Origin: a virus
DNA length: 32,807 nucleotides
Strand: one strand, 5' to 3'
Virus record (IMG/VR): IMGVR_UViG_3300049893_000782
Span: 1-32,807 of that record
Shown: in pieces, positions 1 through 32,807 of the stretch
Position numbering within the stretch: the stretch's first letter is position 1
How the letters are laid out: each line of letters begins with the position of its first letter
The notes under the pieces: model-generated
Seen by the model: only the letters and a program-made list of their open reading frames with translations
What the model was told of the DNA's origin: nothing
The model's database searches: none
Made by a program: the position numbers and the translations under genes

Positions 1-1286
1 TCCCGGAAACCAAGAAATACACTTCTCTGTTCGATGCCCTCTAAACGGGCCTTCTCTTTGAACTCTTTGAAATATACTTTTAGTTCCTCTCTGAACTTAT
101 GCCTTGGAAGGCGATGTTCGATGAGAGCTTCATCACAATATGCCTTATAGATCTCCCATGCTCGTGCCAATGTGACTCCATCCTCTTGCTTGAAGACGTA
201 GTAATTGGCTTCCATGAAATTGTAAAAGACATCTGTTTCTAACATCATGTCGACTGGTCTATAACCAGAATAGTAATTACGACCCATCTTACGATATACT
301 TGCAAACAATAATAAGCTATGCCGCCAAGCTCGAAGTCGATTTGAGACATCAGGTTTAAATATTCACGAACCGGCAACTTACGACCTGATGTGCGGACAT
401 CTATTAGACGACGAATGATGCCAGACTTAGCATCTGTGATCTTCACTGGCTTGTTAGTTCCAATGAATATAAAACTATTTGACTTTGAAGTATGGGTCGG
501 TTTATACTTCTCGTTCATCGTCATCTCTTCATGCGCAACCAATGAGTTTAACTTCGTGTTATCTTCGATGCGAGAAAGATCACCATCGTGCTCAATAGCC
601 ACTAATGGGTTTCCTCGGAATGCCTCGGTTGCAAATGAATTACTGTTTGCGCCTAATGCTTTGGACTCGAACGTTGTGTAGTATCCTTCAAAGAGTTTTT
701 GTATGATGTTTAGGATGGTTGACTTTCCACCACCTGCTTCACCATATAACACAATAAACTTCTGAATTTGTTTTGAGTCGCCTGACACAACAGCCCCGAT
801 TGCCCATTCGATCTTGGCTCGTTCTTCGGGCTCATAGAGAGTTCCTACAAGTCGGTCCCATGCATCAATAGAACCTTCCTTCAGAGGATATGGTAACCGC
901 TTACTAACGTAATCGTCCTTGGTGATTGCCTGGTCAGCGAATGTCAAGTTACTGTCAAGCTCATGTGCATTGTCTGACATGTGGCCCAAAAATGTCTTGA
1001 ACTGGGACCAGCTATTGGTCGAGAAGTCTCGCATCCAATTTACTTTAATATCACCATGGTCTCCATCTCCTACATACTTACGCTTATACTCTGCCAACTC
1101 TGCGTCGACAAGTCTGCGGACGTCATACTCATCTGTAGACCAAAGACCTCTTTCCGCATCCCAAACGGCAAAGAAGTTTTTTCCACGAATCATTAGGTCT
1201 TTTGACCTGGTGACCTGGAAGTCTGGATAGATGACTAACTCTCCGCCTTTCTTTGGGAGTTTGGTCTTAATCGTGAAGAAGTCCAA
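1..1286 (-). CDS. Superfamily-3 (D5/P4-like) DNA primase-helicase, 3' end outside window
   Basis: The frame runs off the left edge; about 428 residues are present. Superfamily-3 helicase motifs appear in order: Walker A GEAGGGKST (about residues 182-190), a Walker B-like LVAIEHDGD (228-236) and motif C FIFIGTNKP (272-280). This is the layout of the D5/P4-type ring helicases that open phage and plasmid origins. No primase catalytic domain (AEP or TOPRIM) is recognisable in the 180 residues before Walker A, so priming may need another protein. I chose TTG at 1284-1286 because AAGGAGGAG sits just upstream; the first in-frame ATG is codon 32. It lies directly downstream of the repeat-rich region 1287-1542, which fits a replication gene beside its control region. 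The helicase call is firm; the exact family is not. Confidence 0.9.
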   Translation of the reverse strand, partial: MDFFTIKTKLPKKGGELVIYPDFQVTRSKDLMIRGKNFFAVWDAERGLWSTDEYDVRRLVDAELAEYKRKYVGDGDHGDIKVNWMRDFSTNSWSQFKTFLGHMSDNAHELDSNLTFADQAITKDDYVSKRLPYPLKEGSIDAWDRLVGTLYEPEERAKIEWAIGAVVSGDSKQIQKFIVLYGEAGGGKSTILNIIQKLFEGYYTTFESKALGANSNSFATEAFRGNPLVAIEHDGDLSRIEDNTKLNSLVAHEEMTMNEKYKPTHTSKSNSFIFIGTNKPVKITDAKSGIIRRLIDVRTSGRKLPVREYLNLMSQIDFELGGIAYYCLQVYRKMGRNYYSGYRPVDMMLETDVFYNFMEANYYVFKQEDGVTLARAWEIYKAYCDEALIEHRLPRHKFREELKVYFKEFKEKARLEGIEQRSVFLGFR

Positions 1287-1337
1287 GGCTCCTCCTTTCA
1301 AATATCGAGCTGAGACGTTTTTGTGAATTTTTGGGTC

Positions 1338-1398
1338 AAAACTCTTTTGTAGTATTATATAATATTAAAACTCTTTTTTTATCGGGGAAAGAGTTTTT
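1338..1398 (-). promoter_or_regulatory. Putative promoter flanked by AAAAGAGTTTT boxes upstream of the helicase gene
   Basis: On the minus strand TATAAT (1359 to 1354) lies upstream of the helicase start, but no good -35 box is visible. The sequence AAAACTCTTTT (plus strand) occurs at 1338-1348 and 1367-1377, one on each side of that -10 box, and its reverse complement lies at 1388-1398. Copies 2 and 3 form an inverted repeat around ATCGGGG. Boxes flanking a -10 element are the usual arrangement of a repressor or activator operator (inference). They could also be replication-initiator sites. Confidence 0.45.
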
Positions 1399-1409
1399 GG
1401 CGTTTTTTG

Positions 1410-1534
1410 ACTTTTTTGTCTCAAAATCGCTTTTTTTTTCAGGTTTTGCCCAGTTTCTAGAGGGAAAATAGCCGAAAAGGGTGCGACACTTTGTGCGACA
1501 CTTTTCAAAAGTGAGACACTTTTTTGTCTCAAAA
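1410..1534. repeat. Repeat cluster: GTGCGACACTTT tandem boxes and a 17-bp direct repeat
   Basis: GTGCGACACTTT occurs twice back to back (1481-1492, 1493-1504), and a variant GTGAGACACTTT follows at 1511-1522. A separate 17-bp sequence, ACTTTTTTGTCTCAAAA, is present at 1410-1426 and again at 1518-1534. The surrounding DNA is rich in A and T runs. Tandem 12-bp boxes next to a replicative helicase gene look like initiator-binding iterons (inference). No ORF runs through the cluster. Confidence 0.6.
1513..1530 (-). terminator. Weak hairpin after the 195-residue gene
   Basis: GAGACA (1513-1518) and TGTCTC (1525-1530) form a 6-bp stem with a 6-nt loop. On the minus strand it is followed by ACTTTT. 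It lies 12 bp beyond the stop codon of the gene ending at 1543. The stem is short and overlaps the repeat boxes, so it may be a protein site instead. Confidence 0.3.
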
Positions 1535-1542
1535 CACCCTTT

Positions 1543-2130
1543 TTAGCTATAATTCTCGTTAATGTAGTACATCATTTGGTACCAGATTTCGACCGTAGCC
1601 ATGTCTTTCGGGCCCCGGAGTTTGAGCGGGAACAGGCTCCCTTCACCGTCATAACCGTACGTACGACTTAGGAGACTCTCCAGAATATCGTCTATCTCGG
1701 CTTCGGCCATAGGGTTAATCCGTCCGCTACCAGGGCCTAAATTGGCGTCGTTGAACTTGTCGAGTTTCAGGTTCTTCAGCATCTCGAAGAAATACTTGTT
1801 CACACGATCACCAGGTTCGATCAGGCCGGAAAGCTGGTAATTCATCCGTTGGGCTAAGGCGACCATCACTTCAAATAAGGTGCATTCCCCCTTCATGAAC
1901 GCACGCACCTCGAGATGATCTCTATCCAGTTGTTGTCCATCAATATAAAGCTCCCTTAGATAGAGACCATCTTCGCATCTATTTTCATCGTTCCGTACAG
2001 ACCACCGGAACTTTTTGCTATGCAATTCGTGACACAGCTTGTGATATGTCCTTGGCATTGGACGTACGATATCATATAGATACTTGAAGTATTCTTCTCT
2101 AAGCGTTAGCCTCCTCGTCATTTTCTTCAT
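1543..2130 (-). CDS. Conserved phage protein of unknown function (VEIWYQM C-terminal motif)
   Basis: A soluble protein of 195 residues with no membrane segment. The C-terminal signature, a GSLFPLKL stretch followed by VEIWYQMMYYI, together with an N-terminal RNDENRCEDGLYLR, matches a widespread unnamed family in phages of Gram-positive bacteria. I recall this family next to DUF6353-type proteins and the acidic membrane protein found here just upstream, and the same trio occurs in this window. ATG at 2130 is preceded by GAGGTGA at good spacing and overlaps the upstream gene by 32 bp, so translation is probably coupled. Function is unknown. Confidence 0.85.
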   Translation of the reverse strand: MKKMTRRLTLREEYFKYLYDIVRPMPRTYHKLCHELHSKKFRWSVRNDENRCEDGLYLRELYIDGQQLDRDHLEVRAFMKGECTLFEVMVALAQRMNYQLSGLIEPGDRVNKYFFEMLKNLKLDKFNDANLGPGSGRINPMAEAEIDDILESLLSRTYGYDGEGSLFPLKLRGPKDMATVEIWYQMMYYINENYS

Positions 2131-2842
2131 CGGTCACCTCATCAAAATCGATACCCTTCTTGAGACCACGTCGCGGCTTGATCTCGTCCGCATCGGCATC
2201 GATGGCGTATTTCACGGACATGCGTACAATCTCGTATAACGCTCGCGTCTTTGGATTACGAACGTACACAATATCAGGATCACCCGATAACATACCGAAG
2301 GAGACAAGCGCATCATTGCCGATGATATCTTCCGGGCCTGGGATGACGTTGTCATCTTCTCCGACCATGATCTCATCTGCAAAATATGTCAAGTCTACGA
2401 CTTCGAAGTCATCAGGATTGTTGTTGAAGTCATCCTGAGATATGATTGTGATCGCGTCTGCTGAAGGCTTTGGCTGATCGAATGTATCAGCTTCATCAAC
2501 AGCAATCATCTGAGCGACGACTGCATCTTGATGTGGTTCAGTATCGCCTTCATTGTATTTCTTGGCGAGAGCAGCCAGGTCCGGGCGATTGATGGACAGA
2601 AAATGTTTTGTATAGTCTATCCGTTCGCGCTTCGTTTTGTTCTTCTTTTTTCCCATGGTCGGTTTACCAGGACTACTCTCTTCATCATCGTCCGTAGGCT
2701 GTTCTTCCTCTTCGTCAACAACCACGGGCGCCTGATCACGAATTTCTTTTTCTTCGATGTAGTCAGCAATAACTGCTGCTACGAAATATCCAGCACCGGC
2801 ACCAACAGTGGCACCGACAAGCAAAGCTACATTGCGATTCAT
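2099..2842 (-). CDS. Acidic membrane-anchored conserved phage protein, unknown function
   Basis: 247 residues. One membrane helix near residues 5-27 is followed by a strongly acidic linker and a basic patch (KKKNKTKRER, about 65-75). The C-terminal half contains the pattern ISQDDF, VDLTYFADEI, GNDALVSFG, IVYVRNPKTRALYEI, which resembles an unnamed family I recall from Gram-positive phages beside DUF6353 proteins (IS-EEF, LTYYADG, FGEY, VFVRN). The start ATG at 2842 has AAAAGGAG upstream. It follows the DUF6353-type gene and overlaps the next gene. A role at the membrane is inferred only from the single helix. Confidence 0.85.
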   Translation of the reverse strand: MNRNVALLVGATVGAGAGYFVAAVIADYIEEKEIRDQAPVVVDEEEEQPTDDDEESSPGKPTMGKKKNKTKRERIDYTKHFLSINRPDLAALAKKYNEGDTEPHQDAVVAQMIAVDEADTFDQPKPSADAITIISQDDFNNNPDDFEVVDLTYFADEIMVGEDDNVIPGPEDIIGNDALVSFGMLSGDPDIVYVRNPKTRALYEIVRMSVKYAIDADADEIKPRRGLKKGIDFDEVTDEENDEEANA

Positions 2843-2860
2843 AGTGAATCTCCTTTTAAG

Positions 2861-3013
2861 TTAATGTCCATAGTCGAGTTCTCCCCTTTTCGGTTCGTCG
2901 AGATACATCCCCTCGTCGTAGATATACTCTGGAGGGAATTCATAAAGGTTCAAGAGATACTCAACAACAAGGTGATAGTTTCCGATCGAATCGGGTCCGG
3001 TAAGGGTCCCCCC
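2861..3013 (-). other. In-frame 50-codon extension beyond the TGA of the DUF6353-type gene
   Basis: After the TGA at 3014-3016 the same frame stays open for 50 codons to a TAA at 2861-2863, which lies 18 nt before the next gene's start. The peptide reads like protein, with YHLVVEYLL, EFPPEYIYDEG and MYLDEPKRG. I find no start codon with a ribosome site inside it. In a region where most genes nearly touch, a 171-nt gap would be unusual. It may be a readthrough extension, the tail of a gene truncated by a point mutation or base-call error, or chance. Confidence 0.45.
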
Positions 3014-3919
3014 TCAACCCTCAATCAGATCCCAAATAATCCCGGTCACGTTGAAGTCCAACAAGATGGCCTTCTCATAACCATTCACGAACGCACGACC
3101 AGCAGGGTTCTCGATGTTGTAGATACCGAAGTCAATGACCGTGGTACCATCACCATTCATGACCCATCCGTAGATCGAGCCTTCTTTTGTTCGCGGCAGA
3201 CCGAGCATGTCGTAGACCTCATTCAGGAATACGTGCCCGCGTGCGCGCAGCATGTCATTTACGTGGTTCTGCTGAATGCGGAGGAAATATAGATTCGTCT
3301 CCGCGCTCTTCTGCCACTGGGTCGAATATTCATCGAAGAACTTGGCGAAGCCACTGGTGGTCTTGTCTTTGACCGTCATGACCTTGACTTTCTGCTTCGT
3401 CACGGTGCCGTCTTCATTGACGACTTTCTCGTTCGTGGATGATTCGTAGATCCCCAGGCGATAGTTGCGATCAACATCAGGCCCGAGCTCTTCGACAACG
3501 CGCTTGCGATATGCGGCGAAACCTTCAGCGAGAAGATTGTAGCCAGCGATCAAACCGACCTCGCGGCGTTTCATGATCCCATGAGATGACAGGATGGATG
3601 CGATCGACAACACGCCAATACCAACAGAGGGTCCGTAGAGCTTGGCGAAATCGAGGCCAGCATAGATATAGGTCAGACCAACAGCCTGTTGCTTCTCTTC
3701 GGGAGCAGCGTCGCCTTCATCGATGGTCTTGAGATTTTCTTTCACACCTTCAACGATAGCTGGTGCTTTCAAGGTAGCCTTCGCCGCCATTACGGCAGCC
3801 ACGACAATACCCGTCAACCCAAGACCTAACAGGATCTCAGGTGAGTGCTTCTTCACGACCAATGCACCACGATTGATCGCACGCACAGCTTTTGTCTGCA
3901 CTGTAGCAAGACTGTTCAT
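3014..3919 (-). CDS. DUF6353-type phage membrane protein, copy 1
   Basis: 301 residues with two predicted membrane segments (about 28-46 and 95-112). The first contains KHSPEILLGLGLTGIVVAAVMAAKAT, a signature I associate with DUF6353 proteins of Gram-positive phages (quoted in part: KHSPEILLGLG then VMAAKAT). The middle has GPSVGIGVLSIAS and YRKRVVEELG, and the C-terminus FVNGYEKAILLDFNVTG. A paralogue lies at 9254-10036. Start ATG 3919 overlaps the stop of the preceding gene (ATGA), and an AGAAGGAG ribosome site is present. The frame continues past its TGA for 50 codons (2861-3013). Function is unknown; inner membrane location is inferred. Confidence 0.88.
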   Translation of the reverse strand: MNSLATVQTKAVRAINRGALVVKKHSPEILLGLGLTGIVVAAVMAAKATLKAPAIVEGVKENLKTIDEGDAAPEEKQQAVGLTYIYAGLDFAKLYGPSVGIGVLSIASILSSHGIMKRREVGLIAGYNLLAEGFAAYRKRVVEELGPDVDRNYRLGIYESSTNEKVVNEDGTVTKQKVKVMTVKDKTTSGFAKFFDEYSTQWQKSAETNLYFLRIQQNHVNDMLRARGHVFLNEVYDMLGLPRTKEGSIYGWVMNGDGTTVIDFGIYNIENPAGRAFVNGYEKAILLDFNVTGIIWDLIEG

Positions 3920-4188
3920 TGTGATTCTCCTTCTTTTTTTTGTATTTCTCGGTTTACATCCGCGATGAGTCGTTCTACAATAATATCTTCTTCACCGCGT
4001 ATTCGTTCGACTTCCATACGAGAAAGGATCCAGGTTAAGGTCCAAAGTTCAGCTTCATACCACCTGAATTGAAATCGTATGGCATCACCAGGTTCAACCA
4101 AGTCAAATTCCTCGATAGTGATCCTGGCATTTGGTTTGGATATACCTTCACGGATCTTGGCCAAAAGTTCAAATACTTGAGTCAACAT
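3916..4188 (-). CDS. Small soluble protein, unknown
   Basis: 90 residues, not recognised. No membrane helix; a WYEAELWTLTWIL segment in the middle and a charged helical C-terminus. It has a clear TAAGGAG ribosome site in front of ATG 4188, and its stop shares ATGA with the start of the DUF6353-type gene, so the two are translationally coupled and may act together. Confidence 0.75.
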   Translation of the reverse strand: MLTQVFELLAKIREGISKPNARITIEEFDLVEPGDAIRFQFRWYEAELWTLTWILSRMEVERIRGEEDIIVERLIADVNREIQKKEGESQ

Positions 4189-4197
4189 CGGTACTCC

Positions 4198-4605
4198 TTA
4201 TAGAGCCTCGTGCGTGATACGGTCGCACGGTACCAAATATGATGCAGTTGTTGTTCCAAGATGCCAGTTGGTCCCATCAAAGTACCAGACAACAGCAAAA
4301 GGTACTTGTAATTGAACCACCCATAGAACATCTCCAGCACGTACATCTGAAAGAATATAACCGGTAGGATTCTCCCGGACAGATGTTTCTTTGTATGCGC
4401 ACATGGGGATATCTGTTTCGTGACGATTTGCCATTTCGACTACAGCATTGGTGTGACCAGCAATATAGCCAAGTCCAGTAAGACCAACGATCGCAATGGC
4501 AATCATGAATGAGTAGAATGTATAGACAAGTGCTTTACGCAGTTGAGGGGTAAAGAAACGTCTTAACATTCTTTTAAACAAATATAAACGAGTTTTGAGT
4601 TTCAT
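4198..4605 (-). CDS. Membrane-anchored SH3b-like protein
   Basis: 135 residues. A basic N-terminus is followed by one membrane helix (about 25-50). The C-terminal 55 residues read as a possible bacterial SH3-like fold: SVRENPTGY, VRAGDVLWVVQ, VVWYFDGTNWHLG, ASYLVPC. Such folds bind cell-wall peptides or other proteins; the assignment is by pattern only. The frame is open further upstream, but I chose ATG 4605 because AAGGAAAA lies before it and the previous gene's stop is 11 bp away. No catalytic domain is attached, so it is not an endolysin by itself. Confidence 0.7.
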   Translation of the reverse strand: MKLKTRLYLFKRMLRRFFTPQLRKALVYTFYSFMIAIAIVGLTGLGYIAGHTNAVVEMANRHETDIPMCAYKETSVRENPTGYILSDVRAGDVLWVVQLQVPFAVVWYFDGTNWHLGTTTASYLVPCDRITHEAL

Positions 4606-4615
4606 TAGATTTTCC

Positions 4616-4834
4616 TTATAATTGTCTCGCAAATTCAATATTGAATTGGTCGACAGATATGTTTTCAATGTACGATAGACTGTACAGATAAACTTTGCCA
4701 TTGAAGAATTTAGCGTAACTATAGATATCGAGTTCAAAACTAAACCAAGAAGGATCAAACTCACAAATATAGTTAACTAGATCTGGCGTAAGTGGTAACA
4801 AATTTAAGACTTTGATCTTCTCGGTCAATACCAT
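4616..4834 (-). CDS. Small soluble protein, unknown
   Basis: 72 residues, not recognised. It is rich in aromatic residues (FDPSWFSFELDIYSYAKFF). ATG 4834 is chosen over a longer open frame because TTGGAG lies at proper spacing and the upstream gene ends at 4837. It sits in a tight run of small genes, 2 bp after its neighbour and 10 bp before the membrane SH3-like gene. Confidence 0.7.
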   Translation of the reverse strand: MVLTEKIKVLNLLPLTPDLVNYICEFDPSWFSFELDIYSYAKFFNGKVYLYSLSYIENISVDQFNIEFARQL

Positions 4835-4836
4835 AA

Positions 4837-5517
4837 TTACTCCAATTCTTTTGGTTCTGGGAGGACGATAACGTAACCTCCACGAGTGTGAGTACAATAT
4901 GCGTCACTCAGTTCGGATCCAGTCCAACCCCATTTGTGGTCGGTGTGGGTCGCGCCTTCGACGCCAGCGTAGTCGTAGAACTCGGCAACAGATACGGCTT
5001 CGTATTCTTCGATATGATCACACAGAGCAGACAATACGTCTGATGCGTCCGAGCCGTTCTTGAACACGATCTCATCAATATTGAAGCGAGCATTCGAGAA
5101 GCGCTTCTGAGGACGTTCATCACGTCTGTCATTACGGTAGAAGCTTCCGTAGCTCACGTTCGGTCCGGCACTTCGACCATGAGAAGGACGCCGCCGCTGT
5201 CCAGTCTCGCCATAGATCAACATCTCAATACCGCTCTGAATTGAATCGGTGATCATGCTCTTTGCGGCAGGGATCAGGATGTCATAGAGGATATAAGAGC
5301 CGATGTCCTGGGAAGATTCGTTCAGCAGAGAACGTGCAATACGCCTTGTGAGAGGGACTTGTTTGCGGACTGCTTGAACTCCAAGTTCTTTGGTTCTCCG
5401 AGCTCCCCGAGTTTTAACTCTGGAATTACCCAAATTGTCGGGTCGAACCAGAGCTGTCTTGCCTGATTTAGATCGCGGGGGAAGACGATCGTCTGTACTT
5501 GATTTAACTTGCGCCAT
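4837..5517 (-). CDS. Conserved phage protein, unknown (SVAEFYDYAGV...KWGW family)
   Basis: 226 residues. The N-terminus is basic and disordered. The centre has IGSYILYDILIPAAKSMITDSIQSGIEMLIYGE (seen at about residues 73-105, quoted here in short pieces: SYILYDILIPAAK, GIEMLIYGE). The C-terminus has VSVAEFYDYAGVEG, KWGWTG and GGYVIVLPEP. I recall this pattern as an unnamed but widespread family of Gram-positive phages. ATG 5517 is chosen because GAGAGGAG precedes it; it overlaps the previous gene by 14 bp. No enzyme motif is visible. A DNA-associated role is only a guess from the basic N-terminus. Confidence 0.82.
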   Translation of the reverse strand: MAQVKSSTDDRLPPRSKSGKTALVRPDNLGNSRVKTRGARRTKELGVQAVRKQVPLTRRIARSLLNESSQDIGSYILYDILIPAAKSMITDSIQSGIEMLIYGETGQRRRPSHGRSAGPNVSYGSFYRNDRRDERPQKRFSNARFNIDEIVFKNGSDASDVLSALCDHIEEYEAVSVAEFYDYAGVEGATHTDHKWGWTGSELSDAYCTHTRGGYVIVLPEPKELE

Positions 5518-5707
5518 GTTTTGCTCCTCTCGATAGTACTTCGAGTAACATAATGAATATGATTCGTAATTGGTCGACAATTGTCTTGTCGTTTGCCATC
5601 GTCAGCATCTGGACTTGATTGTCTGTGAACAAAAATAAGTCATCTGCTGGAATTTTTATAGTCAATGTGACTCCCTCATGGTTTTGTTCTGATTTTACTG
5701 TAACCAT
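5504..5707 (-). CDS. Small conserved-type phage protein, unknown
   Basis: 67 residues, soluble. An N-terminal beta-like part (VTLTIKIPADDLFLF) is followed by a helix (KTIVDQLRIIFIMLLEVLSRG). It overlaps the start of the next gene by 14 bp, which suggests coupled translation. The nearest ribosome-site match (GAAAGGAT) is 13 nt from the ATG, further than usual. It is first after the terminator at 5743-5774. Confidence 0.7.
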   Translation of the reverse strand: MVTVKSEQNHEGVTLTIKIPADDLFLFTDNQVQMLTMANDKTIVDQLRIIFIMLLEVLSRGAKHGAS

Positions 5708-5742
5708 AGGTCTGTTTTATCCTTTCAAGATAATTTGCCGAG

Positions 5743-5774
5743 CAAAAAAAGAGGGTCAGTTAACCTAACCCTCT
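5743..5774 (-). terminator. Rho-independent terminator
   Basis: On the minus strand AGAGGGT (5774-5768) pairs with ACCCTCT (5756-5750), followed by a run of seven T (5750-5744). The stop codon of the membrane protein gene at 5765-6040 lies inside the hairpin, so stop and terminator are fused. Confidence 0.88.
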
Positions 5775-6040
5775 CCTCCGGTCTTGTTCATTTCGGCTTT
5801 AACCAGCTCACGCGTCCGTACAATTTCGGTGAGCATTTCGACCGCCTGTGTTTCCACGTAGGTCATAGCCATGTCACTCAGAAGACCGCTGAGGACGAAG
5901 GTTCCAATACCGATCGAGATCTTGGTGATGGGTTTTGCGTTCGGCGGAGTTTTGACAGCAACCAGGTTACCGACAACACCACCGACACTTGCGCTTACGG
6001 CATACTTCGCTACTACGCCTAGAATAGCCAATGCGTTCAT
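5765..6040 (-). CDS. Small two-helix membrane protein
   Basis: 91 residues with hydrophobic segments at about 3-27 and 42-62 and a charged C-terminal tail. It is not recognised as a known holin: no Dp-1 or phi-LC3 signature is visible. ATG 6040 has GAAAAGGAG upstream. It is bounded by a terminator on each side (6064-6095 upstream, 5743-5774 downstream), so it is a single-gene unit, although I see no promoter copy in front of it. Confidence 0.78.
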   Translation of the reverse strand: MNALAILGVVAKYAVSASVGGVVGNLVAVKTPPNAKPITKISIGIGTFVLSGLLSDMAMTYVETQAVEMLTEIVRTRELVKAEMNKTGGEG

Positions 6041-6063
6041 TGTGAATTCTCCTTTTCAGATAT

Positions 6064-6095
6064 AAAAGAATCGCCCCTGGTTAGAGAGGCGACTC
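6064..6095 (-). terminator. Rho-independent terminator
   Basis: On the minus strand GAGTCGCC (6095-6088) pairs with GGCGATTC (6075-6068) with one G-U pair, followed by TTTTAT. It ends the unit of the genes at 6118-6530 and lies just before the ribosome site of the next gene. Confidence 0.82.
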
Positions 6096-6117
6096 TTCGT
6101 TGTTCGCGCGGATGATC

Positions 6118-6318
6118 TTATTCGGTTTCTTCGACGGATTCTTCTTCATCGAGAAGAAGTTGCTCGTCATTTTCGAACTCAGCGTTTTCCTGGGCATTGA
6201 CCACAACGGCCGCCACAGCAACGCCAACCAGTGCGCCGATCGCGACGCCTGCGACACGGATGACCGTAGCCTTGTTTGCCTTCAGCATAGCCTTGAGTTG
6301 TTCGAGTTTTTCTTTCAT
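6118..6318 (-). CDS. Small single-helix membrane protein with acidic tail
   Basis: 66 residues: a basic helix, a membrane segment (about 22-40, rich in G, A and V) and a very acidic C-terminus (DEEESVEETE). Overlaps the upstream gene by 4 bp (ATGA) and has AAAAGGAG before ATG 6318. The layout resembles small phage membrane effectors; no function is recognised. Confidence 0.78.
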   Translation of the reverse strand: MKEKLEQLKAMLKANKATVIRVAGVAIGALVGVAVAAVVVNAQENAEFENDEQLLLDEEESVEETE

Positions 6319-6530
6319 TTGATTTCTCCTTTTGGATTTGATTGTCTTTCTTCAATCACTGTTCCTAACCACGTGCCCACGGCTACGAGGATAAAGAAAC
6401 AGAAAAAGAACACACTAATACCATCGACCGGCAGCTTCCTCATAAGAAGCAACCATGATTCGGCGAATATGCTTAACCAAGCAATCACCGCGTTCGTCCT
6501 GTTCAAATTAAGAGGGCTCTGATTTTTCAT
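6315..6530 (-). CDS. Small two-helix membrane protein
   Basis: 71 residues with hydrophobic segments at about 14-31 and 37-58 (the second is FFFCFFILVAVGTWLG). ATG 6530 follows AGAGGAG, which is the right end of promoter-like copy 5 (6545-6570), so this gene and the one behind it probably form a unit read from that element. Two helices plus a short charged tail would fit a holin or antiholin, but I see no family signature. Confidence 0.72.
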   Translation of the reverse strand: MKNQSPLNLNRTNAVIAWLSIFAESWLLLMRKLPVDGISVFFFCFFILVAVGTWLGTVIEERQSNPKGEIK

Positions 6531-6924
6531 CGAGAGGCTCCTCTATATTACGCCTTGTAAAAGGTGCGAGGGTTGGATCGGCAGGATGGAGTGTGATCGC
6601 GAGTTCGGTCAGTTCGAGTTTGTTGATCGTCCGAACACCGTCTTCTCCGACGCTCACATTGGCCAAGTCGTATTTACCACCAGGGACAATATATAGGAAT
6701 TGGTTATCCTGAATCCCACTGGTAAGAGTAAACGCAACTTCCAAACCATCATCTTTTCTTGTGAAGTATTCAGCATAGCCAATCGGGTCACCAGCAAAGT
6801 TTATACGCACCGGGACTTTGGGTTGTTTGATGATAATATCTGAGATTGCTTCATCTGAGAAGACGATCCCGTTTTGAACTGGATGTTTTGTTACGAGCAT
6901 ACCTTTGAATTTTACTTTGTCCAC
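6508..6924 (-). CDS. Possible prohead-protease-fold protein without catalytic residues
   Basis: 138 residues. The order KFKGMLVTKHPVQNGIVF, VPVRINFAGDPIGYAEYF, LEVAFTLTSG, LTELAITLHPADPTL resembles the beta core of HK97-type (S78) prohead proteases: new-gene start, V-PV--NF, G, then a final ELAIT--PAD. The histidine expected in the VPV--- strand is replaced by N or F, and no serine lies in the YIVPGG segment, so it would be inactive. The real protease is fused to the capsid protein at 24421-26163. I chose GTG 6924 because AAAGGAG lies at the correct distance; a longer open frame reaches an A12 run at about 7023-7035. Copy 5 of the promoter-like element lies inside its 3' end. Confidence 0.62.
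   Translation of the reverse strand: MDKVKFKGMLVTKHPVQNGIVFSDEAISDIIIKQPKVPVRINFAGDPIGYAEYFTRKDDGLEVAFTLTSGIQDNQFLYIVPGGKYDLANVSVGEDGVRTINKLELTELAITLHPADPTLAPFTRRNIEEPLDEKSEPS
6545..6570 (-). promoter_or_regulatory. Promoter-like element, copy 5
   Basis: Minus strand: CTCGC (6570-6566), N5, TTACA (6560-6556), N5, TAATAT (6550-6545), then AGAGGAG. Same 26-bp geometry as the other six copies; the last hexamer differs. It lies within the 3' end of the 138-residue gene and in front of the gene at 6315-6530. Confidence 0.6.
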
Positions 6925-7614
6925 GATTTCTCCTTTCATAAATATGGTAGATGGTCTACGGAATGCTTGATGACGATCACTGCTGCGACCAACAACGGTG
7001 CACACTGTAATCTTTCCCAAGTGTTTTTTTTTTTTAAACACCTAGGCGTATGATTAAACCAACTGGAGCATACCCAATTGATCTTATCATAGCCATAGCA
7101 AAAATCACCAAACATTCAATAGACCATCTACCCTTGATTGCAAGTCCCTGCTAGCATATCCAGGGATCGGCGGTGCTTTTTCGTATACCGCTTTCGCTAG
7201 CTTTCCCATCCAGTTATTCGCTGGGGTATTATATGCTAACTCCACCCACTACACGCCTAGGTCAACGAATACAATCGGCGCTCTGCTTATGGACGACATT
7301 CAAATATAGCCAGCTGGGCTGTGTAATACCATGCTGTATACTATAATCCTTATAGTTCGTCACAACCCCAGAGTCGGTTCCAAGTTGACCGCCGAAATCG
7401 GTGGGATTCAGAATATGTTCTGCCCAAGGGTGGTACTGCATCTGATTCACAGGTTTGGGACTCGTGTCGCTTCGGAAGATGGTCTACCAACAAAAGGAGC
7501 AAGCAACGAGTTTTCGATCGGGTGAAAGGAGGTTATTCGCTCTCGTTAGAGAAAGGGAGAAAAGGAGGAGCGTAAACCAGATGCAATACCATTCTTGAGC
7601 AGAACAAGGAAATA
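6925..7614. other. 690-bp region without a convincing gene, dense in inverted repeats (candidate structured RNA)
   Basis: No reading frame here has a ribosome site plus protein-like length. Complementary segments are: ACCTAGGCGT 7040-7049 with 7253-7262 (10 bp); TAGACCATCT 7120-7129 with 7478-7487 (10 bp); TAGCATAT 7152-7159 with 7231-7238 (8 bp); 7433-7448 with 7575-7590 (16 positions, two mismatches). Local hairpins include CTTG-ATTG-CAAG (7133-7144), TCCCTG/CAGGGA (7145-7166), GCGGT/ACCGC (7170-7191), CCAG/CTGG (7210-7224) and ACTATAA/TTATAGT (7340-7356). Some pairings cross, as in pseudoknots. The size is in the range of the large phage-associated RNAs such as ROOL and GOLLD, but I recognise no family motif. 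Transcription direction is unknown; neighbours read on the minus strand. A12 lies at 7024-7035. Confidence 0.45.
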
Positions 7615-8466
7615 TCAGTCTAGATCGCCCTCTTCCAAGTTCCGTTCGAAGTCTTTCTTGAAGAAGGGATGAGGTTTGGCTGTCAGCATCTGAATGAGCA
7701 TCTGATGCTTAGGACTTCGTTCAAGTCCAAGATTGATGACAGCTCTCGATGGGCCCAGATCAGGGTTTTCATGCGGAATGTTTGCGTTTGACCAAGACTG
7801 TGCATTAAAAGTACCGCAATTGCACATCCATCCAGAACCATAAGCAAACACATTCACAGTTCTACGACATTGACAACAGGACTCTCCCGTGAAGCCATTG
7901 AAGTTCTTCCATGTCTCAGCCATCTCTGTGATCTCGGCTGCTGTATAGGATTTGACATTGTCGTGATCACCTAATTGACGTGCGCGACCTTTCAACATTG
8001 TTCCCCAACCATCGTTTACCCGATCAATATCAGCCATGTCTTCGATCATCTTAGTTCCCCACCAGAAACGGTAGAGAGCAGTGGACATGTCATCTGATGT
8101 TGAGCATGTTATTCGAAAGCCAGCTCGATGGAGAGCAATATAGTTCAGCAGTGAGAGCATTGAATCAACAATTGGAACCTCAAGGGCCCAATGGCGGAAC
8201 ATGTGCCGAGCATTGATCCAAATAACGCGGAGCTTTGCTTGCGGGCGATTGAACTTGTCAGCGTTCTTGGTGAGGCTGTGGAAGAAGAAGCGAATGCGAC
8301 CAGGAAGACCGTGGAACCGCCAGGCGCTGTCTTTCCAAATATAGAGTCGTCCCCAGTTCACAAGAGCTTTCTGCTCTCCAGATGGTTTGTGGGATAGATC
8401 GTGCTTCCACATGATGACGAACATGAGAATCTGGATCTCGTAATAGAAATTACCTTTGAGTTTCAT
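7615..8466 (-). CDS. Unknown protein with a cysteine-rich, zinc-ribbon-like C-terminal half
   Basis: 283 residues, not recognised. Many tryptophans and arginines; a GESCCQCRR segment (C197, C198, C200) and a MCNCG segment (C215, C217) could hold one metal ion. The N-terminal MFVIMWKHDLSHKP is only weakly hydrophobic and not a clear signal. The ribosome site (AAAGGTGA) is modest. It is the largest gene between the two DUF6353-type copies and stands directly upstream of the non-coding region 6925-7614. A nucleic-acid-binding role is only inferred from the cysteines. Confidence 0.72.
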   Translation of the reverse strand: MKLKGNFYYEIQILMFVIMWKHDLSHKPSGEQKALVNWGRLYIWKDSAWRFHGLPGRIRFFFHSLTKNADKFNRPQAKLRVIWINARHMFRHWALEVPIVDSMLSLLNYIALHRAGFRITCSTSDDMSTALYRFWWGTKMIEDMADIDRVNDGWGTMLKGRARQLGDHDNVKSYTAAEITEMAETWKNFNGFTGESCCQCRRTVNVFAYGSGWMCNCGTFNAQSWSNANIPHENPDLGPSRAVINLGLERSPKHQMLIQMLTAKPHPFFKKDFERNLEEGDLD

Positions 8467-8545
8467 ATCGACCTGTCACCTTTCGTTTCAAAAATTTGAA
8501 GTAGCCAATTACCAACGCTAGAAGTAGTTTGAGTATTAGCCGCAT
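8450..8545 (-). CDS. Very small single-helix membrane protein
   Basis: 31 residues: a hydrophobic helix (LILKLLLALVIGYF, about 3-16) and a basic tail. ATG 8545 follows AGGATTATATT. It overlaps the start of the 283-residue gene by 17 bp, suggesting coupling. The short length limits confidence. Confidence 0.5.
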   Translation of the reverse strand: MRLILKLLLALVIGYFKFLKRKVTGRYETQR

Positions 8546-8554
8546 AATATAATC

Positions 8555-8689
8555 CTAGCGAAAGATCAACACGAGAATCCCAATCAATGTGAAGATAATG
8601 ATTGGTAGTCCTTTTGCGCGTCGAACTTTGCGAATCTGGGATATGAAAGCAGCACGTCTGGCAGCGAGGAGTTCGGGAGGGTAGTCCAT
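8555..8689 (-). CDS. Very small single-helix membrane protein
   Basis: 44 residues: a basic N-terminal half (QIRKVRRAKG) and a C-terminal membrane helix (LPIIIFTLIGILVLIF, about 28-43). ATG 8689 lies 6 bp after the stop of the previous gene and lacks a good ribosome site, so it may depend on coupled translation. Positive residues before the helix predict an N-in orientation. Confidence 0.55.
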   Translation of the reverse strand: MDYPPELLAARRAAFISQIRKVRRAKGLPIIIFTLIGILVLIFR

Positions 8690-8695
8690 ATATAT

Positions 8696-8926
8696 CTACG
8701 CGAAGTAGTATCGCTCTCCTTCAGCCAGGAAATAACCAGCACGCATTCCAGCCGCACCACCGAATACGACCTTGCTTCCGGGAACAGCATCTGTGAGTTC
8801 TTTCTTCGCGGCCTCGTTGAGCTCATAGGATTCGGTCAAAAGCAAGTTGGACAAATGCATTTGAGCAAGATCGGTTCGTCCAGCATTGATTGCAGCTATG
8901 ACTTTGTTTATCAGTTCAGTATACAT
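8696..8926 (-). CDS. Small soluble protein, unknown
   Basis: 76 residues. A helical N-terminal half (ELINKVIAAINAGRTDLAQMHLSNLL) precedes a glycine-containing end (VVFGGAAGMRAGYFLAEGERYYFA). I chose ATG 8926 for its GAAAAGGAG site. It shares its general plan with the 86-residue protein at 10536-10796 (short helix, NA/NRCAI-LLVT, aromatic C-terminus), which may be a distant relative. It starts just after a terminator. Confidence 0.7.
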   Translation of the reverse strand: MYTELINKVIAAINAGRTDLAQMHLSNLLLTESYELNEAAKKELTDAVPGSKVVFGGAAGMRAGYFLAEGERYYFA

Positions 8927-8941
8927 AGTGAGTCTCCTTTT

Positions 8942-8985
8942 CAAAAATGGAAAGAAGAGAGCCTATGTTTTTACCATAGACTCTC
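8942..8985 (-). terminator. Rho-independent terminator
   Basis: On the minus strand GAGAGTCTATG (8985-8975) pairs with CATAGGCTCTC (8967-8957) with one T-G pair, followed by TTCTTTCCATTTTT. It lies 8 bp after the stop of the gene at 8994-9191 and before the ribosome site of the next gene. Confidence 0.82.
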
Positions 8986-8993
8986 GTCTTCGA

Positions 8994-9191
8994 TCAGTTG
9001 GTTTTGTTGACCTGGTTGTTGATTTCTTCGATCAATGCCTTCGTTCCAGCTACAACGATGAAGGTTGTGACCTTGATAGCGATACCAACAGCGGCTGCTG
9101 TTAATACCTGCTTACCAATTTCACCGGCCTTTACGGTTGCGGGGTGGTTGCGAAATGCATCGAACTTTTCTTTCAAGTTTTCAGTGTTCAT
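8994..9191 (-). CDS. Small single-helix membrane protein
   Basis: 65 residues. An amphipathic charged N-terminus, a membrane segment (about 29-50, VLTAAAVGIAIKVTTFIVVAG) and a polar tail. It stands alone between promoter-like copy 1 (9209-9234) and the terminator at 8942-8985, so it is a complete single-gene cassette. The ribosome site GAAAAGGAG directly abuts the promoter element. Confidence 0.78.
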   Translation of the reverse strand: MNTENLKEKFDAFRNHPATVKAGEIGKQVLTAAAVGIAIKVTTFIVVAGTKALIEEINNQVNKTN

Positions 9192-9208
9192 TGTATAATC
9201 TCCTTTTC

Positions 9209-9234
9209 ATTATAGCCCTTGTAAATCGTGCGAG
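9209..9234 (-). promoter_or_regulatory. Promoter-like element, copy 1
   Basis: Minus strand: CTCGC (9234-9230), N5, TTACA (9224-9220), N5, TATAAT (9214-9209), then GAAAAGGAG. A short hairpin TGTGG/CCACA (9241-9261) at the stop codon of the DUF6353-type copy 2 precedes it, but without a T run. It drives the gene at 8994-9191. Confidence 0.72.
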
Positions 9235-9253
9235 CTATAATGTGGAAATATGA

Positions 9254-10036
9254 TCACCACAACTTTGTTGGTTTGTTCGTGAACGTCAGTACGACGCATG
9301 GGACGTTGCCTGAAGCGAGTTTCGCTGAAATATCAATCTCCAGCAAACCCTTCTCTACGTCCCAACCGATATCACGTCCACTCTCCACGGAATCGAGACC
9401 CAATTCGTAATATAGGTCGTTGATCGGGAGTTGCATCTCTTTGAGAAGACGGTGATTGAATTCGTTGATCGTTCGCTTGATGTCCTCTACATCCCCTTTG
9501 AAATATCGGCCAGTGTAGGCATCATAGCAAAGAGTATCACCGAGACCGCTTACGATGATAGCTTTAGATTCCAACGGATTTTTTTTTAACTCGTCGGCAG
9601 CAATATCAGCGCGGATCTTCTTCTCTTTATTCTCGCCGATCGTTTCAACAACCTTCGCCTGGTATTCTTTGAGAGTGGATTCAGCAACTGCAAATAAGCT
9701 TGAGAGTGCGGCCGTTCGGCGATTGCTGATTGATGTTGCGCCAATGACGCATCCGATGCTCACCATACCCATTAGAGTAGATGGAGTATAGACCTTCCAG
9801 GTCAGTTGGATAGTATCAGCAAGGTTGATCGGGACATCGTATCCAGTTCCGTATTCATCATAACGGAAATTGCGTTCATGTTCGAGGATCTCCATCGCCT
9901 TGGGTGTTGCTTTTACTGCCATGACGACGGTGGATATGAATCCAGCAACTCCAAGCCCTGTGAGGATCGTGGGTGAGTGCTTGGTAAGCGTCCGTCCAAA
10001 TTGACGGGCAGCGTTAGTGATTAGGCTGAGATCCAT
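9254..10036 (-). CDS. DUF6353-type phage membrane protein, copy 2
   Basis: 260 residues, paralogous to the protein at 3014-3919. It has membrane segments at about 24-42 and 85-103, with TKHSPTILTGLGVAGF and VVMAVKATPKAM in the first, and PSTLMGMVSIG, SNRRTAALSSL and EYQAKVVETIGE in the middle. The C-terminal domain is shorter than in copy 1 and lacks the extension seen there. GAGGAAG precedes ATG 10036. It overlaps the 97-residue gene by 23 bp. Function is unknown; membrane location is inferred. Confidence 0.87.
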   Translation of the reverse strand: MDLSLITNAARQFGRTLTKHSPTILTGLGVAGFISTVVMAVKATPKAMEILEHERNFRYDEYGTGYDVPINLADTIQLTWKVYTPSTLMGMVSIGCVIGATSISNRRTAALSSLFAVAESTLKEYQAKVVETIGENKEKKIRADIAADELKKNPLESKAIIVSGLGDTLCYDAYTGRYFKGDVEDIKRTINEFNHRLLKEMQLPINDLYYELGLDSVESGRDIGWDVEKGLLEIDISAKLASGNVPCVVLTFTNKPTKLW

Positions 10037-10307
10037 TTTGCTTCCTCTGTTTCTGAACGCCTAAGTGAAGGCGGCGATACATTGATGGTGGCATCGGCTT
10101 CCCATCGGCCTCATACAGATAGACAGGCTTGAAGTGTGCGCCTTGAATATGACGAGCGTTTGCCTTGCTACGACCCTTCTTCGTTCGGCGAGCTCGCTTG
10201 GGTTTGGGATTGGGCATGGCAGCGATAGCCGTAGGGACAGATTGAGCCATAGCGAGAAGCGCGGTCAATAGAGCATTTTTATTCTTTTGTTGATTTGGTG
10301 TGAACAT
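10014..10307 (-). CDS. Small basic protein, unknown
   Basis: 97 residues. A hydrophobic N-terminal stretch (ALLTALLAMAQSVPTAIAAM) is followed by a very basic, lysine- and arginine-rich centre (PKPKRARRTKKGRSK) and a YEADGKPMPPSMYRR motif. The charge suggests contact with nucleic acid or membrane. TAAGGAGAAAGA precedes ATG 10307. It overlaps the DUF6353-type copy 2, so both are likely co-translated. Confidence 0.7.
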   Translation of the reverse strand: MFTPNQQKNKNALLTALLAMAQSVPTAIAAMPNPKPKRARRTKKGRSKANARHIQGAHFKPVYLYEADGKPMPPSMYRRLHLGVQKQRKQNGSQPNH

Positions 10308-10316
10308 TCTTTCTCC

Positions 10317-10517
10317 TTATAGTTCGGCTAACGCCTTGACGGATGAAATATAGATCGATGTGCCACAGTGGTTACACATAACGATCTCAGCGGACTTTGC
10401 GATTTCGACCCATCGCATACCGTTATCGAATTGAGCACGTCCCGGGAAGTACCGGAAATATGCAGTCCTTCGGCAGTTAGAGCATATCAATTCAGTCGAT
10501 TTCCAATCAAAAGCCAT
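10317..10517 (-). CDS. Small zinc-ribbon protein
   Basis: 66 residues with two CxxC knuckles, C12-C15 (CSNC) and C48-C51 (CNHC), joined by a beta-rich segment: a one-zinc ribbon. Such proteins often bind nucleic acid or RNA polymerase, or mediate protein contacts; the partner is unknown. GAAAGGAAAA precedes ATG 10517. It is worth considering as a transcription factor for the repeated promoter-like element nearby (speculative). Confidence 0.75.
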   Translation of the reverse strand: MAFDWKSTELICSNCRRTAYFRYFPGRAQFDNGMRWVEIAKSAEIVMCNHCGTSIYISSVKALAEL

Positions 10518-10535
10518 AAGATTTTCCTTTCAAGA

Positions 10536-10796
10536 TCATCCAAAACCATATTCTTGAGTACCATACTGGATGGTAGCAACATACGGTCTGCTTTTAAAAA
10601 TATCACTCCTCCACTCGATTATCCGACAAGGTGCATAGCGTTCGAACTCTTGTGCTTGCAACTTGTTTAATCGGTTATCTCGTGTTACGAGTAGCGCAAT
10701 AGCGCATCGGTTAATTTCAGCACGATCCCCCTGTCTCAGTGCTTCCAACAGCTCGTCCATGACTACATGGGCCAATTGAGGGTATTGATCGGCCAC
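10536..10796 (-). CDS. Small soluble protein, unknown
   Basis: 86 residues, mostly helical (VVMDELLEALRQGDRAEINRCAIALLV), with an aromatic C-terminus (YVATIQYGTQEYGFG). It overlaps the upstream gene by 34 bp and has only a weak ribosome site (CTGGTGG), so coupling is likely. Confidence 0.65.
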   Translation of the reverse strand: MADQYPQLAHVVMDELLEALRQGDRAEINRCAIALLVTRDNRLNKLQAQEFERYAPCRIIEWRSDIFKSRPYVATIQYGTQEYGFG

Positions 10797-10984
10797 CAGT
10801 TGAACAACACAGCCGGAATAAGATAGGCTACAGCCAACCAGAACAGGGCCTTGATGATGTCAATCATGTCCTTTACTCCTTTTCTCATACGGATTATGAT
10901 ACTCAATTCGTCGTTAACTCTTTTGGTAGAGATAACACGACCAATCGGTTTTACACGATGTGAGTGGTTAAATACTATGTGCAT
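10763..10984 (-). CDS. Small membrane protein with two possible starts
   Basis: 73 residues from ATG 10984 (site AAGAGGAG), with one membrane helix near the C-terminus (about 44-62). A second in-frame ATG at 10867 has an even better site (AAAAGGAG) and would give a 34-residue form with almost only the helix. Two forms of one membrane protein is a known arrangement in holin-antiholin genes, but no holin signature is seen. The ribosome site of the first start can be masked by the leader RNA described at 11014-11090. Confidence 0.68.
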   Translation of the reverse strand: MHIVFNHSHRVKPIGRVISTKRVNDELSIIIRMRKGVKDMIDIIKALFWLAVAYLIPAVLFNWWPINTLNWPM

Positions 10985-11013
10985 AGATTCTCCTCTTCAA
11001 GATATTTTTGACG

Positions 11014-11090
11014 AAAAAAGTGAAGAGCTGCGTATATTACTGTTGCCAGTCGTCATCTACTAATTTCGATAACTCTATACGAATCTCTTC
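11014..11090 (-). ncRNA. Candidate structured leader RNA or small RNA (three-way junction)
   Basis: Immediately after promoter-like copy 4 the minus-strand RNA can fold as follows: P1a GAAGAG (11090-11085) with CUCUUC (11027-11022); P1b CGUAUA (11081-11076) with UAUACG (11036-11031); P2 GUUAUC (11073-11068) with GAUGAC (11057-11052); P3 ACUG with CAGU closed by a GCAA tetraloop (11050-11039). Then follow A, C and UUUUUU (11019-11014). No ORF with a ribosome site lies inside. Alternatively CUCUUCA (11027-11021) pairs with UGAAGAG (10999-10993), which contains the ribosome site of the next gene. That two-state design suggests a cis-regulatory switch; it could also be a free small RNA. The exact 5' end decides whether P1a can form. 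Confidence 0.5.
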
Positions 11091-11116
11091 ATTATATACG
11101 TTGTAAATCCTGCGAG
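11091..11116 (-). promoter_or_regulatory. Promoter-like element, copy 4
   Basis: Minus strand: CTCGC (11116-11112), N5, TTACA (11106-11102), N5, TATAAT (11096-11091), then GAAGAGATTC. Unlike most copies it precedes a foldable leader rather than an immediate start codon. It directly follows the terminator at 11121-11148. Confidence 0.72.
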
Positions 11117-11120
11117 AAAA

Positions 11121-11148
11121 TGAAAAAGAAAGAAGCCTATGCGGCTTC
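11121..11148 (-). terminator. Rho-independent terminator
   Basis: On the minus strand GAAGCC (11148-11143) pairs with GGCTTC (11137-11132) around a 5-nt loop, followed by TTTCTTTTTC. The TAG of the 60-residue gene lies at the loop, so stop and terminator are merged. Confidence 0.85.
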
Positions 11149-11319
11149 AATCTCTTGAATTTCTTTGACTATCTCTTCGTTCGTCAATTCAGAACTCATG
11201 AGAAAACTCATTATCAATTCTCCTTCTTTCATTGTTAGTTCTTTGCCTGTGGCTTTCTCTAACAATTCCATAATTCGAAATGATCTTAACATTTTTCCTA
11301 CGAATTTAATTGCGTTCAT
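11137..11319 (-). CDS. Small helical protein, unknown
   Basis: 60 residues, predicted helical (MELLEKATGKELTMKEGELIMSFL, then SSELTNEEIVKEIQEIEAA). No membrane segment or recognised domain. It is a single-gene cassette: promoter-like copy 2 and a GAAAAGGAG site in front, the terminator at 11121-11148 behind. Confidence 0.72.
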   Translation of the reverse strand: MNAIKFVGKMLRSFRIMELLEKATGKELTMKEGELIMSFLMSSELTNEEIVKEIQEIEAA

Positions 11320-11336
11320 TATATAGTCTCCTTTTC

Positions 11337-11362
11337 ATTATAACCTATGTAATTCACGCGAG
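11337..11362 (-). promoter_or_regulatory. Promoter-like element, copy 2
   Basis: Minus strand: CTCGC (11362-11358), N5, TTACA (11352-11348), N5, TATAAT (11342-11337), then GAAAAGGAG. It abuts the terminator T run at 11363-11370 and drives the 60-residue gene. Confidence 0.72.
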
Positions 11363-11396
11363 TAAAAATAAGATACCGTGTTTTTGCACGATATCT
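11363..11396 (-). terminator. Rho-independent terminator
   Basis: On the minus strand AGATATCGTG (11396-11387) pairs with CACGGTATCT (11380-11371) with one U-G pair, followed by TATTTTTAC. It lies 8 bp after the stop of the 57-residue gene. Confidence 0.88.
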
Positions 11397-11404
11397 CATT
11401 TGTC

Positions 11405-11578
11405 TTACTTAGGTTTCCAACTCCAAAAATCATCAGACATAAAACGTTCTTTTGGTAAGTAGTAGTCTCCAATGTCACTCGATATCTTCATCAACGTATA
11501 TAACGCTGTGAATCCTATCAAACTAACAATTAGAACTGTTACTTCTTCCTTTGTAACTGGTTTTATAACTTTGTTCAT
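11405..11578 (-). CDS. Small single-helix membrane protein
   Basis: 57 residues with one membrane segment (about 12-30, VTVLIVSLIGFTALYTLM) and an aromatic polar tail ending FWSWKPK. ATG 11578 follows GAAAAGGAGAAAACACA. It is a full single-gene cassette between promoter-like copy 3 and the terminator at 11363-11396. Confidence 0.68.
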   Translation of the reverse strand: MNKVIKPVTKEEVTVLIVSLIGFTALYTLMKISSDIGDYYLPKERFMSDDFWSWKPK

Positions 11579-11595
11579 TGTGTTTTCTCCTTTTC

Positions 11596-11621
11596 ATTAT
11601 AGCATATGTTTCCCACGCGAC
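11596..11621 (-). promoter_or_regulatory. Promoter-like element, copy 3
   Basis: Minus strand: GTCGC (11621-11617), N5, AAACA (11611-11607), N5, TATAAT (11601-11596), then GAAAAGGAG. One base of the first block and two of the second differ from consensus; spacing is unchanged. It drives the 57-residue gene. Confidence 0.7.
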
Positions 11622-11839
11622 TAAAATGGTTTGTAAATAGTTTCAATAGGAGCTTCTATTTGATCACCGTGTGAATATAAACGTACGTAACCTGCTTTAG
11701 GCATCAGATCTACGTCGTGAATTGTGCAATCCTTGTATGTTTGATTTGTTTGGTCTTTAGCATCTTGTACAGATGTAGCGTCGATTTCTATTTCTCGTTT
11801 TCCCCCACCTTTTGTAGTCAGTTTAACTTTGAACCGCAT
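11621..11839 (-). CDS. Small soluble protein, unknown
   Basis: 72 residues, beta-rich start (MRFKVKLTTKGGGKREIEIDA) then SVQDAKDQTNQTYKDC, reminiscent of small alpha-beta domains. Not recognised. ATG 11839 follows GAAGGAG. An in-frame extension upstream exists but lacks a ribosome site. It lies downstream of the degenerate promoter-like copy 7 with a 50-nt leader that contains a hairpin (TTCCC/GGGAA, 11873-11885). Confidence 0.72.
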   Translation of the reverse strand: MRFKVKLTTKGGGKREIEIDATSVQDAKDQTNQTYKDCTIHDVDLMPKAGYVRLYSHGDQIEAPIETIYKPF

Positions 11840-11888
11840 TGTGTTAACTCCTTCAGAATGATTTTTCAAATTTTCCCACCGGGAATTT

Positions 11889-11914
11889 TTTTTAATATGT
11901 GTTTTGAACGCGAG
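11889..11914 (-). promoter_or_regulatory. Promoter-like element, copy 7 (degenerate)
   Basis: Minus strand: CTCGC (11914-11910), N5, AAACA (11904-11900), N5, TAAAAA (11894-11889). The first two blocks and the spacing match the family; the last block is weak. It sits between the terminator at 11915-11950 and the 72-residue gene. Confidence 0.5.
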
Positions 11915-11950
11915 CAAAATGAAAGAGACCATGTTTAGTGATCTCTCTCA
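11915..11950 (-). terminator. Rho-independent terminator
   Basis: On the minus strand TGAGAGAGATC (11950-11940) pairs with GGTCTCTTTCA (11930-11920) with two G-U pairs, followed by TTTTGC. It ends the cassette of the 94-residue gene. Confidence 0.82.
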
Positions 11951-11975
11951 TTTTTTACTCTCGTTCGGGTGTATG

Positions 11976-12260
11976 TTACTTTCTCCACACCATTGTCAGT
12001 GCTTTGGTGGAAATAACGTTCAAGCGCTCGTAATTCAATACAAGCAGCAGTCCGGCGATATTCGCGCCTATTGTTAATATGGTATCCATACTGATTGCAC
12101 GCTCGTTTTTCTCTGCGCGAGCTTTAGTCAGTTTGGTTAACTGTTCCAATATCTTCGAATAATCATCGGATAGCGGGCTGATTGTGCTTAGTAGCGCACT
12201 CAAACGTTTTATTTCCTCATCCATTAGCGTCAGACTTTCTGGTCTTAGAATGTGTTTCAT
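11976..12260 (-). CDS. Small membrane protein with coiled N-terminal half
   Basis: 94 residues. A helical, probably coiled N-terminal part (MDEEIKRLSALLSTISPLSDDYSKILEQL) and one membrane segment (about 59-76), ending NYERLNVISTKALTMVWRK. I recall similar endings (NYE--NV--SKA---V) in small phage proteins of unknown function. It starts after promoter-like copy 6 and GAAAAGGAG, and ends with the terminator at 11915-11950. It lies next to the holin, so a lysis-related role is possible (inference). Confidence 0.75.
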   Translation of the reverse strand: MKHILRPESLTLMDEEIKRLSALLSTISPLSDDYSKILEQLTKLTKARAEKNERAISMDTILTIGANIAGLLLVLNYERLNVISTKALTMVWRK

Positions 12261-12287
12261 AGTGACTCCTTTTCAAGATGTTTTCTC

Positions 12288-12313
12288 ACTATAGGATGTG
12301 TAACCTCTGCGAG
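12288..12313 (-). promoter_or_regulatory. Promoter-like element, copy 6
   Basis: Minus strand: CTCGC (12313-12309), N5, TTACA (12303-12299), N5, TATAGT (12293-12288), then a 27-nt leader. ATAGTGA (12292-12286) is complementary to TCACTAT (12265-12259) at the start codon, so the leader could fold over the start if transcription begins early enough. Confidence 0.65.
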
Positions 12314-12317
12314 GAGA

Positions 12318-12836
12318 CTATTTTGCGGTTTCGGGCTCGACAACGACCTTCACGTTTTTGTTCTCGATGAGCTCGATCGCGACCAGTTTGTGGAACTGAG
12401 CAGTACTGAATCCGAGCAGCGCACCCAGGAATGCGTCGAAAGCAATCAAAGTCGACACAATCTCTTCCGGATATGGAAGATGCCAGATCGCGGCCATCGC
12501 GCCGTAAAGGGTAATAAGGGCGGGAAGGAAGATCTGTGCGGTCCAGGTGAGGAATTCATACATGTTATTGGAAAGGATCCACGCGCTCGCCTTCGTATTC
12601 GTGACGAGTTTGACCAGATTCAAGCGATACATCGGGTTGGTGACGTTGAATTTGTTTGTGGAAATGCCGAGCAGCATGGCCAGGAACAGGTCAATGGCGG
12701 CAAGCGTCGATACGATTTCCGTACCATAGGGCAGCGCCCAGGTATTGGACATAGCCATGTAGAACACGCCGAGGGCGGGAAGCAGAACAAGTGTGATCCA
12801 CTTCAAAGCATCGTATACGCGGTTTGATAACATCAT
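12318..12836 (-). CDS. Holin, tandem-duplicated Dp-1-type (two domains in one chain)
   Basis: 172 residues made of two homologous units: residues 3-64 (LSNRVYDALKW, LPYGTEIVSTLAAIDLFLAMLLGIST) and 88-149 (LSNNMYEFLTW, LPYPEEIVSTLIAFDAFLGALLGFST), offset by 85. Each matches the Dp-1-type holin pattern of two membrane helices, and the usual family length is about 75 residues. The protein should have four helices. Holins form lesions in the inner membrane that time lysis. It overlaps the preceding gene (ATGA) and follows the tail adhesins, the usual lysis position, but no endolysin follows. Both units look intact, so this is a fusion rather than decay. Confidence 0.88.
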   Translation of the reverse strand: MMLSNRVYDALKWITLVLLPALGVFYMAMSNTWALPYGTEIVSTLAAIDLFLAMLLGISTNKFNVTNPMYRLNLVKLVTNTKASAWILSNNMYEFLTWTAQIFLPALITLYGAMAAIWHLPYPEEIVSTLIAFDAFLGALLGFSTAQFHKLVAIELIENKNVKVVVEPETAK

Positions 12837-13189
12837 TTGTTGGTCTCCTTGGTGATAGTATGAATATAATCGTTCTTTCGGATGGGTAGATTATCTACCT
12901 CCTGCATTATCCTCTTGGCAGAACCGTTTCCACCAAGAGCTTCATAGGCCTTGTACAAATATACATTGAGGTTTTCGTACTCGTCTTGCGAGATCCAACC
13001 ACGGTCAATGTACATCATTCCAAGGCTTAGAATTCGGTCATGAGCTAATCCAAGCAATAACTCAGTTTGAAGGCTTTTACGCTCCTTCTTGTTCCCAATA
13101 AATAGCCAGAATCCCGATGAGGCTACGAATGAGATTATAACTGGGATTACTATCTGGATTAGTTCCAACATAGTTGTTTGTTCTTGCAT
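12833..13189 (-). CDS. Single-helix membrane protein of the lysis region
   Basis: 118 residues: one N-terminal membrane helix (about 8-31) and a soluble domain with LLLGLAHDRILSLGMMYIDRGWISQDEYENLNVYLYKAYEALGGNG (motif region about residues 45-90; key parts GLAHDRI, GWI--DEYENL, LGGNG). I know this pattern from a common phage family adjacent to holins; its function is not established, and a holin-associated or antiholin role is inferred from position. The nearest good ribosome site (AAGGGAG) is about 14 nt from ATG 13189. Confidence 0.8.
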   Translation of the reverse strand: MQEQTTMLELIQIVIPVIISFVASSGFWLFIGNKKERKSLQTELLLGLAHDRILSLGMMYIDRGWISQDEYENLNVYLYKAYEALGGNGSAKRIMQEVDNLPIRKNDYIHTITKETNK

Positions 13190-13210
13190 CTTTAATAAGT
13201 ATCTCCCTTT

Positions 13211-14098
13211 CTAGGCAGTGTAACTTCCATTGCCTGTAAATTTAAGAATGGTATAAATACCATTAGTAGTGACAGTAGGTGCTCCTGTAACTATACCGGT
13301 ATATACGGAAGTCTTAATTTTGAGTATGAATACTCCACTTCCACCGATACCAGCACTACCTGTTTGAGCTGCTCCACCACCACCATTACCAGTATTAGCT
13401 GCGCCAGCTGTAGCAGCAGTGGTTGTACTTCCCCCATTACCACCGACACCACTAGCACCTCCTCCACCGACAGCCACCGTACCATTACTATTATTACCAC
13501 TAGCACCACCACCACCATAACCTAAACTTGAACCGGTTATGCTGGAAAATAAACATGCGCCGCCAGTAATACCATTTACGGTACCACCATTCCCACCGAC
13601 TCCACCTGCTCCACCTCCAGCACCACCCATGTCGGCACCACTAACAGTAGTACTACCACCATTATTTCCTTGTCCAGCAGTACCGGTTCCTCCAGCTTTA
13701 ACTGAATCGGCAACACCGTCGCCAGTAGCACCACCACCTGACCCACCATTCTTACCAGCAGCGTTGGCAGCACCTGCTCCACCTCCACCAAGAGCAGTAA
13801 GACCAAAAGCGGTTGAATTCGCACCGGTTGTGGCAATTGCACCACCACCACCAACAACGAAGTTATAAAGTGTGCCTGGTATTAGTTGATAGTTTGTCCC
13901 CTGTAATACTCCACCACCACCGCCACCACCGCCACTTCTACTACCGCCGGTACCAGCATAGGCACCACCACCGCCACCTCCAGCAACTAATAGATAGTCA
14001 GCTAAGAAATCTGTGAGAACTTGGTCGACTGGCGATAGCTTACCTGGAAGACGTAGAATACCACGTCGCTTATGTGTGCGATAAGTAGGAAGTGTCAT
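13211..14098 (-). CDS. Glycine-rich tail-tip adhesin-like protein
   Basis: 295 residues. After a short leader, DYLLVAGGGGGG begins a glycine-rich domain that ends GGSGVFILKI, the pattern of the glycine-rich domain of many phage tail fibres, where glycine runs form polyproline-II-type helices. A further beta segment (YTILKFTGNGSYTA) closes the protein. The position after the tail genes and before the holin suits a receptor-binding or fibre-tip role (inference). Glycine codons are mostly GGT and GGA, giving long repetitive DNA that could recombine or slip. Confidence 0.78.
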   Translation of the reverse strand: MTLPTYRTHKRRGILRLPGKLSPVDQVLTDFLADYLLVAGGGGGGAYAGTGGSRSGGGGGGGGVLQGTNYQLIPGTLYNFVVGGGGAIATTGANSTAFGLTALGGGGAGAANAAGKNGGSGGGATGDGVADSVKAGGTGTAGQGNNGGSTTVSGADMGGAGGGAGGVGGNGGTVNGITGGACLFSSITGSSLGYGGGGASGNNSNGTVAVGGGGASGVGGNGGSTTTAATAGAANTGNGGGGAAQTGSAGIGGSGVFILKIKTSVYTGIVTGAPTVTTNGIYTILKFTGNGSYTA

Positions 14099-14099
14099 G

Positions 14100-14453
14100 T
14101 TATGCCGTAATCCTGTTCACCCAACCAGTGACCACGATAAGGTTTGCAGATGCCGCAAAAGCGCGGATCGCAAGGCCATTGTTGAATACAAAACCTGGCA
14201 CAACCAAATATAGACCACTCTTGAAGGGGACACTGAACTTGACCTGGTCGTCTGGTGCAGCGACACCACCCAACTCCAAAGTCAATTCGAGATTTGCCGT
14301 GTGAAGATTTGCAGCATAAAGCCACACTTCATCTTGATCGAGAATGCCAGATACAGCCGTATGCAAAAGTGTACCAGGAGTAGCAGTAGCTGCTATTTTG
14401 ATGTTTTTGCCATTGGTCGATGCTGACAAGTTACGTTTTGAATAAGTTGCCAT
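14100..14453 (-). CDS. Small conserved virion-type protein, unknown
   Basis: 117 residues, beta-rich. The pattern LSASTNGKNIKIAATATPGTL, DEVWLYAANLHTANLEL and a C-terminus LIVVTGWVNRITA matches a family I recall from many phages and environmental contigs, next to tail-tip genes. A structural role is inferred from position. It starts with an ATAGGAGAAAC-type site and ends 1 bp before the glycine-rich gene. Confidence 0.78.
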   Translation of the reverse strand: MATYSKRNLSASTNGKNIKIAATATPGTLLHTAVSGILDQDEVWLYAANLHTANLELTLELGGVAAPDDQVKFSVPFKSGLYLVVPGFVFNNGLAIRAFAASANLIVVTGWVNRITA

Positions 14454-14465
14454 ATGTTTCTCCTA

Positions 14466-15014
14466 TTAGGTAAAGATCTGAACTTTCAGGACATCAGCAG
14501 CATCGCTTGGAGCGATAAGAGGTTCCGGAAAGACAATGTAGGGGCAATCAATCGTACCTACAACTTGAGTAATGTCGCCATTGACGATCGAAGCAGCACT
14601 TGCAGCAACATAGATGTAGGCCAATGGGTATTGGTTAACTTCGGCTGTATGAGTGAGTGTTGGGGCAACGGGCACAGCAGCGGGTGTGCCATTAACTATC
14701 TTGATCGTGTTGACACGAGTAGCCAATGCCGAGTTCACCTCAAGAACAACCGTATCAATTCGTGGATTGATCAGATCGGAAGCCGATACCGTCAGACCAA
14801 TGTCACCATCATTGTATGTCCACGTATTGTTGAACCAAGCTTTTCCTGAACGAACGATGATGTCCATTCCAGTGTTTTGGGTGACTTGGAACTTGTTACC
14901 AACGAGTTTGAAGACGCCGTCAGTAATAATCCCGTTGAACATTTGGGATAATTGTACAGCATCATAGACACGATCGTTGGCAACAGCGTTATAGAAACCA
15001 TAAGTGACTGTCAT
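14466..15014 (-). CDS. Tail tip or receptor-binding shoulder protein
   Basis: 182 residues. TYGFYNAVANDRVYDAVQLSQMFNGIITDGVF at the start (key parts GFYNAV, DRVYDA, FNGIITDGVF), GKAWFNNTWTY in the middle, then RIDTVVLEVNS and NQYPLAYIYV resemble the shoulder domain of baseplate or receptor-binding proteins of Gram-positive siphophages (as in BppU-like or minor structural proteins). Ends before the small virion-type protein. No enzymatic motif. Confidence 0.78.
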   Translation of the reverse strand: MTVTYGFYNAVANDRVYDAVQLSQMFNGIITDGVFKLVGNKFQVTQNTGMDIIVRSGKAWFNNTWTYNDGDIGLTVSASDLINPRIDTVVLEVNSALATRVNTIKIVNGTPAAVPVAPTLTHTAEVNQYPLAYIYVAASAASIVNGDITQVVGTIDCPYIVFPEPLIAPSDAADVLKVQIFT

Positions 15015-15025
15015 AGATGTTCTCC

Positions 15026-16093
15026 TTAAATTTTCTCAAAGGTTGGATAGACTCTTGGTCCAGCTTTATCCTCAGAGAATATGTATTCTTTCACGCGAGT
15101 ACGACCAGTTAGACCGTATTCATTTTCGATCTGGACAATGTCACCAAGACTGTAATCGGTATCGTATTTGTAGTCAAGATTCGGATCTATCTGTCCGTCA
15201 AACGCCTCAAAGTCGCTATGATCGGCAAGATCAGCTGCTCCTCTATGCGTTAGTAAGAGTTGATAGCTTCCTAAACTCAACGTACCACCACTATATGAAC
15301 TGGAAATAGTAGCTGCATCAGTCCAAAGCTCTCTACGGTTTAAATCAGACAAAGCGCCACCAGCTCGGTTAACATCCAGTAGTTTTCTCGCATACCCATC
15401 ACCTTCTCCGCCAACTAAAGTAGTCGTTTTGTGTTCTCTTCTCGAGAAGAAATACTGACTGCTTGCCAAATTGTCCATTTGTGGTGAGAATAAAATGATA
15501 GAACCGCTGGTTCCTAAATATGATCGGTCAACTCCAGCATAGAGCTTAAATACAAACTGGTTACTTGAGTTAACGGTGATCTTGAAACCGATGCCGGATG
15601 CTTTGGTTATGAATGTTATAGCATCTAGTAATGTTTGGCCATGGAACTGGTCATCGAATGTTAAAGCCGTCACTAATGGATCAGCAGAGGCCTCGTAGAC
15701 GAGTTTGGTGATCTTTCTGTTACTATCGCTTGGAGATAGGGCATTGTTATTCAATAGCGTTTGAATGCCACTCTGGAGATTTCCATTTAATATGGTCTGT
15801 GCACGTACAATGCGTCTGTCCAATATGGATTCCAGTGATCGACCCTTGACGATGTACTGATTACCGGCCTCGAAGTCTGTATTCAAATATAGACTTTCAA
15901 TGACCATTGTTCTTTTTGATTGTGCGAGTTGAAGATATCTGTCTGGTAATATTTCGCTCAGACTCTTCGAATTTGTAGGGAGATATAATTCGAACTCCCC
16001 ATGGCCGTCAAATCTCTCCGTCCATATGAATGAATCGAAGAGATCGACGACAGCGACGGCATTTAAGTTGGCATCTAATACAATTGGTTCCAT
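15026..16093 (-). CDS. Gp37-like (ReqiPepy6 type) tail protein
   Basis: 355 residues. The start PIVLDANLNAVAVVDLFDSFIWTERFDGHGEFELYLP (key parts VDLFDSFIWTERF, GEFELYLP) and the later QYIVKGRSLESILDRRI and QTLLDAITFI match the Siphovirus ReqiPepy6 Gp37-like family, found just after distal tail proteins and likely part of the tail tip that contacts the adhesins. A beta-rich C-terminus contains YSLGDIVQIENEYGLTGRTRV. Starts 1 bp after the previous gene. Confidence 0.88.
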   Translation of the reverse strand: MEPIVLDANLNAVAVVDLFDSFIWTERFDGHGEFELYLPTNSKSLSEILPDRYLQLAQSKRTMVIESLYLNTDFEAGNQYIVKGRSLESILDRRIVRAQTILNGNLQSGIQTLLNNNALSPSDSNRKITKLVYEASADPLVTALTFDDQFHGQTLLDAITFITKASGIGFKITVNSSNQFVFKLYAGVDRSYLGTSGSIILFSPQMDNLASSQYFFSRREHKTTTLVGGEGDGYARKLLDVNRAGGALSDLNRRELWTDAATISSSYSGGTLSLGSYQLLLTHRGAADLADHSDFEAFDGQIDPNLDYKYDTDYSLGDIVQIENEYGLTGRTRVKEYIFSEDKAGPRVYPTFEKI

Positions 16094-16996
16094 TTATATA
16101 CCCTCGTATATCAATTGGTGTTCAATCTTAAATAACAGATACTGTGCACCAGAAGCAGCAGTATAGTAGAACGGATTTGTACCAACGTTCAATGTGAACC
16201 AATCAGAACCAATCACCGCACTCAAGATATTGATAGGGGTGCCATTCCTCAAGAGTATAGCGGACTTCTGACCTTTTACTGTTGATATAGTAATTTCGTC
16301 GCCAGCTGATATACCAGTACCTGCAATACTCGTTATGATGGTATTGTTTATGACCATCGTTTCGCGTGTATCAAGGTTCATGATCGTTATACTTCCAGCT
16401 GTACCTGTAGCGTTGATGGTTATGACGAATCCGATAGGAGATTCACCATCATAGACTATGTCTTGCTGAGCCTCCGGAGCTACGTTACCAAAGTAAGTCA
16501 GTTTGATCGATAGATCGTTGTTTGAATATGGGAAGACAAATTGCTTTGTGAGATTACTGAAGTTGGTCACCTCACTAGCTAACGACCGGAAATATGGATC
16601 TGGACAAATGACAGAGACAACGGCACCAGACTCTTTTGAGAATATGTCAGGTTCGTTAGTCTCGACACGACCGCTTATTGTAACAGTCTTTATGTCCGTT
16701 TCAAATATCATCGTCAGCTCGTTCTTCACGGAGAAGAACTTGTAGGAAGCGATGCGACTAGCTTCAATAGTTGGATTCTCCAAAAATCCCAAGTGGAACA
16801 CTATGTTCCTTTGATTCGATCTCGAGGATATAAAACGACTTCCATCAATTGTTGCATATGCTGAAGTGTTAATCGTACCAATTGGAGCCCCGAGACCTTC
16901 GATATTTTTGATGAAGAACCCAGATAACTCTGGGCTCCTCAACGTAAGCACAACTGAATCCCCTTTATGGTTTATGACAGTGACTGATTTTATCAT
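16094..16996 (-). CDS. Distal tail protein (Dit-like)
   Basis: 300 residues. The N-terminal half (KGDSVVLTLRSPELSGFFIKNIEGLG, then IDGSRFISSRSNQRNIVFHLGF) and the segment VVSVICPDPYFRSL match siphophage distal tail (tail family) proteins, which form the ring joining the tube to the tip. It overlaps the tape-measure stop by 4 bp and directly precedes the Gp37-like gene, the standard order. Confidence 0.85.
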   Translation of the reverse strand: MIKSVTVINHKGDSVVLTLRSPELSGFFIKNIEGLGAPIGTINTSAYATIDGSRFISSRSNQRNIVFHLGFLENPTIEASRIASYKFFSVKNELTMIFETDIKTVTISGRVETNEPDIFSKESGAVVSVICPDPYFRSLASEVTNFSNLTKQFVFPYSNNDLSIKLTYFGNVAPEAQQDIVYDGESPIGFVITINATGTAGSITIMNLDTRETMVINNTIITSIAGTGISAGDEITISTVKGQKSAILLRNGTPINILSAVIGSDWFTLNVGTNPFYYTAASGAQYLLFKIEHQLIYEGI

Positions 16997-19900
16997 GCTT
17001 CACCTACCACCTTCTGTGTTCTGGCTAATAGATTTCTGGTTCCTCGATATACATCAACCGGAGATAGTGCCTTCGGTGACGTAATGTTCTGAATATAATT
17101 TACTTCCTTCGTCGCGCCAGTAGCATCGCTACCCTGCGTGGAGGCACCAGACTCGCCAGTACTTGCAGATATGGACCGAGCTTTATCGGTTGATAATGTA
17201 GCACTTAGTCCTGTATCACCAAACAAACCATTTATCTGGGCACTACCTTTCTCAATATCAGTCATGTCGATGACTGGTCGAATCGTAGGAGCGATGTCCA
17301 TGTTACTGTCAACTGCGTCCGTTATACGACCAATAACGCTCGAGAATCCTGATATGGCATCCTTCCCAAGATCTGAGATGGATGACGTAACTAGACCTGC
17401 GAACTTGTTGATACCACCAGCTAAACCCTGATCAGCATACTTACCTACTTCAATCAGTTCCTTCGCTGGGGAGTTGATACCAAGTGTCTTCTTGATGGCG
17501 TTTAACGCAGATGTAGCGAGTTGAGTCGCTGCACTAACTGCATTACCAATATAGTTGCGTATACCTTGAGCGAAACCAGCTACCAGATCAGATCCAGCAT
17601 TGATCATGCTCGAAGCTTTGTTCTTCAACGCATCAACTATTCGGTTTCCAATATCACCAACAGCTGTTACGACCTGAGACCCATTGGTCTTGAAGCCGTT
17701 CAGCAAGCCCGCTATCATGTTAAGTGCAAAGTCCATGAATACGGTTGACGGTGAATTGATGCCAAGAATATACTTGAACTCGTCAATAATCATCTGAGCG
17801 AGCTCTTTAATGGCGTCTACTGCATTGTTCCGACCATCAATCAAACCTTTAGCCAGGCCCTTTATGATAGCTAACCCAAGTTCTTGAACTGAGGTGATTA
17901 GCTCTGGGAGGTGTGCCTCTACACCATCTTTCATACCATTAATCCAGGATATGATCAAGTTCCATCCCGAATCAACGATATCGGGTATCTTCGCAGCGAT
18001 AGCAGTCAAATATGCATTGATGATGTCAATCGAGATTGTTACAACCTCACCAATGTTGTCGCGTACGCCAGACAAGAACCCTTTGAGGATATCATAGCCA
18101 GCCTGTACGATAACAGGCATCTTCTCTGCTAATGCTGTCAGTAGTTTTTCAACGAGCAATATGACAACATCAACTATCTTCGGGATCACTTCGAGTAACC
18201 CGTCAAGTAATATGTTCAAGAGAACGACGATGCCATCTAATAACTTGGGAGCACCCTCGACTAAGACATCCACCAACGCTAATATAGCACGACCAAGCGT
18301 AGCTACAAGCATTGGGACTAAACCGACGATACTGGATATGACGACAACTAATGCGGCTGCACCAGCGGCTCCACTGACAGCCAATGCTGCCAAGCCAGCA
18401 GAAAATGCAAGCAAACCAACACCAGCAAGTGCCATACCAGCACCAATAAGAAGCATAGCTCCACCCAATGCCAACAGCGTAGGAACAACTGGAGTCATCA
18501 ACGCACCGGCAACGCCCAATATAAGCAACGTTGCTGCAAGTGCAGCTAATCCACGTCCAATCTCTTCCCATGACATCGATCCGAGGATCTTTAAGGCAGG
18601 GGCTAATGCCATTAGACCAAGCGCAGCAACAAATAACGCAGCGGCTCCGGGTAATGCAGCAGTCATAGCATTCAACGCTACGGCAAGAATAAGTAGACTT
18701 CCGCCTAAGACGAGTAGACTTCCACCCAATTCTTCGGAGTCCATCGACCCAAACTTCTTCATAGCATCGGCAATTATGACCAGAGCAGCACCAACAACAA
18801 CTAAACCGGCAGCTTGTGCTATCAACGTTGGAGGAATCAAATATGAAGCGGCACCAATGAGAATTAGTGCGCCAGCCATAGCGGTTAAGCCTCTGGCTAC
18901 TTGGTCCCAAGATAAGGAACCCAATCCCTCCATTGACTTGGTCAAGAGGAGCATCGCTACTGAAATGACAGCCACTCCAGCAGCAGTTGCAATAAGCGTC
19001 GTTCCGCCAGCCGTTGCATAAACGAAGAGTGACAACTCAGCAAGGATCAATCCCATTGCCACAAGTGCTCTCATCAACCCGTCTGCGTCCATTTCAGATA
19101 ACTGTTGGACAGCCTTGACGAGAACAAGAATCGAGCCTGACATGATAAGGATACCAGCTGAACTCTTTAGACCCATTCCACCAAGATCTGTGGCTTTCAT
19201 GAAGAGTGCTAATTGGGTAATTATTGCACCCAAACCAAGCAATCCTAATGTCAACTTTGCAGGGTCCATTTCACCTAACGTCAGAACGGCTTTAGCCAAT
19301 GAGCGAATGGCAAATGAGAATACGATCAATGCGAAAGCGCCCGTAACCATGCTACCAGAACTCTTTGCGAGTACTTTAGCGGAAAGACTAAGGACACCGA
19401 TCATTGAGACTATCGCCAGCATACCCTTGACTAATTCTTTCGAATCCATCGTGCCAAGTGTACGTACGGCTAAAGCCATGATCAACATTGCCGCGGAAAT
19501 AGCTAACAAACCAACTGCCATTGTTCCCATTTGAATTGGGTTCACTGTTGAGGAAATCTTTTGGAATGCTAACAATGAACTACCCAATTGTACGAACATA
19601 ACAGTTATCGCGGCTAAGGCATTTGCTAATTTGTCACCATCAATTGTTGCTAGAACTAAGATGGCCAGCGCCATAATGCCTAAAGCTGCTGCTATTTTGA
19701 GCAATGTATCGGCTTTTAGAGAGTTCTGCCATGCTTCAAGGCTACCTTTGACTCCATCTAGAACATCGGTGATTCCACCGAATACTCCGGAGCCTTTATC
19801 AATAAACTTCTTGATAGCAAGGAGAACGCCGCCAAGCAGACCACCATTTAGGATGTCTATAACACGTTCTGGTTTGAATTGACCGAGCGATTCGGATACT

Positions 19901-21696
19901 CTATCCATAAACTTACCAACGGATGAGGACACAGTCTCGGCTAACCAAATGGCGATTGGCGCTATCTTTTGTAATGCCATCTTCAAGAAGTTGATAACCT
20001 TCATGAATGTCTTACCAATAGCAGTAAGGGGCTTAAACTGAATCTTGATGTTGTCAACAAACTTCTTCAATCCGTCAAGTTTAATACCCTTGAAATTCTT
20101 GATACCTTCAACTACTGTGTCGAAGAACTTTTTGAAAGCAGAACCACCAGCAACCAAGGTATTGCGTATGACTTCGATAACCTCTCCGAAACCATCAGCA
20201 TTACGTATGGCATCTCTTAGGTTAACGATAAAGTCTGCAATCTTGGCTATGAATTCTATTAAGTTCCCAGCAGTTGGAGCTAATTCTGAGGAGAATCCGA
20301 AAATGGCTTTAGTCAGAGATGTAATGGCATACCACACAATATCTAGTATGGCGAACACTCCTTTAAATATCCGCTTCAAGGTACTGGCGCCACTCTCTGT
20401 TAATTTCAATCCTTTAGTAAATTCCTTTAAACCTTCAGTTAATGTGAATAATTGCTTTGCAGTAATTGGAGGGAAGATCTCTTTCATCGCTTCGCTTAGA
20501 GGCTTCACAATAGATAGAACACTCTCTAAGATATTACGAACCGATTGCAACAGAGCTTCTCGTCCACCCAAGTCCTTCCAGCCTTGTAGAAGGGTGTTTC
20601 TAGCGTCAGCGGATGAACCAATCATCGCACCGAATATATCATTCAGTTCAGTCAAGAAAGACTTAGCTTCCTCGAAGTCACCTATGATAATCTCCCAGGT
20701 TTGGGCCCAGCCTGATTGAGCTGCTTCCTTCAAAGTGTCAAACAATTGTGTGAACGTCTTAACTTTGGTAGCAGCATCGCTAGCGGTTTGTCCCATTTTG
20801 ATTATGGACTTAATTTGTTCTTCGGTATAGCCCATAGTCCGGAGCTGATCTTCATTCAGATCTCCTGTAAACTTGGCTAATGTTTCCGTTAGGATCTCAC
20901 TGGTGAACCAACCACGTTGCAGTGAATCTCGGAAACTACCCTCTTCTGCAATAATCTGGTCAATGGCTACACCATGAACTCTTGCTGTTTCTTTGATGGC
21001 ATCTTGAAAGACTTGACCACCCATACCAGCATTTACTACAGAGTTCCAGTCCATCAGTTTGACTGTACCAGTTGATAGCGCTTGAGATAATTGATACATT
21101 GCCGTACTGGCCTGTTGAGAATTCGAGCCAGAGATAGCAGCAAGGTTAGCAATACCTTTGATGGCGTTTACTGATGTTTGTAGCTTTACGCCTGCTGCGG
21201 TGAATGTACCAACATTCCGTGTCATCTCTTGAAAGTTATAGATAGTTTTATCAGAGTATTCGTTTAACTCGTTCAACGCATTCGTAACAATGTCTAGAGT
21301 CGTACCCTCTTTCTGGGTATTCGCCAAGATTGTTTGAACACTATTGAGTTTTGTTTCGTACTCGTTGAGACCAGCTTTGATAGGATCGACGGTCAATGCT
21401 TTAGCGATTCTTAATCCTGCATCTACAGCGGCACTGACCAATCTATTGAGTTGAGCGATACCTATAGCGGCTAGACCAAGAAACCCTGTTTGTGCAGCTG
21501 TTAAGCCGTCTATTAAAGAGGACAAGTTCAAACCTCTCGCAGCATTTGATATGCCTGAGAATGCATCGACTGTTTTGTCAAATTTTAAACTGTTCTTTAA
21601 CTTATCCAGAGTTCCCATACTGGTTGCGACGCCCTTCTCGAACTTATCGTTCTCAAAAGACATCTCTACTATTTTCTTATCAATAGTCTCACTCAT
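16993..21696 (-). CDS. Tape-measure protein
   Basis: 1567 residues. The first 250 show the usual tape-measure start (KNSLKFDKTVDAF, TKLNSVQTILANTQKEGTTL, MTRNVGTFTAAGV, MYQLSQALSTGTVKLMDWNSV). A central hydrophobic part, about residues 670-1080, holds seven repeats of 56-65 residues, each opening with a signature such as TMDSKELVKG, EMDPAKLTLG, SLSWDQVARG or SMSWEEIGRG. The end has two ILGINSP/TLGINSPAK repeats. Tape measures set tail length: at about 0.15 nm per residue the tail would be near 235 nm. ATG 21696 is chosen because GGAGG lies ahead; an upstream ATG at 21717 has no such site. Start and preceding stop overlap. Confidence 0.95.
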   Translation of the reverse strand: MSETIDKKIVEMSFENDKFEKGVATSMGTLDKLKNSLKFDKTVDAFSGISNAARGLNLSSLIDGLTAAQTGFLGLAAIGIAQLNRLVSAAVDAGLRIAKALTVDPIKAGLNEYETKLNSVQTILANTQKEGTTLDIVTNALNELNEYSDKTIYNFQEMTRNVGTFTAAGVKLQTSVNAIKGIANLAAISGSNSQQASTAMYQLSQALSTGTVKLMDWNSVVNAGMGGQVFQDAIKETARVHGVAIDQIIAEEGSFRDSLQRGWFTSEILTETLAKFTGDLNEDQLRTMGYTEEQIKSIIKMGQTASDAATKVKTFTQLFDTLKEAAQSGWAQTWEIIIGDFEEAKSFLTELNDIFGAMIGSSADARNTLLQGWKDLGGREALLQSVRNILESVLSIVKPLSEAMKEIFPPITAKQLFTLTEGLKEFTKGLKLTESGASTLKRIFKGVFAILDIVWYAITSLTKAIFGFSSELAPTAGNLIEFIAKIADFIVNLRDAIRNADGFGEVIEVIRNTLVAGGSAFKKFFDTVVEGIKNFKGIKLDGLKKFVDNIKIQFKPLTAIGKTFMKVINFLKMALQKIAPIAIWLAETVSSSVGKFMDRVSESLGQFKPERVIDILNGGLLGGVLLAIKKFIDKGSGVFGGITDVLDGVKGSLEAWQNSLKADTLLKIAAALGIMALAILVLATIDGDKLANALAAITVMFVQLGSSLLAFQKISSTVNPIQMGTMAVGLLAISAAMLIMALAVRTLGTMDSKELVKGMLAIVSMIGVLSLSAKVLAKSSGSMVTGAFALIVFSFAIRSLAKAVLTLGEMDPAKLTLGLLGLGAIITQLALFMKATDLGGMGLKSSAGILIMSGSILVLVKAVQQLSEMDADGLMRALVAMGLILAELSLFVYATAGGTTLIATAAGVAVISVAMLLLTKSMEGLGSLSWDQVARGLTAMAGALILIGAASYLIPPTLIAQAAGLVVVGAALVIIADAMKKFGSMDSEELGGSLLVLGGSLLILAVALNAMTAALPGAAALFVAALGLMALAPALKILGSMSWEEIGRGLAALAATLLILGVAGALMTPVVPTLLALGGAMLLIGAGMALAGVGLLAFSAGLAALAVSGAAGAAALVVVISSIVGLVPMLVATLGRAILALVDVLVEGAPKLLDGIVVLLNILLDGLLEVIPKIVDVVILLVEKLLTALAEKMPVIVQAGYDILKGFLSGVRDNIGEVVTISIDIINAYLTAIAAKIPDIVDSGWNLIISWINGMKDGVEAHLPELITSVQELGLAIIKGLAKGLIDGRNNAVDAIKELAQMIIDEFKYILGINSPSTVFMDFALNMIAGLLNGFKTNGSQVVTAVGDIGNRIVDALKNKASSMINAGSDLVAGFAQGIRNYIGNAVSAATQLATSALNAIKKTLGINSPAKELIEVGKYADQGLAGGINKFAGLVTSSISDLGKDAISGFSSVIGRITDAVDSNMDIAPTIRPVIDMTDIEKGSAQINGLFGDTGLSATLSTDKARSISASTGESGASTQGSDATGATKEVNYIQNITSPKALSPVDVYRGTRNLLARTQKVVGEA

Positions 21697-22070
21697 ACGC
21701 TTGCCACCTCCTTCCATAAAGATTCTGCTATTCTATCGAATATAGGTTTCATAGCTGGATTGATGAAGTCTCTTCCTTCTACGAAACTGCCCGAACGTGT
21801 GGCGTGTCCATACTGCAATAGAATAACTACAGGAACACCATCTACCACTTTCGAGTTCGTCCAATTTATGCTAAAGCCTTTCTTCGTTGTCACTATTTCA
21901 TATGCCCATGAATCAGCAGTAACACCTGAATCAATTGGGGTATTCGATCGTAAAGCTTCAACGCCCTCTCTAGCGTATTTTTCAAGTATGTCGCGATATC
22001 TCCGTCCCCTTAGACCATTCAAGTACTTTAGGGCTCTGGAGAAGTCGCCTCTTTGGGTGAATTGAATCAT
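21693..22070 (-). CDS. HK97-gp10-like protein
   Basis: 125 residues. RGRRYRDILEKYAREGVEALRSNTPIDSGVTADSWAYEI (key parts LRSNTPIDSGVTADSW) and GRDFINPAMKPIFDRIAESLW are typical of the HK97-gp10-like family, usually between the neck and the tail. Here it lies after the chaperone-position genes and before the tape measure, an unusual but known order in some Gram-positive phages. TAGGAGG precedes ATG 22070. Confidence 0.75.
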   Translation of the reverse strand: MIQFTQRGDFSRALKYLNGLRGRRYRDILEKYAREGVEALRSNTPIDSGVTADSWAYEIVTTKKGFSINWTNSKVVDGVPVVILLQYGHATRSGSFVEGRDFINPAMKPIFDRIAESLWKEVASV

Positions 22071-22077
22071 AGTCCTC

Positions 22078-22617
22078 CTAACCTGACGTCTTCATTTCTG
22101 CTTTTCGTTTTGCATTCAAAGCAGCGTTGTGGGACATTAGATCTTTTAGATTACCCTTACGTTTGGGTTGATTCTTGAGATTGATCACTTTAATCAACGT
22201 TAATAGACGATCGAGATGCCATGTTTGACACTCGAATGGTACGTTAAAGGTAATCATCCAATAATAAATCAGTTCAGAGGTGATTGTTTCACGATTTGCT
22301 TTTCCGGCAGTTTCCGGAACTATCGTAGCAGTTCTAGGAGTTTCAATGTACCCCACGATCTTGTCGATAACACTTTGTGGCATGTAGTTATAGACGTTAG
22401 GATCGACATTCTGAGTTATTGTCATACACTTTATGTAGTCAATAGTCTCAGCCTTTGTCTTCTTGTCTCTCGTTAGGAATGGTTTTCTCCAAACCGACTC
22501 CCATTTTGAAATAGAGACAAGGGAATGCTCCAGGATCAATGTCACTTCCTTAGAATTGCTAAACTTATTTTGCTTCTCGTCGAATAGTTCGACTGAAGGT
22601 ATAGTAACCTTGAGCAT
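22078..22617 (-). CDS. Tail-assembly-chaperone-position protein (second)
   Basis: 179 residues. The pattern LEHSLVSISKWESVWRKPFL, ETIDYIKCMTITQNVDPNVY, ITSELIYYWMITFNVPFECQTWHLDRLLTLI, ALNAKRKAEM (all seen in shorter pieces) matches a conserved family that I recall just before the tape measure in Gram-positive phages. That is where the second chaperone reading frame normally lies. It has its own AAGGAG site before ATG 22617 and I see no clear slippery site joining it to the previous gene. Confidence 0.78.
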   Translation of the reverse strand: MLKVTIPSVELFDEKQNKFSNSKEVTLILEHSLVSISKWESVWRKPFLTRDKKTKAETIDYIKCMTITQNVDPNVYNYMPQSVIDKIVGYIETPRTATIVPETAGKANRETITSELIYYWMITFNVPFECQTWHLDRLLTLIKVINLKNQPKRKGNLKDLMSHNAALNAKRKAEMKTSG

Positions 22618-22662
22618 AGAACATCTCTCCTTGTCTCTATAGTAGTATCGTTTTAGTCTGGC

Positions 22663-23025
22663 TTAGTCAGCTTTCGGGACGACCCCGTTGACGAACGCGG
22701 CCGCAGCATCAGCGCTGGTGGCCAGTTCCATGAAGAGGGTTGAGTAAGCCAAAGAATTGGCAAAGCGGGCAGAGATCTCAGGGGACTTGTTGAAGTGTTC
22801 GCCGTCAACATCCTTCTCACCATAGGCAAGCAAGATGAGTTTCTTGAACACGGCAATGATCTGAGGGGCATCCTGGGCTTCGACGATCTTCTGGATCATT
22901 TCAGCGAGCCCGCCGGTGGTGGACATCTCCAACTCCATGATTTCGGACTTCATGAGGTTGAAGTAGCAGGTCCGTTCGACTTCTTTTCCATCAAAGTTCT
23001 GGAATTTGATAACTTTCTGTAACAT
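22663..23025 (-). CDS. Tail assembly chaperone
   Basis: 120 residues, predicted helical. CYFNLMKSEIMELEMSTTGG, MIQKIVEAQDAPQIIAVFKKLILLAYGEKD, and LAYSTLFMELATSADAAAAFVNGVVP (quoted in pieces) match the tail assembly chaperone family found after the tube gene in Gram-positive siphophages. It binds the tape measure during tail assembly. AAAGGAG precedes ATG 23025. A strong hairpin lies between it and the tube gene (23057-23086) and would lower its level relative to the tube. Confidence 0.85.
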   Translation of the reverse strand: MLQKVIKFQNFDGKEVERTCYFNLMKSEIMELEMSTTGGLAEMIQKIVEAQDAPQIIAVFKKLILLAYGEKDVDGEHFNKSPEISARFANSLAYSTLFMELATSADAAAAFVNGVVPKAD

Positions 23026-23056
23026 GTTAAGTTTCTCCTTTAAGATGATTATACAA

Positions 23057-23086
23057 ATGGGCCCTACCCATCAGAGTAAGGCCCAT
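23057..23086 (-). terminator. Strong hairpin, partial terminator or attenuator after the tail tube gene
   Basis: On the minus strand ATGGGCCTTAC (23086-23076) pairs with GTAGGGCCCAT (23067-23057), 11 pairs with one G-U, around an 8-nt loop. It is followed by TTGTATAATC, a poor U run, so termination would be partial. A -10-like TATAAT lies just after it. The plus-strand side, followed by CTTTT, would be a good terminator in the other direction. Confidence 0.6.
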
Positions 23087-23109
23087 CTTTTACTGAATGT
23101 TCTTCTCGA

Positions 23110-23775
23110 TTACGGAGCCATCAAAGTGGCGATCTCATCGGGAAGCGGCAGGCGACCTTCGGTATTCGGGGTGCCGGTAACGCCGTAGAGGATCACTTCG
23201 AGCGCAGCCAACGCAGTGGCATCAGCCTTGGTGGAATCGATCACGATGTAGGACGTGGGTTTGAAACCAGTCACAGGAACAGGCGTGGTCGTGAATTCCC
23301 AGCTGAAGGTTGTCGCTTCGGGTGATTCGTTGATCGTCTGGTTCTGGCGTTCGGACGGGGAAGCAAGAGCGCCATAGACGAGGTGCAGTTTGTACCCATA
23401 GGATTCACCCAGGGTGTCGTTGCCGAGGACGGTGCGGTAGCACAGACCAAAGGGAGTGCGGGCCTGTTGTCCGACCATCACGCCGAGTTCGAGTTCAGCG
23501 CTGCCATCGCAAATGGCGAATTCATCAGGATATGTGAACGCTTCAATCGTTCCACCGAATTCTTCGACGGACAGAAGGTTCAAATATTTGATGTTATCCG
23601 CATACTGCGGGTTGGCTTCAGCGCCGGAGGGCGACTGCGTAACGGAAATCAAACCGTTCCAGGCGATGCCCTTGGGATAGGAACCATCAGCGATCTGGGG
23701 ATAGAGCACCGCGTGATCAACACCGGTCTCATAGAATTTCTTACCGACTTCGTCCCATTTAATGAGTTGAGGCAT
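23110..23775 (-). CDS. Major tail tube protein
   Basis: 221 residues. QLIKWDEVGKKFYETGVDHAVLYP at the start, a beta-rich body with IKYLNLLSVEEFGGTIEAFTYPDEF, and a C-terminal FSWEFTTTPVPV fit the major tail protein family of Gram-positive siphophages that stacks into hexameric tube rings. The lack of a sheath gene nearby fits a non-contractile tail. The gene is GC-richer and uses more NNC and NNG codons than its neighbours, as expected for a highly expressed structural gene. Confidence 0.88.
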   Translation of the reverse strand: MPQLIKWDEVGKKFYETGVDHAVLYPQIADGSYPKGIAWNGLISVTQSPSGAEANPQYADNIKYLNLLSVEEFGGTIEAFTYPDEFAICDGSAELELGVMVGQQARTPFGLCYRTVLGNDTLGESYGYKLHLVYGALASPSERQNQTINESPEATTFSWEFTTTPVPVTGFKPTSYIVIDSTKADATALAALEVILYGVTGTPNTEGRLPLPDEIATLMAP

Positions 23776-23799
23776 GGTATTTCTCCTTGTTGAATATAT

Positions 23800-24105
23800 T
23801 TAGAAATGGATCGTGAATACAGCATGATACAGATTGTCAGTAGTGTACGTGCGGTCAAGTTTGCATTTAGGTAGTCTAACTACCTTGTCCACTAAGTCAC
23901 TATCTGGATCTTTGTAGATAACAGTTAACATGTACTCGTTTGACAACGAATATGGTATGTTATCTCCGAACAGACTTTTGATACCACTGCGCTTGTAAAC
24001 AATGCAGGGATATGTCAAAGTTAAAGAGGCTGGAGGTTGGAAATATACTTTGTCCGTTCCCAACACAGCCTCCAATTTCGTTTGAAGCTCAAGGCGTGGG
24101 GCCAT
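23800..24105 (-). CDS. Tail terminator or tail-completion protein
   Basis: 101 residues. The order VYFQPPASLTLTYPCIVYKRSG, NEYMLTVIYKDPDS, VVRLPKCKLDRTYTTDNLYHAVFTIHF (pieces) matches the small protein usually encoded between neck and tube genes in Gram-positive phages and likely closing the tail tube. It overlaps the upstream gene by 17 bp. Confidence 0.78.
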   Translation of the reverse strand: MAPRLELQTKLEAVLGTDKVYFQPPASLTLTYPCIVYKRSGIKSLFGDNIPYSLSNEYMLTVIYKDPDSDLVDKVVRLPKCKLDRTYTTDNLYHAVFTIHF

Positions 24106-24415
24106 TGTAGACCTCCCCGAGCGTCAATATCAGGCGAGGTGCGGCTACTTCGATGTTTGTTATCTTCCACCGAACCCCACCTAATATGACATATCTCATT
24201 ACAGATGCGTTCAGATGGGCAAAGTCATCGGCGACAATGGATACGCGGTTTGATAACTTGAGGTTATCGTTAACTCCATGATCACTCGCATCGAAGTTTT
24301 TATTAGATCTCAGGATATCGCCCTTATATTCTTTCTCAGTTACGGTCTCCGTGAATACACCTGGAGCACCTTGAGCGGATATTCCGAAACCTATTTTGCC
24401 CGCGAACTTAGCCAT
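24089..24415 (-). CDS. Head-closure-position protein (DUF7253-like)
   Basis: 108 residues. The pattern TVTEKEYKGDILRSNKNF, LSNRVSIVADDFAHLNA, RYVILGGVRWKITNIEV and PRLILTLGEVYNG matches a conserved neck-region family (I recall DUF7253) that is placed as head-closure or connector in Gram-positive siphophages. It lies 5 bp after the capsid gene. Confidence 0.76.
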   Translation of the reverse strand: MAKFAGKIGFGISAQGAPGVFTETVTEKEYKGDILRSNKNFDASDHGVNDNLKLSNRVSIVADDFAHLNASVMRYVILGGVRWKITNIEVAAPRLILTLGEVYNGPTP

Positions 24416-24420
24416 TTGGA

Positions 24421-26163
24421 TTACGCCTGTTTGCGCTCGATCACCATGGCGGTCTTCGGCATGAGCAAGGAGCCAGAGACGCGGGTTTCGATCAGGTATT
24501 TCTCCTGATTGAAATCGATATCGAAGTCACTGAAGGTGTTCATCTGACCACCCTTGTCGGAGCCGTAGGTGTAGTCAACCGGATTGACCATGATGCCGAG
24601 CAGGTCAGCGGTGAAAGCGGGGCTGACGTTATCGCGCTCGAGACCGGTCATCTGCTCGACTTCGATGATATCGTTCACACGCAGTTCAGCAGCGAGTTCC
24701 TGAACGGTGCGATACAGACGGCGCTTCTGTGAGTCACGGACCAACAGCATGCCATTGAGGACTTCGTTGGAGACGTACAGATTGGGCAGACCAGTACCCT
24801 TGAGGTTCACACGAGCAACCTGGATCGCATCGATGATCGCAACCCAATCGGTGACGGTGGATTCGAGGGTCAGGTAGTGGACGAAGACGGAGCTGTCGCC
24901 ATAGATCGGGCGAATCTTCTCGGGGTTGATGGCGTCGTCATCGGTACCAAAGGTACGACCATCGCCGATCAAACCAGCGCGCGCAACTTCCTCTTCCAGC
25001 ATGAAGCGCATTTCTTTCCACATCCAGGCGACCACATCGAAGTCGGTGATGTCGATGATATCATCGCGATCCAACTTCTGTTTCTTGTAGACGGTGGTAG
25101 GTTCGGTAACGCGCTTGAGCACCGCGAAGACCTGTTCGACCTTCTCGTTACCGGTGATATAACCCTTGGCGCGAGCGGCATCCGGGGTCAGATCCGCCCA
25201 AATTTTCTTGATGCGGGAGAAGGGGGTGTGGCGAGTGCCAGACATCCAGCCCTTGACCCAGCCCATGCGGCGGGTTTCGAACGAAGGTTCGTTGTCCAGC
25301 AAGCGAGCATCGGGGAATAGATCGCCGATATTGTCGATGCCGTAAGTGCCAGCGTGAGCGAGGAAGGCATCACGGAAGGAACCGCGATCCTTGGCGTCCT
25401 TGAAGACGGCGGTCGCGAATTCGGTCAACTGAGCGTGAGTCAGGCGAGGGCCGCCATCATCTGAAGCATTGAATACGTTTGTTTTCATGAAATTTTCTCC
25501 TGATTCATCGGATTGGGATAGTTCGTCGCCGGACTGACCTTCAAGTGCTTTGGCGACAATTGCATAAAACACTTTGCGTTGAATATCGTTCATTGACGCG
25601 ACGACCTGTTCGACCGTTTGATCTTCTTCGGTAGCCGCATGTTCAACAACAGCTTCTTCTTTCGTCTCGTCATCAGCATGTTTGACTTCTGGGAAATCAA
25701 TACCCAGATCCATCGTGATGATCGCTTCATCTTCGGAGATGGAGGCATCTGAACCATCGTTATGAGCGAAGTTCAAATAGTCGATGACGGCGCCAGGATT
25801 GGCTCCAGCAAGGACGAGACTTACTTCACGGATATTGCCCTTGTGGACGATCTTGCTCTTTTCCACGAGACCATTGGCGTAGATCGACAACGCCTCAATA
25901 TCCTTGTGTGCAACAACCTGGCGAGCTTGCTGAGCAGGCGTACCATCATTGAAGACACAATATGCGTACACACCATCGTCACGATGTTCAAGGATCGCGT
26001 GGCCGAGAATATTGGCAGGTTCGTTATGGAGATGTTGCCAGACCAAAGGAACCCGTTTCCCGTCCATGTGCTTGAAGGCATCTTTCGCAATGGTTCGACC
26101 GTCTGTGCAAACGACATTAACCTTCGTCGCCCAGCCTGCGAAATCGTATTTATTTACTGCCAT
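24421..26163 (-). CDS. Fused prohead protease and major capsid protein
   Basis: 580 residues. Residues 1-130 show an S78-type prohead protease with LVWQHLH (His44 candidate), ALSIYAN (Ser93 candidate) and EVSLVLAGANPGA. Residues about 135-225 are acidic and low in complexity, like a scaffold or delta domain. From about 226 to 580 an HK97-fold capsid protein follows (DRGSFRDAFLAHAGTYGI, ESTVTDWVAIIDAIQVAR, LYVSNEVLNGMLLV, EKYLIETRVSGSLLM). The protease would cut the shells during maturation. Fusion of protease and capsid is known in several phages. Position after the portal is canonical. Confidence 0.92.
   Translation of the reverse strand: MAVNKYDFAGWATKVNVVCTDGRTIAKDAFKHMDGKRVPLVWQHLHNEPANILGHAILEHRDDGVYAYCVFNDGTPAQQARQVVAHKDIEALSIYANGLVEKSKIVHKGNIREVSLVLAGANPGAVIDYLNFAHNDGSDASISEDEAIITMDLGIDFPEVKHADDETKEEAVVEHAATEEDQTVEQVVASMNDIQRKVFYAIVAKALEGQSGDELSQSDESGENFMKTNVFNASDDGGPRLTHAQLTEFATAVFKDAKDRGSFRDAFLAHAGTYGIDNIGDLFPDARLLDNEPSFETRRMGWVKGWMSGTRHTPFSRIKKIWADLTPDAARAKGYITGNEKVEQVFAVLKRVTEPTTVYKKQKLDRDDIIDITDFDVVAWMWKEMRFMLEEEVARAGLIGDGRTFGTDDDAINPEKIRPIYGDSSVFVHYLTLESTVTDWVAIIDAIQVARVNLKGTGLPNLYVSNEVLNGMLLVRDSQKRRLYRTVQELAAELRVNDIIEVEQMTGLERDNVSPAFTADLLGIMVNPVDYTYGSDKGGQMNTFSDFDIDFNQEKYLIETRVSGSLLMPKTAMVIERKQA
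25486..25502 (-). promoter_or_regulatory. Internal ribosome site and start for the capsid part
   Basis: Within the fusion an in-frame ATG (25488-25486, residue 226) follows CAGGAG (25502-25497) with an 8-nt spacer. It would give a free capsid protein of 355 residues ending at 24421, beginning MKTNVFNASDD. The gene could thus make two products: a fused protease-capsid and excess capsid. Confidence 0.55.
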
Positions 26164-26169
26164 TTTGAA

Positions 26170-27432
26170 TTACTCCTTGTTCTGAAATTGGCGAATCTCA
26201 CTTGTTACATCAATCGGAGATTCAGCTGGCTGATTGGTTGGTGCTACTTCTTCTTTGGGCTGAGCAATGTTTCTATTCCTCAACTCATCAGCACCAGCAG
26301 CCTTACTTGGCAACAATCCGACTAGAGCACGGATGTCGTTCGGCGATACAATCTCGTTTCTCGTCAACTTATCAGCTGTATCAGCCAACGTAGTCGGGGA
26401 AACAATGCTGAGCAAGCTCCTGAAGTGTTTGATCGTCTGCTTCTGAGAGATAGCAGTTTTAGATAGGAACTTCCTTCGCATTTCAGCCGTAATAGCGATC
26501 ACAATAGGTTCGATAGTGTGATTGTAAAAGGTTACCAGCTCGTTTTCCTTAGCAGTCCCATCCAATATTGCTTCTGAAATACCTAACTGGCCGTAAAGCA
26601 TACTCGTTAGTTTTTCCACTTGCTCCATCAGATTGTTCTGCGCAGCTCTGTTCAGCTGGATTACTTTTTCGTTAGCATCAGAGTAGGCGACGCCATACTT
26701 GGAATTCTTCAATTGATCTTCCATGGCCTGTCGACGTTCTTCTGCTTGTTTCTTACGCGCTTCAGACTTTACTGCGTAAGGTAACTGAATGATCATGTCT
26801 AATTTGCCAGAACTACTTTGTTCGTCCACAACATCTAGCAAATTTAGTTTTGTAATCAATCGTTTAAGTACTGAACTCTTCTCATTCATTACAGAATAAA
26901 AGGGGTTCTCAACGATTGCTACTTGCGATTTAGGCAAAGTGATCTCGTCTGTGTCGCCTTTCAGTTCATTGTATAAACGAATACGAACATGAAATGGTTT
27001 CCAGCCAACGATTTTGCCTGTTCGAAGTGTGAGTACATCAAACACACCATTCGAACTTAAACTAACTGAAGTATCGGTCGGAACAATGGCTACAACGCCT
27101 TCGTCCAGCATCGAAATTACCACATCTTGCATAAAGGCACGAAATGATTGATCGATGTTCGCCTCCACTGTAAGACATCTGTTTAGACCAGAATCGATGG
27201 TCTCTACATACATATCGTCATCGTTAACACGGCAATGCCGAAATGTTAGACTTGATACTCCCAACGATATTCTGTTGTAAATAGCACCTACTAACGATTT
27301 CTCGTTTCCATATTTTAATGACGAACGATGTCTTGGAAGGGAATGTTCTGGACCATCGGCTCGAAGTTCTTGTCCATATCGAAACACATTGTATGCGTTT
27401 CTTAACCTGGATAGAAAATTGTTTTCAGCCAC
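26170..27432 (-). CDS. Portal protein
   Basis: 420 residues from GTG 27432. The pattern KSLVGAIYNRISLGVSSLTF, EANIDQSFRAFMQDVVISMLDEGVVAIVP, a long helical centre (AEERRQAMEDQL, QLNRAAQNNLMEQVEKLTSMLYGQLGIS) and a polar C-terminus identify an HK97-type portal. It forms the dodecameric ring through which DNA enters and leaves. The ATG at 27438 directly abuts the AAGGAGG site and is too close, so GTG six bases on is the better start. It precedes the protease-capsid gene. Confidence 0.9.
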   Translation of the reverse strand: MAENNFLSRLRNAYNVFRYGQELRADGPEHSLPRHRSSLKYGNEKSLVGAIYNRISLGVSSLTFRHCRVNDDDMYVETIDSGLNRCLTVEANIDQSFRAFMQDVVISMLDEGVVAIVPTDTSVSLSSNGVFDVLTLRTGKIVGWKPFHVRIRLYNELKGDTDEITLPKSQVAIVENPFYSVMNEKSSVLKRLITKLNLLDVVDEQSSSGKLDMIIQLPYAVKSEARKKQAEERRQAMEDQLKNSKYGVAYSDANEKVIQLNRAAQNNLMEQVEKLTSMLYGQLGISEAILDGTAKENELVTFYNHTIEPIVIAITAEMRRKFLSKTAISQKQTIKHFRSLLSIVSPTTLADTADKLTRNEIVSPNDIRALVGLLPSKAAGADELRNRNIAQPKEEVAPTNQPAESPIDVTSEIRQFQNKE

Positions 27433-27471
27433 ATGCATCCTCCTTCTTTAAGGATTTGTTGGAAATATTTC

Positions 27472-27849
27472 TTAACCGTTTCGAAGCCAGGCAGTATAAG
27501 CCGCATTGTAAGTGTCGGCATTCTTGTTGCTCATGCTAGTGAACATTCTTACCGTGTCCATTATCAAATATGCAGAAATGAATGCACTTACAACCTTTGC
27601 TGCTTTCTTTACTTTCTCTTGTTTGAGCAGTTCTTTGTATTTCAAATTCTTCTGCTCATTCAAGAACTTCTGAGCTTGTTCTGGGGTTACTTGTTTTCGG
27701 CGAATGATCTTGTGATCTCCGTAACGTTTAGTTACGATTGATAACTTACCACCGGCTTTACTGAGATGTCTTGTAGATGGTGTTAAGTTTCGACGAACTC
27801 CCCATTTCATTCCAGGGATACCCCAGTGAATTAATGGTCTATCGTTCAT
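27472..27849 (-). CDS. HWGIPGMKWG-tagged small protein, copy near portal
   Basis: 125 residues starting MNDRPLIHWGIPGMKWGVRR, the conserved N-terminal tag found on many Gram-positive phage head-region proteins (usually HHGI-GMKWG). The rest is basic, helical and has one possible membrane or hydrophobic segment (about 87-103, VVSAFISAYLIMDTVRM). The function of the tag is not established. It lies between large terminase and portal. A second tagged protein is at 31064-31471. Confidence 0.8.
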   Translation of the reverse strand: MNDRPLIHWGIPGMKWGVRRNLTPSTRHLSKAGGKLSIVTKRYGDHKIIRRKQVTPEQAQKFLNEQKNLKYKELLKQEKVKKAAKVVSAFISAYLIMDTVRMFTSMSNKNADTYNAAYTAWLRNG

Positions 27850-27864
27850 AAATAAATGTACCTC

Positions 27865-29613
27865 CTATTCAAAAGCATCGCGATGAGCTTTGTAAGCGAC
27901 ATACGCATCCATAAGTGCAGATACGTTGTCTATCTTTTGGTCGTAACGTTTCTTCATCAACTTTCTATTACCGTTTGTGTCTTCCATGGTTATAGCGTTC
28001 CCCATAGTAAACGACATTAACTCTTCGTCGAAATGCAATAAGCCAGCTTCGGATAATTTCTTCAACTCTCCTAGTGGTACTGATTCCGTCTTAGCTCCCT
28101 GGATAACTTTCTCGATGTAATATGGGCCATTCTCTTGCTCCCAACGAGCGACAAATTCTTTAGCGTTGTATGGGTCGAAACCAAAGGCTCGAACATCATA
28201 CCCCATCTTTTCAATATGCGCTTCTAGGTCATCGTAGACCTGACCAGGAATATCGAGAACTGTTCCAGGCATAACTTGAAGTGTTCCTTCTGCTAAGAAT
28301 TCGTCGTACTTTATACGCATCGCAGATGGTAACTTCATAAGAGTATCTTCGGTAATATACGAACGTACCTTGACTCCAAATCCACCTCGTGGAAGTGGGA
28401 ATAAGAAATCAAAGGCACAGAAGTCGTCACCTTGTGAAAGATCCGCACCTAAAGCACAGACCATGTTCCAGTAATCACGCTTCTTATGAGGCAATGTTTC
28501 CTCATAACTGAAGAAGTAAGTGAATCCTTCCATGGGTATACCAAAACGCTTAGCCAGAATATCATTCCTGGTAGCAGGTGCATTCTCAGCTCGTTCAACA
28601 TCTTGTTGATATACTTCATAAGAAACTGTCTTACCTAAATTCGGTTGGGCCTTCAACCAAAGTTCAGGTTTCGCAACTTCAGACACATCGTCTAACCTAT
28701 AATAGAATATGGAGACGTGAGGGTTAACGTACTCACCCTTTAATATGTCTAATAGCTCCAGCTTAATAGTGTCACCACTACTGTTTCGGACAGTTCCTTC
28801 AGAACTAACCGCCAAAATAACGTAGTCATCAATTTTTGAGGCGCCTTGTTCGATAGCGCCTACTACGTCTTCGCGGAGGTCACCAGATAACCACTCATCA
28901 ACAGTCGCAACCTTACATCTTAGACCCTGCAATTTGTCAATTGACATTGGTCTGATTTCTAATATCGAACCAGTCAGGAAATTTTCGATTCCCTTTTTGG
29001 TTGATGCTAGTTGTGCTCTATTTGCTCTAGAGCCAGATGTATTATGAACAGAACCATCTGTCAGGAATTTAAACAGTGGTCCTCGCGCGCGGATGATAGA
29101 AGTCTTGATTGGGGATATGACTTCTTCTGCCTGTTTCATAGTAGGCGCGGTTGTGATTTGGTGGGTTGTGCTAGGATCTATTGTGAGAAAATAGTTCTGA
29201 ATAAGCGACTCGTAAAGTGATTTCGCTGCTCCACGAGCAACTATTAAATACTGCTTATTTACCAAACGCTTCTTGATGCGTTTTAGCACATAAGAGCCAC
29301 CGTGATTATCTGGACTAGGTTGGTATATGTATCTATCAACGAAATAAAACCAACCTAAGAGTTGTTCGGCCCACAACTTGAAAGTGTCTAGGAGATGAAG
29401 ATCTGAACCATCGGTCAAAGTTGCCTCATTTTCACAAAAGAGTATAAATCCTTCGACTGCCTGGTCATCGTAGTAGAAATTTGGATCGTCAATAAGAGAA
29501 TCGATTCTGTTCATCTCCATCGAGATCTCTCTACAAACAGGAACTTCACCTCTGAGGACACTATCTCTAAATAACCCGTAATACTTCGGTGTTGCAGTAT
29601 TTGATAGTGTCAT
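27865..29613 (-). CDS. terL: Terminase large subunit
   Basis: 582 residues. Walker A-like ARGAAKS (126-132), Walker B VATVDE (235-240) and an RNase H-like nuclease with Asp391 (GADLSQGDD), Asp480 (FGFDPYNAKEF) and Asp562/Asp569 (KIDNVSALMDAY). This ATPase-nuclease pumps DNA into the prohead and cuts the concatemer. The length is normal. It starts a few bases after the sulfotransferase-like gene with only a weak site (AGTGAG), so coupling is likely. Confidence 0.95.
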   Translation of the reverse strand: MTLSNTATPKYYGLFRDSVLRGEVPVCREISMEMNRIDSLIDDPNFYYDDQAVEGFILFCENEATLTDGSDLHLLDTFKLWAEQLLGWFYFVDRYIYQPSPDNHGGSYVLKRIKKRLVNKQYLIVARGAAKSLYESLIQNYFLTIDPSTTHQITTAPTMKQAEEVISPIKTSIIRARGPLFKFLTDGSVHNTSGSRANRAQLASTKKGIENFLTGSILEIRPMSIDKLQGLRCKVATVDEWLSGDLREDVVGAIEQGASKIDDYVILAVSSEGTVRNSSGDTIKLELLDILKGEYVNPHVSIFYYRLDDVSEVAKPELWLKAQPNLGKTVSYEVYQQDVERAENAPATRNDILAKRFGIPMEGFTYFFSYEETLPHKKRDYWNMVCALGADLSQGDDFCAFDFLFPLPRGGFGVKVRSYITEDTLMKLPSAMRIKYDEFLAEGTLQVMPGTVLDIPGQVYDDLEAHIEKMGYDVRAFGFDPYNAKEFVARWEQENGPYYIEKVIQGAKTESVPLGELKKLSEAGLLHFDEELMSFTMGNAITMEDTNGNRKLMKKRYDQKIDNVSALMDAYVAYKAHRDAFE

Positions 29614-29615
29614 AG

Positions 29616-30161
29616 TTACTCACTTGTCGATGTTTTGTTGTACCCGATTCCACCATTATTAAAGGCTAGTGCTCTCTTGTATGTGTCTGGATCGGTTTCC
29701 ATATGATCAAGAAAGAACATTATAGAATCTAAAGCTTGTCTTGGATACAACAAATTTTGTTCGTAGTCCATCCAGAGTACAGGAAAGGGGTATGCCGTTA
29801 GGTAGTGACCCCAAAAACCCTGATACTGTAGATGACGTAATATTGCATGTTCCCCATATTTCTCTCGTAGGGTTAATGGATTCCGGTAGGCATATATAAA
29901 CCTAATGTTTGGTATAAGATATGCCGTAGACCATAGAAAACGATAAAGTGGCGGGAATTTAACTCCCCAAACGGAATGTTTGGCGTTTCGCTTCAACACT
30001 GTTTCGATAAAATCTCGTTCAGTTTCAACCTTAGCGAATTCAGCATCTTCATAGGTTCCATCTGTCAACCAGGTTTCACCCATAAATATACCCAAGTTAG
30101 CTAAAGTTCCAGCGATAAGCGATGTTCCTGAGTGTGGAGCTCCGGCCACAAAAATGGTCAT
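29616..30161 (-). CDS. Sulfotransferase-like P-loop protein
   Basis: 181 residues from ATG 30161 (ATG 30170 is also open). The start MTIFVAGAPHSGTSLIAGTL contains the PAPS-binding P-loop of sulfotransferases (GAPHSGTS, about 7-14), LGIFMGE follows, VWGVKFPPLYRFL lies mid-way and FIYAYRNP (88-95) corresponds to the second cofactor motif. VLWMDYEQNLLYPRQALDSI fits the C-terminal helix region. Predicted to transfer sulfate from PAPS, or to bind a nucleotide, with an unknown acceptor. At 181 residues it is shorter than most family members. It sits among packaging genes, overlapping the SPRY-like gene by 4 bp. Confidence 0.82.
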   Translation of the reverse strand: MTIFVAGAPHSGTSLIAGTLANLGIFMGETWLTDGTYEDAEFAKVETERDFIETVLKRNAKHSVWGVKFPPLYRFLWSTAYLIPNIRFIYAYRNPLTLREKYGEHAILRHLQYQGFWGHYLTAYPFPVLWMDYEQNLLYPRQALDSIMFFLDHMETDPDTYKRALAFNNGGIGYNKTSTSE

Positions 30162-30784
30162 TGGCTCCATGTGCTATATCCAGTCGGAACTGGAAAGACA
30201 AATGGAGTTGCACCAAAGTTAATCGTCAACCATGCCTCGAGAGTTCCATAGGAATCAGTTCTGCGAAATGGTCTTACGAATGGAACATATGGTTGTCCAC
30301 TCGGAGTAAACGTCCATCCTGGAGAAGTACCAGTTACAGGATCTGCTCCGGTATTCCACCGTCCATCGGTATAGGATATAGCAGACAACCAGATTTTTCC
30401 AGCATTAATATCAACAGCAAGCCTTGACGGATAAGTCGCACCAAGTCGTGGAGTCGCTCCCATAACAAAACCAGTTCCATTACTGGCTTGTGTTGGGGTT
30501 AGCGAATTTAAACCAAACTGGATCTGACCAGCATTGAAGTTATCAAATACCCGCCAAACCTCGAGATAGAACTTTCCACTTGTTTTAGCAATGCTTGAAC
30601 GAGCACTTCCCAATTTAGTCCCATAACCAACATAGTCTGTGATCCTTGCTGTGAGATCGCCATCACTTAAGGTGACATCTTTCAATTTTGCTGGATTTGG
30701 ATCGAGGGTTGCGTAAACTGTAGGGGGCGGTCCGGGCTTAACCGATATGAATGTCGGACCAATTCCGACTCCTATCTTGCCCAT
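30158..30784 (-). CDS. SPRY-like domain virion protein
   Basis: 208 residues. A proline-rich start is followed by a SPRY-like beta sandwich: TLDPNPAKLKDVTLSDGDL, SIAKTSGKFYLEVWRV, IQFGLNS, LAVDINAGKIWLS, and the end LTINFGATPFVFPVPTGYSTW. SPRY domains recognise protein or glycan ligands and occur in phage tail and head-fibre proteins. Position next to head genes suggests a capsid fibre or decoration (inference). ATG 30784 lies 1 bp after the previous stop; a longer frame would overlap it fully. Confidence 0.76.
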   Translation of the reverse strand: MGKIGVGIGPTFISVKPGPPPTVYATLDPNPAKLKDVTLSDGDLTARITDYVGYGTKLGSARSSIAKTSGKFYLEVWRVFDNFNAGQIQFGLNSLTPTQASNGTGFVMGATPRLGATYPSRLAVDINAGKIWLSAISYTDGRWNTGADPVTGTSPGWTFTPSGQPYVPFVRPFRRTDSYGTLEAWLTINFGATPFVFPVPTGYSTWSQ

Positions 30785-30785
30785 C

Positions 30786-31049
30786 TTAGTACCCGCCGAT
30801 GATGCCTGTTGCTGTCGTTCCAGTAGCAAGGACTTTGCGGACGACGATCGGGTGGAAAATGCCAGCAGCCAGATTTGTCAAGGTGATGACTTGTCCGCCA
30901 TCAGTTTCGACTTTCAGAGAGCCAGTACCACCAACATAGACAGCCCGAGCAACGGCTTCGAGGTTGTTCGTGTCGTGCGGAGTGATTGCGAATAAGTTTC
31001 GGAGAGGGCTCTCCATACCAGATTCAACTTTATCAAACGGATCGATCAT
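30786..31049 (-). CDS. Small conserved virion-type protein, unknown
   Basis: 87 residues. The order SPLRNLFAITPHDTNNLEAVARAVYVGGTGSLKVETDGGQVITL (pieces: RNLFAITPHDTN, RAVYVGGTG, LKVETDGG) matches a conserved small phage family I recall near tail or head fibre genes in many phages. Beta-rich; a trimeric spike or decoration fold is plausible but unproven. AGAAGGAG precedes ATG 31049. It directly precedes the SPRY-like gene and may form a unit with it. Confidence 0.75.
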   Translation of the reverse strand: MIDPFDKVESGMESPLRNLFAITPHDTNNLEAVARAVYVGGTGSLKVETDGGQVITLTNLAAGIFHPIVVRKVLATGTTATGIIGGY

Positions 31050-31063
31050 TGGAAATCTCCTTC

Positions 31064-31471
31064 TTAAGATGAACTTGCATTTTGAACCAGTTTCAGTAGT
31101 TCAGGAAGACCCTTTTCTACTGCACTGGCAACGTATTTTGACGCCAGTTGTTTTCCAGCATTTGTGAGAACCTCGGTAACGAATTTCCTACCTGGTCCAG
31201 CGTCAATTGCCGATAGATCTTTCAGCTGCTTTTCGAGTTGAAGTCTTGTAGTGAGCTTCTTCAGTTCATCATTGCTCATCTCACTAACTTTCTTCTTCCT
31301 CAACCCGGCTACTGTCTTGTGATCCTCACTCTGGCGAGCTTGGGCTGCGGCACGTTTAGCGGCAAGATCGACTCCATACTTTTGTTTGACGGAACGATCC
31401 ATATGATCCCGCATTTTGCGCCGAATACCCCATTTCATTCCGGGTATACCCCAGTGAAATAAATCGTTCAT
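31064..31471 (-). CDS. HWGIPGMKWG-tagged protein, copy near terminase small subunit
   Basis: 135 residues starting MNDLFHWGIPGMKWGIRRKMRD. The tag is the same as in 27472-27849 but the rest differs: a long charged helical region (AAKRAAAQARQSEDHK, SNDELKKLTTRLQLEKQLKDL) and a C-terminal helical end. The helical charged body resembles scaffold-like proteins. AGAGGAGG precedes the ATG, which overlaps the connector stop by 4 bp. Confidence 0.8.
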   Translation of the reverse strand: MNDLFHWGIPGMKWGIRRKMRDHMDRSVKQKYGVDLAAKRAAAQARQSEDHKTVAGLRKKKVSEMSNDELKKLTTRLQLEKQLKDLSAIDAGPGRKFVTEVLTNAGKQLASKYVASAVEKGLPELLKLVQNASSS

Positions 31472-31833
31472 GGGACTACCTCCTCTACTGGGGGATTATT
31501 GTATGCGTACAGATCCCGCAACCGATACTCCAATTCTTCTACCTGCTCCTTGAGAGAGGATAGCAGATGAGCTGTCGTAGGGGGATCGAACGACAAACGA
31601 ACCTTTTGATAGACGTACATCTTTACGCCGTTATACTTGGCGATATCGGTCATGAAATCGGCCCAAACAGCAGTATCGTCTTCGATCGCAAATGGTTCGG
31701 TTGGACCCAAACCGAGTTGATGCAAGACCATAAATGCGGTATTGATAGCAGTTATGATGTCCAGATCAAACGCGGTAGTGTCCGATGGGATGTTTAATTG
31801 AGATTTAACATCTGTTAGAATTTTCTCGTCCAT
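31468..31833 (-). CDS. Head-tail connector (Gp6-like adaptor)
   Basis: 121 residues. VKSQLNIPSDTTAFDLDIITAINTAFMVLHQLGLGP (pieces: QLNIPSDTTAFDLDIIT, INTAFMVLHQLGLG), AIEDDTAVWADFMT, VKMYVYQKVRLSFDPP and a helical end match the head-tail adaptor family that follows the portal ring in Gram-positive siphophages. Here it lies upstream of the terminase, as in some phages of this type. GGAGG precedes the ATG. Confidence 0.8.
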   Translation of the reverse strand: MDEKILTDVKSQLNIPSDTTAFDLDIITAINTAFMVLHQLGLGPTEPFAIEDDTAVWADFMTDIAKYNGVKMYVYQKVRLSFDPPTTAHLLSSLKEQVEELEYRLRDLYAYNNPPVEEVVP

Positions 31834-31842
31834 TGGACCTCC

Positions 31843-32274
31843 TTACCATAATTTTGTGTCGCCTTTTCTTCGTATTACTGGAAGCTGTGGAAGAAGATTC
31901 TCTGATCCAAAGTGAATAGCCTGATGTGTCATGTGGCTAACGCAAATCAGGTATTCTGGGTTCATGATTGCTTCGAGATTATGACGAACAATGTCTTCTT
32001 CTCGAATTGGGTTCATGTGGTGAACTATTATCCGGTCATAAATTTCGTAACCAGGTACACCCATGTCACAACCATTGTCCCGAAGAATAACCTCTCTTCG
32101 AGTTCGTTTCCATTCTCTGGATCTGTAGAATTCTTGGTTGATAAAACGGTCAAAACCGAATGTACTTTCGCCAACAGCTCCGGACAGTTTCAGATACCTG
32201 TAGCGACTATGGAAGTCGGGTATGGCTATCAGTTCGGAATATGTCCTAGTCATCCATTTCGGCGGATTCTTCAC
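31843..32274 (-). CDS. HNH endonuclease
   Basis: 143 residues from GTG 32274, chosen for AGGAGGTGTCCA upstream. An HNH core is visible: REVILRDNGCD (61-70), IIVHHMNPI with His85-His86, Asn106 (NPEYLICVSHMTHQAIH) and His117. Family members beside terminase genes often nick DNA for cos-type packaging, which this one may do. The first Cys pair of zinc-HNH proteins is reduced to Cys69, so a zinc site is uncertain. It overlaps the preceding gene by 29 bp. Confidence 0.88.
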   Translation of the reverse strand: MKNPPKWMTRTYSELIAIPDFHSRYRYLKLSGAVGESTFGFDRFINQEFYRSREWKRTRREVILRDNGCDMGVPGYEIYDRIIVHHMNPIREEDIVRHNLEAIMNPEYLICVSHMTHQAIHFGSENLLPQLPVIRRKGDTKLW

Positions 32275-32611
32275 TGGACACCTCCTGACCACTGTATACT
32301 TTGAAGGCGCGGATGGCTTCTTTGAACAGAGCTTCTTTGTTCTTCTCGGATTTTAAAACCTCAGTTTTAGCTTTTAGTAAAGCAGTCTCGTGTTCTAACT
32401 TTTCCCTTTCAAGAGCAGCAGTAGATGCGCCCATCTTCAAGAAATGAGTCAAGGTTTGAGATGTGATGTCGCCAGAACGTAGTTGCTTTTCAGCCACGTC
32501 GTAGGCTAAACTAATTAATTGTCGTTCCCTTGCTTCCACAGTTTTTCCAGGAGGAGTTTTCTTCTTAACTTTCCTTTTGCCTTGGACCGGCTCTTCCTGG
32601 TTGTCTCTCAT
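32246..32611 (-). CDS. Probable small terminase subunit or packaging-region coiled protein
   Basis: 121 residues. A basic start (KRKVKKKTPPGKTVEARERQLISLAYDVAEKQLR), SGDITSQTLTHFLKMGAS and a long charged coiled coil ending VYSGQEVSSEESAEMDD. The pattern PGKT-EAREN-LI-LAYDLAEKQL--G--SSQ--THFLK is familiar to me from phage genes directly before HNH and terminase genes. Small terminase subunit is inferred from position and helix content; no HTH is obvious. ATG 32611 has GAAAGGAGG upstream. Confidence 0.7.
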   Translation of the reverse strand: MRDNQEEPVQGKRKVKKKTPPGKTVEARERQLISLAYDVAEKQLRSGDITSQTLTHFLKMGASTAALEREKLEHETALLKAKTEVLKSEKNKEALFKEAIRAFKVYSGQEVSSEESAEMDD

Positions 32612-32796
32612 TGGGCACACCTCCTTTCCGTTAGTTTAGATATGCCATAGATAGTCCTGCCTTGAGTGAACTTAACAAATACTTTTGTTTGATTCACCAG
32701 TAGTTTCGACCCACTTTTGAGGTGAGCTCTTGAAAGGAGAAATCGGTTCACAACGTCGATTTGATTTGAACCTACTGATGAATCAAGCAAAAGCAT
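32608..32796 (-). CDS. Short ORF of doubtful status
   Basis: 62 residues: mixed start, then KLLVNQTKVFVKFTQGRTIYGISKLTERRCAQ. There is an in-frame TGA just upstream, so it is complete from 32796, but no ribosome site precedes the ATG. Overlap of its stop with the next start and its beta-rich end are the only support. It may begin further inside. Confidence 0.35.
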   Translation of the reverse strand: MLLLDSSVGSNQIDVVNRFLLSRAHLKSGSKLLVNQTKVFVKFTQGRTIYGISKLTERRCAQ

Positions 32797-32807
32797 CTGT
32801 CAAATAT

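Follow-up and report, generated by a model that had tools for sequence, protein, structure and literature searches.

YonO of the phage SPbeta and gp64 and gp96 of the Thermus phage P23-45 are DNA-dependent phage RNA polymerases, each a single chain with a DxDGD motif (PMC5467207, PMC10770324). Each of the P23-45 enzymes has its own dedicated promoter motif, common to the relatives that carry the enzyme (PMC10770324); the YonO promoter is, according to its paper, still to be determined (PMC5467207). Such two-barrel, single-chain polymerases bear on the question of how cellular transcription originated. On the RNA side, bacterial small RNAs bounded by intrinsic terminators have their own promoter, a structured body, and a U-tract directly after the terminal stem. 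In translational riboswitches and RNA thermometers, a structured leader with a possible anti-SD sequence lies near the SD, and transcription attenuators have structure and a U-tract between the promoter and an ORF.

Here, we analyze a structured RNA on the minus strand of a 32,807-nt stretch of viral DNA (IMG/VR record IMGVR_UViG_3300049893_000782; hereafter, the window). The best reading of this locus, to which we give a probability of about 0.62, is that a phage promoter would produce a terminator-bounded small RNA, with read-through to a 73-aa ORF. The RNA would share the listed characteristics of terminator-bounded bacterial small RNAs, but differs in that its terminal stem would use the very first transcribed bases, which are fixed by the promoter. 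Unlike riboswitches and thermometers, it has no conserved or stable second state, belongs to no Rfam family, and is not gene-specific. Phage RNAs of this kind also differ from attenuators: no anti-terminator conformation was found, and the same architecture also occurs alone before other promoters. The features of the locus are collected in Table 1.

Table 1. Features of the locus and the other promoter copies, in window coordinates.
Feature	Position	Strand	Basis or remark
Promoter copy, TATAGT variant, short-leader type, G+1 12287	12288..12313	-	PWM
Promoter copy, short-leader type, G+1 11595	11596..11621	-	PWM
Promoter copy, short-leader type, G+1 11336	11337..11362	-	PWM
Terminator-like hairpin of the upstream gene, T-rich tail, just before promoter copy 4	11132..11148	-	sequence
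Promoter copy 4, CTCGCAGGATTTACAACGTATATAAT, G11090 directly after	11091..11116	-	PWM score 33.2, no hit in reversed control; element has 651 copies in the loci
Putative transcription start G, or preceding T 11091	11090..11090	-	class closing helices begin here; 42/387 SD positions
Whole closed RNA, about 70-78 nt	11014..11091	-	fold, pair probabilities, class scan
P1a 5' strand UGAAGAG (initially transcribed sequence, predicted)	11085..11091	-	pairs with 11021-11027, probability 1.0
P1b 5' strand CGUAUA	11076..11081	-	pairs with 11031-11036, probability 0.88-1.0
P2 hairpin, 6 bp, 10-nt loop	11052..11073 (11073-11068/11057-11052)	-	probability 0.99-1.0
P3 hairpin ACUG-GCAA-CAGU, GNRA loop	11039..11050 (11050-11047/11042-11039)	-	MFE structure
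P1b 3' strand UAUACG	11031..11036	-	partner of 11076-11081
P1a 3' strand CUCUUCA	11021..11027	-	partner of 11085-11091
U6 tract, probable terminator tail of the closed RNA	11014..11019	-	automatic detection of closure end and T-rich tail; same position in class
Ribosome site UGAAGAGGAG, includes second UGAAGAG (10993-10999)	10990..10999	-	sequence; alternative pairing not conserved, unfavourable
73-aa ORF, hydrophobic C-terminal half, 37 nt after closure	10763..10984	-	no relative found
Promoter copy, short-leader type, G+1 9208	9209..9234	-	PWM

The promoter element is widespread in phages. Copies in the window share the consensus TCGC-N7-ACA-N5-TATAAT|GA. A repeated promoter had already been recognized in the preliminary description; the repeat stands, and the window holds five copies rather than four. 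All five lie on the minus strand, as do the genes, and the reversed weight-matrix control gives none. The strict pattern is found in 24 viral stretches, while the pattern written backwards has no match in viral contigs and the strict pattern itself has none in 85k cellular genomes (257 Gb). A looser 15-base form yields scattered single matches in cellular genomes, about the number that chance would give for 257 Gb. A weight matrix built from 415 copies detects 651 distinct sites across the phage loci that were retrieved, and reversed sequence yields none. Cultured phages carry the element as well: Rhodococcus phage ReqiPoco6 (13 copies), Arthrobacter phage Gordon (10), Gordonia phage Secretariat (10), and Streptomyces phage ClubPenguin (8), with a reversed control of zero in all four. 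This distribution indicates that TCGC-N7-ACA-N5-TATAAT is a phage-specific promoter. A 4.1-kb contig of an Acidobacteria MAG (QHXL01000552.1) holds six copies and is possibly a misbinned phage. A likely decayed copy, CTCGCGTTCAAAACACATATTAAAAA, lies at 11889-11914 (-) of the window and precedes a gene that probably starts near 11839. When the motif text was sought in open-access papers, the matches listed were all unrelated.

Phages that bear the element also encode a two-barrel polymerase. Their protein of ~900 aa, annotated as an RNA-dependent RNA polymerase (phrog_4291), contains DFDGD, the catalytic motif of two-barrel polymerases. Since its sequence profile gave no meaningful match to PDB chains, a fold search was needed; the predicted structure (pLDDT 79) matches QDE-1 at E 1.6e-10, with further matches to plant RDR2 and Thermus phage P74 gp62. 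Thus, phrog_4291 resembles YonO (PMC5467207) and P23-45 gp64/gp96 (PMC10770324) as a single-chain phage RNA polymerase with DxDGD, but is linked to them by fold only, with no detectable sequence similarity to their PDB chains. It is encoded in 38 of the 43 motif contigs of at least 40 kb, and the five in which no polymerase was detected are possibly fragments. Conversely, 20 of the 23 contigs found only via the enzyme carry one to nine motif copies, on a single strand per contig, and the reversed motif is absent from all 23. This co-occurrence suggests that the phrog_4291 enzyme reads the TCGC-N7-ACA-N5-TATAAT element. A sharply defined promoter is now tied by co-occurrence to one two-barrel family, a point that was left open for YonO (PMC5467207).

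The window itself is a 32.8-kb partial genome without the polymerase gene, and its relatives encode phrog_4291. Its terminase shares ~75% identity with the terminases of ReqiPoco6, ClubPenguin, and Secretariat; the window is therefore part of a relative of these siphoviruses, and the RNA appears to belong to a lytic siphovirus whose relatives infect Actinobacteria. Lactococcus phage 1706 encodes a distant phrog_4291-type polymerase and lacks the element, and so its promoter should differ. SPbeta, the phage of YonO, differs likewise: no copy of the element was found there, the YonO region included. Other enzymes were considered for the promoter. A search for a T7-type RNA polymerase (PF00940) gave no match, but its control was equally silent. 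The +1 sequence GAAGAG resembles the start of the SP6 promoter, but this similarity was set aside, since the polymerase of these phages belongs to another family.

The bases directly behind the promoter are often complementary to a segment downstream. Within 180 nt, 72 of the 405 copies have an exact complement of their own +1..+6, and exchanging the downstream regions between copies gives 18.9 (maximum 35 in 5000 exchanges), although these permutation counts overstate the significance somewhat because related contigs are not independent. At least six Watson-Crick pairs from G+1 followed by a T-rich tail are found for 77 of the 651 copies, against 12.7 in grafted controls. For closures of at least 8 bp with a T-tail, the counts are 18 against 0.9, and for at least 10 bp, 10 against 0. 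We show that the first hexamer changes together with its partner (GAGAAG/CTTCTC, GAAGAG/CTCTTC, GAGGAG/CTCCTC, GAAAAG/CTTTTC), and that a strict four-by-four hexamer table is mostly diagonal (35/63, 4/39, 4/15, and 2/21). Exact closure is rarer for the GAAGAG form (6/39) than for GAGAAG (38/63). We read these paired changes as covariation of the closing helix at the class level.

Closed RNAs are found both before genes and alone. Among the 651 copies, 152 are closed and 499 are not, and 387 of the latter have an SD and a start codon within 40 nt (short leaders). An SD-ORF follows within 60 nt, with no promoter between, in 82 of the 152 closed copies (leader type), mostly 20-40 nt after closure; in 52, another promoter comes before any ORF (stand-alone type). 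The U-tracts of leader and stand-alone copies are equally strong (8.2 and 7.4 T in 13, respectively). For 29 of 100 proteins encoded behind closed RNAs, homologues lie behind short leaders. The RNA part can thus be exchanged and is usually not tied to the gene that follows, and we therefore read the closed RNAs as terminator-bounded, with the next gene fed by read-through.

Many unannotated structured phage RNAs are exposed in this way. An annotated tRNA of ReqiPoco6 (L167:2693-2776+) lies within a transcript that would run from a promoter copy to a U-tract. Behind the same promoter, a 107-nt RNA recurs at 19 loci (e.g., L253:11538-11640+, L074:3354-3460-, and L167:3143-3244+), with compensatory changes in 15 of 25 pairs and a covarying loop-loop pseudoknot (GAA/UUC); several of its loci have no Rfam match at gathering. 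It sometimes precedes unrelated genes, sometimes stands alone, and is absent from the window, where the best score to its model (R1) is 8.9 bits (E 1.1); the window RNA was thus rejected as a member.

Copy 4 is the only closed copy among the five in the window. As in the class, its +1..+6 have a complement downstream, and a T-rich tail comes directly after it: six Watson-Crick pairs run from G11090, with U11091-A11021 as a seventh, and the next 13 nt hold seven T. The distance from closure to ATG falls in the commonest bin of the class. The three-way junction of the preliminary description, with helices P1a, P1b, P2, and P3 (GCAA), is present on the minus strand with every helix where it had been placed, and P1a is one pair longer than had been claimed (11091-11085 with 11027-11021). 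P1a, P1b, and P2 dominate the predicted ensemble (pair probabilities 0.88-1.0). The 77 nt from 11092 to 11016 fold with an MFE of -22.0 kcal/mol (z -4.2), and none of 200 shuffles is equally stable. In a scan of both strands, 1.05% of 4364 segments of the same size have z <= -4. With ~1% of segments reaching this value, the fold is notable and not extreme by energy alone; taken alone, its stability is only suggestive. The nested repeat GAAGAG-N3-CGTATA...TATACG-N3-CTCTTC has a single site in the window (listed on both strands, since it is its own reverse complement) and none in 100 shuffles.

Comparisons with viral contigs, phage records, and related RNAs revealed no relative of the window RNA, and its helix pattern has no further match in viral sequences. 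The covariation asked of this fold in the preliminary description is thus borne out for the closing helix at the class level (+1..+6), and is missing for the inner helices P1b, P2, and P3 because no such relative was found. That description had also placed a structured RNA between a repeated promoter and a gene, which the class-level covariation of P1 upholds, and had suspected termination at the U6 run. The U-tract does look functional, as it is present in leader-type and stand-alone copies alike.

Whether P1a is part of the RNA depends on where transcription starts, because its 5' strand (11091-11085) directly adjoins the TATAAT of the promoter. The closing helices of the class begin at the G after TATAAT, and so a start at or next to this G is indicated. 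Short leaders also support a start near G: in 42 of 387 copies, the SD core lies 6 nt or less after TATAAT and would be lost if the start lay further downstream. We infer that transcription begins at or next to G11090, with (U)GAAGAG in the RNA. On this basis, the phage's own single-chain two-barrel polymerase (phrog_4291; YonO/QDE-1 superfamily) would transcribe from the TCGC-N7-ACA-N5-TATAAT element, and the first bases would pair with CUCUUC(A) at the 3' end, closing the three-way junction just before U6. P1 would then be a permanent closing helix, and the stem before a U-tract, rather than a switch helix. Termination at the U-tract is predicted for most transcripts, giving an RNA of 70-78 nt with a sequestered 5' end, and read-through past the U-tract may supply the 73-aa ORF.

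Two alternatives turn on the same few bases. The TATAAT could be the -10 box of a host sigma-A promoter; ordinary bacterial promoters of this type start ~7 nt further downstream, so that P1a would not be transcribed and the closure signal would reflect repeats at the DNA level. The hexamer is indeed host-like, and it does not vary among the strict matches, as the pattern itself requires. We consider this unlikely, given that the strict motif is absent from the 85k cellular genomes and its looser form is at chance level there, that base-pair conservation begins at the G after TATAAT, that 42 short leaders would lose their SD, and that the element co-occurs tightly with a phage polymerase. A start at 11084 would also favor the translational riboswitch or thermosensor of the preliminary description, in which CUCUUCA pairs either within P1 or with the ribosome site and thereby controls translation: modelled from that base, the second pairing forms with a probability of ~0.9. 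Both pairings do exist as sequence, as the UGAAGAG at 10999-10993 is a second exact 7-nt copy of the P1a 5' strand. In the model with P1a, however, P1 has a probability of 1.0 and the alternative, 5.6 kcal/mol worse, one of ~0. Nor does P1 free the ribosome site in the model as had been claimed; even when P1 is complete, the SD region is still mostly paired, its partner being the U-run (mean unpaired 0.17). Temperature has little effect, with the modelled mean unpaired value of the site rising from 0.14 at 20 C to 0.24 at 48 C while P1 remains formed. Of the 82 leader-type copies, 2 repeat their first hexamer ahead of the start codon, one of them being that of the window, against 2.7 in permuted sets, and Rfam gave no match for the window RNA either at gathering or at E <= 5. 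With an unfavourable alternative, an SD paired in both states, and no conservation, we reject regulation of this kind as highly improbable. The match with the ribosome site arises because both segments are purine-rich: the complement of a purine-rich start will nearly complement an SD. Thus, when an RNA is bound to pair with a fixed purine-rich 5' end, what looks like a riboswitch can arise as a side effect.

Attenuation is a serious rival to the terminator-bounded reading, though a tentative one. The closed RNA and its U-tract would be a cis terminator in front of the 73-aa gene, whose expression would be set by the rate of read-through, perhaps through a phage factor late in infection. The 82 leader-type RNAs, with their usual 20-40 nt spacing and no intervening promoter, fit this idea, as does the 37-nt spacing in the window. 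Yet 52 equally built RNAs precede another promoter instead, related RNAs lie before unrelated genes, homologous genes lie behind short leaders, and no alternative structure was found to be conserved. In another reading, the paired first bases might shield the triphosphate from pyrophosphohydrolase and 5'-dependent RNases and so stabilize the mRNA, with the U-tract as no more than a spacer. Closure does start exactly at the putative first base, also in leader-type copies, but the T-rich tail straight after closure and the stand-alone type point to termination, and most short-leader genes manage without such a structure (499 of 651 copies are unclosed). We consider protection of the 5' end improbable.

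A terminator-bounded small RNA would also place the window within a broader pattern. Many phages of Actinobacteria and related environmental phages probably share a dedicated promoter that a single-chain two-barrel polymerase reads to make a set of small RNAs, in which promoter-fixed first bases form part of the closing or terminator stem; the window RNA would be one of these, and the element would define the promoter of the family and its start. Since Gordon, ReqiPoco6, Secretariat, and ClubPenguin are cultured, the start site, sequence needs, and termination are directly testable.

The surroundings of the RNA show further features. Among viral contigs and phage records, the 73-aa ORF has no close relatives. 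It contains another ATG, preceded by a strong SD (AAAGGAG), and translation from this codon (10867-10763, -) would give a separate 34-aa membrane peptide. Stability is highest (z about -9) in two segments of the window, near 11417-11341 and 11972-11896 (-), which contain terminator-like hairpins between single-gene units. Proteins encoded at 9254-10036 and 3014-3919 (-) are of the same family (both phrog_2152), and the first also matches DUF6353. Finally, the two halves of a holin-like protein (12318-12836, -) match different holin families, phrog_881 and phrog_9233.

Follow-up and report, generated by a model that had tools for sequence, protein, structure and literature searches.

An unsolved question in phage lysis is the number and arrangement of holins needed to open the membrane, and a gene that appears to join two holin units in one chain raises the question of what such a protein does and how it arose. 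The gene considered here lies at positions 12318 to 12836 of a 32,807-nucleotide stretch of viral DNA (IMG/VR record IMGVR_UViG_3300049893_000782, hereafter the window), where an initial annotation had proposed a holin built of two complete units of the Dp-1 type. We recovered the open reading frame at exactly these coordinates and place it on the minus strand, which the annotation had left unstated; its product is 172 aa long, with two PF16938 (Phage_holin_Dp1) units and four predicted transmembrane (TM) helices. The annotation was silent on the sharing of this arrangement across a clade, the asymmetric divergence of the two halves and the conserved single-TM proteins that flank the gene.

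The proposed homology between residues 3-64 (unit 1, 12645 to 12830, minus strand) and residues 88-149 (unit 2, 12390 to 12575, minus strand) at an offset of 85 is borne out by a gapless alignment with 33 of 62 positions identical (53%). The local alignment score of the halves, 162, is far above that of shuffled sequences (n=2000; mean 26.8, sd 5.0, maximum 50), and the three marks that had been described, LSN--Y, LPY--EIVSTL and D-FL--LLG-ST, are all found in both halves, as is the predicted linker of about 23 residues, bearing VTNPMYRLNLVKL, between them. PF16938 hits the whole protein twice, with 143.9 bits together. A profile check of each half, set beforehand as the test on which the reading should stand or fall, gave 75.0 bits for unit 1 and 77.3 bits for unit 2 in six-frame translation, each exceeding the cut-off of 25 roughly threefold, and the holin families PHROGs 881 and 9233 each match twice within the protein. 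In nucleotides the halves share just 100 of 186 positions (54%), and a recent duplication can therefore be ruled out as their source.

Each unit is predicted to form a helical hairpin with both termini in the cytoplasm, as is typical of PF16938, a prediction that draws on hydropathy, the positive-inside pattern and AlphaFold. An AlphaFold model built from an alignment of five double holins, described below, contains two hairpins, with helices at residues 5-33 and 38-61 in the first and 90-118 and 123-158 in the second. Hydropathy gives four peaks in four of these five proteins, the first helix of the remaining one (L242) falling under the threshold, and the N-terminus, linker and tail are positively charged while the outer loops are almost without positive charge. 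The number of helices per unit is even, so both hairpins would be inserted the same way round, and the whole protein is predicted, with the modest certainty of a model, to have four TM helices in an N-in/C-in topology. Confidence is good within the helices (pLDDT about 85-88), low in the linker (residues 61-83) and modest overall (pTM 0.57); given this value and the five-sequence alignment, the modelled packing of the hairpins against each other is at best provisional. A search of solved structures gave no real match. The structural part of the earlier reading, with two complete Dp-1-type units per chain, four predicted helices and a linker placed in the cytoplasm, thus stands, and its further suggestion that a covalent dimer would change the oligomer and the timing of lysis is plausible.

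The linker (residues 65-87, 12576 to 12644, minus strand) comprises 23 aa with a net positive charge and the C-terminal tail (residues 150-172, 12321 to 12389, minus strand) is likewise charged, its end part being modelled with low confidence; both are predicted to be cytoplasmic. A Shine-Dalgarno sequence, AAGGAG (12845 to 12850, minus strand), lies 8 nt upstream of the ATG, and such sequences also precede the remaining four double holins. The start region reads ATGATG, which would yield products beginning MM- or M- that, compared in the manner of dual-start holins, show no difference in charge. The window's linker holds no internal start with a Shine-Dalgarno sequence, and a single polypeptide is therefore expected. 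Internal translation of unit 2 was rejected more generally, there being no conserved internal start with such a signal among the five genes and a Shine-Dalgarno-like stretch in L242 alone, before a GTG. We also considered whether the linker is a remnant of the C-terminal tail of about 45 aa found on some single Dp-1 holins, often with a V-FKV-like end (L123, L126, L127, L133, L134, L139-L143, L149 and L157), and discarded this idea, as alignment scores were no better than those of shuffles (best value about 0.05 among many tests).

The initial annotation had called for a search for other double holins, and four were located on independent viral contigs, 34-60% identical to that of the window. 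One of them, L162, was found with unit 2 and its tail as query; this double holin is intact, has 165 aa, shares 60% identity with the window's and retains the linker motif NPMYRL. The others (L240, L241 and L242) were the three stretches returned from the viral collection by a DNA pattern that required a pair of W--PY motifs roughly as far apart as expected, and all three are double by profile. Pairwise identity among the five is 34-62%, and their linkers differ in both length and sequence. In every other Dp-1 relative examined the unit occurs once per chain: in a first round of relatives throughout, in all 179 further distinct holin ORFs of the fetched loci, at 180 places in 180 matching phage records, in all six plasmids with Dp-1 relatives and in the 15 of 786 genomes of two bacterial classes that matched. 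With L241 as the query, 124 phage records matched at 124 places, with no doubles among named phages. The double arrangement is rare; as the DNA pattern was a narrow one, the count of five is a minimum and allows no estimate of prevalence. A search of the open-access literature yielded no account of a PF16938 holin in doubled form, and within that literature the doubled unit appears to be an undescribed feature. Since holin-like proteins with multiple TM helices are already known (PMC9671378), four helices are not in themselves new.

The window's gene differs in composition from its immediate neighbours, with a GC of 0.51 and a GC3 of 0.62-0.69 against about 0.42 and 0.46, and GC skew flips across it. 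The raised GC and GC3 might be taken as a trace of two phage contigs wrongly joined in assembly. This is ruled out by the four further double holins, which have the same neighbours on independent contigs, and the 54% of bases shared by the halves is too little for a repeat-driven join, so that we give misassembly almost no weight.

The five phages form one clade in a tree of DUF6353, a protein of the holin block encoded by an independent gene (9254 to 10036, minus strand in the window), with support of 95/92 and presence in 96% of bootstrap trees. This clade is nested among single-holin phages, next to L157 and L149. In trees of the units themselves, unit 1 of the window pairs with unit 1 of L162 at 97-98 and their second units pair at 95-96, while unit 2 of L240, L241 and L242 groups at 95; the halves have thus stayed distinct from each other, and nothing points to homogenisation between them. 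The unit tree, of 63 columns, does not by itself decide between one origin and two, nor between duplication of one holin and the joining of two. Separate origins for the window with L162 and for L240 with L241 and L242 are disfavoured by the DUF6353 tree, with the unit tree indecisive. Most likely, then, the double holin goes back to a single fusion or duplication in an ancestor of the lineage and has been inherited since, with the halves evolving separately.

Each half departs from single holins in its own way, as a column-by-column comparison with 170 of these makes apparent. The glycine at position 51 in the FLGxLLG stretch of TM2, found in 164 of 170 singles, is present in unit 2 of all five doubles and in unit 1 of one (L241), the other first units having Ala or Ser. 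Conversely, the aspartate at position 7 of the N-terminal Y-D, found in 162 of 170 singles, is kept in unit 1 of all five and in unit 2 of none. The Fisher p values (3e-5 for G51 and 1e-6 for D7) overstate the asymmetry, because the test was post hoc and the five related phages are not independent. Part of the change in unit 2 may simply be an effect of an N-terminus that is no longer free. The halves have probably become specialised.

If so, one half might restrain the other. An inactive unit 1 could act as a built-in antiholin for unit 2 in the same chain, a fixed 1:1 pair replacing the two products of dual-start holins, and, judged from the sequences, this is the main rival to a pre-fused dimer. 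It would fit the absence of the TM2 glycine of the small-xxx-small motif from unit 1 in four of five doubles and its retention in unit 2 of all five, and the dual-start pairs of lambda and phage 21 act via inactive heterodimers (PMC13056207). The replacements, however, are still small residues and L241 keeps the glycine, while the N-terminal aspartate and K/R pattern are missing from unit 2 and not from unit 1, which means that neither half is unaltered; we regard a built-in antiholin as unlikely. Slightly less likely still is the broader notion of a covalent holin and regulator, in which a holin and an inhibitory copy are locked 1:1 and timing is set by their intramolecular interaction. That each half has lost one motif near-invariant in single holins could also point to a neutral relic, in which two units were fused by accident and one of them is now decaying. 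Both halves, however, remain open with strong profile matches in five phages whose double holins fall to 34% identity, and the losses are consistent rather than random, which makes decay very improbable.

The genes around the double holin are shared too. In all five loci a single-TM protein of 118-120 aa (phrog_4105), the double holin, a protein of 87-97 aa with a C-terminal TM helix (phrog_5818) and a DUF6353 protein follow in that order, and tail and structural genes precede the holin; a tail protein of about 300 aa and a Gp37-like protein are among these upstream genes in the window, L162, L241 and L242. In all five the phrog_4105 gene runs up to the start of the holin or overlaps it, and in the window it encodes a 118-aa protein with one N-terminal TM helix, predicted N-out/C-in (12833 to 13189, minus strand), whose stop overlaps the holin start (ATGA). 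Directly downstream, as in the other four loci, stands the phrog_5818 gene (94 aa, one C-terminal TM helix, 11976 to 12260, minus strand); used as a direct query of viral contigs its product found no relatives, and a profile search later recovered some. The block also occurs with a single, tail-bearing holin in other viral contigs, and the doubling therefore took place inside an existing cassette. DUF6353 has two paralogues in the window, at 3014-3919 and 9254-10036, and occupies two places in many phages of the group. Elsewhere in the window, the genes at 27472-27849 and 31064-31471 are different yet share HWGIPGMKWG-RR as their N-terminal motif; both are related to phrog_7021, and the latter also has a weak relation to DUF7211, and a weakly sulfotransferase-like gene (PF13469, below cut-off; 29616-30170) adjoins that of the large terminase.

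Whether this block serves lysis needs careful consideration. Searches for CHAP, Amidase_3, GH25, Peptidase_M15_3 and NLPC_P60 domains found none in the five double-holin contigs, which are possibly fragments, and Amidase_2 was absent from the two contigs tested for it, the window and that of L162; it is thus family membership and position that argue for a role in lysis, and this weakens all readings that involve lysis. Either the lysin of these phages is encoded outside the contigs or its type goes unrecognised. The absence of the tested endolysin domains would suit a membrane protein with a function other than lysis, for example in depolarisation or in a late membrane-remodelling complex with its single-TM neighbours and DUF6353. 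In F1 mycobacteriophages lysis does not require the two-TM LysF1a, and it is the one-TM LysF1b that carries the lysis phenotype (PMC13056207), so that the main pore need not come from the holin-like gene of a pair like this. Against this, both halves match PF16938 and the PHROG holin families strongly, Dp-1 holins belong to the lytic cassettes of Enterococcus phages (PMC10630273), and the contig of L149, a single-holin relative with the same block, encodes a GH25 domain. We therefore think a non-lysis function improbable, if less so than decay.

Taken together, these data lead us to favour, as the probable reading, a pre-fused holin of single origin, in which two Dp-1-type hairpins with specialised halves form a four-helix, N-in/C-in protein that opens the membrane. 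The N-terminus, linker and C-terminus would lie in the cytoplasm and both LPY loops outside, and late in infection the protein would build up in the cytoplasmic membrane, each chain being in effect a ready-made dimer whose two hairpins differ. Oligomers of these dimers would then open the membrane and give the endolysin access, with the single-TM proteins encoded directly before and after the holin as likely partners or regulators. Such a covalent dimer, occurring in nature and with halves that can be told apart, would be useful, since its stoichiometry is fixed and mutations can be made in one half at a time; the five related phages supply natural variants, and the single-holin sisters L149 and L157, which share much of the block, could serve as controls.

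How does this protein compare with systems already described? Phage_holin_Dp1 (PF16938; PHROGs 881 and 9233) comprises single-unit holins of Enterococcus, Lactococcus, Streptomyces, Arthrobacter and other phages. Each half of the double holin resembles these, being a full-length match with the W--PY and FLG-LLG-S marks and two TM helices. The window's protein and those of L162, L240, L241 and L242 differ in having two units per chain and four predicted helices, where the same-block relatives have one unit followed by a tail of about 45 aa; the four predicted helices also set the protein apart from class II holins, which have exactly two TM helices and are N-in/C-in. LysF1a and LysF1b offer a parallel in layout, with a one-TM N-out/C-in protein adjoining a two-TM N-in/C-in protein, and in about 30% of M. 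smegmatis phages a four-TM protein replaces the two-TM one (PMC13056207). We found no sequence relation between that pair and the window's, and the 118-aa protein has no match to PF10874.

Closer parallels are found in Scapunavirus (Streptomyces phage RosaAsantewaa) and Mudcatvirus (Arthrobacter phage Xenomorph), whose block resembles the window's with small differences: a tape measure gene, two minor tail proteins, a small protein, the holin and a phrog_5818 protein follow in order, the small protein belonging to phrog_4105 in RosaAsantewaa and to phrog_7656 in Xenomorph, and RosaAsantewaa has DUF6353 relatives further down. Unlike in the window, the holin in these phages is single, with a C-terminal tail. 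Finally, the 'phage holin' of Siphovirus contig89 (AIE38350, 212 aa), the top-ranked but weak structural match in BFVD, is a natural fusion in the same type of cassette. Its reading frame (L244:2894-3532, KF594184) joins a single-TM phrog_4105 protein to a single Dp-1-type holin with a tail, so that its one Dp-1-type unit has as its partner the phrog_4105 protein and not a second holin. By the logic of gene fusion, this is a hint that the phrog_4105 protein and the holin cooperate.

What the first reader, a model, noticed from the sequence alone, without database searches (positions are those of the whole stretch)
29616..30161. Sulfotransferase-like gene inside the packaging module
A PAPS-type P-loop (GAPHSGTS) and a second FIYAYRNP motif mark a sulfotransferase-like enzyme directly between a SPRY-like virion gene and terL, overlapping the former by 4 bp. 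Sulfation by a phage is rarely reported. Targets might be virion glycans, host surface glycans (exclusion of other phages) or small molecules. Coupling to the SPRY-like gene hints at modification of, or action with, that protein.
Basis: partly seen in the sequence, partly recalled or inferred. Interest (0 to 1): 0.72.

Follow-up and report, generated by a model that had tools for sequence, protein, structure and literature searches.

The report
Phage sulfotransferase-like gene beside terminase
A soil-type tailed phage carries, wedged between a probable virion gene and its DNA-packaging motor gene, a small homologue of the bacterial enzymes that add sulfate to surface sugars; such genes are more widespread in uncultured phages than annotation suggests, but what any of them sulfates is still unknown.

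Summary
The minus-strand ORF 29616-30170 (184 aa, or 181 aa from the ATGA-coupled start at 30161) is a sulfotransferase-superfamily protein. A profile of nine bacterial relatives, built without it, finds it at 103 bits over its full length; a profile of 17 phage relatives finds it at 84 bits. Those profiles lead to sulfotransferases in the PDB, not to kinases. Its nearest kin are short alphaproteobacterial proteins; those on Roseobacter plasmids sit in LPS/EPS clusters. TerS, HNH, a 121-aa gene, DUF7211, TerL and portal keep one order across about 70 related phage loci. The window adds three genes (gp87, SPRY-like, sulfotransferase-like) between DUF7211 and TerL, an insert no fetched relative carries.

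Phage sulfotransferase genes are not rare. One motif scan of IMG/VR gave 49 candidates. In about ten of twelve contigs examined they sit with glycosyltransferases, sugar or methyl transferases, or APS kinase (the PAPS maker), often in head-tail connector modules. Best reading: a late-expressed glycan sulfotransferase.

The parts
29616..30170 (-). Sulfotransferase-superfamily protein, 184 aa (181 aa from the ATGA start at 30161)
   Evidence: Leave-one-out profiles 103 and 84 bits; Pfam Sulfotransfer_3 E 4.6e-4, below cut-off; bacterial relatives
30120..30143 (-). 5'-PAPS loop equivalent, residues 10-17 GAPHSGTS; His13 where the nine bacterial kin have Arg
   Evidence: Alignment A4
30045..30050 (-). 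Glu41-Asp42, Glu invariant and Asp nearly invariant in the subfamily; candidate catalytic base (inferred)
   Evidence: Alignment A4
29952..29969 (-). W68-G-x-K71-x-P73 motif; Lys71 aligns with the Lys of the KDP motif of tyrosylprotein sulfotransferases
29877..29900 (-). 3'-phosphate motif FIYAYRNP (residues 91-98); Arg96 invariant, canonical Ser at +8 absent (Lys104)
   Evidence: consensus RxxxDxxxS from PMC11625862
30158..30829 (-). SPRY-like protein of unknown function, translationally coupled to the sulfotransferase gene
   Evidence: ATGA overlap; weak phage matches
30786..31049 (-). gp87, phrog_12296 ('tail fiber protein'); homologues lie upstream of TerL in phages RHph_Y25 and DSS3P8 and just after the major capsid gene in phage immuto
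27865..29613 (-). Terminase large subunit
   Evidence: phrog_9 2.6e-102; 75-79% identity to actinophage and soil IMG/VR TerL
31064..31471 (-). DUF7211-type gene that directly precedes TerL in most relatives; upstream border of the three-gene insert
   Evidence: 61 of 69 relatives with DUF7211 upstream have it within 100 bp of TerL

Best explanation
The gene encodes a member by descent of the sulfotransferase superfamily, from the short, RNA[KR]HSVWGxKxP-bearing subfamily that bacteria keep on Roseobacter plasmids in surface-polysaccharide clusters. It came into this phage with, or beside, two virion-type genes, in a three-gene accessory insert between DUF7211 and terL. It is transcribed with the late genes and its translation is coupled to the SPRY-like gene. 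The protein would bind host-made PAPS in its P-loop (G10-S17) and through Arg96, hold the leaving group with Lys71, and move sulfate onto a hydroxyl of a glycan. The glycan is most likely one displayed on a virion appendage (gp87 or the SPRY-like protein), or otherwise a host-surface polysaccharide. Shown: homology, conserved motifs, insert anatomy, gene overlap, and recurrent phage neighbourhoods of sulfotransferases with glycosyltransferases and APS kinase. Inferred: late expression, PAPS use by this copy, catalysis, glycan acceptor, virion target.
For: Leave-one-out profiles at 103 and 84 bits, the former over residues 3-171. Bacterial kin on Roseobacter plasmids lie in LPS/EPS clusters: three of four next to annotated sulfotransferases, and one (L083) among glycosyltransferases and glf. 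The subfamily profile hits tyrosylprotein and cytosolic sulfotransferases in the PDB (best 3.6e-7) and no kinase is listed up to E 0.1. Invariant or near-invariant G10, T16, E41, D42, G69, K71, P73, R96, Y136. The insert gp87-SPRY-ST is absent from all 80 TerL relatives fetched, whose gene order is otherwise conserved. Among other phages, sulfotransferase genes adjoin APS kinase (L129, 4-bp overlap; L126/G462, between two), two GT1 (L106), GT2 (L119), GT9 (L098), a sialyltransferase PHROG (L135), FkbM and MptE-like genes (L125), a cytidylyltransferase (L141), and several sit in head-tail connector modules.
Against: His13 replaces the P-loop Arg/Lys that stabilises the transition state, and the 3'-site Ser is missing (PMC11625862). 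The direct Pfam score is below the curated cut-off (20.9 against 27 bits). No GT1 or GT2 glycosyltransferase and no APS kinase were found in the 32.8 kb window, which may be a fragment. No structure could be predicted. The phage neighbourhoods that carry glycosyltransferases belong to other sulfotransferase lineages; the window protein groups with bacterial ones (90/87).
Confidence: 0.5

Rival explanations
1. Same enzyme, different target: it sulfates host surface polysaccharide or lipid late in infection, masking receptors on cells and debris so that progeny are not lost to re-adsorption and competing phages are excluded.
For: The closest kin lie in bacterial LPS/EPS clusters; no GT1 or GT2 glycosyltransferase was found in the window to build a virion glycan.
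Against: It is overlapped with a probable virion gene in the late module, where exclusion of competing phages would come late; several phage sulfotransferases sit inside head-tail connector modules.
Confidence: 0.25
2. A catalytically dead or weak sulfotransferase fold kept as a PAP(S)-binding or structural partner of the SPRY-like protein.
For: His13 in place of Arg/Lys and loss of the 3'-site Ser; long branch (1.49 changes per site).
Against: Open frame without stops, with Glu41, Lys71, Arg96 and Tyr136 all kept. PHSGT loops recur in phage proteins that pass a Sulfotransfer cut-off (L193 31.5 and L142 36 bits for Sulfotransfer_3, L169 for Sulfotransfer_1).
Confidence: 0.18
3. A protein-tyrosine sulfotransferase acting on a virion protein tyrosine rather than a sugar.
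For: Tyrosylprotein sulfotransferases are the best PDB matches of the profiles; window MDYEQNLLYPRQALDSIMFFL resembles TPST2 YEQLVLHPRRSLKLILDFL.
Against: Bacterial kin lie in polysaccharide clusters, phage homologues beside glycosyltransferases; the TPST match reflects the shared superfamily core.
Confidence: 0.07
4. Another P-loop NTPase or kinase with a chance resemblance.
For: A P-loop alone is not specific; direct Pfam score sub-threshold.
Against: Three separate profiles lead to sulfotransferases; no kinase family matched the protein.
Confidence: 0.02

Closest known systems
Pfam Sulfotransfer_3 (PF13469) bacterial proteins in surface-polysaccharide clusters (for example Roseobacter plasmid genes at L082-L085)
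   Same: Full-length homology at 27-30% identity, P-loop, ED, VWGxKxP, R[ND]P and YE motifs, similar length (about 200 aa)
   Different: Phage-borne, in the packaging module; P-loop His instead of Arg
Phage Sulfotransfer_3 genes in OM43 phages and Synechococcus phage S-SRM01 (PMC10580990)
   Same: Same Pfam family, phage-borne, function unknown ('remains unclear')
   Different: Different hosts and genomes; their position and sequence were not compared here
Head-tail-connector sulfotransferase clade in IMG/VR (L089, L098, L115, L119, L131, L135)
   Same: Sulfotransferase homologue embedded in a virion-morphogenesis module
   Different: Separate well-supported clade (100/99); mostly accompanied by glycosyl- or methyltransferases; canonical PRSGTS loop
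Tyrosylprotein sulfotransferase 1/2 (TPST)
   Same: Best-matching solved structures; P-loop, Lys of KDP, Arg and YEQ elements align
   Different: Eukaryotic, Golgi-anchored by a transmembrane segment and larger; the window lacks the P-loop Arg and the 3'-site Ser
Virion glycosylation in mycobacteriophages Che8 and Rita (reported in PMC11256854)
   Same: Precedent for phage-encoded sugar modification of the capsid
   Different: Glycosyltransferases, no sulfation; unrelated genes

Membership tests
Sulfotransferase superfamily (by descent) | Significant full-length profile similarity to family members | tested here: met
   103 and 84 bits by leave-one-out profiles; subfamily profile hits PDB sulfotransferases at 3.6e-7
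Pfam Sulfotransfer_3 (PF13469) | Score over the curated cut-off of 27 bits | tested here: not met
   20.9 bits; bacterial relatives L085, L202, L203 and L204 pass
Canonical PAPS sulfotransferase | 5'-PSB loop with catalytic Lys or Arg | tested here: not met
   His13; glycines and Thr are kept; definition from PMC11625862
Canonical PAPS sulfotransferase | 3'-PB Arg | tested here: met
   Arg96 invariant in A4 and in A3
Canonical PAPS sulfotransferase | 3'-PB Ser (RxxxDxxxS) | tested here: not met
   Lys104 at +8; by inspection of A4 only L082 has Ser there
Canonical PAPS sulfotransferase | Catalytic base Glu or His | tested here: inconclusive
   Glu41 invariant in A4 but its position in the fold is unknown
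Canonical PAPS sulfotransferase | Beta-sheet PAPS-binding fold | not testable with these tools
Canonical PAPS sulfotransferase | PAPS-dependent sulfate transfer | not testable with these tools
   Needs an assay
Head-tail-connector phage sulfotransferase clade | Falls in that clade on the tree | tested here: not met
   Window groups with bacterial proteins at 90/87
Tyrosylprotein sulfotransferase | Acts on protein tyrosine | not testable with these tools
   Only similarity of the core

The most novel reading that the evidence does not exclude
Phages repeatedly and independently carry dedicated sulfation cassettes (sulfotransferase with glycosyltransferases and sometimes their own APS kinase) inside virion-assembly modules, so that some phages build virions bearing sulfated glycans; the window is one such case with a single-enzyme cassette.
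Probability: 0.25. Interest if true: 0.75.

Novelty: new member of a known kind. Interest (0 to 1): 0.45.

Why it matters
Papers that note sulfotransferases in phage genomes say their function is unclear (PMC10580990). The anatomy here and in the related phage contigs narrows the question to something testable: a probably late, glycan-directed sulfotransferase beside virion genes, and in other phages an APS kinase that would make the PAPS donor. If virions or infected-cell surfaces carry phage-directed sulfate, that is a new kind of chemical decoration affecting adsorption and exclusion.

Tried and rejected
Close relatives of the protein in IMG/VR and GTDB contigs by peptide patterns: none, nor for its bacterial relatives L082 and L203 in IMG/VR. 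Annotated phages: nothing for this protein even at E 10 beyond chance, and nothing for L082 or three IMG/VR phage sulfotransferases (L106, L115, L109). Motif scans with PHSGT: most hits were chance or other sulfotransferase lineages. SPRY-like neighbour: no close relatives in IMG/VR, no PDB match. Sulfotransferase in the wider phage group: none in 44 related records, many of them fragments. Kinase or other P-loop class: considered, rejected on profiles. Recent horizontal transfer judged by base composition: GC3 does not differ from the neighbours, so an old or ameliorated gain, or a donor of like composition.

Full report
Observation. The ORF is on the minus strand at 29616-30170. It overlaps the upstream SPRY-like gene as ATGA if translation starts at the second ATG (30161), and terL follows after 2 bp. 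The frame is a real gene: it has full-length relatives at 27-30% identity on Roseobacter plasmids (E 5e-10 and 7e-10) and up to 33% in alphaproteobacterial genomes (E 5.7e-16). Profiles made without it still find it at 103 bits (nine bacterial proteins) and 84 bits (17 phage proteins).

Enzyme class. Direct Pfam evidence is weak: Sulfotransfer_3 E 4.6e-4, 20.9 bits against a cut-off of 27. The relatives make the case. L085, L202, L203 and L204 pass the Sulfotransfer_3 cut-off, and the subfamily profile finds tyrosylprotein sulfotransferase 1 at 3.6e-7, then other sulfotransferases, with no kinase listed up to E 0.1. The 18-row alignment of phage homologues finds TPST2 at 1.2e-12 over most of its length; that value is partly carried by the other rows. 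Residues invariant across the ten-member subfamily are G10, T16, G27, E41, G69, K71, P73, R96 and P130; nearly invariant are T5, R13 (His in the window), G15, G31, D42, W68, Y136, E137 and P143. K71 aligns with the Lys of the TPST KDP motif. Two canonical features fail: the P-loop Arg/Lys is His13, and the Ser of the 3'-phosphate motif RxxxDxxxS is absent, as in most of the subfamily (consensus and role from PMC11625862). Proteins with a PHSGT loop nevertheless pass a Sulfotransfer cut-off in other phages (L193, L142, L169), so His there need not abolish function. The protein therefore belongs to the superfamily by descent; that this copy is active is likely, not shown.

Origin. On a tree of 27 sequences the window protein sits with the bacterial proteins (support 90/87), apart from the other phage sulfotransferases; its exact place among them is unresolved. 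Its bacterial kin on plasmids lie in LPS or EPS clusters: beside two sulfotransferases, mannose-1-phosphate guanylyltransferase and glycosyltransferases (L082); glycosyltransferases and UDP-galactopyranose mutase (L083); rfbF/G/H and a sulfotransferase (L084); sulfotransferases and GSCFA proteins (L085). The five chromosomal-assembly relatives were read only in short flanks; one of them (L206) lies next to another sulfotransferase-like gene by eye. Base composition gives no sign of recent transfer.

Place in the phage. TerL is 75-79% identical to TerL of Rhodococcus, Gordonia and Streptomyces phages and of soil IMG/VR contigs. In 67 fetched relatives the 121-aa gene lies upstream of TerL, and in 61 of 69 relatives with DUF7211 upstream it lies within 100 bp of TerL. 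TerS, HNH, the 121-aa gene, DUF7211, TerL and portal keep one order. The window puts gp87, SPRY-like and sulfotransferase genes between DUF7211 and TerL, and no relative has any of the three in the stretch fetched. Some relatives hold other extra genes between TerS and TerL; by my reading of the translations (not family-tested) these include amidases, LamG-like and collagen-like proteins and a hydrolase. gp87 matches phrog_12296 'tail fiber protein'. Its homologues lie upstream of TerL in Rhizobium phage RHph_Y25 and Roseobacter phage DSS3P8, and just after the major capsid gene in Flavobacterium phage immuto. It is thus probably a small virion protein. The SPRY-like label rests on weak matches only.

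Wider picture. One motif scan of IMG/VR (VxGxP[RHQ]SGTS) returned 62 stretches, of which I took 49 as sulfotransferase-like; 47 of the 49 records match Sulfotransfer_3 at E 0.01 and 26 exceed its cut-off. Some of the 49 are near-copies of each other. Neighbours in a sample of twelve: APS kinase overlapping the sulfotransferase by ATGA (L129); two GT1 (L106), GT2 (L119), GT9 (L098), sialyltransferase PHROG (L135), FkbM and MptE-like (L125), cytidylyltransferase (L141), methyltransferases (L115, L089); none found for L109, L148 and, among the ORFs tested, L131. In G462 (record of L126) an APS kinase lies between two sulfotransferase genes. Six of these (L089, L098, L115, L119, L131, L135) form one well-supported clade (100/99). 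Five of the six lie by head-closure, Neck1, connector or tail-terminator genes; L135's nearest identified virion gene is a head maturation protease 1.7 kb away, and its own downstream neighbours gave no PHROG match. APS kinase makes PAPS (general knowledge), so its coupling to sulfotransferase genes argues that phage members of the superfamily use PAPS. No annotated phage in INPHARED matched this protein or the three IMG/VR homologues tried by tblastn.

Mechanism. I commit to a late-expressed glycan sulfotransferase. The acceptor class (sugar) follows from the bacterial and phage neighbourhoods; the virion as target follows from overlap with a probable virion gene in an accessory insert of the packaging module. 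Both are inference. Absence of GT1/GT2 glycosyltransferases and of APS kinase in the window means that host PAPS, and a host-made or unsampled glycan, would be needed. The host-surface target is the main rival.

Known and new. Sulfotransferases in phage genomes have been noted in OM43 and cyanophages, glacier-ice phages and a rhizobiophage, with function unknown. The window gene is a new member of that kind.

Noticed in passing
L129:7340-8116 and 8116-8724 (IMGVR_UViG_3300020027_000006): Phage operon with an APS kinase (PF01583, 4e-38, with a possible C-terminal cytidylyltransferase-like part) overlapping a sulfotransferase gene by ATGA: donor maker and donor user together.
   Followed up: partly
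G462 (record of L126), contig positions 28684-30802: APS kinase gene lies between two Sulfotransfer_3 genes in one phage contig.
   Followed up: partly
L089, L098, L115, L119, L131, L135: A well-supported clade of phage sulfotransferases; five of six lie by head-tail connector genes, most with glycosyl-, sialyl- or methyltransferase neighbours.
   Followed up: partly
L003, L014, L046, L048, L052, L063 between the TerS/HNH genes and TerL: Region upstream of TerL is an accessory spot in this phage group; by eye it holds amidase-like, LamG-like and collagen-like proteins and a hydrolase in different relatives.
   Followed up: partly
window 3014-3919 and 9254-10036: Two copies of a DUF6353 protein in one phage (Pfam 1.1e-68 and 2.1e-73).
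   Followed up: no
window 24421-26163: Head maturation protease and major capsid protein fused in one 580-aa gene, as in Gordonia phages.
   Followed up: no
window 31064-31471 and 27472-27849: Two DUF7211-type genes (HWGIPGMKWG near the start) flank TerL; the family is repeated around TerL in many relatives.
   Followed up: no
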